From contig JAHGAU010000008.1 in the NCBI GenBank assembly GCA_019925105.1, positions 1 through 64,000 of the forward strand: DNA of 64,000 nucleotides. The letters run 5' to 3'. A program made the translations under genes and the position numbers. The notes beneath the pieces were generated by a model, which worked only from the letters and a program-made list of their open reading frames with translations, made no database searches and was not told where the DNA came from. Shown piece by piece: positions 1-64,000 of this stretch. Origin of the DNA: Niebla homalea. Lineage: Eukaryota; Ascomycota; Lecanoromycetes; Lecanorales; Ramalinaceae. The number at the start of each line of letters is the position of its first letter. Position 1 is the first letter of the stretch.

Positions 1-2464
1 AATAGTTTTTATTTTTATATTTACCCTTTTTTATTTATTATTAACCTTTTTTTTTTTCTTTTTATTCTACTTTTATCCTTTTTCTTTTAAATTAATAACC
101 TTTTTAATTTTTATTTTACTTTTATTTTTAATTTTTAACTTTATTTTTTACCTTTACCCTTTTATCTTTATTATTTACTTTTAATTTTACCTTTTACCCT
201 TTATCTTTAACCTTCTTTTTTTCTGCGCTTTTTATTTTCTTTATTACTTTTTAAAATAAATTTAATATCTATTTTTTTTTTTTTTTTTTTTTTTATCCCT
301 TATTATTTACCCTTTATTATTCACCCTTTATTTTTTACCCCTTATTATTTACGCTTTATTTTATATTATCCCTTATTATTTACCCTTTTCTATTTACCTT
401 TTATTTATACTTTTTTAAACTTTTTATTTATTATTTATTTATCTTTTATTTACTTTTTCCTTTTATTTATCCTTTTTTATTATACCTTATTTACCCTTTT
501 TATTTTAATTCTTAATATTATTTTTTATTATTTATATTTAACTTTACCCTTTACCCTTTATAATTAATTTTACTTTTTACTTTTTACTTTTTATTTTAAT
601 TTTTCTATGCTTTTCGCGTTTTTTATACTTATTATTATTATTAATTATATAATTTTATATTTTTTTTATTTTATTATTTACCCTTTATTATTTAACCTTC
701 CGCTATATTCTTTCTTTAATTTTTATTTTTTTATTTAATTAACTTATTAAGTTTTATATTTAACTTTCCCCTTTAAATTATTCTTTATTTACCCTTTAAT
801 ATATAACTTTATTTATTAATATTCTTATTTTACTTTTTATTTTTCAATTAATTTTTTCTTTTTATTATTTTTTTTCTTTTTATAATTTCTTTTAATCTTT
901 ATTAAATAGTTTTATTTAAACGTTTTTATTATTTATTTATATTTTTTTTTTTTTTTTTATTATATTTACCTTTACCCCTTACTTTTTACTTTTTACCCTT
1001 TACCTTTTATTATATACTTTATATTATTTATTTTTTAATACTTAACCGTTATTATTTATTTAAACCTTTTATTACTTTTTTATATATTTATTTAAAAGTT
1101 AATTATTTATTTATGCTTTATTATTTAATTATTTTTTTTATTATTATTTATTTTTTAATAAATTATTTATTTTTTATGATTTATTTTAACGCTTTTTATT
1201 TAATTAACTATTTATATCTTATTATTTAATTATTTATTTTATTTTTTTTATTTTTTTAAATGTTTATTTTATAATATTAACCTTTTATCTTTTAACCTTT
1301 TATTATCTATTTAAACCCTTTAATATTTACTTTCTATCATATAATTAATTCTTTAATTTTTATTATTTAACTTATCCTTTATTATTTATTTAACTATTTA
1401 TCCTTTATTATTTATTTAACTTTTTATCCTTTATTATTTAATTAACTATTTACCCTTTTTCATTTAATTAACTCTTTACCCTTTATTTTTTAATTATTTA
1501 TTTACCCTTTATTATTATATTAACTATTTACCCTTTATTATTATATTAACTATTTACCTTTTATTATTTAATCAATTATTTACCCTTTATTATTAAAGTA
1601 ATTACATACCCTTTATTATTTAATTATATTTTTATTATTTAATTAATTATTTACTAGTTATTATTTAACTACCTATTTACTCTTTATTATTCATTTAATT
1701 CTTTACGTAACTATTTATTCTTTAATTATTATTGTTTTTTTCTATAAATTAATTTTTTATACCTTATTATTTAATTAAGCCTTTATCCTTTATTATTTAT
1801 TTAATTACCTTTTATTATTATCTTAATTATTTACTTTCTGCTTTATTATTTAATTCTTTATTTAACTTTTATTATTTAATTAATTACTTACCCTTTATTA
1901 TTTAATTAATTTTTTACCCTTTATTATTTAACCGATTATTTACCCTTTATAATTTAATTAACTATTTATACTTTATTATTTAATTCATTATTTACCTTTT
2001 ATTATTTAAGTAATTACCTACTTTTTATTATTTAATTTTATCCCTTATTATTTTTTTAATTATCTATTACTTATTATTCAGTTAATTAGTAACCCCTTTT
2101 TTGCTTTATTTCATTCTTTACATTTTATTATTTAATTATTAATTTTTGTTTTTTTTTTTTTTTAATTTTTTCCCTTTCTTTATTTAATTAATTATTTACC
2201 CTTTATTATTTAAATAATGACCCTTTATTATTTTAAGTTATTCTTTACCCTATACTATTTACCTTTTATTATTTAACGTTTATTATTTATTTAATTATTT
2301 ACCTTTATTAATTAATAATTTATTTACCCTTTATTATTTGATTATTTATTTACCGTTTATTACTTAGTTTATTATTTACCCTTTATTATTCAATTAATTA
2401 TTTACCCTTTATTTTCATATTAACTATTTATACTTTATTATTCACCTTTTATTATTTACCCTTT
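1..2464. repeat. AT-rich low-complexity tract, copy 1
   Basis: Almost pure A/T sequence built from loosely repeated phrases such as TTTACCCTTTATTATT and TTTAATTAACTA with no sustained open frame. The part from about 1,290 to 2,460 matches, phrase by phrase, the tract at 13,258-15,444 (for example the stretches near 1,660-1,900 and 13,460-13,700), and both tracts run into the same P module on their right. It is therefore part of a larger repeated unit and not random AT-rich DNA. Very little C or G survives, and CpA and CpG are almost absent, as expected after RIP. No gene, RNA or terminator is seen. Confidence 0.8.
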
Positions 2465-2765
2465 ATTATCCTTATTAAAATAAGGCCTTAATAAATAAAT
2501 AATTAATAATCTTATTAATATAAAGGGTTTTTACCGGTTAAAGGTTATAAATAATAAGAATTAAATTTTATTAAGTCTTTATTAAAAGTCTTAATATAAG
2601 GAGGCGACGTTAACGGTTATTTTATATTAAGATATTTAAGGAATTAATTAAATAAAAAAATTAATAAGTAAAAAAAAATAATTATTATTATTAAGTAAAT
2701 AATATATCTATTAATATATACCGGATTATAATAATTCCGATATTATTATAACCTTTTTTTATATT
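2465..2765. repeat. P module, copy 1 of 3 (RIP-mutated)
   Basis: A block of about 300 bp sharing long stretches with 15,445-15,745 and 17,591-17,935. Landmarks are TTTTTACCGGTTAAAGG near 2,530, ACGTTAACGGTTATTTTAT near 2,610, and a right end containing CCGGATTATAATAATTCCG. Each copy is preceded by an AT-rich tract. The differences between copies are mostly transitions, consistent with RIP. Function is unknown and there is no coding potential. Confidence 0.8.
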
Positions 2766-2855
2766 TTTTTTTTAATATTTATTCTTTTTTATTTTAACTT
2801 AAATATTTTTATTTATAATAACGTTTTTCTATTATTTTATTATATTTAATTTTTA

Positions 2856-3120
2856 ATTAAAGGGTTTAATAAAGGGTTTAATATAAAACTTAATAAAGGA
2901 CTTAATAAAAGGCTTAATAAAGAGCTTATTAAACGGCTTAATAAAGGCCTTCCTAAGGGTAAAGTAAGGGTGCAGGTAAAGGGCTTTACTCAGCTCTCGG
3001 ATTCTTCATGCAAATCACGGTATTTTTGGGCCTATTGCGGTGGGGGCACCCGGTGAAGTGCTTGCTAAGAGGCCTGGTAAAGGGCCTGGTAAAGGGCTTA
3101 GTAAAGGGTTTGCTGGGGGT
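2856..3120. repeat. TAAAGGG-type minisatellite, mutated left and intact right
   Basis: Short units around TTAATAAAGGG (left) and CTTAGTAAAGGG or CCTGGTAAAGGG (right) follow each other. In the left part (about 2,856-2,960) GG and CC dinucleotides have become AA or TT, while the right part (about 3,040-3,120) keeps GGTAAAGGGCCT forms. The array thus crosses the border between RIP-mutated and untouched DNA. It leads directly into the next minisatellite. Confidence 0.7.
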
Positions 3121-3845
3121 GCAGGTGAGGGTGCAAGTGAGGGTGCAGGTGAGGGTGCAAGTGAGGGTGGTGGTGAGGGTAGTGGTGCACTTGCAGGTGA
3201 GGGTGCAGGTGAGGGTGGTGGTGAGGGTGGTGGTGCACTTGCAGGTGAAGGTGCAGGTGAGGGTGGTGGGGAGGGTGTAAGTGAGGGTAGTGGTGCACTT
3301 GCAGGTGAGGGTGCAGGTGAGGGTGCAGGTGAGGGTGCAGGTGAGGGTGCAGGTGAGGGTGCAGGTGAGGGTGCAGGTGAGGGTGCAGGTAAGGGTGCAG
3401 GTGAGGGTGCAAGTGAGAGTGCAGGTAAGGGTGCAGGTGAGGGTGCAGGTGAGGGTGTAAGTGAGGGTGCAAGTGAGGGTAGTGGTGCACTTGCAGGTGA
3501 GGGTGCAGGTGAGGGTGCAAGTGAGGGTGCAGGTGAGGGTGCAGGTAAGGGTGCAGGTGAGGGTGGTGGTGAGGGTGGTGGTGAGGGTGGTGGTGCACCT
3601 GCAGGTGAGGGTGCAGGTGAGGGTGCAGGTGAGGGTGCAGGTGAGGGTGTAAGTGAGGGTGCAAGTGAGGGTGGTGGTGCACCTGCAGGTGAGGGTGCAG
3701 GTGAGGGTGTAAGTGAGGGTGCAAGTGAGGGTAGTGGTGCACTTGCAGGTGAGGGTGCAAGTGAGGGTGGTGGTGAGGGTGGTGGTGAAGGTGGTGGTAA
3801 GGGTGGTGGTGAGGGTGGTGGCAGGTGAGGGTGCAGGTGAGGGTG
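3098..3845. repeat. G-rich minisatellite, 6/12-bp unit GGTGAGGGTGCA
   Basis: About 740 bp of near-perfect repeats of the hexamers GGTGAG, GGTGCA, GGTGGT and AAGTGAG-type variants, arranged in higher-order blocks separated by GGTGCACTTGCA. The plus strand is G-rich with regularly spaced GGG runs, so it could form G-quadruplexes. Because the unit length is a multiple of three and has no stop in most frames, long frames appear on both strands (Gly-Glu-Gly-Ala on plus, Pro-Ser-Pro-Ala and His-Pro-His-Leu on minus). I treat these as by-products of the repeat. Unlike its surroundings the array shows no RIP. Confidence 0.9.
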
Positions 3846-3904
3846 GATCACCTTTGGTGGTAAAATCTTAATCCTTTCACTTCTCAACAACCACCCTATA
3901 AAAT

Positions 3905-4130
3905 TTTATCAACAGAGGCTTGTTTGAATGCGCTTACTTCACTCTACAACTCTTATATATAAAGTTAATGGATTAAGTAAATAACTTTAAAGATACACTG
4001 AAATATAGTATCCATACTTCACATAAAGTTCAGATCCAAGACTTAACAGATGACTCACTACATACAGCCTCTCCTATTAGTCAGCTATCCGTACTTCACA
4101 TGAAGTCCAGATATTAATAGTGTTAGCTTA
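3905..4130. repeat. Unmutated spacer with TATATAAAG box and paired direct repeats
   Basis: GC-moderate sequence. Near 3,940-3,965 it resembles the pre-hairpin part of the tail units at 13,090, 16,100, 18,270 and 21,850 (CTCTACAACTCTTATATATAAAGTTAA here against ATCTACACC..TATATATAAAGC there). Further on, a segment of about 27 bp (TATCCATACTTCACATAAAG.., from about 4,008) recurs from about 4,086 as TATCCGTACTTCACATGAAG... The core ACTTCA-CA-TGAAGT is a perfect 6-bp palindrome in the second copy. It has the position expected of a diverged tail end but lacks the 5-10-10-10-5 hairpin seen in the other copies. Confidence 0.5.
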
Positions 4131-4134
4131 TAAT

Positions 4135-4860
4135 TACTTTATAACTTTATTATAATACCCTTTATAATTCCCTTATAAACCCCTTTTTAACCCTTTTATT
4201 TATCCTTTATAACTCCTTTATAATCCTTTTATTAATATCTTTATTTATTTCTTATAACCTCCTTTAAATACCTTTTTAATCCCCTTATAATCCCCTTATA
4301 ACTCTCCTTATAAACCCTTTATAAAACCCCTTATAAACCCCTTATAATACCTTTTATAAACCCTTAATAATTCCTTTTAATAACCCCTTATAACTCCGCT
4401 TATAAACCCCTTATAAAACCCTTAATAAACCCTTTATAATACCCTTAATAAACCCCCTATAAACCGCTTATAACCCCCTTATAAACCCCTTATAACCTCC
4501 CTATAAACGCCTTATACCCCCCATAAACCCCTTATAACCCCCTATAAATACCTTATAACCCCCTATAAACCCCTTATAACTCCCCTTATAAACGCCCTAT
4601 AATACCCCTTATTAACCCCTTAAAACCCCCTATAAACCCCCTATAATACCCCTTATAAACCCTTAATAATTCCCCTTAATAACCCCTTATAACTCCCCTT
4701 ATAAATCCTTTATAATAACCCTTATAAACCCCTTATAATAACCTTTATAAACCCCTTAAACCCCCTATAATTCATTATAACCCCCTATAATTCATTATAA
4801 CCCCTTATAATACCCCTTATAATTACCTTATAATTCTTTATATAACCCTTATATCCTGCT
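4135..4860. repeat. Satellite-like array of CCCCTTATAA(A)
   Basis: Roughly 65 imperfect units of 9-12 bp of the type CCCCTTATAAA, CCCCTATAAAC and CCCTTAATAAA, all in one orientation. Units in the middle are cleanest and both ends are more AT-rich. The repeat ends near a short palindromic phrase TTAGGGTTTAACCCTAATAA at 4,868-4,887. No open frame crosses it. Confidence 0.85.
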
Positions 4861-5485
4861 TAAATATTAGGGTTTAACCCTAATAACCCGCTTTTAAATT
4901 ACTACTTTAATTTACGATTAAGGTAAAAATATATAATACGTATTATTACGAATAAAAAACCTAGAAAAATAATATAAAAAACATAAGTTATCTTAAATTT
5001 TTTATTTAAATTAATTTATTAAATTATTCACTTTATTTAAATTAATTTATTTATTTAATTCACTTCTTATTTTATTTATTTATTTATTTATTTTTTTTAT
5101 TCATTTATTTATTTCATTTATTTATTTATTTTATTTATTTATTTAATTTATTTATTTTTTTTATTTATTTAATTTATTTATTTAATTTATTTATTTAATT
5201 TATTTTTTTAATTTATCTACCTATTTACTTATTTATTTATCTGCTTATTAAGCCGTCTACCACCCTTGAAACCTACCGCTCGTTCATAGTTTATCTTTTA
5301 CCAGCCAAAACCCCCTTGCGGCAGCGGTTTTCTCTATGATTAGTAGTGCTTTACCCCCTTTTTTTATTTTAATATAAAAACCCTTTATAATTAACTTTTA
5401 CCCTGGATTATTTACCCTGTAAAAATAAATCAAGCTTAATACCCTTAATTCATTTGGGGTATTAACTACACGGTGAATTCAGTAA
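4861..5485. repeat. AT-rich spacer with TTTATTTA runs and a small GC island
   Basis: From 5,020 to 5,230 the sequence is a simple TTTA/TTTATTTA run. From 5,240 to 5,350 a short stretch with normal base content survives. It includes AAAACC and GGTTTT arms flanking CCCTTGCGGCAGC at 5,308-5,333 and could be the remnant of a transposon end. No gene is supported. Confidence 0.5.
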
Positions 5486-5690
5486 TACTTTATTACTTTA
5501 TTATTTTATTATTTTATTATTTTATTATTTTATTATTTTATTATTTTATTATTTTATTATTTTATTATTTTATTATTTTATTATTTTAGTATTTTATTAT
5601 TTTATTATTTTATTATTTTATTATTTTATTATTTTATTATTTTATTATTTTATTATTTTATTATTTTATTACTTTATTACTTTATTTATT
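5486..5690. repeat. Microsatellite (TTATTTTA)n
   Basis: About 24 nearly perfect copies of an 8-bp unit, TTATTTTA, with rare substitutions (one TTAGTATT). It is followed by irregular TTTATT-rich sequence to about 6,200. Confidence 0.9.
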
Positions 5691-6560
5691 TAATAATCAA
5701 TTTATTTTTTACTTTATTTTTTACTTTATTTATTACTTTTTTATTAATTTGTTTCTTAGTTTATTTCTTAATTCATTAATCTATTTATTTTTTTATTATT
5801 TTATTTATTAATCCATTTTTTAATTATTTTATTTATTAATCTATTTCTTAATTAATTTATTTCTTAATTGATTTATTTATTTATGTATTTCTTAATCAAT
5901 CTTCTCATTTATTTATTTAATCATTTATTTATTTTCTTATTTATTCATAAAGGGTATTTTCGTGATAAATTATTTATCCTTAGCCTTTTATAATAAGAGA
6001 TTTTATTTGATTATATATTTATTTACCTGTTTATTAATTAATTAATTATTTATTTATCTATTTATTTATCCGTTTTATAACTTACTTATTTTTTCCTTTA
6101 CTTATTCCTTTCTTTATTCATTTATTTATTTATTTGATATATTTAACCCATTATTTATTTATTGTTATTTCCTTTTTTTCCTTTTTTTTTTTATTTAGCT
6201 TTAAATTCCTTGTTTATTTATTTATTAATATTAACCCTTTTAATATAACTATTAATAAATAATAAAAGAACTTGTTTTTTCTTTTAATCTAAACTCGAAT
6301 ATTCTATTATAAAGGTTTTTTTTATTTTAAAAGGTATAAGGCAAATATTTAAAAGCTTTTCTTAAAAAGATATTTATAAATTATCTATCTATTTATTTCC
6401 AAATTAAACTAAGGTGAAATTATGTAATAATATCTCAATAAACCCGTTAATCTCCGCATTTCTATAACTCCTTTTTGACCGTTTATAAGTCAAAATATCC
6501 TTTAACTCCACTTTATCCTTAATAAATAGGTATTAAATATTTTCCCAGTATTATTTTATT
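5691..6560. other. AT-rich sequence, no gene seen
   Basis: TTTATT-rich low-complexity DNA to about 6,240, then more complex but RIP-mutated DNA. The part beyond 6,300 may be the far 3' end of the minus-strand helicase relic, but I could not read a convincing protein pattern there. Confidence 0.4.
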
Positions 6561-9500
6561 AATAATTGAAAAATCGGCTAATCCTTTATATAATAAAAAT
6601 AGGTAAAAAGGGTTTCGAAGACCAGGCTTTATCGATATAAATAGGATTTTTTTTTAGTAGGTCTATAACCTTTATCTATAGGTAAAGGCTTAAACCGGGT
6701 ATAAAAATCCTGAGGTAAAAGATATTTAAAATATCCCGAGTATTTATCTATATCCTAATAATAAAGTCTATTAATCCAAGTCCTTATAAAAAGATATATA
6801 TCGTAAATATTATGATTTTAATATTTATCGAAAAAGTATTATAATAATACCGGTATATCCGAATTCGTATATATTTTATAATTAATATAATTTTTAAATT
6901 AATATTATAAAGTCGATTCTAGGTTATTTAGATTTATTTCGTTTTTCCGGTTTTCCAGTAAATATTAATCTTTTAATCTTAAATTATAAGATTCTTATAA
7001 TTCGAAATCTATAAAATCAATATTTATAGGTCCGGTAAGGTCCGTAAATAAATCCTTTTCGATTTCGGTATTAAGTTTTTCCTTTTAAATAAACCCAGAG
7101 TAAAAATCACATTTTTCCTCGTTTTTCTTATATTTTTTCCGGTTTATAAAGCCGTCCATAACCGAGTCCAATATAATCCGTCGATATTTATCGTTTTCAA
7201 CGTAATCCTTTATATTTGGATCTTCGGGCCGAAATAACCGAAGGCTATAAAAGATTATAGCTTCACTTTTTTCCCCTTATCGGCCGGCTCGTCCACTTTC
7301 TTAACTATAAGCCTTTAAATCCCTTAATAAACCGACGTAAATAATAACCCGTATATCCGGTAAATCTAGTCCCATAGATAAAGCCGAAGTAGTCATTAAA
7401 ATAAAAGCTTTTTTATTGCGGAAATTATCGAGTATTTAGCGTTTTTAATTTATAGTCCCGATTTTTACGTGATATTTAAATATATCCAAGACTTTACTGA
7501 TTTGATCCGTAAGGTAAATTATCCCATAAAAGATAAGGATTTGGTTACTTAAATAAAGCCTTTTTTTCAAATTTATTAAAGGTGGTAAACCATCCCTTAA
7601 ATTATCCACTATAGCGTATTCTTAAATTGAATATTGAATATTTAACCTTATAATCAATTCCCGTAATAAAAGTATATTGGATATATCGATACCGGCTAGC
7701 TAAAACTAGGTATTTTCATTTTTTAGTAATAAGGAAGCCGTTAAATAAACGAATTACGTTTTATATTTAATTAAGGATTTTAATTCCTTAATTTTCGGCC
7801 GAAAATCCTTGGTAGTATCCAGTAAAATATAAGCTTTATTAATAATAATACGGTCCAAACGGCCTTATCGTTTTAATCGATTTAAAAATTAATTAAAAGG
7901 TTTGGTAATGGCTATTTCCGGGGTAATTAATATAATATTAGCCCAATCTTTAGGGCTTTTTAAGGTCTACTCCAGATATTTAAGGCCTTAATTTTAAGCC
8001 TTAAGTAATATTTCCTCCCTTAAAGATATAAGGGGTAATATTACCACGGTAAGTCTATTTAAGCCGGTAATAAGGGTAAAAACTATAAAAAAAATACTTT
8101 TTCCGCGTTTAGTATTAAATATAATAATGATTAAACTTTTTCCGGATAGAATTACCGTTAATCCGGTTTTTTATAAACCTTAAAACTCTAGATTTTAACC
8201 GTATAATTGTTAAAAAGCCGGTAAAATTCGAGTAAATCGAAATCTTTAGTATTTTTCTTTATAAATTTCCTTAGTGGAATTTATAAATAATTTAGATTTC
8301 CAGTTTAATTTTTCCGGTATAAGTAAAGTACTTAAGAATTAAAGGAATTAAAAGAACTAAATAAATAAAGCCATGAATTTTTCCCGTTAAGTATATATTT
8401 AGCCCGGTATTTCATCCAATAACCGGGAGTATATATTATTAGCAATATTATTAATATAAACGGCTTATAAATCGATAATTTCATTTTTTTTATCGTTATC
8501 GTTTAGATCAATAGCGTTTTCTTAGTCTTTATTAGTGAATTTACCGTAATAACGTTAAAAAATAGTAATAATAATATACCGCCAAGCCAGGGTTTTAATA
8601 TTTACTCTTACCCGGGACCGGAACTCCTTGGATAAAGTTATACTGAAAGAATTGGACGTCTAGGTATTATAACGGTAAAGGATATCTTGAAATTCCTATT
8701 AATTTAAATCCTTTTTTTGAATTTCGTCCGAGTTATTATTAATTACCGTTTAACGTCTTAATCGTTTTTATTGTTTTTTTGATTTTTCGGTTTTTTTAAG
8801 GTTTTTAATAGAGTAAATCCGTTTAGGTTAAAGGTAAGGGGTAATATTTAATTTTTCCAAATATAAATTCGATAAATTCGTTTTTAAAGGAATATAAAGC
8901 TAAAGGTAATAAATAAATAAAACCGATAATTCATAAGGTATAAACCGGTTTATAACCTTAGTCGATCCAATAGTAATAAAGCCTTTATAATATAAAGTAA
9001 TAAATATAAATAGGCCGTTTTAAATAAAGATATTTCGTTTAGAATTTAGTTAATTTTAATATTAAATTAATTGGATTTTAAAACTTCAAGCTGGATTACC
9101 CCAAATAAGTTATAATAAAACTATTAACTTCTCTTTGAATTTCCGGTTCTCTTTAAATAAATAATAAACTTTATCTAGTTTCCACTAAGTATCGTTGTTT
9201 TTAAATTTAAGAAAACGGGTTTATAAGGCTGGTGTTTAATGGATTTTTTTATAAAGCTAAAAATCACCTTTAAAAAATAATTTATTCCGTTCGTCCATAA
9301 AGAAATTTTAGTCCGGTATACTATTAATAATATCGTCAGAAAAAGTAATAAAATCTACGGAAGGTAAATCGTCTTAACCGGTAAATAATAAATTATTAAA
9401 TAACCGGGATTTAACGGTTTCCAGTAATCCAAATACCACGGAACGGTATTAATCCATAGTTAATAAGAGATTTTTATAAAAACCTCGTCATTTTCCTAGG

Positions 9501-11272
9501 ATATAATACCTTTTCGGTAATATTATAATTAAGGGTAAATCTATAAGTCCGTAATTTAGAAATGAAATTAATAGGCCGTAATGGGGTATCGGTATCAGTA
9601 AGGAATAAGTGATTTTTCATTAATTTAACAGTTTTGTTAAATAAGGTATTAATAAATAAATCGGAATCCGAAGTTAAAGGTGAATTTATTAATATATCTG
9701 AGTTAATAATTTAATCCTTAGGTTCCGGTAGACTGGGTCGAAGGGTATAAGCCCTTAAAAGGATAAGGGCTCGAGAAAAGGTAATAATACCACTTAATTT
9801 AATGGTATAATTCGTAGGTGGAGACCAGGTAAAATCGGTGCTGATACCGTGTATTATTAAGCTATTAAGTAAAGGGCTTTAATAATCATCCTCAGATAAA
9901 TCCTGGTATAAAAAGCTTAAAAAAGCGTAATAATAAATCCTTAAGTTTATTTAAAGAATATAATAAATCCTTAAAATTACTATCGGATAAATTATTAGCG
10001 AGTTTTTCGTTAAATTCATTAAAAAAAAAGGTTATTAATATATATATTTAAATAAAAGATAAAACTAATAAAAATAAAGGTAAAAAAAGGGTAAAGTAAA
10101 ATATAAAAAAGGTAAAAAAAAAAAAAAAAAAAAAGGGTAAAAATTATAAGTTAAAAAATAAATATAAATAATAAATAATAAATAATAAAGAAAAATAAAG
10201 ATAACTTACTTTTCTAACTGATTTTTTATAAATCTTAATACTTTAATAAATAAAGTAAGAGATAATTTAATATATTTATACCTTAAATGGTTCTTTAAAG
10301 TAAATAACCTGGTATTCTATAAATAAATGAATATACCAAGTTAAACCTCGGTATAAAAGTGGATCATATTTAAACCGATATATATTATAAATGGTTTTTT
10401 ATTTATAACGTTACCGGTTTCTTTACGGTTTATATATTTTAGTGAATTCCGGCCTACGGTACTTAGCTTATTAATTAAAACCGTTTTCTTAAATAAAGCC
10501 TTAATCAATTTTATTATTAAATATAATAATAAAATCGATAATTACTCTAGATCGTTCAATTTTAAAGTCGGTTTTACCGGTGGTTTTAACCAAGACCGGG
10601 CTATAACTGGATTAAAATTCAATAAATGGGTGGCCTACCCGGTACGGGCAACCCAGGCATTAACCTTGAATTTTTCCGGTTCCGTAATCGTTATATTCGA
10701 ATTTTTGGTAACCGTTTTAATCCGTTCCGTTAATTTCCTCATTCTAATAGTATGGATAAGGGCCGGAATATCCGTAAATGAATCGTTATTATCGTTATTA
10801 TTATCCGTATTAAATACTTTAAATAAATAACGATTGGATCCAACGTTAAATAACTATTAATATTTAACGGACGTCTATTGGGTATTTAACTTAGGTTAAG
10901 TTTTTCATTAAAAACCACCTTTTTTTCCGGGTTTATAAATATCCGGGTAATCGGTACGATAATGGGCCTTAATACCGTTTAATATTAAATAAATATAAAG
11001 GCAATTTATATATTTAAAACCGGATTGAACCGGTAATAAATATATAGCGGTAATCGGTTTTTTAAGGATTTAAATATCTCCGGAATAATTATTATTAATA
11101 TAATTAATTATTTTACCCCTTATTAAAGGGGCAAGTTAAGGGTACTGATATCGGAGGTGATTACGTATTTTATCGATCCTTATACCGTATTTATGATTAC
11201 GGCAAATTAATACCTTATAATCAAATAAATAAAAAAAAGGCCTTTTCGGTAAGGGCTTAAGGTAAGTCTATT
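6560..11272 (-). pseudogene. RIP-inactivated RecQ-type helicase, telomere-linked (TLH-like), copy 1
   Basis: Minus-strand translation gives a RecQ superfamily-2 helicase riddled with stops. The N-terminal end (11,100-11,265) reads FDYKVLICRNHKYG..NHLR, like the C2H2-like DUF3505 region of fungal TLH proteins. Near 8,380-8,520 lies NNIANNIYSRLLDEIPG, resembling the linker before the helicase core. A degraded Walker A (TKRGKSIFF) sits near 8,100, the DEAH-equivalent INEAYILLDTTKDFRPK near 7,800, and QFVYLTAS just after. The C-terminal RecA lobe at 7,240-7,440 reads FILMTTSALSMGLDLPDIRV followed by ESGRAGR. Known family: RecQ-like genes embedded in fungal subtelomere repeats. Changes such as D/E to N/K and R to stop fit RIP. 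The gene is dead in this copy. The 3' boundary is approximate. Confidence 0.85.
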
Positions 11273-11284
11273 GTATAAATGGAT

Positions 11285-11560
11285 ATAAATAAAAGGTAAA
11301 AAAAAGGAGTAAAGGTAAAGGGTAAGAGTAAAGGTATAAGGTAGTAATAAAGGTAATAGGTATAGTAAAGGTAAAAGGTAAAAGGTTCAAGGTAAAGGGT
11401 AAAGGGTAAAGGGTAAAGGGTAAAGGGTAAAGGGTAAAGGGTAAGATAAAGGGTAAAGGGTAAAGGGTAAGATAAAGGTAAAGGTAAAGGTAAGGTAAAG
11501 GTAGAAGTGATAGGTAATAAGTCGAGTAATAGGTAATAAGTAAAGGGTATTTGGTTTGCT
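11285..11560. repeat. Period-7 minisatellite GGGTAAA upstream of helicase copy 1
   Basis: Repeats of the heptamer TAAAGGG, cleanest at 11,390-11,470, sit immediately upstream of the minus-strand helicase start. The equivalent place upstream of the second helicase copy (20,040-20,310) has a different set of heptamers (GGTAAAA and GGGGAAA). The period is thus kept while the unit sequence is not. It is not the canonical TTAGGG telomere repeat. Confidence 0.85.
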
Positions 11561-13257
11561 TGGGTATTAAGTAGATTGAATGACTTAAGTATGATGAGAA
11601 AAACAGAAATTTAAGGGGGGGGAAGGGGTATTATATAGATAAATTATTGGCCAAGCCTTTACCAAGTTTATAACGATTATTTTGGAGTGAATATAGGTTC
11701 CAGGGCTTAAAAATAGCTAAGTTTATTAATAATCCAAAAATAACCGGGCTGTATAAAGGTTAATACTTAATAGCGGTAATAACGGTAATAGTAATATAAT
11801 AATTTAAAAATAAACCGGTTTAGGCCGGGCTTACCAACGTATTCATAATAATTTTATAATCGGTAAGTAGGAGTACCTTAAAGGGTATAAGCTAATGGGG
11901 TATATATTTATAAATAGCCCTTTATTATATAATTAAAAGGGGGGATTATATTAATAAAAATCATTATTTATTTTTTGGTTTTTTCCAACTTACTTATTTA
12001 ATATATGATTTTTAAAGCTTTTATTTTAATATTATATATATTAATAAACCTTTTATTACGGGATTAAACTATTAAAAGGTAATATGAATAATAAGGAAGT
12101 TATTAGTAATATAAAGTAAAGGTTTTATAAGTTAAAAACCTTTTTTAAATATATATTTAAATATAATAAATGGATTTTTTTGATTTTAACTTTATTTAAA
12201 AGCTTTTTTTTTTCTGTATAATTCGATTTTTTCCGGTAAGTAAAAGGGTAAATAAGCCTTAAGATATACCCCTTTAAAGGTTTTTAGGATTTTAGCGCCG
12301 GGAAGTAATTTTATACTTAACCGGTTTTAATAAAGGAATTTAATAACGGTAATAGTTCAATAATTAACCACTTAAATCATACGAAATAAACTGGGTTTAA
12401 AAGCTTATACTTAGATTTACGTTTTCCCCATAGAAGTTTTTATTATAGGGTATAAAGTAAGGAATAAGGTAATAAAATAAATAAAGTTTTAATAATTTTA
12501 TTTTAAAACTTAATAACTTTATTATAAATATATTTCTTAAAATACTTTTAAATTATAAAGGGTTTAATATAGGATAACGGCTAAGACTTTAATATCGTTA
12601 TCCTATATTAAAAAAAGTACTTTAATATAATAGTTATATAATTTAATTATTAAAAATTCCGAATATTCAATAAGGTATTTAATAATATAAGTATTAATAA
12701 TACCTGGATTATAATATATCCGGGCTAAATTAATACTATTTTAATAAAAATCTTTTTAGGTTTAATAAATATAATTAATAATTAAAAATAACCTAAATAT
12801 ACCTTATTAAACCTTAAAAATTAAACGGAAAAATATTTATTTTAATATTATTATAAGTATTAATGAACGGAATTTTATTTTTCCAATACCATTAAAAAGC
12901 TTTAATTTTAGGTTAAAAAGTTCAATTATTATATTTTAACGGGGAACGGCGGGGGAAAAAGTAAGTTTTAACGCCGGAAAGCGAACTTAAACTTAAACCT
13001 TTAGAATTCCTATACTTAGTAAAATCGATAATTAAATCGCCCCTTACCCGATCCGGGTTAAACGGGGCTCGTTTTATAGCCCGTGCTGAGCTTTATACTT
13101 TTGCTATATAAAGTTAAGGGATCCGGTCTGGAAAATACCTTAAACTATTTATTTTTAAAAATGAATAATTTGAGGGTGTAGCAGGGGTAAAGCGGAATTC
13201 CCCCCGGCGGAGGGAATGAATGGGTGGAGGCTGCAACCATTCAAAACTAGATGGTAG
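11561..13257. repeat. H-to-tail repeat unit, copy 1
   Basis: Begins with AAGTAGATTGAATGACTTAAG and GAAAAACAGAAATTTAAGGG, and passes through shared landmarks: TTGGCCAAGCCTTTACCAAG (11,647), ATAGCCCTTTATTATATAATT (11,915), GCCGGGAAGTAA (12,297), a near-palindrome GGATAACGG..CGTTATCC (12,571-12,604), TTATTTTTCC..ACCATTAAAAAG (12,880), AACGCCGGAAAGCGAACTTA (12,970) and CTATATAAAG (13,104). It ends with the hairpin module. Matching units are at 16,265-18,422 and 20,325-22,026, and the tail part recurs at 15,746-16,264. RIP-type differences are abundant. No protein can be read on either strand, so it may be non-coding or the far upstream region of the helicase unit. Confidence 0.8.
13137..13257. 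other. Terminal hairpin module, arm type CAACCATTCA
   Basis: Hairpin 1 spans 13,137-13,176 with fixed geometry: 5-nt outer stem (ACCTT / GAGGG), 10-nt arm AAACTATTTA, 10-nt loop, 10-nt arm TGAATAATTT. After 40 nt comes a second palindrome: TGAATGGGTG (13,217-13,226), 7-nt spacer GAGGCTG, CAACCATTCA (13,234-13,243), two bases, then ACTAGATGGTAG. The four arm sequences are one 10-mer and its complement, with differences mainly of the C/T or G/A kind expected from RIP. Confidence 0.8.
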
Positions 13258-15444
13258 TTTAATTAACTATTTACCCTTTTTTATTTCATCAATTCTTTAC
13301 CCTTTATTATTTAATTATTTATTTACCGTTTATTTTTATATTAATTATTTTCCCTTTATTTATTATTTTAACTATTTACCTTTTATTATTCTATCAATTA
13401 TTTACCCTTTGTTATTATAGTAATTACTTACCCTTTATTATTTACTTATATCTCTTATTATTTAATTAATTATTTACTACCTATTATTTAACTAACTATT
13501 TACCCTTTATTATTCATTTAAATCTTTACCTATTTATTTATTCTTTAATTATTAATATGTTTTTTCTTTAAATTAATTTTTTACCCCTTACTATTTAATT
13601 AACCCTTTACCCTTTATTATTTATTTAATTATTTTTTATTATTACCTTAACTATTTACTTTCTACTTTATTATTTAACTATTTATTTAGCTTTTATTATT
13701 CGATTGATTTCTTACCTTTTATTATTTAATTAATTTTTTACCCTTTGTTATTTAACTGATTATTTACCCTTTATTATTTAATTAATTATTTATACTTTAT
13801 TATTTAATTCATTATTTAACTTTTATTATTTAAGTAATTACTTACTTTTTATTATTTAATTTTATCTCTTTCTTTATTTAATTAATTATTTACTTTTTAT
13901 TATTTAAATAATTACCCTTTATTATTTTAAGTTATTCTTTACCTTATATTATTTACCTTTTATTATTTAACGTTTATTATTTGTTTAATTATTTACCTTT
14001 ATTAATTAATTATTTCTTTACCCTTTATTATTTAATTAATCATTTACCGTTTATTATTTAGTTTATTATTTACCCTTTATAATTTAATTAATTATTTACC
14101 CTTTTTTATTCAATTAATTGTTTACCCTTTTTTATTATATTAAGTATTTATACTTTATTATTTACCCTTTATTATTCATTCAATTATTTACCCCTTATTA
14201 TTTATTTATTTACGCTTTTTTTTTTTTTTTATTTAACTATTTTCCATTTATTATTCAATTATTTACTTACCCTTTATTATTTAATTAACTTTTTTTCCCT
14301 TTATTATTTAATTATTTATTTACCCTTTATTTTCATTTAATTATCTACCCCTTATTATTTAATTAAGTATTTACCCTTTATTATTTAATCAGTTATTCTC
14401 CTTTTATTATTATATTAATTATTTATACTTTATTATTTAATTAAACTTCTACTTTTTATTATTTAAGCAAGTATTTACCCTTTATTATTTAATTTTATCC
14501 CTTATAACTTAATTAAGTATTTATTACTTATTATTTAATTAATTATTTATACTTTATTTTTTATTCAATTTTTTACCTTTTATTATTTAATTAATTATTT
14601 ATACTTTATTGTTTAATTAACTATTTACCCTTTATTATTTAATCAATTATTTACTTTTTCTTATTTAATGATTATTTACCCTTTTTTATTTAGTTAACTA
14701 TTTATCTTTTATTATTTATTTTAACTATTTACCCTTTCTTATTTAATTAACTATTTCTTTTTTCTTATTTAATAATTATCTACTCTTCTTTATTTAATTA
14801 AATATTTATCTTTTATTATTTATTTTAATTATTTGCCATTTCTTATTTAATAATTATTTACCCTTCCTTATTTAGTTAATTATTTATCTTTTATTATTTA
14901 ATTAACTTATTAACCTTTCTTATCCAATAATTATTTAATTATTCTTATTTAATTAACTAGTTACCCTTTATTATTTAATTAATTCCTTACCCTTTATTAT
15001 TTAATTAATTCTTTCCCCCTTTTTATTTAATTAATTAGTTACCCTTTATTATTTATTTAATTATTTTTTATTATTTAAATAATTCTTTATCTTTTATTAT
15101 TTACCTTTTATTATTTAACCTTTCTTAACCCGTTATATTTTTTATTATTTAATTAACTGTTTATTTTTAATATTTACCTTTTATTATTTAACCTTTGTTA
15201 TTTATTTAAATTTTATGTTATCTATTCAACTATTTACGTCTATTATTTAATTATTTATTTACCATTTATTACCTGATTAATTGTTTACCCTTTATTCTTT
15301 ATTTATTTACCCTTTATTATTTAATTAACTATTTACCCTTTAATATTTAATTAACTATTTACCTTTTATTATTCAATTATTTGTTTACCCTTTATTATAA
15401 TATTAAGTATTTAATCTTTATTATTTACCTTTTATTATTTATCC
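13258..15444. repeat. AT-rich low-complexity tract, copy 2
   Basis: Same phrase structure as bases 1-2,464 (TTTACCCTTTATTATT alternating with TTTAATTAATTA). It starts directly behind the terminal hairpin module of copy 1 and leads into P module copy 2. No coding potential is seen; the small frame at 13,220-13,420 is only the start of the low-complexity run. Confidence 0.8.
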
Positions 15445-16264
15445 TTTATTAACCATATTAAAATAAGCCCTTAATATATAAATAACTAATAATTTTATTA
15501 ATATAAAAGGGTTTTTACCGGTTAAAGGTTATAAATAATAAGAGTTAAATTAAATAGAGGCTTTATTAAAAGTCTTAGCATAAGGACGCGACGCTAACGG
15601 CTATCCTATGCCAAGACATTTAAGAAATTAATTAAATAATAAAATTAATAAGGAAAAAGACGTAATTATTATTTATTATTATTAAGTAAATAATATATTT
15701 ATTAATATAATCCGGATTATAATAATTCCGGTATTATTATAAAGCTTTTTTTTCCGGCTATTTTTTAAATGTATTAATTATTATAAAAGATTAAAAATAA
15801 GCCGGATGCACCTTAAAACCTTAAGGAATTATTAAATAAACCCTATTGGTCAATACTATCGTAGCCGTTAATGGACGGATTTTTATTTTTCCGATACCAT
15901 TAAAAAGCGAAAAATTGTATGAAAAAAGTTAAATTACCACTTTTTCCCGAGGAACAGCCGATCGAAAAGTAATAATTAGCGCCGGAAAGCAAACTTAAAC
16001 CTTTACCCTCCGAATTCCCAAAGTTGATAAAATCGATAATTAAATAATTACTCCTCGGACGAACCTCGGAGGTATCGGGATTGATAGGCCGTGCTGAGAT
16101 CTACACCTTTTATATATAAAGCTAATAAATCCGGGCCGGTTCTACCCTCGAAAGAGTCATCCGCAGAAATGACTCTTTGGAGGGTCAAGTCCGAGAAGGC
16201 CGAGTTAGGGCCGGGAGGGCAAATGACTCTTTGGAGGGTGGAAAGAGTCAGAACTAGGTGATAG
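15445..16264. repeat. P module plus tail, copy 2
   Basis: P module at 15,445-15,745 (TTTTTACCGGTTAAAGG, GACGCTAACGGCTATCC), then the tail landmarks GGACGGATTTTTATTTTTCC (15,881), AACTTAAACC and TATATATAAAG (16,110), then the hairpin module. It lacks the H part. This copy is less mutated than the others in its last 250 bp (CpG and CpA are retained), so its hairpin is the clearest. Confidence 0.8.
16145..16264. other. Terminal hairpin module, arm type GAAAGAGTCA
   Basis: Hairpin 1 at 16,145-16,184: CCCTC, arm GAAAGAGTCA, loop TCCGCAGAAA, arm TGACTCTTTG, GAGGG. This is 14 of 15 possible pairs, with one G-G mismatch at the arm base. After 39 nt: TGACTCTTTG (16,224-16,233), spacer GAGGGTG, GAAAGAGTCA (16,241-16,250), GA, ACTAGGTGATAG. 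The next repeat unit (H of copy 3) begins immediately after. Confidence 0.9.
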
Positions 16265-18422
16265 GTTAATTAAGTAGTAAGTAGATTCAGTAATATAAGT
16301 ATAATAAGAAAAACAGAAATTTAAGGGGGGGGAAGGGGTATTATATAGATAAATTATTGGCCAAGCCTTTACCAAGCCTATAACGATTATTTTAAAGTAA
16401 ATACAAATTCCAGGGCTTAAAAATAACTAAGTTTATTAATAATCCAAAAATAATCGGGCTATATAAAGGTTAATACTTAATAACGGTAATAACGGTAATA
16501 ACAATATAATAATTTAAAAATAAACCGGTTTAAGCCGGGCTTACCGACGTATTCATAATAATTTTATAATTAGTAAGCAAGAGTACCTTAAAGGGTATAA
16601 GTTAATAGGGTATAAGTCTATAAATAACCCTTTATTATATAATTAAAAGAGGGGTAATAAAAATATTAAAATAAGGTTTATTTTTTAGATTTTTCTTAAA
16701 ATACTTAATAATTACTTTATAATTCTAGATTTTTCTTTTATTATATTAAATAAAAAAGGCCTTTTTATAAAGTAAATTAACCTTAATAAAAATAATTAAA
16801 TATTAAGTAAATTATTAATAAAATAAGAATAAGATTTTAATATTTAAATAACGTTTTTAAAAATATCTTTAAATATAATAAATGAATTTTTTTAATTTTA
16901 ACGTTATTTAATAGCGATTTTTATTCTTAATATTTTGGGTTTTTTTAATAAATAAAAGGGTAAATAATTAATAAGATATACCCCCTTAAATAGTTTTTGA
17001 ATTTTAACGCCGGGAAATAACCCTATACTTAACCGGTTTAAGTTATAAAATTTAATAATATAAATAACTTAATATTTAATTATCCGATTTATATGAAATA
17101 AATAATATTTAAAAGCTTATATTCAAATATACCTTTTTCTTATAGAATATTTTATTATATGATTATATAAGGTAATATAATAAGGAAAACTTTAAAATTT
17201 CTATTATAAAATTTAATAATTTTATTTTAAAATAAATTTATAATATTACCGTAAAAATTAAGGGCCTAATATAAGATAACGATTAACGTTTTAACGTTAT
17301 TATTTTATATTAAGATTACCTTAATATATTACTTAATAACCTAAATATTAAAATATTTATTAATTACTTTTAATTTAATCCATTAATACCTTTTTAATAT
17401 TAAATTGATTATTTACTTTTTTTTATTTATTTAATTCTTTACCACTTATTATTTTATTAATTCTTTCCTTTTTTTTTATTTAATTAATACTTTACCCCTT
17501 ATTATTTAATTAACCTTTACCCTTTTTAATTTAATTAATTAACTTTTATTATTTAATTAATTCTTTACTTTTCTTTATTTAATTATTATAAATCCTTTAT
17601 AATTAATATTATTATTTATATTAATTTAAACCCTTACTATATTAATAACCGTTAATCTTATTAATATAAAAGGGTTCTTACCGGTTAAAGGTTATAAATA
17701 ATAAAAGTTAAAGTAAATAAAGAAATTATTAAAACTCTTAATATATAATAACGACGTTAACGGTTATTTTATATTAAGATATTTAAGAAATTATTTAAAT
17801 TAAAAAATTATTAAAAAAAAAAAAGTAATTATTATTAAAGGAAAAAACGTAATTATTATTATTAAGTAAACAATATAACTATTAATATATTTAACTTTAT
17901 AATAATTCCGATATTAATATAACCGCTTTTTTTTATATTATTTTTCAGAATTAAAAAAAAAATAAAAAAAATTAATAATACTCCGGGTATATTTAAGAAA
18001 ACCGTAAAATTGGAATTATAAGATTTATAGCTTAATATTATAATAAGTAATAACGGACGGATTTTTATTTTTCCGACATTATTAAAGAGCTAAAATTCAT
18101 ATAAAAAAAATTAAATTAAAGGATTTTTCCGGGGAATAACCAAATAAAAGTTAAGAATTAACGCCGGGAAATAAACTTAAACTTAAACCTCCAGAATTTT
18201 AAAACGTAATAAAATCAATAAGTAAATTGCCCGTTAACCGATTCGGGTTAAATAAGGTTCATTTTAAAGCCCGTATTAAGATCTATACCTTTTATATAGA
18301 ACGTTAAGGATTCTATAGAAAAAAACCCCTTTAATAAGTTACTTTAAAAAATAACTTATTAAAGGGTTTAACGGCGGATCGCAGAATTCCCCTTAAATAA
18401 GGAAATAACTTATTAAAGGGTC
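16265..18422. repeat. H-AT-P-tail repeat unit, copy 3 (fullest arrangement)
   Basis: H part 16,265-17,400 (same landmarks as copy 1), a short AT-rich tract 17,400-17,590, P module 17,591-17,935, tail 17,936-18,422. It is the only copy showing H, AT tract, P and tail in order, so it may represent the ancestral layout. Copies 1 and 4 lack the AT tract and most of P, and copy 2 lacks H. Heavily RIP-mutated; no proteins are readable. Confidence 0.75.
18327..18422. other. Terminal hairpin module, arm type TAATAAGTTA, last arm lost
   Basis: Hairpin 1 at 18,327-18,366: CCCTT, TAATAAGTTA, loop CTTTAAAAAA, TAACTTATTA, AAGGG, perfectly paired over 15 bp. After 39 nt the arm TAACTTATTA recurs (18,406-18,415), followed by the 7-nt spacer AAGGGTC. 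The expected second copy of the forward arm and ACTAGGTGATAG are missing: the unit is cut there and helicase copy 2 sequence follows about 25 bp later. Confidence 0.85.
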
Positions 18423-18444
18423 GAGTAAATAATAATTAAATAAT

Positions 18445-20030
18445 AGATAATTTAATCCTTAAGTTCCAGTAAATTAAGTCGAAGGGTATAAGCCCTTAAA
18501 AGGATAAGGACTTAAAAAAGGTAATAATACCACTTAATTTAATAATATAATTCATAGGTAAGGACCAGGTAAAATCGGTGTTAATACCGTATATTATTAA
18601 GCTATTAAGTAAAAGGCTTTAATAATCGTCCTTAGATAAATCCTAATATAAAAGGCTTAAAAAAAAACGTAATAATAAATCTTTAAGTTCATTTAAAGAA
18701 TATAATAAATCCTTAAAATTATTATCGGATAAATTATTAATAAGTTCTTCGTTAAATTTATTAAAAAAAAAGGTTATTAATATATATATTTAAATAAAAA
18801 ATAAAAGTAATAAAAATAAAAATAAAAAAAAGGGTAAAATAAAATATAAAAAAGGTAAAAAAAAAAAAAAAAAAAAGGGTAAAAATTATAAGTTAAAAAA
18901 TAAATATAAATAATAAATAATAAATAATAAAGAAAAAATAAAGATAACTTATTTTTTTAATTAACTTTTTATAAATTTTAATACTTTAATAAATAAAGTA
19001 AAAAATAATTTAATATATTTATACTTTAAACGATTCCTTAAAGTAAATAACCTAATATTCTATAAATAAATAAATATATTAAGTTAAACCTTAATATAAA
19101 AGTGGATCGTATTTAAATTAAAATATATTATAAATGGTTTTTTATTTATAACGTTACTGGTTTCTTTATAATTTATATATTCTAATAAATTCCGGTTTAC
19201 GGTATTCGGCTTATTAATTAAAACGGCTTTTTTAAATAAAACCTTAATTAATTTTATTATTAAATATAATAATAAAATTAATAATTATTCTGGATTGTTC
19301 GATTTTAAAGTTAATTTTACCGGTAATTTTAACCAAAACCGGATTATAATTAAATTAAAATTCAATAAATAAATAGCTTAACCGGTATAAATAATTTAGG
19401 TATTAACCTTGAATTTTTCCGGTTTTATAATTATTATATTTATATTTTCGGTAACCGTTTTAATCCGTTCCGTTAATTTCCTTATTTTAATCGTATAAAT
19501 AAAAGCCGGAATATTTATAAGCGGATTATTATTATTATTATTATTATCCGTATTAAATACTTTAAATAAATAACGATTTAAGCCAGCGTTAAATAACTAT
19601 TAATATTTAATTAATATTTATTAAAAGTTTAAATTTAAACGGTTTTTTCATTAAAAATTACCCGTTTTTTATAATTTATATATATTTAGATAATTAATAC
19701 GATAATATAAAGTAATACCGTTTAATAATAAATAAATATAAAAGTAATTATTATATTTAAAACCGGAAAGAACCGGTAATAAAGGTAAAGGTAAAATTAA
19801 CTTATCTGGAATATTAATATTATCAAAGTAATTCTCCATAATATAAGTATAAATTTTACCTTTTATTAAAGGGGTAAGTTAAAGGTATTATTTATTAAAA
19901 TAACCACGTAATTCTTAAAATTATATACCGTATTTATAATTATAATAAATTAAAGCTCGATAATCAGATAAATAATAAAAGGCCTTCTTAATAAAAGCTT
20001 AAGGCGAGTTTATTATATAAATAAATAAAT
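18445..20030 (-). pseudogene. Partial RecQ/TLH-like helicase relic, copy 2 (N-terminal part only)
   Basis: Collinear with 9,695-11,272 of copy 1. The shared phrase GTCGAAGGGTATAAGCCC is near 18,478 and 9,729, and the N-terminal DUF3505-like end lies at 19,850-20,020. The helicase core (Walker A, DEAH, GRAGR) is absent because the repeat ends near 18,445. Heavily RIP-mutated and not functional. It is flanked on its 5' side by a period-7 minisatellite and an H-to-tail unit, the same order as copy 1, so the duplicated segment includes all three parts. Confidence 0.8.
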
Positions 20031-20034
20031 AAAA

Positions 20035-20312
20035 ATAAAAAGTATAAAAATAAAATTAATAATAAATAAAAGTAAAGGGTCATAAGCGATAAAGGTAAAG
20101 GGTAATAAATAATAAAGGTAAAAGTCGGTAAAGGTAAAGGTCAATAAAGTAAAGGTAGGTAAAGGTAAAGGTGGTAAAGGGTAAATGGTAAAAGGTAAAA
20201 GGTAAAAGGTAAAAGGTAAAAGGTAAAAGGTAAAAGGGGAAAGGGGAAAGGGGAAAGGGGAAAGGGGAAAGGGGAAAGGGGAAAGGGTATTGGTAAAGGT
20301 AAAGGTAGTAAG
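20035..20312. repeat. Period-7 minisatellite, GGTAAAA then GGGGAAA
   Basis: Near 20,180-20,235 the unit is GGTAAAA (about 7 copies), switching at about 20,236 to GGGGAAA (about 7 copies), with irregular GTAAAGG flanks. Placement upstream of helicase copy 2 mirrors 11,285-11,560. A 142-aa minus-strand frame through it has no independent support. Confidence 0.85.
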
Positions 20313-20324
20313 TAATAAGTGGAG

Positions 20325-22026
20325 TGTAATTGGGTTAATTAAGTAGTAAGTAGATTCAGTAATATAAGTGTAATAAGAAAAACAGAAATTTAAGGGGGAA
20401 GGGGTATTATATAGACAAATTATTGGCCAAGCCTTTGCCAAGCCTATAACGATTATTTTAAAGTAAATACGAGATTTAAGGCTTAAATATAATTAAGCTT
20501 ACTAATAATTTAAAAATAACCGGGCTATATAAAGCCTAATATTTAATGGTAGTAGTAACGGTAATAACAATATAATAATTTAAAAATAAACCGGTCTAAA
20601 CTAGGCTTACCGACGTATTCATAATAATTTTATAATTATTAAGCAGGAATACCTTAAAGGGTATAAGTAAATAAGGTATATATCTATAAATAGCCCTTTA
20701 TTATATAATTAAAAAAGGTTAATAATAATAATAAAAATTAATATTTATTTTTCAGTCTTTCCTTAATTACTTACTTTATATTCAATATTTTTAAGCTTTT
20801 ATTTTATTATTATATATATTAATAATGCTTATATTACGGGTTTAAAGTATTAAAAGAAATAATCAATAATAAGAAAGTTATTAATAATATAAAATTATAA
20901 TTTTTTTATTTAAATAGCCTTTTTAAATATAAATTTAGATATAATAGATGGATTTTTTTGATTTTAACGTTATTTAATAGCTTTTTTTTTCTATATAATT
21001 CAATTTTTTTCGGTAAGTAAAAGGGTGGATAAGCCTGAATATATACCCCTTTAAATGTTTTTTTTGGATTTTAACGCCGGGAAGTAACTTTATACTTAAC
21101 CGGTTTAAATTCTGGAATTTAATAATATGAATAATTAAATATTTAATTATCCGATTCGTATAAAATAAATAATATTTAAAAGCCTATACTTAGATCTATT
21201 TTTTCCCTATAGAAGTTTTTATTATAAAATATAAAATAATAAAATAAATTAAGCCTTAAGATTTTTATTATAAGATTTTTATTATAAAATTTAATAATTT
21301 TATTATTCTAAAAGTAACTTTAAACCCTTAATTATTAAAGGCTTAATATAGGATAATAGTTAAGGCTTTAACGTTATTATCTTATATTAATCCTTTTATT
21401 ATATATTACTTTATTATTAAAATTCCTAAATATTAAAATAAAAGCGTTAATAATATAACTATAAATAATCCTCGGAATATAATATCTTCAGTATTAATTA
21501 ATTCCGTTTTTTTTAAGGAATTTTTTAAATACTATAAATAAATTTAAGGATTAAAAATAACCCGGATATACCTTATTTAATAATGAAAATTAAGTAACCT
21601 TAAATTTACCTTAATATTATTATAGGCTATAATAAACGGATTTTCGTTCTTCCGGTACCGTTATAAAGCGGGAAAGTATATAAAGAAAGTTAAATTATTA
21701 TATTTTAATAAGGAACGGTGGATTAAAAAGTAAATTTTAACGCCGGGAAGCGAACTTAAACTTAAACTTTTAGAATTCCGATAGTTAATAAAATCGATAA
21801 TTAAATCGCCCGTTAATTAATTTAAGTTAAATAAGGCTCGTTTTAAAGCCCGTATTAAAATCTATAACTTTTATACTTAAAGTTTCTTCATCCCTTATAC
21901 TTTACCCCTCCTTCGGATCACTTGAAGAAATAATCCGAAGGAGGGTCGAATCGGAAATCGCGGAATTGCCCGCTTGCAGGGCAAATGATCCGAAGGAGGC
22001 TCCTTCGGATCACCACTAGGTGATAG
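20325..22026. repeat. H-to-tail repeat unit, copy 4
   Basis: Starts GGGTTAATTAAGTAGTAAGT and GAAAAACAGAAATTTAAGGG, then the same landmarks as copy 1: TTGGCCAAGCCTTTGCCAAG at 20,424, GCCGGGAAG at 21,075, a near-palindrome GGATAATAG..ATTATC at 21,351, and AACGCCGGGAAGCGAACTT at 21,739. It lacks the AT tract and most of the P module. It ends with the hairpin module and is directly abutted by a LINE. Confidence 0.8.
21906..22026. other. Terminal hairpin module, arm type CTTCGGATCA
   Basis: Hairpin 1 at 21,906-21,945: CCCTC, CTTCGGATCA, loop CTTGAAGAAA, TAATCCGAAG, GAGGG (one RIP-type mismatch). After 40 nt: TGATCCGAAG (21,986-21,995), spacer GAGGCTC, CTTCGGATCA (22,003-22,012), CC, ACTAGGTGATAG. 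The loop ends in AGAAA as in copy 2. Confidence 0.9.
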
Positions 22027-24385
22027 GCGGAAATATTTATTAATAATTTTTTTATCGTTAAGAGCTAGGTAACGATAACTTTAAAGTATAAAGTCCCTAT
22101 ATTTTTATTAATACTTAATCTACTTTATCGTGGTTTATAAAATAATCGTTATAATTTTTACTTTTTAAATCCTTTTAATCTCGGTTTTTTTACGTTTAAT
22201 AAGAATTTATATATATTTAAATTAACCTCCGGGATATTAATAAGGTTAATTTCTTTTTTAACTTATTCCTACTTTATTTTAATAAGAAAAAAAATAAATA
22301 TCTTTAATTTATTCCTTTTAACTTAAAACTTATTAAGATTCTAGCGGATCCCCCCGTTTCCTATTATCGTAATTAGGTATATATATCTTTTTAGCCTTAC
22401 TTAAACGATTATTTAATTTAATAAAACCTCGATTAACGGTATAAAAACCTTAAAGTTTAATACTGGGATAAAGGTTACTTTATAAGTACCGTTAATTATT
22501 CTTAAATACCGGTTTTGGACTTTCTATAATATTTAAATAAGCTTTTTCTTATATCCCGGAGTACTTTTAAGTATATATTAAATAATTATAACGTATATTA
22601 TAGTTAACTTTATTACGGCTTAATAAATAGTCCGGGCCTTTTATAACGTAGCTTTCTATATTAATATAGCGAGATAAATAAGGCTTTTTTCTTATAAACT
22701 TATCTTCTTTTAAACCTTTCTTATATAATCCTTTTAATTAAGCTTTTTATTTACTTAAAGATTAAGGACTTTAATATTAATATCCGGTTTTACCGTAATT
22801 CTATTTAAGTTTATTATAATTATTATATTATATAATTTTAAGCTTTTAATTATATAAATAAGCTTATATTTATACGGTATAAATTAAGCCCCGTAAATTC
22901 TTATTTATTAAAGATAGATTTTATAAACTTACTTTAACTCCAGATAGTTTATACGTATAAAGGTATTATAAATTAAAAGGTAAATATTATCGATAAAGCT
23001 TTTAATTTAAATCTTTTATTTTAACTTAATAAGTTCTTTAATTAATAAATTATTAAAAAATAAGAATAATATAAAAGAAATAAACGATCCTTAAGGAATC
23101 TCCGTTATAACGGGCTTTCTTGGGCTTATTTTTTATCTTAGGTGAATTAACGTAGCTTAATCGTTTAAGAAATTCTTTGTTTACTTAATTAAAAGGGTAA
23201 TATCCCCTTTTTCCTTAAGTTATATAGTAACCTTTAATAATTTATTTTATTAAAAGTATTTATAATATTAAGAGAAAGAAAACTTATAATATACCTCTTC
23301 CCGTAACTTTATACCGTATATATGCCGTCGATTAATCCTTTAAGGGCTATTTTTATTAACCGATTTCTTTTTATTCCTATTTATTAATTAAGGAAAAGTC
23401 CGTAATTCTCTCTATAATTATTAAGGATCTTCATTATTACCGTTTTTAAGACCTTCCTTAATATATAAAGGAGTATAATAAATCTATAAGACTTTACCTT
23501 AAAATAATCCGGCTTAATAAACTTCTTAAAGATAATTATTTTCATTTTTTTAAACTTATATAAATAATAATTAACGTTAAAATATACTTAAAAAAGGTAA
23601 ATAAAAATCTTTTTAAACGGTAATATTATTATTAGTAAGAATCTATTAAGATTCTTATTTAGTCTTAAGGTTTTATCCTTCTTTAATTTATTAATTACCT
23701 TAATTATTATATTTTATATTATTATTTTATTTATTAGTACGTAATTAAAATATATAATATTATCGATATCATTTAAATTAACTTCTGGCGGAAAAGGGAA
23801 AAATACTCCTTTAAGGGCCTTAATCTTACCATTAAAGGTATTAATTAATATGTTATCGGGTTTCTTAAGGGGCAAGAATTTAAAGATAAACTTTGGTTTT
23901 TTACTTTATTCCTTATTATATTTTATTAATTTTTAAATATTATAAGGTAAAACTATTAAGTTATATATTGTGGACTGAAAGTATATTTACTTAACCTTCT
24001 TAATAGTCTTTTCGTTTTCCTTTTAAGTAGCCCTTAATTTATTAAGTATCTTTTAATTTTTATACTTAAAAGTTTACTTCATTAGCCTTTTTATTTTTAC
24101 GGTCGCGGTCGTATACCTTTTATTTTAATAGGTTTTAGCTTTTCAAAAGGGCTTCATTATCGGGACTATTTTATTGATTACTTTATTTAATACCTTTATT
24201 ATTTACTTTATAAAGAGGTCGATCCGGTCTTTATTATTTAATTAAGGGAGGTCCGCGAATTATATTACCGTTTCCTCCGCTTTCTTATAAACCTCTGCTA
24301 CCTTAACTGTTTTCCACGCCCTCCTTGCCGGTGGTAATGGGGTCGTATTAACGGTCCAGTCCAGGGTTGTCTGTATCGGTATATG
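22027..24385 (-). mobile_element. 5'-truncated non-LTR retrotransposon (LINE, Tad-like), RIP-inactivated
   Basis: Read on the minus strand from right to left. At 24,290-24,385 the EN-RT linker keeps DHIPIQTTLDWTVNT and ARRAWKTVKVAEVYKKAEE. At 23,450-23,800 lies LKGVFFPFPPEV then KPDYFKVKSYRFIILL (RT fingers). At 23,300-23,350 lies LKGLIDGIYTV, and near 22,990 FIDN where the RT active site normally reads F/YxDD (D to N fits RIP). The C-terminal region follows to 22,027. It is homologous to 30,125-32,510. The apurinic endonuclease and ORF1 are missing, as expected of 5' truncation on reverse transcription. The 3' end lies exactly against the repeat terminus at 22,026. Confidence 0.85.
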
Positions 24386-25450
24386 ATCCATATAATTAAT
24401 TTAACCGTTATTTATATAATTAAAAGAATACGGTTTCCGATTTTATTCTTATTATAAACTATTATTTTTATAATTTTTTTAACTTATAATAAATAAAGAA
24501 TAAGTAGAAAAATAGCTTTTATAATTATAAAAGATATTATTATATTAATTTTATATATCGTAATAACGTAACGGTAAAAAACGTCGGAATTAAAAACAAT
24601 ATAAATAATAATTAATATCTTAAAACGTTAATTATTAACTTAATAGTAAAACGTAAGTTTATTTATATACGGTTAACTTAATATCTTTTTTAATATTATA
24701 ATTATATTAATTTTAAGTATTAATTTTAGTTATTAAAACTTTTAAATTAATTATAAAAAACCTTTTAAGTTTATTAAACGGTTTAATATAAAAGTCACCA
24801 ATAATATATTTAATATTAATATATTTAATTTTACGATATTAATATAAATCTTAATTAAGTAATCCTTAATATATTATAGTTTATTTAAAACGACCCGTTA
24901 AAAAATGTTAAAAAAGTAAGAAATTAAAGTATAAGTTTATTTAATAATAAGTATATATTATAAAAAGTAAATATCCGTTTAATCGTCCTTTATTATATAC
25001 TTATTATTAATTTAATTAATAAAAGCCGCTTTAATATTAATAAAAATAATATAAACGGATTATATTTAATAGCTTATAAGAATGAATATTATATTAATTT
25101 TAAGGTTTTCAAATAATAAACGGAAGTTTTTTATAAGTACTTAAATATTATTAATAATAAATTAACGTTTAATAGTTCCGGTTATAACTTTTTAAGAACC
25201 GTTATAATAAATTTAATAAAGTAAATTTAAAAAGTTTTTAACTTTTTTATTTTAAATTCTTATTCCATTAAACGTTATTATTATTAAAATAAGCTTATAT
25301 GTATAATTTTAATATTTAAATAATTTACGCCGGAATTTCTGTTTTAATTTAATTTTATAACGTTATGAACGTTAAGCGTTAATTAAAATAGTAAAAAGTA
25401 ACGTTAAAAAGGATAAGGATTAATATATATTAATAATAATAATAAGAAAT
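24386..25450. other. RIP-mutated DNA, identity not readable
   Basis: AT-rich but complex sequence between the LINE and the mariner relic. It contains no long frame, no simple repeat and no phrase I could match elsewhere in the window. It is probably transposon-derived, judged only from its mutation pattern and position. Confidence 0.4.
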
Positions 25451-26450
25451 AGGGACCGGTATACGTTAATATTAAGTTTAAGGGACTACGATTAACGATC
25501 ATTAATATCGGGCTTAAAGGATTAAGATTAATAATTATTAATATTAACCTTAAAAGCTTAAGTTTAAGGTTACTTTCTTTAAGCCCTAGGTTTAATTTAA
25601 AAGCGATCTTTTTTAATTACCGCTATAAGTATTCGATCGGATTTAAGTCCGGTAAGTATAATAATTAAATAAGGATATTAGTCTTATTATTATAGAATTA
25701 AATTATAACTTTATAAGTTTTATATATAAATAATATACCGTCCTAATATAATAAAAGTAATTAATCCTTAAGGACCTTAATATATAACTCCGCGATATAC
25801 TTTTTTTTAACCGTTTTATTATGAGTTATTTATATTAAGTAACTTTAAATTTTTATTAAAAAGTACCTTAGATTATAATTAAGGGTATTTTACTTTTATT
25901 ATATAGTTAAATTATATTTTTATCCTATTTTTAAGCCGATGTATAAAAGACTTATTAATATTTAAATCCGGATCCTATTTTTGTAGAATATTTATTATTT
26001 TAAATCATTTTATTTTATTTTTTTAAGTTTAAATCTTTTCTGGGTTAATATTATATTAACTTAATTTTTATTATAATTTTAATAAATAACTAACGCTTTT
26101 TAATCCTTCATTTAATTATTTTATATTTTTTAAAAATCTGGTATATAACTTTACGGGTTAATCCCTTTTTAACGGTATTTTATATTTATTAATAAGTAAA
26201 TTTAAGAGTAATTTTAATAATTTATATAATATATTTTTCTTATTAAATAATAATTCTTTTAAGCCGGTTTAAGCCCTTTTTCTTATAATAAGTATAACGT
26301 AAAAAGCTCTTAATAAAAAAGCGCCTTATAATAAAAGGCGGGATCCTTAAGTCGCATTTAATATTTTTATATTAAGCACTTTATATATAACGCTTAAAAA
26401 TATCTTTTCTTTATAAGGGAATAAGCTATAACTAAATTACCGTCCGTTAC
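25450..26450 (-). pseudogene. Tc1/mariner-like DDE transposase relic, RIP-inactivated
   Basis: Minus-strand reading gives, across stops, KKYIAELYIKVLKD (about 25,800), then YLPDLNPIEYL near 25,640, followed by LKKIAFKLNLGLKE. The PDLNPIEYLW.LKK box is the third-catalytic-residue region of IS630/Tc1/mariner transposases. The N-terminal helix-turn-helix region was not recovered. It differs from the transposase at 27,330-28,300, so it is a separate family. Ends and inverted repeats were not found. Confidence 0.7.
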
Positions 26451-26479
26451 GATTTGGGGGTTTTGGGTATTATAGTAAT

Positions 26480-27106
26480 AAGTTTATAAGCTTATAAAGT
26501 AAATGGATTTATAGAGAGGGGTAAAGACGCGTCGCGGAAATACCCCGCACGACAACTTTTTTTGTCCCAAAGCTGTACCTCTACTAAGTCCCTGCCAACG
26601 TTCCACATAAGGGGAATGGAGATAAAGGCTCCCAGTAGGTAGTATTATCTTCAATTTATTTTCAGCTTCGATAAAACCTTTGCTCAGAAGATGGAGAGTG
26701 CTTAATAGGTGCGATAAAGAGGAAAGCTTGGATGGAGTGGGCCTTCCGCCGCCTTTGGTTTCATCCCATGCGTATTTTATACTGCCCCTCAACAATTAGC
26801 CACTGCTATATATCCTTTATGCCACACCATTGCTTAACAAATGGTTTAATCATGTCCCCGCAGAAAAGTGAGCAGGCACTGTAATGATGGATACAGGATG
26901 GTCCCAACAAATCATAGGCAAGACATAGTTGCAGCCTTGAATGCCAAGCTCCGTAAGAAAGGACTTCTTTAAGCAAACCAGACCATAGACAAAAGGCGGA
27001 TGCCGACATAGTGGATTATCCGTGGGCCATCCCTGAGGTGGCCCGCGTAATGAAGTGTCAATCTCATGGCCATTCCGAAATCAAAGAAGTCGCCCCCACG
27101 AGCGTC
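26480..27106 (-). pseudogene. GC-normal island with fragment of an interrupted gene (speculative)
   Basis: Base composition is normal here although AT-rich DNA lies on both sides. The minus strand carries a 67-codon frame (26,806-27,009, starting MSASAFCLWSGLLKEVL) and, in another frame entering from the transposon insertion point, FFDFGMAMRLTLHYAGHL and DGPRIIHYVGIRL. If the element at 27,109-36,445 and one TA are removed, the latter frame stays open into the DNA right of 36,447. This suggests a host exon split by the insertion. I do not recognise the protein, and the second frame soon hits a stop, so it may be decayed. Confidence 0.35.
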
Positions 27107-27108
27107 TA

Positions 27109-27198
27109 CCCCTGTTTTCAAGTGGCTTGAAACATGCCCGGTTTTTTGCCGGACGCGACCGTCCTACCACCCACTTTTTGCTGAGACGGTTTTTGCAT
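27109..27198 (+). repeat. Left terminal inverted repeat of the mariner-type element
   Basis: 90 bp matching the reverse complement of 36,356-36,445 at about 88 positions. The two clear differences are CpA to TpA in the left copy (near 27,165) and TpG to TpA in the right copy, both RIP-type changes. Confidence 0.9.
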
Positions 27199-27329
27199 TA
27201 CGTATATACCACCACCCCACTCATAATCGAGCAAATATCGGGTATAGGGTTTCAATATTGGTATTTTTAATTTTTACAATTATTTATAAGGCTATATACG
27301 GTATTTACGGTACTACAATTATACCTCCC

Positions 27330-28300
27330 CTTCTTCTTATTATTATAAAAGACCGGATTGTCGAATATATCGTTACCGGTATACCGGAGAAGGAGATTAT
27401 AAGGATTAAAGGCGTTAATAAAAGCACTATTAATTAAATTAAGGAAAACCTATTTATATAAGGCTCTTATATACGTCCGGCTAAAATAAAAATAAAGCCG
27501 GGAATTAAGCCTATTATTTACCTTATTATAAAAGAAGGGTTAATAAGCTATTTACGGTTAAAATTATAAATATACCTTAAAGAAATAATTATTTATTTAT
27601 TTAATAACTTTAATATATTTATTAATATCTTAATTATTTAAAAAGCCTTAAAAAAAATGAAAATTAATTAAAAGGTTATTTACCGCGTTATTCTTAAACG
27701 GTTTTAACTTTATTATAATAACTTTATATTAAAGATTAATAATTATACGTATAATAAACTTATTTATTTCAATAAAAAAAAGGTTAATAAATATATTTAT
27801 TAACGGAAAAAAGGCTAAAGCCCCTTCGGTATTATACTTAAAGTTATACGCTTTATTAAAAAAAATAAAAGATAAAATATACTTTATATATATTATATTA
27901 ATAGTATTTTTATATCGTACGTTTATTACGGTAGTATAAATATAGCCCGTTTTATATATACTAAAAAATAAGGTCTTACCGTAATATAATCCCTTCCCTG
28001 GCCTTAAATCCGTAATTATCCTTAATAATTACTTAAGTTATTACGGTTAAGGGGTACGGGACCTTTACGTACTCTTTAATATAAAGATTATATACCTTTT
28101 ACCGTACTCCCTAACTTTAACCCTATTAAGGAGTTCTTTTAATATTAAAAGCCTAAATAAAAAGAATTTCCTTTTATTTAAAAAGGTTAATTTTAAGGAA
28201 TTTATTCGGATTATTATACGAAAGAATTTATATAGATATAATACCCCGAATTATTTTCAATATATTAACGTTATAATACCGGTTAAATACGGTTATAAAT
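27330..28300 (+). pseudogene. DDE transposase relic (Tc1/mariner, DDE_3-like), RIP-inactivated
   Basis: Plus-strand translation shows a helix-turn-helix-like start (VEYIVTGIPEKEIIRIKGVN, about 27,358), a middle region reading KPGIKPIIYLIIKEGLISYL, SVIILNNYLSYYG at 28,010-28,050 (second catalytic D, probably D to N), and PNFNPIKE at about 28,110 where the family has PDFNPIEE. NFLLFKKVNFKEFIRIIIRK follows. Stops, one frame change and D/E to N/K replacements show it is dead. Position just inside the left inverted repeat fits the autonomous core of the element. Confidence 0.75.
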
Positions 28301-28302
28301 AA

Positions 28303-28318
28303 TTATAATAATAATAAC

Positions 28319-28370
<52 letters not shown>

Positions 28371-28371
28371 T
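28303..28371. repeat. Microsatellite (AAT)n
   Basis: About 23 copies of AAT/TAA, with one AAC unit, directly downstream of the transposase relic. Confidence 0.95.
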
Positions 28372-30124
28372 TTTAAACCAAATACGGGAAAAATTCTGTT
28401 TTTAACGGGTAATTTACCCGTAAAGAATTCCTTTTCCTTTTAATATATCTTTTATATATTTTTATAGAATTATATAAATAATATTTTATTTAAAAACGCT
28501 TATTTAAAGTTATTAAATAACGTTTTAATTATATATTTATAATAAATAAATATAAAGATTTCATTATTATAAATAACGGGAATTTTCGAAATATTATATA
28601 TATCGGGTATATTAAATTTTAAAAAAAAAAAAAATAACGTTATAAACCTTAATTTTATAAATATTATTAAAGTATGTATTTAAACTCTTTTATTATTTTA
28701 TACTATTTTTACCTTTTAATACTTATATTTATCGTTTTATTTATAAGACTATATAGCTTTAATTAGTATATTAAGTCCCGTAACCGTTTATAAAAGGGTT
28801 TTTATAGTAACGGTCTTTTAAAACTCCTTAATCTCGTATTAAAGGTAAACCTTAATATTATAAGTAATACTTAACTTTTTTTACTTAACGTTATTAAATC
28901 GTTAAATATTAATAAGAGTGTAATCCTTAGTTAAAATAATTTTATACGTATACTTAAAACGCTATAATTAATTCAGGAAATATTAATATTATTAAGTAAT
29001 ATAATCTTTAAGTATTTTATTAATATTATTATTAAGTTTAACGGGATTATTAAAAACCTAAGTTACGGTACTTAAACGTAACGGTAATTTCTTTAACGGC
29101 GTTAAAAATATTAATTATTAATTTATAGTAAATAATACGGGTTATTGAAGTAATAACGGCTATTAAAACTACCCTTAAAACTATTAAAATTATTAAAATT
29201 ATTAGAATTATTATAGCTATTATAATTATTAAAATATTAAAAAGCTTAATAAAAAAAATTATTTAATTTATTAATTTATTGATTGATTGATTGATTGATT
29301 TATACTACGGATCTAGCTAAGCTAATTCCGGCGTTCCTTAATACTCGGCCATTTGGCCTTATTAATAACCGCAAAAAACCCGATATCCATAACGTTAAGA
29401 ATAAAAACCGGTATCCATTTAGTTTCTACTTACGTCCCAAGGGTTAAGAGCATCCACGGCCGTCCAGAGAATAAAAATTTATTTATACGCTTTTTCCAAG
29501 AAAACCCATAATATTACGATTAAATCCACTTAAGGATTACTTTTAAACCTATTGCTTTTCCGTTATTTTACGGGTTTATCCAATATTAAAATTTCAGAAT
29601 TCCGATTATATTATTAAATATCCTTATTAATACGTATATTATTATTACCTTATTTATACGACTTTACCGATTAATATAATATCGTTTTTTACGTTACCCC
29701 GGTATTTATAGCCCCCTTAACCCCTTATTAAATATAGTTTTCCCGCCGTTACTTTTTATCCCCAGGTTAACGGCAAGGTTTTTTAATTAAGTTTTTAATT
29801 ACTTCCTTTATTTCCTTAGTTAAATTAAATTATAATAATAAGCTTATAGCTATTATAAATCTGGCGGCCGCCTTAATACCCTTTTTATTAATAAGTATTT
29901 AACGATAATCGTTAATCTTTACCCTTTTAATTAATCCCGGTTTAAGCTCCTTAAATAGTAAATAAGAGATTAATACGTATACGGCGTTTTACTTTCACTA
30001 TTTATATTTATAATTAACGTTAATCTGGTTATTAATATATATAATAAAAAGGAAGTAAATTAAGCCGTTTTTATTTATCCGGAGTTAAATTATTAACGCG
30101 TTATTACCTTTCCTTATAATCTTA
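28372..30124. other. RIP-mutated interior of the element, identity unclear
   Basis: AT-rich to about 29,275, a short (GATT)n run at 29,278-29,300, then less mutated patches (29,310-29,480) that on the minus strand read GFFAVINKAKWPSIKE and VDALNPWDVS in different frames. These may belong to another inserted element. I could not name it. No active gene. Confidence 0.4.
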
Positions 30125-33100
30125 TAATGCCGGAGATATTTATTAATAATTTTATCGTTATTTAACGTTAAGTATTATTACCCTTAAGGGATTAATTCTT
30201 TATATTTATATTAATACTTTATTTACCTTTTTATAGTTTATAGGGTAATTACTATTAACTTCGCCCTTATAGTTTTTTTCTTTTCCGTCGTTTTTATTTT
30301 AAGTAAAAGTTTATATACTTTTACGTTAATTTCTTAAACGTAAATTAAATTAATTTTTTTTTTTTAATTTACTTTAATTTAATTTCCGTGGGGAAAATAG
30401 GTACCGTTTTTTTACGTTTTTTTATTTAAGGCTTTTTATAATTTTAATAAATACGTTTATTTTTTATTAACGTAATTAAGTTTATACTTTTTTTAAGTTT
30501 TACTTAAGTAATTATTTAATTTAAGGTTAGTTTTATTAATAGTATAAAGATTTTGGATTCCAATACCGGGACGGGAATTATTTTATATACTTTATTTATT
30601 ACTCTTAAATATCGGTTTTAAACCTTTTATAATTACCGGACGGGCTTTTTCTTATATTTAAGTATACCTTTAAGTACGTATTAAATAATTATTATATACG
30701 TTATTATAGGTTTTATAACCGCTTAATAAACGGTTTTAACCTTTTATAAGGTAACTTTTTACGTTAACGCCATAAAATAAATAAGGCCCCTTTCTTATGA
30801 AATTATTTTCTTTTAAACCTTTTTTATATAATCTTTTTAATCTAGTTTCTTATTAATTTATAAGTTAAGTACCTTAATATTAATTTCCGGTTTTATTATT
30901 ATATTACTTAAGTCTATTATAGCTATTATATTATATAACTTTAAGCTTTTTATTATATAAACGAACTTATATTTATATAAGGCGAATTAAGCCTTATATA
31001 TCTTTATTTATTATAAGTAGACTTTATAAGCTTATTTTAACTTTAAATAATTTATATAAGTAAACGTATTATAAGTTAAGAAATAAATATTATTAATAAA
31101 ACCTTTTACTTAAACTTTTTATTTTAGCTTTATTAAGTCTTTAATAAGCGGGTTATTAAAGAATAAAAATAAGATTAAGGAAATAAATAACCTTTAAAGA
31201 ATCCCTATTATTACGGGCTCTATCGTACTTATCTTCTATCCTAGGTTAATTAACGTTATTTAATTATTTAAGAAACTCTTTATTTAATTTATAAAGAAAA
31301 ATAAGACCCCCTTTTTCCGTAAATTATATAATAATTTTTAATAATTTATTTTATTAAACGCCTTTATAATATTTAAGGAAAAAAGACTTATAATATACTT
31401 CTTCCTATAACTTTATATTATATATATATTATTGATTAAGCCTTTAAAAGCCGTTTCCGTTAACCGTCCTTTTTTTATCCTTATTTATTAATTAAGGAAT
31501 AACTTATACTTTTTTATATAATTATTTAAAATCTTTATAATTACCGTTTTTAAAGTCTTTTTTAATATATAAAGGAATATTATAAGTTTATATAATTTTA
31601 TTTTTAAATAATTTAACTTAACCGGCTTCTTAAGGATAATTATTTTAACCTCCTTAAATTTATAAAAATAATATTTTATATTAAAGTAAACTTAAAATAA
31701 ATAAATAAAAACCTTTTTAAATAATAACGTTACTATAGATAAGAACCTATTTAATATACCGTTAAGTCTAAGGGCTTTATCCTTCTTTAATTTATTAATC
31801 GCCTTAATTATTATTTCTTAAGTTATTATTTTACTTATTATTATTAATTCAGAATATACCGTACCGTCGATATTTATTAAGTTAATTTCCGGTAGCGGGG
31901 AAAAAACGTCCCTTTAAAAGCCTTAATTTTACCGTTAAAGGTATTTATTATTATACCATTTAATCTTTTTAAGGGTAAAAACTTAAGGATAAGTTTAAGT
32001 TTTTTACTCTGTTCCTTACTGTATTTTATTAACTTTTAAATATTATAAAAGGAAACCGCTAAGTTATATATTATAGTCCGGAAGTATATTTATTTAATTT
32101 TCTGGATAATTTTTTTTTTTTTTTTCTTAAGCTTTTTTTAACCGCTAAAACGTCTCCCGGTTCTTATATTTAATAACTTACTTTATAAGTGCTTTTATTT
32201 TTATAATTGCCTTTATATATTTCTTATTTTAATAAGTTTTAACTTTTTAAAATAACTTTATTATTAAAATTATAATATTAATTATTTCGTTTAAAGCCTT
32301 TATTACCCGCTTTATAAAACGGTTAATCTATTCCTTATTATTAAGCCGGGGATACTCTATTAATTAGGATATTATTTTTACCGTTTTTATTAATACTTTA
32401 ACTTCCTTAACCGTTTTTTATATTTATTTAAATAATAAGGACGGAGTTACGTTAATAGATTAATTTAAGGTTATTTATATTAAGACGTAATCTGAACCGT
32501 ATTTTAGGTCCTCTCGGGGTCTATATATTATAATTAAGTTAATAATACCTTCCGAGCTGAATATTAAGTTAATCGTAATCTTAAATTTATAGCTTTTTTA
32601 TATAATAGCCTTTTTTAACGTTAATAATATAAAGTTAAACTATATAATAATTATTAATAGCTCCTTAAATTTAATATAGTTAATTATATAATTATCTTTA
32701 TTTTATTAAACGTAATAAAAATTGAAATCCCTTATTAAGAGGTATTTACCGGGTACGGCTATAATATCCTTAAGCAATAAAATCGTAAAGGGTCTCTTCT
32801 TATTAACCGATAACGGATTATACGTATTATAAATATTTAAAATACCCTTAATATCCCCTTCTTATATGATTTAAAGTATATATAGGTTCCTTCCATAATA
32901 AGTAACGTTTTAACTATTTATATTTAATTTCTTATTAATAAAGAAGTATATCCGCGTTATTTCGTTACCTTTAAAGGCTAAGTAAAAACTATCTCCCGGA
33001 TTAATTAAAGAGTAAATATACGGATTATATAGCGGTTCCTATATCGCTATAATATTAATATCTTTTATCTTTTTAAATTTAAATATTAATATTACGGCTT

Positions 33101-35050
33101 TAACTACTTCTTTACGTATATTATATTATATTACCCTTAAAAACGTAAATATATTAAATATTAACATTTATCGGGCTTTTTTTATTAACTTTTATTTATA
33201 TAAACGGTTTCTTTTTAAGGTTAAGCGTTATTTATTTTAATCTTTTTATTACGATAATAATCCCGGTCGGACGGCCGGCTTTAAGGGTTAATATCGTTAT
33301 AAGCTTCCTTTTTTTTATATTATCGGTTATCGTATTTTACCTTTCTTTATTTAATAAGCTTTATTTATGTTTTAAGACCGTTTTTAATTACCTTATTAAT
33401 TTAAGTTTATATAAGTTATAATACTAAATTTTAACCGCTATCTTAATCTCTTTACGTTAAGTTTCCTTTGCTTTTATTGTATACCGTAAATCTTATATTA
33501 AGTAATTATTATTACCGTACGTTACGTATTTCGGCGCGTTTTTTATTAAGCCTTTTATTATTAAGCCAGCGTATTTATACGTATTATACCCTTCGGTATA
33601 TACTATATACTTTATGCTATTAAAGTATTTTATAATAATATATTTATACCTTTAATATTTAAAGTATTAATAGATATCCGCTGCCCGGTCTTAAGGTCTT
33701 ATTAATTTAAGGGATTTACCCTTTATTACCCCTTTATTAAGGATATTATTATATATCCTTATTAACGTTATACTTAAGATAATTATAAAATATTTCTTTA
33801 TATAATTAAAAATATTTAATTTTTTTATTATAACGAGGAGGTTATAATTGATAATCTTTAACCTAAGATAAAAACCATATTCTCCTTTTTTATCCGCTTT
33901 AAAGTAATTTCCCTTCTTTTCTTATAAATTTTATTAAGTATATCCCATTTACCGCGATAATAAAGGATTATTTTAATACTTTTATTATTTTATACTTTTT
34001 TTTACCGGCTTATTTCTTTAATTTTTTTAACCTTTCCTTCGCCTTTAATAAGGCTATATTAAAGAGGATATCCTTATTTTATAATTTATATATTATAATA
34101 ATCTATTTTATTAATAGTTTTTTTATTATTTTAAACGTTTTTATTAATTATAATAGGTTTATTTTTACCGTTATATTTTTCTCCTTTTCGCCCGATAATT
34201 ATATAATTATTATCCTCGTTTTCCTTAATACCGTTATTTTCTCCCCCGTTTTTATTTCCTTTATTATTAACGCTAACGCCGTTTTTACGGCTTTTATTAC
34301 TTAGTTTATCCCCGTTCCTTTCCTTAAAGCCTTTTCTGTTGCTTTTTTACTTTATATATATCTTTTCTGTTTTCCTTCGCCTCCGTTTATTAACGTTTTT
34401 ATTACCGCCCCTTAAGCTCCGCGTAACCTCTTTAATTCCTTTAAATTTCTCCCCGTTTTTACGTAAAAGTCTTTTATTCCCCGTAGCCCGATTTATAGTA
34501 TCGGTTAAATCTTTAACGTAATATTTTTTTATATAATTATAAGGAGGTTTTTTAATGTTTTTACCGCTTCCTCTTCTTTTATTTCTCCTTTACATATTTA
34601 ATAATTACTTCTTTTTATAGCTTATTCCTATTTACTTAATATCTCCCTATTTTTATTTAGTTTTCTCCCAGTTTATATATATTTAATAAAGCCTTTTACG
34701 CCTCCGCTTACCCCCTATCCGTCCCCACGTACCGTCCTTATTCTTTCCGCCCTTTATTTATTACCCTTTATAATAATACCTTTACGCGTTATATACGTCC
34801 CTTTACGCGTATCTTATTAACTATAAGCTCCCTATTTAATTTAAAGCCTTTTTATCTTATATTCATTACGTCGTTCGTATAACTTATTACCGTTCCTGTT
34901 AACCTGGGCCGTTTACCCTTCCTCCCCTTCTACCCTTATTATTCCGCTTCCGCTTATTGTATTTAAGGTATTATCCTTACTATTACTTAAGCTATATACG
35001 CGTGCATCGTTTCTGACCTCTGGGGTCCCGTTGTTCGTCGCCATCATCAA
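30125..35050 (-). mobile_element. Longer LINE copy (Tad-like): ORF1, endonuclease, RT; RIP-inactivated
   Basis: Minus strand, right to left. A start-like ATGATGGCGACGAAC lies at 35,033-35,047, followed by a gag-like ORF1 region (34,000-35,050) rich in K/E. A possible zinc-knuckle stretch is near 33,500-33,600. The APE-type endonuclease at 32,650-33,080 reads EPLYNPYIYSLINPGDSFY, FKGNEITRIYFFINKK, TYNPLS and RDFNF where active copies read GDFN. RT at about 31,000-32,100 matches the copy at 22,027-24,385, and the C-terminal domain runs to 30,125. Stops occur throughout. The first 90 bp of ORF1 keep higher GC than the rest. Confidence 0.85.
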
Positions 35051-35054
35051 GTTT

Positions 35055-36340
35055 TTCTTATTAATTTATTAATTAAATAAACTATTATTTAAATTATTTA
35101 TATTAGCCTTTTAACCGGTTTTAAATTAACTGAATTATTTATTAATTAAGAAACGTACTATTATTATAAGTAAAATATTTAAAGTTATTATTAAAGCTGG
35201 AAAAACGGGGACCGGATAGGGTATTTTTAATAAAGTAAACTCCTTCTTTTCCTTCGACTTTATAACGGTTATCCTTTTAATCCTTAATCGCTTTAAAAAT
35301 ACCTTATTAAGGCCTGAAAATAACTTATTAACGGTAACGATATTAAATTTATTTTTATTATTTTAAATTTCCCGGTTTTATTTAATAATAATATTATTAT
35401 TATTTATAAAATAATAATCTCCTCCGTAGTTATAAGGTTAATAATAATACTTATTCTTATTATACTTTAATAAATTATATTTCTACCGTATAATAAGTTT
35501 AAAACCTTAATTGCTTATCGACTTATTAACGGTTTTCCGTTATTTATATTTCTTAATTTACTTATTAATAATAATTTTATAACCGGGGGTCTTATCCTTT
35601 ATTTACTTCTTAAGTAGCGGTAAAAACGCCTTTTTTACGGCCTTTACTTATAAATATTACTTAATAATTAAGTCCTTAAATTTATCGGAATTGGTATAAA
35701 GTTAACGTTTATAATTAATAATTTTAACTTCTTTATCCTTATGTTTTTCCTTATCCTTTTTATTTATTTTAAATTCCTTTATTGGCTTTAAATTATATAT
35801 AAATATAATAATAATAATAATCCCCTTTTTCTTTTTATTATTTTATAAAGTTATTATATATTAAAGCTTCTTTTATTACTCCGGTTTACCGTACTCCGCC
35901 GACGTTATTTTAACCTTATTATTATAAGTTAAAAGGGCCTTAATCTTAAAAAAAACGACGTTATATCCTTTCTTTTAAGCCTTTATAGATACCCTTTTTA
36001 AGCTTTTAATAAGGAAATTATAAAAGATAAAAGAACATAAGGTTTCCGTTAATACCTATAAATCCCCCCCCCTTTAAATTACCCTCTAAATAACGGTATA
36101 AGGCTTTAACGTTATTAAAATAATTAAAGCCGCCTTCTTAATAGTTAAAATACCTATATTTCCGGCGTTTAAAGTTACCTATAGAATAGCCTTTAATTTA
36201 CTAACCGGTTTAACCTTTTTCTTTATTATAACGGCTTTTACTTAAGGTTCAGATAGTAATTTAAGTATATAACGGGTTTTACTTAATTTAAGCCTTATAA
36301 TTACTTATTTCGGACCGGTAATAAGCTCCTTAATAGTGGT
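35055..36340. other. RIP-mutated DNA between the LINE and the right inverted repeat
   Basis: Complex AT-rich sequence. Minus-strand fragments such as VEGKEGVYFIKNTLSGPRFS (about 35,170-35,230) look protein-derived but I do not recognise them. It could be a LINE 5' region or a third element. Confidence 0.4.
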
Positions 36341-36355
36341 AATAGTGGTTACGCG

Positions 36356-36445
36356 ATGCAAAAACCGTCTCAGTAAAAAGTGGGTGGTGGGACGGTCGCG
36401 TCCGGCAAAAAACCGGGCATGTTTCAAGCCACTTGAAAACAGGGG
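36356..36445 (-). repeat. Right terminal inverted repeat of the mariner-type element
   Basis: Reverse complement of 27,109-27,198, ending AAAACAGGGG followed by TA. The shift from AT-rich to GC-normal DNA occurs at its inner edge, about 36,350. Confidence 0.9.
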
Positions 36446-36447
36446 TA

Positions 36448-38060
36448 TACGACCCCAGATACCGAAGATCGCCTCGGCTATTATCTACATGATGATCCTA
36501 TACACGGAGACTACTGAGGCGTATGTAAGTGGTCCCACAGCTTGCTCGTCCCCGCAAATATTGGCATTGATGGAATTGAGTTTGAGAGTCTTAGTTCATT
36601 GCCTATGTACGATCCCTCATATCTGTGCACCATCCTTCCACTGACAGCTGATCTACCTATTACCATCTTCCACTCCTTCCCCACCTCTGTCAGCCAAATA
36701 TAACCTCCCATCCAATTGCCTATCAAGAACATCCATGTCCTCCCCTCATACGACCCTGACCATTCCTTCCTCCACCAATCTATCAAACCACTTCTCGAGA
36801 CCTCACTAATGCTATCTCCATTCCACCGTCCCTTTCCTCTGTCAAATACCTTCCTCCTCACACCCCTCAGCCAAGCGATCCACGCGTTCACTAAAGAGTA
36901 TGCAGAGTCAATTAGCACATCGCATGCTTCAACTCCATCTTCGGGAGAGGCACAACTTACTTTTCTTTCCACTCTCAACAAGCCAAAGTCCCTTTCGTCG
37001 CCTTAGCCACCACCAGGCGCTTTTCCCTGTTGAGACGTCTTTTTCAGTCTCGTGATGTTTTGGTTTCTTCTGGCCTTTGGTATTTTTGGCTTCTTTGGCC
37101 TTTGATTTTTGATCCAAATCCAATCTCCCTGTTGGAGCCTCCCGCCCGGCTCTATCATTTGTTCTGAGGTTGCAGCTTCTTTTGGCTCATTATGGTGTCA
37201 GACATCTTTGCTTTTCGTTGTTTGTGGGTTTCTTGAATATCTGGTCTCTATTGTTTCTCATTGCCTTTGACGCTTTTTGGCGTTCGTATCTTTGAGAGGC
37301 CAGAGTTCCTTGCTGACCCGACATATCCCAGCTATCTCCTATCGCTTGTCTTAGCATCGTCCTACTCCTGATTTCTTGCTTTATGAAGTTCCTCCTGCCT
37401 TGGGTTTGAGTGCTCTTCCCCCTCCCGATGTTTCTCCTCCCTCCATAACTCAAGCGGTAAATCCAGGAACCTGTCATGAGAATAACAAGTCGACTAATCA
37501 TTGCATAGTCGTATAATTACTTCGTTATAATCGACGGCCAGCAATAAATTTACAATGATCCCTTCTAAACACATCCATCGAAGCAATAATGCATACTCAC
37601 CGATAGCACATTGGCAGAGTGATGTGTAGTTGTTTGCCGACAACAAGCTAGCTCCATAGCTTTTGATCTGATCTGTGTCTGTGGCTAGCGCCGAATGTAT
37701 TGGCTAATAGAGATGAGATTTCGTTGATAATCAACGGCGCACGAAGGTGTTTGGAGGTCAAAAGCAGAGGACATGGTACGATTTTCTTCTGAATTCCCAC
37801 GCTGAGTCCCGGGCCTTTGGATGTAAGCCTTTGGGCTGACTGATTTATGGCGTGAATAGTGGTGACACTCGGTGACTGATGAGATAATGACCACCTTGAC
37901 ATAAGAAGTTGCGCTGTCAACAAAACCCCTGCACGCCTGTGATCGATTTTCGGTGTACTGCGACATCGTCATCGTTAAAGGTTGATGAGTTTGCTATGGG
38001 TGGACAAGAAAATGTGAGATTAATGTTCTAGACTGGACGACGCTGGATGTTGTATTAGGG
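36448..38060. other. GC-normal region with ambiguous small open frames
   Basis: Competing frames exist on both strands: minus 36,511-36,981 (156 codons, starting MLRVERKVSCASPEDG), plus 36,605-37,006 with one stop (MYDPSYLCTILPLTADLP, later KNIHVLPSYDPDHSFLHQ), and lysine-rich minus fragments at 36,929-37,190. None shows a motif I know, and none is clearly favoured. The region probably contains remains of one minus-strand gene interrupted by the element to the left, but I cannot build a model. From 37,500 to 38,060 nothing is seen. Confidence 0.3.
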
Positions 38061-38744
38061 TGGTGGTACAACCACGAAAGTGCGCCATCCGTATTGCAGG
38101 CTGGCATGCGTATTATGATGAGTGTGCGGCCAATAAGCCGTCAAAGATTATTGAAGAAATAGCATCGCCGCCAGCCAATGCTGAAGCGAAGGCTTTGTGT
38201 TCTTGAAGGTGCCCCTGTCATCATGCTGAGGTGTGATCGCAGGATAATATGAGACTGCCGAAAGTAGTGCAGGCGGAGTAAATTTTGCAAATGTATCAAT
38301 GGAAGCCGAGCCTTAGTTGATCCATTAGCAAGGAAACGAGAGGCGGATAAGTAGTCCAGTCCAGGCGGTAAGCTGAGGTACAAGCAATCAGATTCCAGGT
38401 ACAGAAAAAATGGTCGAGACCCAGTCGCAAAATTGAGAAATAACAGGTTCCGGGTGCAGACGTAAAGTTGAGTTGCTGTAGTATATTCGAGCAGAGAGCA
38501 GAGCTATCGTTGGCAGACGTAATTTCCGATGCGCAAGCGCAAGGTAGAATCGCACTCGAGATGATGACAATGAAGCCCCAGGGAGCCGATTCATCAGTGA
38601 GCCTTATGTACGGTTGTCATGTGCTATGCAGATGTAATTCATCTCGCCGACAGTCTTGTCAGGTACCTGAACGGTGCGGCGTGGGTGGAAAGCCCACGGC
38701 CGATCGCCTGTGATAAAGAGGCATAAGGGAGTGATCATGGCGCC

Positions 38745-39180
38745 TAAAGTTTCTTCGCGCGTTCGAAGCAGGATTCGATAACAATGATCTCAGTGGTGGC
38801 GAGAAGATGGGGAATGGAGACAATGCCGCCTCACGATTCGGGTTTTCGGTTACAACGTCGCGCTTTTGGCGTCGGTCGTATTGAGAATGGCGAGCATGTG
38901 ATGGATGTTGATCATACCGCCTTATGATTTGGGTTTTCGGGAACAACACCATGGTTTTGGCGTTGGTAGTAATGAATAGATATGGCGAGAAGATGAGAGA
39001 TGGAAAACATGCCGCCTCATGATATTTGGTGAGTTCAACGTCGCGGATTTGGCGTTGGTAGTAGTGTTGATGGAGAGGAACGTGAGAGATGGGATTCACG
39101 CCGACTCATGATCTTCGGGGTGAATTTAACGTCTCGGATTTGACGTGTCTGAATGTGGTCCATGCGCTGAAGTGGCATGG
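38745..39180. repeat. Imperfect tandem repeat, about 90-bp unit, 4-5 copies
   Basis: Units begin GCCGCCTCATGAT or similar (38,827; 38,918; 39,012; 39,101), contain GGGTTTTCGG.AACAAC or TTCAACGTCGCGG, then TTTGGCGTTGGTAGTA, then ATGGCGAGAAGATGAGAGATGG. A first, weaker copy is near 38,745-38,826. It lies downstream of the coiled-coil gene. A 146-codon minus frame (38,659-39,099) runs through it with repeated peptides but no signal peptide or known motif. Confidence 0.75.
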
Positions 39181-39363
39181 TAACTCTGTAAAAATCCGAT
39201 ATGGGTAGCACACCTACCCAAACATGGATAGGAGCTCCCTGCGGATGCCGATGGGATGATGATCAAGGGCCGCGCTGGTGATGGTGAGTCCGAGGCGTAT
39301 CTGACCGTTGTACATCACGGAAGAAGGTGTATACAGCAGAAGAAACAGTTACGAAGGATAAGC

Positions 39364-40858
39364 TCATTCATTGACCTTGGTTCCATGCATCATGCTGCTT
39401 AGGTCGTTCTCGACGGTAGCGCTATAGTTGGCGGATACCTGAGCATTTTGGTCTTGAGCCATTCGCTGAATATCGTCAACTTCGCGGTCGAGCCATTCCT
39501 GTGCTGTCACCGTGTTCGCATCTTCGACCCCTTCTGCCGACATATTGGGGTAGTATGTTGCAATTGGGGTCACCTTGGCTGGCTCAGCCTTGGCTTTCCC
39601 TTTGCCAATACGCCCGGCTCAGATTCACGCCTCTCCGCTGCCGCTTCTCCCGCTTCGGCTTTCCACCAGTCTTAATTGGCTCAACAGCCACCTCTTCCAG
39701 CGCCTCGGTGAGCTGGCAATTCTCGCACCGCTGTGGCTGCTTTTGACGCTTTGTCAGTGTCGCTTGCAATTCCTCATTCTTGGCCTGTGATGCTGCCAGT
39801 TCATCCTCCAGCTTCGACATGGCGATTTTGCTATTGTCGCACTGGTTGCTGACGTCTTTCGCAATTTTTGTCAGCTTCTCCTTTTCTTCCCCATCAGCGT
39901 GTTGCTGCTGCAATGCAGCCGCGAGCCTGGCTTCGAGATCTTGGATCACCTCGTGTTTCTCTGCCAGAGCTTCTTCCGCTTGATTAAGGGTGTCCTCCTT
40001 TTCTCGCTGAAGAGACTGGATTGTAGAGTCCTTTTGAGCGATCAGGGTGTTTGCGTCTTTGCAAACCCTGTCAAGCTGGCTTTTCAAACCCGTCATGCTG
40101 TTTTCGAGCCCGTCTCTTGTTGCGATGATGGATTGCAATTCGGAGTTTTTCTGCGCCAGGTTGCTCTGAGAGCTTTGGTACATTGAAGACAACTGTTGGG
40201 CCTCCATTTGCTGACGCTTGTTTTGTGCCTCGAGCTCACTAACTTTCGCCCGCAGGTCTTGTTCCAGCGTGTCATTTTGCCTGGCAGATTGGGTCGATCG
40301 ATCCTTAAACTCCTGGAGCTCGTTGTCGATCGCCTTCTTCGCATTCTGCTCTTGTTGCAGTAGCTTGTTCACCTCTAGAGTCTTGTTCTTCTCCTCTGCA
40401 AGGGATTTGCCATGCTCAGAGAGCATGTCTTGCTGTATTTGAGAAAATTTAGCCTCAAATCTGGCCTTCAAGTCCTTCTCTTTGGTGACGAAAGATTCCT
40501 CGCTACGTTCCTGCTCGCTGACTTTCCATGCCAAAGCGTGCTTTTCCAAATTGGCCGCCTCGCTGACTTTCCAGGCCAAAGCTTGTTTCTCCAAATTGGC
40601 CGTCTCGGCGGCCATGCGCTCTGCCACTTTCTGGTCGATGGCGGACTTCTCGCTCGCAACATATGCTGCAGCCTGCTGGATGACGTCGGTTTTGTGCTCC
40701 TGGAGCTCGGCCTCTTTGCCGGCAACTACCGCCAGGGCTTCGCATTTGATCACATTTTCATGCTCATCGTGACAGCTCTGGATCTCGTTTGCAAACCACT
40801 GCTCCAGGTGGTTTGTGGCTAAGAGGTTCTGGAAAATCTGGGCCTCCATAGTAGACAT
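39364..40858 (-). CDS. Coiled-coil protein of unknown function
   Basis: Opens with MSTMEAQIFQNLLATNHLEQ at 40,858 and stays open for 424 codons to 39,584. From about residue 55 to 370 it is heptad-rich coiled coil (many E, K, Q, L, A), with a tandem duplication ANLEKQALAWKVSE / ANLEKHALAWKVSE near residues 88-116. A CxxC (RCENC) and a basic stretch KPKREKRQRR follow. A second frame with protein-like sequence (GKGKAKAEPAKVTP, then MSAEGVEDANTVTAQEWLDR) continues to 39,364. Removing a 49-nt GT-AG interval (39,618-39,666, weak donor GTGGAA and acceptor GAG) joins both frames into 481 aa; alternatively a small indel has shifted the frame. Function could be structural or nuclear; I do not recognise a family. 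Confidence 0.75.
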
Positions 40859-42180
40859 GATAAGAGGGAGTGACCGTGTGTTTTTGGATCACAAGTCCTT
40901 GAATTCTGGGGAGAGAATGAGGATGATAGAAAGGGTGATGAATTGATATTAAGGCCTGAGAATGGATAGGAAGGTGATGTGTTAAGAGGAGTGGAAGTAA
41001 GTTGATTGAATTGCAGAAGCTGATGGGATTCGGAATGGACGGAATCAGGATTTCTACAGAAGCTTGGAAATTCTCAAGGTTGGTGGGAGCAGGAGATTCT
41101 TTTATGTTAGAAAGAGTGAGATGGGCGCTGGGAACACAAATCTGAGAACACTTGAGGTGCAGGCGCAGTGGCATATCACATTGACATTCACACTCATGAA
41201 GGAAGGTTGGGGTGACACTAAGGATACAAACATGCCCATTCTTGCATGAGATAAGTAAAGACCTTGTGTCAAGGTAGAAATTGCTCACATGACCAGAAGG
41301 TGCTCCACTTTGGGCTTGAAAGAAATTCACAGCAGCCTACCACTATCTTCTATGATATCATGAGTTCGGCTCGAGTACATCGATTTAGTCTAAGATCCCG
41401 TCATAATTGCAAGGCTAGTCCATGCTACTTACATTGACACGAAATCGCACGTTCTGCAGAGAAACATTATCATACAACACCTTTAGTTTCGTTTCGCTGC
41501 AGGCGCCGATGACTTGCCCTCTGGCAACCAACCTTGATGAACACAAATCCTTCCCAACAGTCCAAGATGTTACCATCACTCGCTTGCCACAATCATTTGG
41601 GTGTGGTCACGGGAAAGAAGATACAACCTGTTCAGACTAGAGCATGGCCCTACATACCAAGGCATGGCATGTGTCATAACCCGCTTAGATACGGGGTTTG
41701 CCACCGCTCGCAGATTCACCATCAACAGTGAAAGCATCTTATTAGAGAGGCTGAGGTGTGGTCTCCGGCTATCGTTACCGCCGCCCCCAGAATGTTCAAG
41801 CAAGCCACTGAAGCGCAGCTGATGCTTGAGTAGGTGTTGTATGGTGGATGTAGGTGCATTCATCACAGCTCGAAATGTTGAAGCGTAGCACTAGAAATTT
41901 CGACGTGTCATCTAACTTCTCATGCCCATGGGTACTGGAGCAAAAGCTCGGCATAGATTTTCGGAGCCTTTCGCTGGCCGAAAATTGATCTTTAGTTTTC
42001 AGAACACTCGTGAATGGATGTTAGTGAAACCCTGGCAAATTCGGGACGGAATTAACTGCACGCCCCGCATTTTCGCCTTTTGAAAAGTCACAGAGCGGCG
42101 CAGGCATTGATATAGTCCTTTCAGGCCACTTCATCGGTGTTTTGAGAGGTTCTTCAAGCCTACCTTCTATATAGACAAGG
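40859..42180. other. Intergenic, no gene supported
   Basis: Contains the 5' region of the coiled-coil gene (minus strand) and scattered small frames on both strands (for example 40,764-41,330 minus, 188 codons, overlapping the coding region) with no motif or coding bias I can defend. Confidence 0.5.
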
Positions 42181-44950
42181 AGATGCCGGCTCGAGACAGA
42201 CCATGAGTCGGTCGTTTATGCGCAAGACATTTCTAGCCCATAGCAGACCGCAGCGACTCACAATTCAAACACGGCTGCACTAAGCAATCCAGCTTGGCCT
42301 CCTTTCTCTATCTCAAAGTCGCGTTTACAACTCCTCTCTTCATGGTCGATTGGTAGCAAGAACTCTGTTCAATATGTCAGCTGCAGCCATGTCCGTTCAC
42401 ACATTCCGAAGATGCAGCATTCGCTCAACACAGCCTACGTTTGCCTCAGGTCTCTTCAATTGATATCATGCATTTCCCCAATGTTTCTGTATCACAGGGT
42501 CGTGCCATCACTTCCCTTCCCTCCACAGGAGGACGCTGCGGCTTGCGACTTCACCACCACCGTCGAGTCCTCGCTTCAGCCGTGGCACGGAGCTTCGCTA
42601 TATCTGACTGATGGACGGCCTGATAGCATAGCTAGTTGGACTCCTCCATCTGTCACTCACCCTTCAATACAAACATTGAACCGTGATACCACTGCTACTA
42701 GTAACGTCTCTTTGTCTGAGCCCCAACCCGTTCTATAAGACATTTACCGAATTCACATTTACCGGCATTGATATTGGACCAAATAATAGCTTGGTCTTCA
42801 CGAGATCTCTTCCCGTCCACGACGGTATATACATTTTAGGGCTTCGCCTGCGATCTGGTAACCGAGAAACTCTGGTGGGTAGTCGACAATCGTATGATCT
42901 CTATTCCCAGCGATCGTCCAAGCGAAGGCGTCAAAATTCAAGGGACAACGGTACCAGCTGGCATCAAAGGGGTGTCGTAGGTCCAGATCGTTTTCAAGTT
43001 CAAAATTGTCGACGTTGACGATAGTAGAAGGGCAAGTGGGGAGATGACTCTTTTCCGCATTCTAGCGGGGCACTAAAGATGTCCTCAAAGGATAAGCGAG
43101 GAATGTTTCCTCGACCTTGGGGGCACTGATGCCTTTGCCACTCTAATCTGCACCCATTCCATCAACGACATACAACGACATACAACAACTCGGAGGAGAT
43201 TGTGGAAGTCCTCTAAGAAGATGCACGCGAAAGTCCACTAATGCTTTCTGGTACTATGGAACGGACCTCGAGCCTCGATGGAGCAGCACGGAGACGCCCG
43301 AGCCACTCTTCCGTTCTTAGACTCTTTTGGGCAGTATTCCATGGTAACGCGAGACCAGATTGCTGCGGCAGCACCTGCGAGCGCAATGCTACTATGCAGA
43401 TTCATCTCCCAAGTGCTTCTTACCTGTCTTATAGCCATGGGAATTCAACTATATGCTCTCACCAGAGATTCACAAGCTCTAGGACGCTTCATCCTTCAGT
43501 GTCCGGCCCTGTTGGAAGGCTGCAAAATGGACATCAGGGGAGCATCCGGACCGTCGCCGATAAGTTTTACGAATCGAGAAAAAGATCCACAGTGTACTTT
43601 GCAGATTTCTTAAGAGAAACGCGGACCACCATCGCAACAGGCATCGCGAATTCTACAGATTTGTTCGCGGATGTCAGCGTCCCTTGAATAGATTCATGGA
43701 CAAAGCGAAGACAAGGAGTCTGTCATTGAGGCCAATCCTCCACACAGAGAAATCTTCAGGTGGATGATGATGACTCAATGGATCTCGACCACACTAAGTA
43801 GTCACTTGCGCACTGACGCTTGTAGTCATTCAATCAGCCGTATAAAGTGTGCATATCCCCATCTGCATCGTAATATAGTGTTCGTATCTATTTCTCTACA
43901 TCGCGGGGGCTTCTACATCGATCATGGTGTCCGAAACTTATCCTGCTCTACGACTGAAGCTGATCGAGGACTCTGCTTTGGCGACTGTCAGCCAGCAGGC
44001 AACAGTGTTTTTGAGGCCTCATGCAAGCATTGCCAAGAGGCTCTTCTGACACGTATTCATATGAGCACCTGGCGGTACATCTGGTACCAACTCGGGTATA
44101 TTATGCACTGATCCTCCCTTCCTTCATGCACTTAGATAGTCCACTCAATCAAGGCATATATGCACCCACATTCTGTGTTACAGCGACGAACAACAGCGAT
44201 CCGCACGCGTTGTGAGCATGGGTGGCCCTAGCAATCCCACCACCTAGCTATTCACTTAGACTTTAAAAGGATCCGTGGAAGTGTCATACTAAAAGCGGGA
44301 CGCTTGACCATGTTCGCATCCATATCGCTGAGCCACGGGACTAGGGTCAATTTGAGCAAGAATAACCGGGCAAGATTCGCTTTGATCAGTGAAGTGTAAC
44401 GGATAGAGACACTACGCATACTGAAGGTATTCTGAGCGACAGAGCTACCAAATGGAAGCATGGGTAGCAAGCTGATGGAGCAAGTAGCACTGTGATTCTG
44501 TCGGATTGGGAGCCATGGGAATTGCATCGGGCGAAGATTGCGGTGCAGGTATTGCGGAAAGCACAAATTCAGGACTGTGATATCCAGTCTGCCAAAGAGT
44601 AGTTGCAAGACAGAGGAAACCGACAAGCTGAGCCGACGAATTCCGAATGCATATGCACTTCCATACTTTAATTCCTGAGCGATCGTGAATGTGAACTCGC
44701 CGAGCGGGGTAACAACAACACTTCAAAGCTAGCATATATTGAATTATCTTGCGCAGAATTATTTTCTCCCAACAACTTTTCCTTCTCAATTCTTCCGTGC
44801 TGCAGAAGCTGATCCCGTTCTCAATTCCAGCAGCATATTATTACGATGTTTGACAATTCAGACTTCTCGTGATGCAACATACCGCAAGAGCCTCTCTGAC
44901 TCAGAAAGCATCGCACTTCAACAGATAACCATCCTTGATACCTCCTCTGC
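42181..44950 (+). pseudogene. Decayed protein-like fragments, identity unknown
   Basis: Several plus-strand pieces in different frames look protein-derived: MSAAAMSVHTFRRCSIRSTQ at 42,373, NSLVFTRSLPVHDGIYILGL at about 42,790, WWVVDNRMISIPSDRPSEG at about 42,875, and a 111-codon frame at 43,278-43,613 with a hydrophobic stretch MLLCRFISQVLLTCLIAMGI. They do not join into one frame with obvious introns. From 43,700 to 44,950 only weak fragments are seen (for example MFASISLSHGTRVNLSKNN near 44,310). This may be one or two eroded genes, or chance frames. I cannot assign a product. Confidence 0.25.
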
Positions 44951-44956
44951 TGAGTC

Positions 44957-46861
44957 ATGTTGATTCAGCCATTGCTAAACCACGGCTGGGCAGCGGTCGC
45001 TTCTGTGATCGCCATCATCGCTGTCTATCGATGTTTCCCAAACTCTCTGACAACTTTCTCAGGTTCTCAAGGGGTCATATCAGATCCTTTGGCAAATCTG
45101 CTACCGTTGAACCTTTCAAAAATCTTCTCGTTGCCTGCAATCTCAGAGGAAACGCCAGGACCTGCCCCCTCTTTTCAAACAACTTCTAGCGATGACTCTC
45201 CAAAGACTGAGATTAAGTCAAAAGAGCTACTCATTCGACAAAAACATGACATTGGAACGCCTGAGAGTCCATCAAAGGAGCTGATCGCTCGGGATAGGGT
45301 GTCCCATCAACACCCACCAACAGAGAATCGTTCCATGGACAACTTTGTCGTTCCCACTCGCGCAAAATGTCCGGAAGTGAGCCGATTTAAGAACCTGATA
45401 TACAGAACTACAATCCTGGTGCAGCTGACCACACTCTTTACGGGATTGAGTCTCAGAATTGTCGTACTTACATTCTCCCTACTGAACCGCAGGCACGTTT
45501 GCTTTTTCTTCTTTTGCGCTCTTTTCCAGCTTCGCCGGAAATGGTGCATCCTGTGGCGTACCAGGCCGGAGCTATACGATTCTTTGATACATGGTTCAAA
45601 ATTTTCGATAGCAGTCCTAAGGCAAATGGACGCACATTCAGGTCAGCAAGCAACTTTATGCGTCTATCTGACAACAGCCATGACTGACTTGGTTCTAGGC
45701 GCCAGTGGCTCGGTCACTGCTGATGACGTGACCATCATGCAAGGCATGGCAAGACGGAGATTTCTTGCGGCCCGTTATACGGCCAAGTGGCGCCTGATCA
45801 TTTCAGAGCGCAGACAGGTCATCGCACTAAAAGTATTCGAAGCCAAGCAGATACAGAACGAAAAGAATGGCCATAAAGATTCTTTTCACCTCGGCTCACA
45901 TGCTGAACAGACGACCGAGATCCTATGCAATCGCCACATTGAGAACGGTGCTCAGGCTTCCGTTGTGATCATGGAGCCCGAGAATGTCAAACATGCTGCT
46001 GGCTCCTCGCCTTGCCGAGATTCGCCGCCGTCGCAGGGGTTTACTAGGTCTTCAACTCCTTCAGACGCTATCTACTCACAATCTACTTCCTCTGCTGAGC
46101 CTCCAGGAGCCATTTCAAAGCATGAGCCGGATTCGCAGCCCCTATCAGCGCCAACACAGCGTCCCGAGCAAACATGTCCATTTAAGGATTCTCCATCGCC
46201 TCTCTTACATCCCCTGACATCATCAGTGCCAGTCAAACGCCTAGATGCTCCACTGCCTAGTCCACCCCAGACCCTGTCACGGGATGATGACTTCTTGCCT
46301 GTGCCTGGTGCTTCGAATGAGACTTCCCCGGCGACTTCGGCTGATAAACCTGCAAGTCTTCCTCAGGAGGCGGCGAAGGACGCCCAGAAGGCTGCCTTCG
46401 TACAGCCTGAACCTCCACGACATGGCAGGACACCTTCCCAGAGCCATCATCAGGATAAGAGCGTGGTACAGAAAAGACTGGACGTTCCCGCTTGGCTAGC
46501 GGGATTGACAGGGGGATCGCGGCCACCGACTTTTCAAGGACCCCAATTCGAGAGCCATTCAGACCAGTCCCAAAAAGACTCAGCTGGAGAATCATCAAAG
46601 CCATCTAACCACCAGCCATCCCAACTTGCAGGCATGGTGTATGATGTGGATGGACCCGTGGTTCCCACCCAGTGTCCAAAAGACAAGCAGTGCCAGACGC
46701 CAATTTGCGGGAAAGCCCATCATGGGCCCTATACCAACCCAACCATTCCATTCAAGAAAAATGAGTGGTGTAGGCACGATCGCAAGTGTACACGGCGAAA
46801 TTGCTTCCGTTGGCACAATTCGCCAGCGACTCCCAGTCACGCGTGGAAAGATCCAAAGTGA
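44957..46861 (+). CDS. Protein with two C-terminal CCCH zinc fingers (spliced model)
   Basis: Unspliced, one frame runs 634 codons, but the part at 45,377-45,705 looks non-coding in that frame, while another frame there is clearly protein-like (NYNPGAADHTLYGIESQN, MVHPVAYQAGAIRFFDTW). A model with introns 45,377-45,405 (GTGAGC..ATACAG, only 29 nt) and 45,642-45,705 (GTCAGC..GCCAG with a CTGAC branch site) is in phase throughout and gives 603 aa. The middle is Ser/Pro-rich and disordered. The last 60 residues hold two CCCH fingers, CPKDKQCQTPICGKAH and CRHDRKCTRRNCFRWH (C-x5-C-x4-C-x3-H), the spacing of Nab2/ZC3H14-type RNA-binding fingers. A role in RNA binding is inferred from these only. 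The start could instead be the Met at about 45,334. Confidence 0.7.
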   Translation: MLIQPLLNHGWAAVASVIAIIAVYRCFPNSLTTFSGSQGVISDPLANLLPLNLSKIFSLPAISEETPGPAPSFQTTSSDDSPKTEIKSKELLIRQKHDIGTPESPSKELIARDRVSHQHPPTENRSMDNFVVPTRAKCPEVSRFKNLIYRTTILVQLTTLFTGLSLRIVVLTFSLLNRRHVCFFFFCALFQLRRKWCILWRTRPELYDSLIHGSKFSIAVLRQMDAHSGQQATLCVYLTTAMTDLVLGASGSVTADDVTIMQGMARRRFLAARYTAKWRLIISERRQVIALKVFEAKQIQNEKNGHKDSFHLGSHAEQTTEILCNRHIENGAQASVVIMEPENVKHAAGSSPCRDSPPSQGFTRSSTPSDAIYSQSTSSAEPPGAISKHEPDSQPLSAPTQRPEQTCPFKDSPSPLLHPLTSSVPVKRLDAPLPSPPQTLSRDDDFLPVPGASNETSPATSADKPASLPQEAAKDAQKAAFVQPEPPRHGRTPSQSHHQDKSVVQKRLDVPAWLAGLTGGSRPPTFQGPQFESHSDQSQKDSAGESSKPSNHQPSQLAGMVYDVDGPVVPTQCPKDKQCQTPICGKAHHGPYTNPTIPFKKNEWCRHDRKCTRRNCFRWHNSPATPSHAWKDPK

Positions 46862-48486
46862 TCGTGCATTCTTCTTGATATCTCGCTTTGGTTCACATAC
46901 TGGCGACATCGACAGCTTCTCGATCAAGTTCCATCAGATGAATCTCTTTCATTGACAAATAGCCAGCAAACTTGATCTCACTTTGGTTAAAGCCCGGTGA
47001 AACAAGTGGCTGCGTCCTCTAGTGGTATCACGATCTTCCGGCTTTGGTTAATATACCGGCCGAAGGACTTCGCCTTGGTTAAATGCCGGCGACTGATCCA
47101 AAATCCAGACTGTCAATAGATTGAGTCTCTCTGGTACTCGTGGGCTGAGGGAGGTGAAAATGGGTCTGAGCCACTTTGAGCGGTAGAGAGCCTCCGAAAT
47201 GATGGTTCGAGTTTTTAAATGTTATGCGTGCCTTGTGATATAGCAAAAAGCAAAGTAGGGGGCGAAATTGTTTGTTTTAGCCCTTCATGAATGCTTCGTG
47301 GCGCAGATATTGGCAAACTGCATGTATTTAATCACTGATCCTTCTACACGAAGCTTTAAGTATGCCACTGAGACATAGAGCCCTTTATGTTTTCTGCTAG
47401 ATCACACCGCTTTCATGTGCCGCACATTTTGTCCGCATGGGTATATTGTGCAGTGCGTTGAAATTGATCAGAACATGTGACTCGTTCCAATGAAGTACGA
47501 GAGACAAACCTCCCGGAATTTGTGAGAGCTTGAAGAATTTTAGAACATTTTTGACGACTGTTCCTACTCTATATCAGCATTTAATGCGGACCCAATGTTG
47601 TCATCTTGCGCACACTCGGTTGCTATGAAGCTCTCCTCGTCAGTGCCCAGATATTGCCTATCGAGCGTACATCATCACTAGGGAGCCACTATCACACGTG
47701 ATAGATATTCACCTGGCAAGCTTTGCTCCGATATGGCATTTCATTATTGTTCCCGTGACTTGCTTCAAGCCTCAATACCTACTAGGACAAAGCCTATCTC
47801 GATTGGATAGGGATATGCCCAACCCTATGTCAGTACGAATGTTTTAACCTTCTCCAAGCGTGAGTCCCGATCACCGGACTGTCCATTCTTATGTCAGTGC
47901 CAATTTTAGTTCGCTGTCGAGTGGGGTCATACTTACCACGAAATAAGTGTCTCATACGCGTCATCTTTTCTTCCACCAACACTGTCTGATTGAGCATGTC
48001 TCAAAGAACCAATATTAAGCCCAATATCCAGCATTGACATCGTCGCAATACTACATCCTGCCTGTAAAGTAGGCACCAAGTAAGCTGCGAAAATGGACAT
48101 TGTGATTGTAACGGACGAGCGCGCATCCTTCGATAGATAAGACTACACCACCAAGAGCTAGGTGTGAGACGCGGAGACTGCTGCTGCAGGCAGGATTTAG
48201 CGTACGAGCTAGCGTCTCATCTCATGTACTTCTTTGCCACGCTTCGCTACACTCTTTTTTTCCACATACGCAGGATATGGCTTACGAGCTTATGTCCCAA
48301 TCCATTCATCTTACGCAATCCTTTGCAACTTTTTCCGCCCCAATGGGTCGCCCAGTTGCATTGCACTACCGGTCTACACATGAACATCTTTGGGCATGAA
48401 GGATCATTGGTCTCATACCAGGGAAGTTGCCACGTCTAAATTCTCCTCCTTGAGTAAGATGACTTGGGTCGCAAACCGTTACAGAG
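46862..48486. other. Intergenic; four TTGGTTAA-like repeats near its start
   Basis: Copies of CTTTGGTT(A/C)A..C(C/T)GG occur at 46,885, 46,982, 47,042 and 47,073, with a tRNA A-box-like phrase TCCTCTAGTGGTATCACGA at about 47,015. Beyond 47,100 no gene or repeat is supported. Confidence 0.5.
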
Positions 48487-51261
48487 ATGTTCGTGCCGCA
48501 CATTTTTCCACAATACAACACCATATCTGCTACAATCACGACAAAAACAACTTTGACGGCTGGCGGTAGCCCAGTTACAGTCGTTGTGGGTCCACTAGGC
48601 GTTGCTGGGGCACCGTATCACGAACCAAGCGGTGCTCTCGAGCTGCCTCCTCCGACTGTTCTTCCCCCGAGTGCCGCAGCTGCCTCAGATGATGCGAGTG
48701 CCAAAACAGCTGGAGCATCTGATGCATCGGTGCCCAGAGCTGGGCTTAGCTCTTCGACCATCCCACTGGGGAGCGGCATAAGTTCAACTACTCCCTCAGT
48801 CAATCCTTCCAGTCGTCGGAGCCCAACAGGCACTGTACGCTCTTCTCCGAGCGTTCCAATTGGCACCGGTGTTAAACCGGCAAGCCTTTCAGGCGCCCTA
48901 AGTGCCCCTCTTGAGACCGCTCTCAATTCGCCGACACTTTCAAGTTCTCCGAGTCTCCCCTTTGGCACTGGGTCTACTTCTTCAATACTCCCAAGCTCTC
49001 CGGGTATACCTATTGGCACTGGTATCAGCGCGTCAAGTTTTTCAAGCTCTCGAATTTCGCTCGGGACTGGATCCACCGGAACCAGCCTGTCGAGCAGTGG
49101 ATACCGTGCTCAAACACGTTCGAATGGCGGTGCTATTACTTCTGAGATTATCACTGGTATGACACAGGCTGCGAGTTCAAGCCAGACCGCATCACCGGGA
49201 TCGAGCACCAGCGCCGCTATTGTGCCTGTCTCATATGTGACTACAGCCTTCAACAACCCATCACAGACCATTACTACGTTGTCTATTAGTGGACAAGCTG
49301 CCATTATTTATAGCAACGAAACATTTTCCGGACTATCGACAATCACTGCTCCAAATGACGGTCCAGACTAGCGTGATTGAGACTGAGTGATGGTAAGACA
49401 AGTACTTTCATGGGTGGAATTGTAGTCGGTCCAGGTGGTGTTTACTGGGGTCCACCTGGCCTTCCGCCGATCCCTCCATTTCCCGGCATTTCACCACCTT
49501 ATGTATGGCCTTTCTGCACTGGGGGTGAAGGGGGAGGCGGAAGTGATCCCTCAGAGTTGCGCTTCAGGTGCTTCTCCTTCCTGTTCGACCTGTTTCAGCT
49601 CTGCAGACTCGGGATGCAGCGTCACGGCTGCAACAAGTACAACGGCTTCTGCCTGCCCTCTGGGGCCGTTTGCTTCACCTGGCCCAACAATGGCTGGGTT
49701 CGACTACTCGGTCGAGTATCCAGTTCTGAATCCTGGTTTTTCTGCCGATGTGCAATGGACACACTCTGTTGCGGACATCGAAGAGTCCGGAGTGTTAGTC
49801 GCAAGCGCCAGTGCTGGTCCATTTAGCTCCACAAGAGGCAGTCAAACTACACGAGCGATTACCTCTACGGAGCCATCTAGTGGTGCAACCCCAAGCACCT
49901 ATCCATCCCCAACTCCAACGCCCGCACCCACTCCAAATCCAAATTCATATCCATTCACCTACACTGATATACAGTATGGCAATAACATTGGCTGCAGGAG
50001 CTCCTCAATAGGCAATGCTGGTGGGATTTTATATACCCCCTGCGAGGGCGACCGTACAACTGTTGGTACTGATTCGGTTATCTATTCCGGTTATACAGCG
50101 GCAGAGACATCTGCTGCCTCTGCGTCCGTGGCATCGGTAGCCTCTGCCGCTTCCGCAGCAGCTGCAGTGCCTACAGGTGACTGTGAGTTTTGGGACGAAG
50201 CCCTGTACTGGAGTTTTGAGGTATACAATATCAATGGCTGGCCGGGCGACAATGGGGATAACCTGCATCACCAAGAAAAAGGACGCGTAGACCTGACCGG
50301 TTGGTCATGGACGAACTGTGACGCCGGAAATCATGAGCATGCCTACATCAATCTACCCTTCCTTATGCATTCCGGATGCGTCGAAATAGCTATCGCATCC
50401 GCGGGAGGTCCATCAGGCCTTTCATGTTCAGGTCGCGGCCTTGGCAAGAAAAGGCGCGCCCTCCCATTAGAATCTGAAGAGCCGAATGCGAAGAGCAGAT
50501 TCAGTACCGATATCTCTCTTGTTCGCAACGCGGGCATTTCAGATCATCGCTGGCATGAAGCTCTTACTGGCATCAAACCACCGACCGCCTACGAGCGAGA
50601 CATCACGCGTGTTCCTAAACGCCTCAACCCGCGAGCAGAGTTCGAAAAGTTATGTGAGCTTGACTCCCGTGACCTGGTCAAGCGTGGTTGTCTCGACTGT
50701 CTCTGGCCAGACAAGAGTATACCTAGGGAATGGTGGTGTAATGCAGTCCTTCCTAGTGTCGATGCCTGCACTCAAGGAATCCAGAAGAAGGGCGTAGTCG
50801 GCAGATTCCCTTTCATGTTCTACACTCATAGGGTGGCATCGGTGACGGCACTTTCGGCGTTGAAGGCACGAAACTCTGGGCTTCTCAGAACATCTGCGGT
50901 CGCGTCATCGATTTTGACGGCATAACCACTGCAGCCTACCATTACGGTGTCGAGTCAGCCGTCCTCAAACCCTTCGGAAAAGGGGGCCTGAACCTCCCCA
51001 ATGACGAACAGAAGCAAATCCTTGAACCGTTTCTGAAGAACCTCTCCCAAGCATTTGCGGAGCAGTCGGCAGGTGAAGCATACGTTTTCGTACCCAAAGA
51101 CGTTGGTTTCCAGCCTGATTCAGCATGGACTAGGTGGGAGTACCTGCATTGACGCGCAACAAGCAGACCACGAAGATCTGGAAAGTCGAGTTGGACCATT
51201 CCGATCCATCACAATTTGTTCCGCCCGATGGGAAGCCTCAGGGTACGAAGACCTTGTTGTG
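48487..51261 (+). pseudogene. Ser/Thr/Pro-rich, probably secreted fungal protein with several frame breaks
   Basis: The first frame (48,487-49,371) is low-complexity Ser/Thr/Pro/Gly with diverged repeats around PxGTGxxxxxLSSS. Coding then shifts frame: GGIVVGPGGVYWGPPGLPP (about 49,410) is reached through two small breaks at 49,372-49,390, and a third at about 49,543 leads to SCASGASPSCSTC and a frame running to 50,788. The part WSFEVYNINGWPGDNGDN..HLHHQEKG to CLDCLWPDKSIPREWWCN is conserved-looking and Cys-containing. A 38-nt GTAGTC..CATAG interval (50,789-50,826) in phase 0 precedes LWASQNICGRVIDFDGITTA. A further shift near 51,139 reaches TTKIWKVELDHSDPSQFV, ending at 51,261. It is probably an extracellular or cell-wall protein. 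No clear signal peptide is visible at the first Met, so an upstream exon may be missing. The breaks may mean a pseudogene, unusual tiny introns or assembly indels. Confidence 0.6.
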
Positions 51262-52036
51262 AACGCAGGGGGATCCTGAAAGCGCAATCAAGGGACAAGG
51301 AAGCACACTCTGCCGTCGCAAATTCCACATTCCACCCAACTGACAGGATTCAATATAGATGGGATTATGATCCAATCAAGTCCGTGCGGCAGGCGTCAAT
51401 GGTCACTGTTGGCACTTTTGTAGAGATAATTTTCTCTTTGCAGCTAATTTATAGCGTATCTTAAACCTTGAAGCTTCTTTCCGAGTTATGATATACACTA
51501 AAAGCAAGGATATCGCTCATCTACATCCTGCATGGTTTGCGGTGGAAGTATGTGGGCTCACCTTGATGACCGTATCTGAAAATGAAGTATACATCGCAAG
51601 TCAGATTACCTTTTCAACTTCCGGCGAATCCGCATATAAACACCTCCTGCGTTTGGTGGTAAAGCTTCATCCTTTACTAGAGTACGAACATTAGTTTCCG
51701 ACTGAGACCAGATAGGTCAGGATAGATCGGGTGTTCCTTGCCCTTTGGTTCTATTCGATCTTTGTATCTCTATTGAGATTGAGAGAGGTTGCCACCTTCT
51801 CCAATATCACACGCATGACTGATTTAGCACCAAGTGTTGGATCTGAGTCCCGAGCGCGCTGGTGCAAATTGTCCGTAGTCTTCATCCTCTCTTTTGCTAC
51901 TTACGCCTTAGGTTGTCATCATGGCGTCATTAAGGACGGTAAATGAGCTTTCCTACGCATCCCTAGAAGCTTCCATTTCGAGCCCGCCGCTCCACACAGC
52001 AGGCTTACAATCAAGCTCCGTAGTCCCTTCCGCCTC
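51262..52036. other. Intergenic, no gene supported
   Basis: Small frames only. Nothing repetitive and no recognisable motif. Confidence 0.5.
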
Positions 52037-52511
52037 CTATTCGTCCTCAAAATCCTTATGAGCCCCATACCTAACCAGCAGCTCCTATGTCCTCACTCGC
52101 CCCACAAATCTCCGCCCTCAACAATATTGAACTTCCAGTCATCTCAACCCTCGCTCCCTCCCCCAACAAAAACTCCAACAAGTCCTTCTTCCCACCCTGG
52201 ACGCACCGCTCGACCACAGTTCCAAAATGACCGAAATGATGATTCTTAGCGGAAGGTTCATGTTCAAGTATTGTGCGCCAGATGGGAACACTTCTGCTGG
52301 TCAGGGCTGCAAGGAGAAGAGGTTCGGTGTTGAGGGAGGAGGTAAGGGTGGGGTTTGTGGTAAGGAGGTGGGAGAAGGGGAGAGGGCGGGAAAGCTTGGC
52401 GGACAGGGTCAGGGCATCGATGGGGTCGATTGTAGCAGAACTGAGGAGGCCATCGAGGGCGGGGAGATTATTGGTGAGGATAGCGGTTTCTAGGGCTTGA
52501 TTGGTGGCCAT
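52037..52511 (-). pseudogene. Small ankyrin-like protein with a one-base frameshift
   Basis: Starts MATNQALETAILTNNLPALD at 52,511 (an upstream in-frame Met at 52,622 exists but the sequence before 52,511 looks non-coding). Helix-turn-helix repeats with TPLxxA-like spacing are diverged: PALDGLLSSATIDPIDALT, EPLLLAALTSRSVPIWRTIL, GGKKDLLEFLLGEGARVEM. The frame fails at about 52,082-52,085 in GGAG. One base fewer restores ELLVRYGAHKDFEDE, a typical ankyrin end, with a stop at 52,037-52,039. Expected length is about 157 aa. The role is presumably protein-protein interaction. The break could be real or a sequencing indel. Confidence 0.6.
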
Positions 52512-52955
52512 TTTCCTCCGAGCTGGTTTGTGAAGAACAATAGGATTGACACCTTGCTGAGCCAAAGTAGGTATCACGAAAGCTCGTCGCTTGTACCACT
52601 GAAGAATATGAGTGGAAAGCAAGAGTACTGTGAGTGCGAGTTATTTCGAGTTGTTTCGGGGCAGTACACATCGGCAGTACAAAACGTAATAAAACCAGCC
52701 CGCCAGTGTTGGTTGGTTTCACAATTAGCAAATGCTTGGCAAAAAAGGTAAAACGCACCTTTCCCAAACTTTTGTTTACCTATTATTATATAAATCTGTT
52801 AAAGTTTGTAAAGTCTATTTTTGCAATACTTAGTTACCCTATTAATTGAGTAATGTCTCTTCTTAAGAACACGCCATATATAAAATGGGTCTGTCCTACA
52901 CGAAGGATAGTGTCCTGTCCATAGCAGGACACCAATGTTATGCTATGTACATGAA
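52512..52955. other. AT-rich spacer with a perfect 8-bp hairpin
   Basis: AT-rich between 52,740 and 52,870, with GGTAAA at about 52,746 facing TTTACC at about 52,775. At 52,910-52,932 GTGTCCTG and CAGGACAC pair perfectly around a 7-nt loop. It may be the remains of a small inverted-repeat transposon lying at the broken end of the next gene. Confidence 0.5.
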
Positions 52956-53361
52956 TTACCGTGTCAATAATGTTTTCAGTTTAAGATTTAGCTGAATCGC
53001 GAGAATCGCTTCCACAGCAGCATCGATAGGATGTTTAGGATCCCGCGCAGCATTTAGGTCACGGTAGGATTCTCCACTGTCTTCTTTGAGCTTTACAGTA
53101 TCCACCGCTGGGCTCCAGAAAGGGAGTCTTCCTTGTCAGCGCCAGCTGACGACGCCTTGCTTAAGAGAGGGGCCTTTGCTCACCAAGAATCAGTGTGTTA
53201 GGAGATTTGAGGTCAAGCCAGTTGTATGAGGCAATGTAACGGCATTGCTGGATAGTCGCAGGCCCATACTTGGATGTTGCAGTATCATCTTTTTTGTATT
53301 CGATTGCGATGTTCGAGAGCAGTGGAGCAGGAGGGGGCGATGGCGGGCCAGCAACTGCCAT
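52956..53361 (-). pseudogene. 5' fragment of a fungal-specific gene, truncated
   Basis: Exon 1 (53,361-53,184) starts MAVAGPPSPPPAPLLSNIAI and includes RYIASYNWLDLKSPNTLILG. An intron of 52 nt (53,132-53,183; GTGAGC, branch GCGCTGAC, AAG) is in phase. Exon 2 reads PFWSPAVDTVKLKEDSGESY then RDLNAARDPKHPIDAAVEAI. The ASYNWLD..P..L.PG.PP.W..PAVD..K..EDSG..YRDLNAAR pattern matches a widespread uncharacterised ascomycete family, sometimes labelled geranylgeranyl-pyrophosphate-synthetase-like, that is normally several hundred residues long. Here the similarity stops after about 105 residues and the frame ends at 52,956 (117 aa). I infer truncation by rearrangement or insertion near 52,990. Confidence 0.6.
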
Positions 53362-53803
53362 GGACTTTAGTTGCTGCTTCCTAGGAAAGGTACCTCGACC
53401 GCTTCGAGAGATGTCCGAGCAGTTAATTTAACCACCTATCGTGGGGCGAGGCCATCGCCGTGTTTGAGCTACTCTGAGATTCTCAAAGCTTCGATGCATA
53501 AACAAGGGACGGCCTACTGATTTCCTTCGATTTAGGCAGCAACCGATCAATCTGGCTCTAAGGGTGGGGTTGACGGGCACCTGCATACTTTCATGCAGCA
53601 TCAGTTTGGAAAGCTGTGTGAATGGCTGGGGAGGAGAGGGAGTGGGGTGTGTGTGTTTGCTTCCGCCCCACTAGAAAATATAACTGGACGCTCGAGGCCG
53701 TCTTCAATCCGCTTCGTCTCAGTCAAAATTTGAAATTCTTACGTTTGAGACTTTACCACTATCTACCGAGGTGGACGCGTTTGTATACCTCTAAAGAGAG
53801 ATC
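53362..53803. other. Intergenic between two divergent genes
   Basis: A shared upstream region of about 440 bp between the minus-strand fragment and the plus-strand helicase gene. It should hold promoter elements for the helicase gene, but no confident box is identified. Confidence 0.45.
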
Positions 53804-56800
53804 ATGGCTTCTCGTGCTCACAACTCAGGTCGCTCTGGCAGACTGTATAAGAACTTCATTCAGATTGTCCAAGGCAAGAGAGAGGTCAACACCAAAGCCG
53901 AAGCAGAACTTTTCCTTGAGGCGATATGTGATCAAACGGACCCTCCAACATGCGTCGAGAAGCTGGTGGCCAGTCCAGCTGCGATGCAAAGCCTTCATAG
54001 GTGCCTCAGATTCGACACTTCCCCTTCATTCGTGAACAAACACACAGCACCTTTCGTTTCGTATCTATCTGAGCCATCTGTCAAACGTCTTTGCAGCGGG
54101 GACTTCTTGAGGAAGTTACTGCTCGTCATCACAGAGCCTAGCACACTGTGGATCGCGATGCTGGAAGCATATAACCAGGGGGAGTTCAAAGAACCAGCGG
54201 AAATTTCGTTCGCTTGGCTCGTGTTTGAACTGCTGCTCTTCGCCCCCTCGAGTGAGATCGATGTTCTCGTTGTCGCCCAGAATATTACCGCACGAAAGGC
54301 CTTTCTCAATTCACCCTGCCATGAGATTCGTACCATCGGCTATAGAATACAACACGTTGTTCAGACGATATCTCAGGTCTCACCCACTAACGAAGGGATC
54401 TCTGCTGGTGGTCGACACGACAATGATTTTGCCGACTTTCGAAAGATTGCAATTTACCCGACCGCAGATGAATTCCTTTCTAACGAAAAACCTTTCTTCC
54501 GCAGAGCAGACGCTGTGATGGAGGCCTCAAAGGATCGCCGTGCAGCGCTTCACTTAGACAATCAGTTTCGCCTGCTCAGAGAGGAGATGGTAGCTGAATT
54601 ACGGGAAGATATGCAATCTTCAAGAGTCAAGAGCAAGAGGAGGCGCTCCGTATTTGTTCTGAAAGGCTTAACAGTCACAAGACTTTTCTGTGGAGAGGAG
54701 AAGAGGTGGCGGCCTTGTACTCTCGCAATTGAATGTGCACAAGGCCTTGAAGAATTGTCTCGGCTCAAACCAGCCGATCGAAAACCGTTTCTGAAAGACA
54801 ATCGGAACTACCTGAAGCATCAGTCTTTTGGTTGCATCACTGACAGTGGTGGAATTGTAGCTTTTGCGACCGTCGATCGCAACGAGGACAACCTGATGAA
54901 AGATCCACCCGTCGTGATGCTGCAAATCCTTGGAGAAGAACCTTTCCATAAGGTGTTGTACGCTTTCAAAGTCTCAGATAAGCTGGAATTCCTAGCGGTC
55001 AACACCGCATTCTTTGCTTATGAACCGATACTAAAGTGTCTTCAAGGAATGGCTGAAATACCATTGGCAAATGGCCTACTCATTCAGGGGGATGACCTTG
55101 AACCCTGTGATCCTCCTCTCATTCCAAGATCGCTTATAGAGCGATTAGATGAAAGTGGCGGGCGGATTCAACAAATTCTGAAGACCAAGAATAGTATTAT
55201 GTTAGATGGCTCTCAATTGCAGTCTCTAAGAGCTGGATTGGTGCAGACTGTCAGCTTGATCCAAGGTCCTCCAGGTAAAATACCACACTTTTCTCACTCT
55301 GAGCTGGTCACTAAATATGCTCAGGCACGGGAAAATCGTTCATTGGGGCTCTGCAGGCAAAGGCTTTCCATGATTATACTCAAGACAAGATCCTGGTGAT
55401 ATGCTATACTAACCATGCGCTTGATCAATTCCTCGAAGATCTGCTCAACGTTGGCATTCCGTCAAAGAGTATTGTCAGACTAGGTTCAAAGTCGACTCCC
55501 AGAACCATGTCTCTCAAGCTTTCCGATCAGACAAGTTCATATAAGCGTTCACAATCCATGTGGGACGTAGTAAATCAGCTGAATGGAGAAGCTTCCTACC
55601 TGAACAAGAGAATCTGTGAAGAATTCAAAGCCTATTGCGAATTTTCGATCCCTTGGGGAGAGTTACTGGAGCATCTTCAGTTTTCTGATGACGATAGAAT
55701 TTTCCATGCAGCTTTTCAGGTGCCTGAAGAGGAAGACGGGATGACTATGGTAGGAAGGAAAGGAAAGGCCGTAGCTCAAGATTATCTGATTGACAGATGG
55801 GCGAGAGGTCAGGATGCAGGCAACTTTACTTGGATAGCAAGGCAAAACTACCCACAAATATGGGCTCTGGCACGCAACGAGCGTCTTATTCTCCTGCAAA
55901 AATGGCAGCGAGCCATTCTGGAGGATGATCTCTTGAAAGTTTGTGACACAGTGAAGCAATTCCATCGATGTAACGGACAGTTAGAAGACTCGATGAGGGA
56001 AAAGACGACATCTATTCTGACCACGAAACGCATTATAGGATGCACGACCACCGCAGCTGCGATGCATGTACGCGACCTTCAGACTGCTGCTCCTGGCGTT
56101 ATCTTAGTTGAGGAAGCTGGAGAGATACTCGAGTCTCATGTCCTTACTGCCATGTCCCCAGAAGCGAAGCAGCTAATCCTCATTGGTGACCACAAACAGC
56201 TTCGCCCTAAAGTCAATAACTACGCTCTCACCATAGAGAAGGGTGACGGCTTTGATTTGAATCGGTCAATGTTTGAGCGCCTGGTCCTCGCTGGGTATCC
56301 ACATACCACTCTCACTAATCAGCACCGCATGTGCCCTGAAATATCTACCTTGGTCAGACACCTCACCTACCCAGATCTGGTTGATGACAAGAAGACGAGA
56401 GGCCGCCCTCAGCCTCGTGGCTTACGGGATCGCGTCATCTTCTTTAATCATGAGCATCTCGAGGTAGACATCACACAGGTGGCTGATCGGCGAGACGAAG
56501 GCGCAAAAGGAAGCAAGCAAAATCGGTTTGAAGCCGACATTGTTCTTCAGATAGTCAGATACCTCGCTCAGCAGGGTTATGGAACGGACAAGCTTGTAGT
56601 GCTCACGCCCTACCTCGGACAATTACATTTGCTCCGCGAAAAGCTCGGAAAGGAAAATGACCCAATCCTCAACGACCTTGATTCTTTCGATCTTGTGAGG
56701 GCTGGACTGGTCTCAAAAGCTAGTGCAAGATTGACGAAGCGTCCTTTACGCATCTCGACCATTGGTACGCTGATTACTATGCCCTCCAAGCCTCCACCTT

Positions 56801-59800
56801 GCCATACCTTACTTCCGTTGTCATTGAAAAGCTGATGAACTTGCAGACAACTACCAGGGCGAGGAAAGCGACATTGTGATTGCTTCATTGACCCGAAGTA
56901 ACACGAAATCTGACATCGGATTCATGTCTGCACCTCAAAGATTGAATGTCATGCTCTCGAGAGCTCGACTAGCACTCGTGCTGGTCGGAAATGCAAATAC
57001 TTTCATGAAGAATCGTAAAAGCAAGGACACATGGGTCCCGTTGCTCAATCATTTGCGCCTCGGAGGCCATATGTATGATGGGTTGCCAGTTAAATGCGAG
57101 CAACATCCCGCAAAAGAGATGCTTCTCCAGACAATTGATGAATTCATGACAGAATGTCCCGATGGAGGATGCTCCGAGCCATGGTATTTTGAGAAGACGC
57201 TTTCGCTTAAGTTGTGCTGATCTCTTCACCAGTGGAGCGAAACTGAGTTGTGGCATACACGATTGCCCTCATCGATGCCACCAGCTCTTTGACCACTCCA
57301 AGATGGAATGTACCGCAAAGATGGAATTCAAGTGTCCCCGAGACCATCGGACATCTAAACCTTGTTCGAAAATGAATAAAACCTGCAGAAAGTGCGATGA
57401 TGAAGATCGGAGACGCGAGGCAGCTCACAAGCGAGATCTTGAATTGGACGCAGAACGCCAACGCAAGCAACAAGAATACGCGCGAGAGGTTGCACGAATC
57501 CAGGACGAAGTTGCAAGGCAGAGACAGATTCTAAAAGACAGATCCGAGGACCAGGAGAGAGTGGTAGCTTTGCGACAGCAGGCAAAAGATCTCGAAGATC
57601 TCAAGAAAAGGGTACAGGGAGGTGCAGCTAGTTCGACACGGCAGTCCTCCGTGCAATTCGATACCAGCGAGCAACGCAACTCGACTGACTCCAGTCCTGT
57701 TCAGGATGAGTCTCAAGGCCGCGAGCAAGGTCGTGTAGATGATCGAACCGTGAATGATCCCGTCCCAATAGCAGGTAAGTCCAACGCGCAGGAAGACTGG
57801 AAGCACCAGAAGAATTTCGAGGGTGCTGATAATGTTGCGTTGGATACGTTGATGGACATGATTGGGCTTGAGGATGTCAAAGACCAATTCTTGTCAATAA
57901 AGTCAAAAATTGATACCGCAATCCGGCAGGGTATCGCTATAGCAGACGATCGATTTGGCGCAGCGCTATTGGGTAACCCAGGGACAGGTAGGTCATTTCA
58001 TTGAAGTCCGTGGTGCTACTTACGCTCAAGTCTGGCAGGCAAAACAACGGTCGCTCGCCTCTATGGGCGATTTCTGTCGTCCGTTGGAGCAATTCCGGGC
58101 AGCTTCTTTTCGGAGACTACTGGATCGCGTTTGGGTAACGACGGCGTAGCCGGAGCCAAAAAGCAAATCGAACAGATTCTCGAGAACGGCGGTGGAGTGT
58201 TTTTCATCGACGAAGCCTATCAGCTGACTTCAGGCCACAATTTCGGTGGAGCTCAAGTGCTTGACTTCCTGCTTGCCGAAGTTGAGAGCCTGACGGGAAA
58301 GGTCGTCTTTGTCCTTGCGGGCTACAACAAGCAGATGGAATCATTTTTCGCCCATAATCCTGGTATTCCGAGTCGATTTCCTCATGAACTTCAATTCAAG
58401 GACTATGAGGACAAGGAATTGCTACAAATCCTGGTCCAGAAGATAGATAAGAAATATAAGGGGACTATGAGGTGCGAGAGCGGCAAATTTGGGGTCTACC
58501 CGCGAATCGTCGCACGTCGCATCGCTCGAGGGCGAGGTCGCGACGGCTTTGGGAACGCCCGCGCAATGGAGAATGCCCTAAGCCGCATTGCTGACAGACA
58601 AGCTAATCGACTTCGAAAAGAAAGACGGAATGGCTCTAGACCCAATGATTTGCTGTTTACAAGGGAGGATCTCATAGGACCTGAGCCTTCTTCAACCCTT
58701 GAACAATGTGCGGCATGGACCAGTCTACAGGATTTGATTGGACTTGAGGCCGTCAAAGATTCTGTGAAAGCTTTGTTTGACACGATACAGTACAATTACT
58801 CTCGAGAGCTTGATGAACAACCTCTTGTAGAATACTCTCTCAATCGTGTCTTCCTAGGGAGCCCTGGTACTGGCAAGACATCAGTTGCAAAGTTGTACGG
58901 GCAAGTACTCGTTGATATAGGACTACTGTCTAGCGGCGAAGGTCAGCTTTTCCCCGCCTTCTTAACCACCTACACTTGCTGAGAAAAACAGTGGTCGTTA
59001 AGAATCCGTCAGATTTCGTTGGCAGTGTCTTGGGCGAATCAGAGAAGAATACCAAGGGGATACTGGCTTCCGCGCTCGGTAAAGTCCTTGTGGTTGATGA
59101 AGCTTACGGACTATCTGGCGGAGGGAACGGCGAAGGCGGCGGGCCCCAGAGCGACCCATTCAAGACAGCGGTGGTTGATACCATTGTAGCGGAAGTACAG
59201 AGTACGCCTGGAGAAGACAGATGCGTTTTGCTGCTTGGATACAAAGATCAGATGGAAGCCATGTTTCAAAAGGTCAATCCTGGACTGAGTCGCAGATTTC
59301 CCCTTGATTCAGCCTTTGTCTTTGATGATTTCAATGACGAAGAATTACGCAAGATTTTGGAACTCAAGTTGAAGCAGCAGGGCTTCAATGCATCAGAGAG
59401 GGCCAAAAAAGCTGCCATAGAGATGCTTGGTCGGGCCCGTAACCGTCCGCATTTCGGAAACGCGGGCGAAGTTGACATTATCCTCAACAGTGCTAAACTA
59501 CGGTTCCAGAAGCGGCTGTCGAAAGGGGGAAAGATAAGAAAGAGTGCAACCTTTGAGCCTGAGGATATCGATGAGGACTTTGATCGAGGGGAGCGAAAGG
59601 AGACGAATGTGCGCATGCTATTTAATGGCGTTGTGGGGTGTGAGAAGATTGTAGCTCAGCTTGAAGGGTACCTGGAAGTGGTGCGCAACATGAAAAGCCT
59701 GAACATGGATCCTAAGGAGCACATACCTTTCAATTTCCTATTCCGCGGACCTCCAGGTAGGTACTTAGAAAGCCTGACGTATCTGCTTCATTAACACGCA

Positions 59801-61123
59801 CTAGGTACTGGGAAGACCACGACGGCACGAAAAGTTGGCAAGGTGTTCTACGACATGGGGTTTCTTGCTACCGCCGAGGTCATTGAGGTGTCTTCTTCCG
59901 AGCTCGTAGGACATTATGTCGGTCAGACGGGCCCGAAAACGCAGAAAATGCTGGAGAAAGCTCTTGGCAAGGTCCTCTTTGTGGATGAAGCCTACAGGCT
60001 TGCCGAAGGCCATTTCTCCAAAGAGGCTATGGATGAGATCGTTGACTGCATTACTAAGCCAAAGTTTGCCCAGAAGCTTGTTTTGATCTTAGCCGGCTAC
60101 GATGCGGACATCAATCGCCTGATGACCACGAATCCTGGCCTGACAAGTCGTTTCCCCGAGGCTATGGTGTTCGAAGGTCTTACGCCTGAGCGCTGTATAG
60201 CGCTATTGATGGACAGAATGAAGAGGGAACGAAAAATTATGCCAACAAAAGCAACGCTTGACATCAGTGCCCTTGAGCTCGCGAACAATGACTTCTCTCA
60301 CCAGCTTCATTTGAGATTCAGTCAGCTCTCCCACTTTTCCAATTGGGCCAACGCCCGGGATGTTGAGACCTTGTGGAAAGCAATCTTTGCAAAGACTTTA
60401 AAGACCCTCGGCAAGGCTGAACGGGGACTTGTCGTCACAGAAGAAATCATCATGACAGAAATTGACGCAATGATTGCTGAGCGTACACTTCGAGATGGAC
60501 CCTCAACCTTTGATATCCCGAGAAGCACTGCAGCTGCCTTTGCCCAACAGACACAAGACCCCCGGGTAAACACGAAACAGCAGTCAGCCACAAAGGCTGC
60601 TACCCCTGCTCCTTTGCAAGCCGAAGAGCCTGTTCATCCGCTACCGTGTACAGCTTCCAACGATCCACGAGACGCTGGTGTAAGCGACGAGATATGGCGA
60701 GCCTTGGAGGAGGCCAAAGCGGACGCCGAAGCCCGAGAAGAACAATACAAGCGCCTGGTAGCAGAACAGAAAATGTTTTACGAAGAAGAGGCCAGGGTTC
60801 AACAGGAAGCCGTCGCCCTACTTTCTCGCCTGGAAGAGAAAGCACGTCAGGCTGTGAATAAAGAGCAGCCTGAAGCCAAACGTCGCCATGAAGAAGCTCG
60901 CCTACAGCACGAGAAAGAGCGACGAGCGCGAGAGGAGCAGATACAGGCTCTGATCCGCAAACGTGAGGCGGAAGAACAGCGGCGGAAGCAGGAGCAGGCT
61001 GCGCAGAAGAAATTGAGGCAGATGGGTCTCTGCGTGGCTGGATACCGATGGATTAAGCAAGGGGGTGGATATCGATGCGCTGGGGGCTCCCACTTTGTCT
61101 CTGATGAGCGACTTGGGATCTAA
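53804..61123 (+). CDS. Upf1-like SF1 helicase / NFX1 zinc finger / triple CbxX-type AAA protein, 2,329 aa
   Basis: Seven exons: 53,804-55,274; 55,325-56,764; 56,847-57,183; 57,233-57,987; 58,039-58,941; 58,992-59,756; 59,805-61,123. All six introns are GT-AG, 48-82 nt, and all phases agree. Order of parts: N-terminal region 1-480; SF1 helicase with Walker A GPPGTGKS (488-495, split by intron 1), VEEAGE (752), GDHKQLRP (778), QHRM (823), DNYQGEESD (from 971) and NVMLSRAR (about 1,004); NFX1-type Cys/His cluster 1,083-1,137; coiled coil to about 1,195; three AAA modules of the CbxX/CfqX (SpoVK-like) kind, with Walker A at 1,330, 1,608 and 1,888 and Walker B IDEAY/VDEAY at about 1,392, 1,671 and 1,951; C-terminal coiled coil about 2,182-2,300. 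Relatives include ZNFX1 and fission yeast Hrr1, which act in small-RNA and heterochromatin pathways. A similar role here is inference. Fully intact. Confidence 0.9.
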
Positions 61124-62911
61124 ATCGAATCATGACCCCGAACTTGTGCAAATACATGTCGCTACTGACGGTTAGTATGCGTATGTGAGCGTGAGTGATG
61201 CAGACTGCAAGATCGATTTCTTCTTAATTCCCGGAACTAGACTACGAGACCTTTAATAACTGAATCAACGCAAGAATGGAATGGAGTGATCTTGATACGT
61301 CAAACCCTTCGTAATCTATGTCTATCCGGTGACCTGACACTCAACATCAGTAGCAAGAACTTCATTCGGGTGTGAAGATCTCAAGCAAAATCACGGCTTT
61401 CTTAGTGCTGCGCATGGCCTCACTATAATGCCACATGCAATACATTCAGGTCTTTGAATTTCTCATTTCCAACCTATACCTCTCCCTCGTGCTGGTCTCG
61501 CTTGCCCATTCCTGGAGCGTTCAGCACCTCCACTTTGGCCCATGTCTCCCGTTCAACACTTTCCACTCTTGGAAGGGTCGAGAAATTTGCACTCATGGGG
61601 TACCATTTCCGTTCGATACTCGACTTGACGAGGATGTATCTGAGGCCGATCGCAAGACTAGACCTGCCAATGGCCAAGTCGTCCGCATGCTGCACAAAAG
61701 TTATTTCAATGATACATTCATCGAGAGCATCACTTTGCTTGATGGTCCCTGGGGTAAAGGCCTTGCGATCTGTCAAGCTCCCATTGATGAGCCGGCTCCA
61801 GAGGCAGGCCTGTCAACAGCTTGAATATCAGTCCGATGACAGTCTTGGCGGAAGGGAATGGGCTTGAAAAATCTAGGGTGATGTTCTAATCATAATAATC
61901 CAGGGGGTAGTTGACAGTGCTCGTCTTCGCGTCATCGATCGATACTAGGTGGCCAGCCCATAGGTTTTTATCCCCAGTTGCGCCTCTGCGCTCGACGGCT
62001 ATCGCGCCGCCGTCTAGAGTCTTATCAACACACTGATACGAGAGTGCCGGGTAGAATGAAGCTTGCCGCACTTGATGGTGATGCAGCTTGCATTCAAGAC
62101 GAACCGTGTCACAGGCGTATCAGTTCTACAGGAGCCGTACCTCATCTGAACAGCAGGCCTGATAGTTATACGATGGCACGGGCACTGGCAAGTGTCTTGA
62201 AGAGGTATCAAACCGAAAAACGCTGGAAGTGCGAACGGTTGTCGGTGTAGCTGATGAATGAACACAAAGAGTAAATGAGCTCGATACAATAAGATCCCCT
62301 TTTAAACTACCATCACAGCCCAGTGGTGACTGCGCTATGACTTGAGGTTTCTAATTAATGAGCCTCATAGCTGCTCCGAAGTTCGAGGTGATGCAAATGC
62401 GGCTGTGAGCATTAGTAGTCGAGCGCGAAATTCAGGGGTATGCCTGTCCATATTTTCCTGTGGACTGAATTGCATATATATTGGTGCTAGTCACACAGTC
62501 GCTGCTCATCGCTCAAGGACCGCTGCAAGGGGCATAGAATTGTACTAGATATGAGGAGCTTTTCCAATGGCACTAGTGTATGCCGCTATCAGAGTCAATG
62601 AAGATGTAATTACAACTAGCATTCAAGGCAGTTCGGTTGATAACATACTCGGGTCCGAGATGGTCACTTGTTTCCACGGCTCTTACGTTTGACTTGTCTG
62701 ATGCTACGTTGGACGAAAAGATGAGATAGGCAGGACTTGAATATCGTCTCCTGGATGCACTCTTTGTCTATTGCGCTTTACACAGTGTGCCTACTCGTTG
62801 AGGAACAGCTCCCGGAAATTGTAGTAGCTATACAAGGGAAAACATATCCTCCTTCTCAGCCATCTCACTTCTTAACATGAGCTAAACAACTTCAGGCGGT
62901 CTCCTCCAAGG
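61124..62911. other. Intergenic with weak coding-like fragments
   Basis: Open frames overlap on both strands at 61,435-61,867 (plus MQYIQVFEFLISNLYLSLVL; minus DECIIEITFVQHADDLAIGR), and neither is clearly real. At 61,886-62,071 on the minus strand GGAIAVERRGATGDKNLWAG and SIDDAKTSTVNYPLDYYD read like the C-terminal exon of a protein, but no upstream exon could be joined. Nothing is seen from 62,300 to 62,911. Confidence 0.35.
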
Positions 62912-64000
62912 TCAATGATCTCTCCATTCGCATTCGATAATGCACAAAGCACTCCCCTCGGGCGTCCAGATTCTAAGATCCTTGAACCTTGGGTCGGCCT
63001 GGTGAAAAATCATCTCCCATTCTTTCTGCTCACGCTCTCTCGCATTGAGGAGACTGAACATGATCATATCCATGGCCCGGATCTCTCTTTCCTTACTGGG
63101 CGTCATGGTACCTGGCTCCGGAATGAAGTAGTCATTTACCACCACCCTCGCCCCGTGCTTCAGTGCCGGCACCAAGGCCTTGAGGGCACGGATTGTATGG
63201 GCGTCCGACCAATTATGGAAGACGTTGCGGAAAAGGTAGACATCCGCGTCTCCCACGGGCTGTTCAGTAAACATGTCGTGGCTCATGAACTCAACTCTCG
63301 ACTTCACATCGGCTGGAAGGTCTGCTTCGGCACCTTGAATCATCTCTGGGAGGTCTTGCACGATCAAGCGGAGGTTGGGGGCTGACTTCGCAATCTCGAT
63401 GCTGATGGTGCCTTTTGAGCCACCAATGTCGACGACAGTCCCATTGCCTTTTGAACCAACGGAATTCCACGGGTAGCCGTTCACAAGGAACGACGCCCTT
63501 CTCCCCAACATACTAGCGCAAGCAGACATGCACCCTGCGAAGCGTTGAGCCAACTCAGGATGCTCGGCATAGTGTGCCCAGACGGATTTATCCGTATTTT
63601 GAGAGAGACTCCACCCGGAATGCTGCGGCTCATTGCTGCCCCACTTCTCCCTGGCCTCGATGGTCCACGCGGATGCTTGGAATAGCTCATCAAAGAAAAA
63701 GCCGACGCCGGATCGCTTCACTGGATCATCGACGAGTACTCTCGAGGCGGCAGTGTGGGCCACAAAGTTGGGGCGAGGCTCACAGAAGGCGTAGTGGTGG
63801 ATCATTGCGAAGCGGAGGCATCTACGAAGGTTGATGAGGTCGAGACCGCATTTGAGAGAGAGGTCTTCGAAGGAGATTTCGTCATGGATGGGGACTTTGG
63901 AGGCGATGTCGTATCTGTAGATTGCTTGGAGGCTTATGCCGTTCAACTAAGAAGTTAGTGAGTATGAGTTCCTGTAAGTCGATATGTGACTCACAAATGG
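62912..64000 (-). CDS. Family-2 O-methyltransferase, 5' end beyond the window
   Basis: The visible main exon (63,946-62,912) encodes 344 residues. Upstream of it, a 48-nt intron (63,947-63,994; GTGAGT donor, TTCTTAG acceptor) leads to an exon cut by the window edge (63,995-64,000), so the frame's first codon TTG (Leu) is internal and not a start. SAM-binding motif I is VVDIGGSKG (residues 171-179 of the visible part); later LIVQDLPEMI, and FRNVFHNWSD with the catalytic His at about 244. N-terminal dimerisation/winged-helix-like sequence (FEDLSLKCGLDLINLRRCLR) fits the plant/fungal O-methyltransferase family used in polyketide and sterigmatocystin-type pathways. Substrate cannot be told. It may be the edge of a secondary-metabolite cluster to the right. 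Confidence 0.85.

Follow-up and report, generated by a model that had tools for sequence, protein, structure and literature searches.

Double-hairpin termini near a Niebla homalea chromosome end as probable inner ends of stacked telomere-linked helicase elements

The four double-hairpin structures near the start of Niebla homalea contig C8 are best explained as the probable inner ends of telomere-linked helicase (TLH) elements that follow one another head to tail at a chromosome end. Fungal telomere-linked helicases have been known for decades, and their role is unclear. The fixed end, its prevailing orientation, the variable outer ends, the four-way concordance of the arms, the G|G junctions, the invariance of the catalytic-type residues and a predicted fold that resembles recombinases are directly supported by our data.

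The window analysed here covers the initial 64 kb of contig C8, and the genome searched amounts to 50.6 Mb in 52 contigs. AT-rich sequence spans the first 36 kb of the window except for a GC-richer minisatellite near 3-4 kb and, reading inward, the end of family G is followed by the four stacked units (Table 1). The family G end carries two copies of a ACTTCACATGAAGT-type palindrome and joins the outer part of unit 1; nine ends of this type were found among the fetched loci and the window, and their flanks differ. When mapped to the element on contig C22, unit 1 starts at about 4127 and is 87% identical to that element over 7.7 kb (4127-11749, corresponding to E614-8198), with a further piece reaching E8799. 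RIP-like C/T and G/A differences were seen in the comparison of element copies.

Table 1. Positions of the stacked elements and their parts in the window
Feature	Position	Strand	Basis or remark
Family G inner end, related second element family	3850..4126	+	fixed end ...ATTAATAGTGTTAG
Unit 1, nearly full-length TLH element, family F'	4127..13257	+	map to C22 element
Unit 1 broken TLH gene	7100..11252	-	own-genome protein search; OrsD tblastn
Unit 1 arms: R1 13142-13151, R2 13162-13171, R3 13217-13226, R4 13234-13243	13142..13243	+	sequence, arm table
Unit 1 terminal 12-mer ACTAGATGGTAG	13246..13257	+	
Unit 2, truncated on the telomere side, family B	13258..16264	+	26-nt T-rich satellite, then body
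Unit 2 arms: R1 16150-16159, R2 16170-16179, R3 16224-16233, R4 16241-16250	16150..16250	+	
Unit 2 terminal 12-mer ACTAGGTGATAG	16253..16264	+	
Unit 3, truncated element, family E'	16265..18446	+	
Unit 3 arms	R1 18332-18341, R2 18352-18361, R3 18406-18415, R4 18423-18432	+	
Unit 3 terminal 12-mer, mutated	18435-18446	+	reads ATTAAATAATAG
Unit 4, truncated element, family C	18447..22026	+	
OrsD remnant in unit 4	19552-20013	-	OrsD tblastn
Unit 4 arms	R1 21911-21920, R2 21931-21940, R3 21986-21995, R4 22003-22012	+	
Unit 4 terminal 12-mer	22015-22026	+	

The inner end and its place in the genome

An earlier note on this DNA had described a terminus in which an outer stem, an arm, a 10-nt loop, a second arm and the closing stem are followed by 39-40 nt, the arm complement, a 7-nt spacer, the arm, 2 nt and a 12-mer, and this arrangement is present at 13257, 16264 and 22026. 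In the third copy the geometry is also recognizable though heavily mutated, and its end was to be moved from 18422 to 18446. In unit 1 the two hairpins have become very different, the first (13142-13171) having diverged strongly.

The exact 12-mer of unit 2 occurs at 59 places genome-wide, against 7 for the reversed control. At the 57 loci outside the window, whose surroundings were fetched, the sequences before the 12-mer fall into families and those past it differ; the 12-mer is therefore a true inner element boundary with unrelated DNA beyond, which bears out the suggestion that the structure is a recombination or transposition end. A 10-mer search gave 24 further places (control total 49), and three of these near contig ends were read, one being a chance match and two being element ends that close with GATAA and so lack the final G demanded by the 12-mer pattern; one of the two represents a new GC-rich family (H). 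About ten families have this end geometry in common.

The ends are concentrated at the extremities of contigs: 55 of the 59 are no more than 30 kb from a contig end, where about 3.6 would be expected, 52 of these 55 point inward, and 33 distinct contig ends are occupied. Seven of the 59 have an unexpected place or orientation (two each on C11, C13 and C21, and one on C33). An internal telomere tract lies 12 kb from the one at C11:970583, and the C13 pair has an identical flank in both orientations, surroundings which suggest fused or inverted chromosome ends; the other exceptions are at C11:1055111, on C21 and on C33. A helicase homologue was also used as the query, without reference to the 12-mer (38 of 97 candidates scored, 40 matches); 38 of the 40 lie no further than 30 kb from a contig end, every one of these 38 reading toward it, and the remaining two lie about 7-8 kb from the C11 telomere tract.

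On the outer side the elements vary. The C22 copy, of about 9.0-9.1 kb, starts directly after telomere repeats, the copy at the right end of C8 is cut to 1177 nt with telomere repeats at the cut, and on C32, C50 and C20 the telomere is attached to yet other sequences, so that the telomere is joined directly at all five such ends seen. Toward the telomere, the copies compared lose their homology to family A at many different points, and none of them showed a fixed outer end; neither a reciprocal product nor a second end was found in the portions of chromosome ends that were read.

The arms and the junction target

Read in one sense, each of R1-R4 begins with TGA, continues with a core of 6-7 nt and closes with GGAGG or a similar sequence, and together they form two inverted pairs, that is, four copies of one site. 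In the arm table, which covers 59 units after the exclusion of four composite ones, R3 is TGACTCTTTC in 25 units and TGACTCTTTG in 7, and the remaining 27 have one of 15 other strings (17 distinct in all), several strings being separated by C/T or G/A alone. The arms are thus family-specific and not different in each copy as had first been supposed. The earlier note had held that a single arm sequence shared by most copies would speak against its reading, and to the letter this is nearly so (25/59, or 32/59 with the two near-equal strings), while between families all four repeats change together.

The claim that the arm is repeated within a copy with complementarity maintained stands up well. 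Across ten families and all four repeats, core identity within units was 0.90 compared with 0.487 after permutation (0/100000), the pairwise values being 0.90 for R1-R2, 0.917 for R3-R4 and 0.883 for R2-R3 (0/100000 each) and 0.917 for R1-R4 (1/100000); the family representatives were hand-chosen, and R1 of family H was shifted one base by hand for this permutation test. With six less related families the identity was 0.944 (0/20000), and 0.917 for R2-R3 (23/20000). Among 12 representatives covariation reached 0.564, against 0.170 when shuffled and 0.08-0.16 when slid, figures of a kind that kinship can inflate, and changes on both sides were seen in 16/25 pairs. Conservation around the arms, which had been proposed for the flanks as a whole, holds for the 12-mer (identity 0.94 among nine representatives), the TGA of R3 (1.0) and the TGA/TCA arm ends (0.78-1.0) relative to the arm cores (0.33-0.47), but the linker is just 0.54 identical.

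Departures from pairing amounted to 10 G-U, 10 A-C and 27 other mismatches in the 12 representatives, and to 36 G-U, 34 A-C and 73 other cells in 57 copies (two further units being excluded from this count), although such counts speak mainly on decay, since copies decay after insertion. The equality of G-U and A-C departures, together with a match between R2 and R3 that no hairpin requires, points to recognition of double-stranded DNA rather than to pairing in RNA as the explanation of the four-way match, and weakens the structured RNA envisaged in the earlier note. No Rfam family reached the gathering threshold in the window. All nine 120-nt ends folded better than their shuffled mean (z -2.1 to -6.0), with both hairpins in the predicted structures of A, B, C and L020, and with R1 pairing with R3 in those of D and E.

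The arms are also locked to the end, since R4, when read at a constant distance of 14 nt from the boundary, matches R3 at no fewer than 6 of 10 positions in 59/59 units; family H (on C42) retains R3 and R4 and has lost much of R2. The idea that the arm is copied from the target or a donor was not supported, the 11-nt A-family arm (with at most one mismatch) occurring four times in the C22 element, every time at the inner end. Exact R4 10-mers were found 0 times in 55 own 1-kb flanks, against 38 in 3.19 Mb of other flanks, a count that is weak alone because just about 0.7 were expected. A CTTT/AAAG motif beside the arms is TATA-like in families A, B and E and in two of three F copies; a TATA-box reading of it was rejected, the likeness being kept in some families only and missing in the least-mutated C and D copies.

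The outer base lost at each junction can be read from relatives because many flanks sit inside further copies of the family. In 41 such reconstructions the base before the break (-1) was G in 27, A in 9, T in 4 and C in 1, with a G background of 0.133, and AG preceded the break in 19. Filtering left out 11 flanks with satellite or duplicate junctions, and a base was then scored as G (or C) when at least a quarter of the references showed G (or C); scored in this way, the 30 remaining junctions had G (25) or A (5) at -1 and G (23), T (6) or C (1) at +1, and every other position from -12 to +15 carried at most 0.29 bit. The five A's at -1 could be mutated G's. As far as these reconstructed sequences go, the element end is joined at G|G, and the final G of the 12-mer is common to element and target. 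Within the window, base 16265, just past the end of unit 2, belongs to unit 3, the target reconstructed there being G|G. Crossover usually takes place in the spacer between inverted arms. By its geometry R3-7-R4 resembles the core site of a recombinase; the junction, however, is found 14 nt beyond R4 and does not coincide with the spacer between the arms.

The TLH gene and its putative recombinase domain

The gene of these elements is broken and reads from the fixed end toward the telomere. In unit 1, where it was recovered by a protein search of the fungus's own genome (E 3.9e-112, many stops), the RecQ helicase part lies at 7100-9487 and the OrsD zinc-finger part at 10809-11252, and the gene runs toward the telomere and away from the arms; in L039 the gene starts about 1.26 kb from the arms. 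The C22 copy, with X at stops, and its homologues correspond to a protein with OrsD/DUF3505, DEAD and Helicase_C domains, the OrsD part of which has two C2H2-like fingers. This domain set and the location at chromosome ends in one orientation place the gene among the TLHs.

Judging from residue patterns and a predicted model, the TLH homologues appear to hold a tyrosine-recombinase domain between the OrsD zinc fingers and the RecQ helicase, a domain that is apparently unreported in TLH proteins. Tyrosine recombinases are recognized by Arg I, Lys, Arg II, His/Trp and the Tyr nucleophile in that order, and R, K, R, H and Y are invariant and in order in all 50 aligned homologues, which were hand-picked, partly for carrying this region. 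The residue E at Arg I +3 and an H-Y spacing of 9 in the aligned homologues are also in agreement with the family. The His three residues before Arg II (HxxR box), which is common but not universal in tyrosine recombinases and is therefore not taken here as defining, is not conserved (M 17, S 11, Q 6, L 5, A 4 and I 3 of 50). A rolling-circle "peel-off" model had been considered and was set aside for a recombinase once this motif appeared, without being disproved.

With VIA-align, structural matches 1-19 of the predicted model were recombinases or integrases, and the predicted fold combines the core-binding and catalytic domains of tyrosine recombinases, although helical models can attain such Z values without kinship; the proposed fold is argued from these rows together with the residue motif. 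Foldseek gave no match at E 0.001 for the recombinase region (best E 0.48), and with the whole P0022 model the 50 best rows were all RecQ-family and uninformative on the recombinase part. None of the sequence profiles searched (Pfam, PHROGs and PDB sequences) identifies the domain as a recombinase. A protein search with a 240-aa piece gave 106 candidates, none at E 0.001. The DUF3435 profile (PF11917) had no match in the seven domain fragments scanned; it matches the genome 34 times, at least twice near contig ends (C32:760833 and C47:13035), and none of the 34 matches overlaps a 12-mer element end. In a scan of viral contigs four stretches matched a pattern and no relative was found.

Finger 2 of OrsD has a different helix in each of families A/B, C, D, E and F, with similar helices in A and B, two families that have most of the arm core in common. 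This comparison, which was read by eye from mutated copies, is no more than suggestive of a finger 2 that reads the arm core. Finger 1 is alike in families A, B and C and cannot therefore account for their differing cores.

Mechanism, rival explanations and known systems

From the sequence patterns and the predicted fold, we consider it rather likely that these are one-ended, telomere-capped recombinase elements whose arms are putative binding sites of their recombinase. Each element is telomere-proximal and has one fixed end (...ACTAGGTGATA-G), which faces the chromosome interior; outward it has no fixed end and extends to the point where another element or telomere repeats interrupt it. The element gene would encode the OrsD, tyrosine recombinase and RecQ helicase parts, and R1-R4 would be the predicted TGA-N6/7-GGAGG-like binding sites for the element's own protein, the core changing in all four arms together because each family would keep sites that fit its own recombinase, in the manner of a phage integrase and its arm-type sites. 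The reader of the arms may be the OrsD fingers or the recombinase proper. The recombinase would then join the end to a G|G dinucleotide on another chromosome arm and, since the element runs to the telomere, a single crossover would transfer the whole terminal block and cap the new end, with the old distal part lost or exchanged. The element copies read are broken; we infer the activity, the arm binding and the domain responsible for it, the strand exchange, the exact crossover, the one-crossover transfer and the role of the helicase. As a wider and more tentative proposal, to which we lean somewhat less than evenly, fungal TLHs in general could serve a class of one-ended mobile elements as their recombinases, these elements having a single end bearing four family-specific arms, a G|G target and the telomere as second end, in which one crossover would move the element and cap or swap the chromosome end, and in which arm sequence and zinc-finger helix would co-diversify as a recognition code.

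Among the other explanations, the arms could be operator or promoter sites through which the TLH gene regulates itself, the boundary being made by some other process, and their position upstream of the gene and beside the partly TATA-like CTTT/AAAG motif would suit this. Nevertheless we find it rather unlikely, given that the agreement of R4 with R3 in all tabulated units locks the arms to the end, that the start of the gene is so distant, and that the TATA-like part is missing in the C and D copies with the fewest mutations. RNA-templated terminal addition, in which an RNA ending in ...GATAG would be reverse-transcribed onto the 3' end of a broken chromosome and the hairpins would be the recognition structure of the reverse transcriptase, is in our view unlikely. 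The polarity, the fixed 3' end and the truncation of the opposite side do fit target-primed synthesis, as does the identity of the target base before most junctions with the last base of the end, and the better-than-shuffled folding of all nine ends is in its favour; but the element gene runs the opposite way, G-U is not in excess over A-C and the favoured G at +1 falls outside the template. Moreover, no reverse transcriptase (RVT_1) match overlaps the C22 element, the scanned pieces of which give OrsD, DEAD and Helicase_C alone, and the genome's 87 RVT_1 matches, of which at least eight are within 30 kb of a contig end, include a single one (C28:843521) that lies between two element ends by position, as judged by eye.

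Template switching at quasi-palindromes, or gene conversion, could also rewrite the arms without any recognition, the ends then spreading by homologous recombination or break-induced replication. It accounts for the match of all four repeats, direct as well as inverted, yet it leaves unexplained why TGA and the GGAGG-like stretch are conserved on either side of a core that varies, why the target is G|G and why the fixed end sits on unrelated flanks, and we regard it as unlikely. If the recombinase reading is true, the TLHs, a widespread and unexplained feature of fungal subtelomeres, would become a mobile element whose enzyme, site and target can each be put to the test. It would then be understood why helicase genes have a single orientation at many chromosome ends of fungi, and a mechanism would be at hand by which chromosome ends, so variable in many of these species, could be exchanged. 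The matching of arm and protein could be tested biochemically across about ten families of one genome.

Helitrons carry a HUH Rep-helicase and have ends of the form TC...CTRR; the ends of the TLH element look unlike these, its gene strand starting CTATCACC and its other strand ending ATAG, and no HUH family was among the Pfam matches of the C22 element pieces scanned. Phage lambda integrase uses an N-terminal domain, separate from the core, to bind several arm-type sites close to the crossover, and the arms of the TLH element may be likened to these as several copies of a short site, by resemblance only. HeT-A is a chromosome-end element with one fixed end facing the interior and works by reverse transcription. 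The same is described in the available parts of the sources for MoTeR and the endonuclease-less Penelope elements (PMC8381367, PMC4522978), and all three are like the TLH elements in position and in their one fixed end toward the interior but differ in relying on reverse transcription, for which no enzyme was seen in the C22 element.

TLH genes at fungal chromosome ends are well known, as excerpts of several papers make plain (PMC5576322, PMC4522978, PMC12857005, PMC8381367). The portions available describe helicase + DUF3505 families of 11-18 kb in Colletotrichum higginsianum, said to be at all 24 subtelomeres (PMC5576322), and TLHcr of Fusarium oxysporum (PMC12857005). The Colletotrichum families agree with ours in the RecQ-like helicase, OrsD/DUF3505, the chromosome-end position and the single orientation, and TLHcr in the RecQ-like helicase, the chromosome-end position and the truncated copies; a fixed inner terminus, arms, a junction target and a recombinase domain, here described for the Niebla homalea elements, do not figure in those portions of the two accounts. 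"Tyrosine recombinase" and "telomere-linked helicase" occurred together in 0 papers of the literature searched, outside which most subscription papers lie, and the text available from this mostly non-subscription literature held no statement of TLHs with a tyrosine recombinase or with such an end.

Going by the sections of the sources at hand, Starships have a DUF3435 captain, two ends and direct repeats of 2-12 bp (PMC12153272), and Cryptons are fungal tyrosine recombinase DNA elements that have direct repeats of 4-6 bp at both ends but lack terminal inverted repeats (PMC3212892). Starships differ from the TLH elements in having two ends, whereas no second end was found in the parts of the latter that were read and their domain has no DUF3435 Pfam match, and Cryptons differ in the direct repeats at both ends and in the helicase, which is mentioned 0 times in the main text of PMC3212892 as available. 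On the same partial sources, the two are nonetheless the nearest recombinase elements, Starships sharing with the TLH elements, as these are proposed here, a tyrosine recombinase gene at one end and a short target identity (G|G in the TLH elements), and Cryptons being likewise tyrosine recombinase DNA elements of fungi with a short target identity.

Table: Element ends and satellite with their locations
Feature	Location	Description
Family H element end	L063 (C42:11950-12200)	GC-rich, closes with GATAA
Family G element end	window 3850-4126; loci L010, L016, L025, L035, L037, L043	
Outer part of unit 2	window 13258-15446	T-rich satellite, 26-nt

Satellite and inverted motif

Unit 2, a family B element truncated on its telomere side, has the satellite as its outer part, and a satellite resembling this 26-nt repeat also lies in the flanks of several other element ends. 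When the families are aligned, an inverted motif of the CTTT-N6/7-AAAG type lies roughly 30-45 nt outside the arm repeat R1, and it is TATA-like in families A, B and E as well as in some F copies.

Composite ends, a possibly recent copy and unusual arrangements

Composite ends were found at loci L029, L043, L036 and L051, where an older element has been reduced to a stub by a newer one, joined inside the final few tens of bases of its predecessor. The end of family H, a further family, shows few apparent mutations and may be the mark of a recent copy.

Some ends occur in unusual arrangements. On contig C11, internal telomere repeats in opposite orientations and about 1 kb apart (957497-958546), with an element end 12 kb beyond, reflect either fused chromosome ends or a misassembly. 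One element end with its flank is present in both orientations on C13, 9 kb apart (L030 at 1392850 and L031 at 1401948), which is either a palindromic duplication or, again, a misassembly. A pair of wrongly oriented ends lies at C21:1111 and 2335, at most 2.4 kb from the contig start. Remnants with matches to DUF3435, the Starship captain family, were seen at 34 places in the genome, mostly distant from contig ends.

Family G

The fixed end of family G reads ...TGTTAG (nine ends read), and near it stands a palindrome of the ACTTCACATGAAGT type in two copies. Family G is a second, related family that shares the design of the other elements and has a different spacing.
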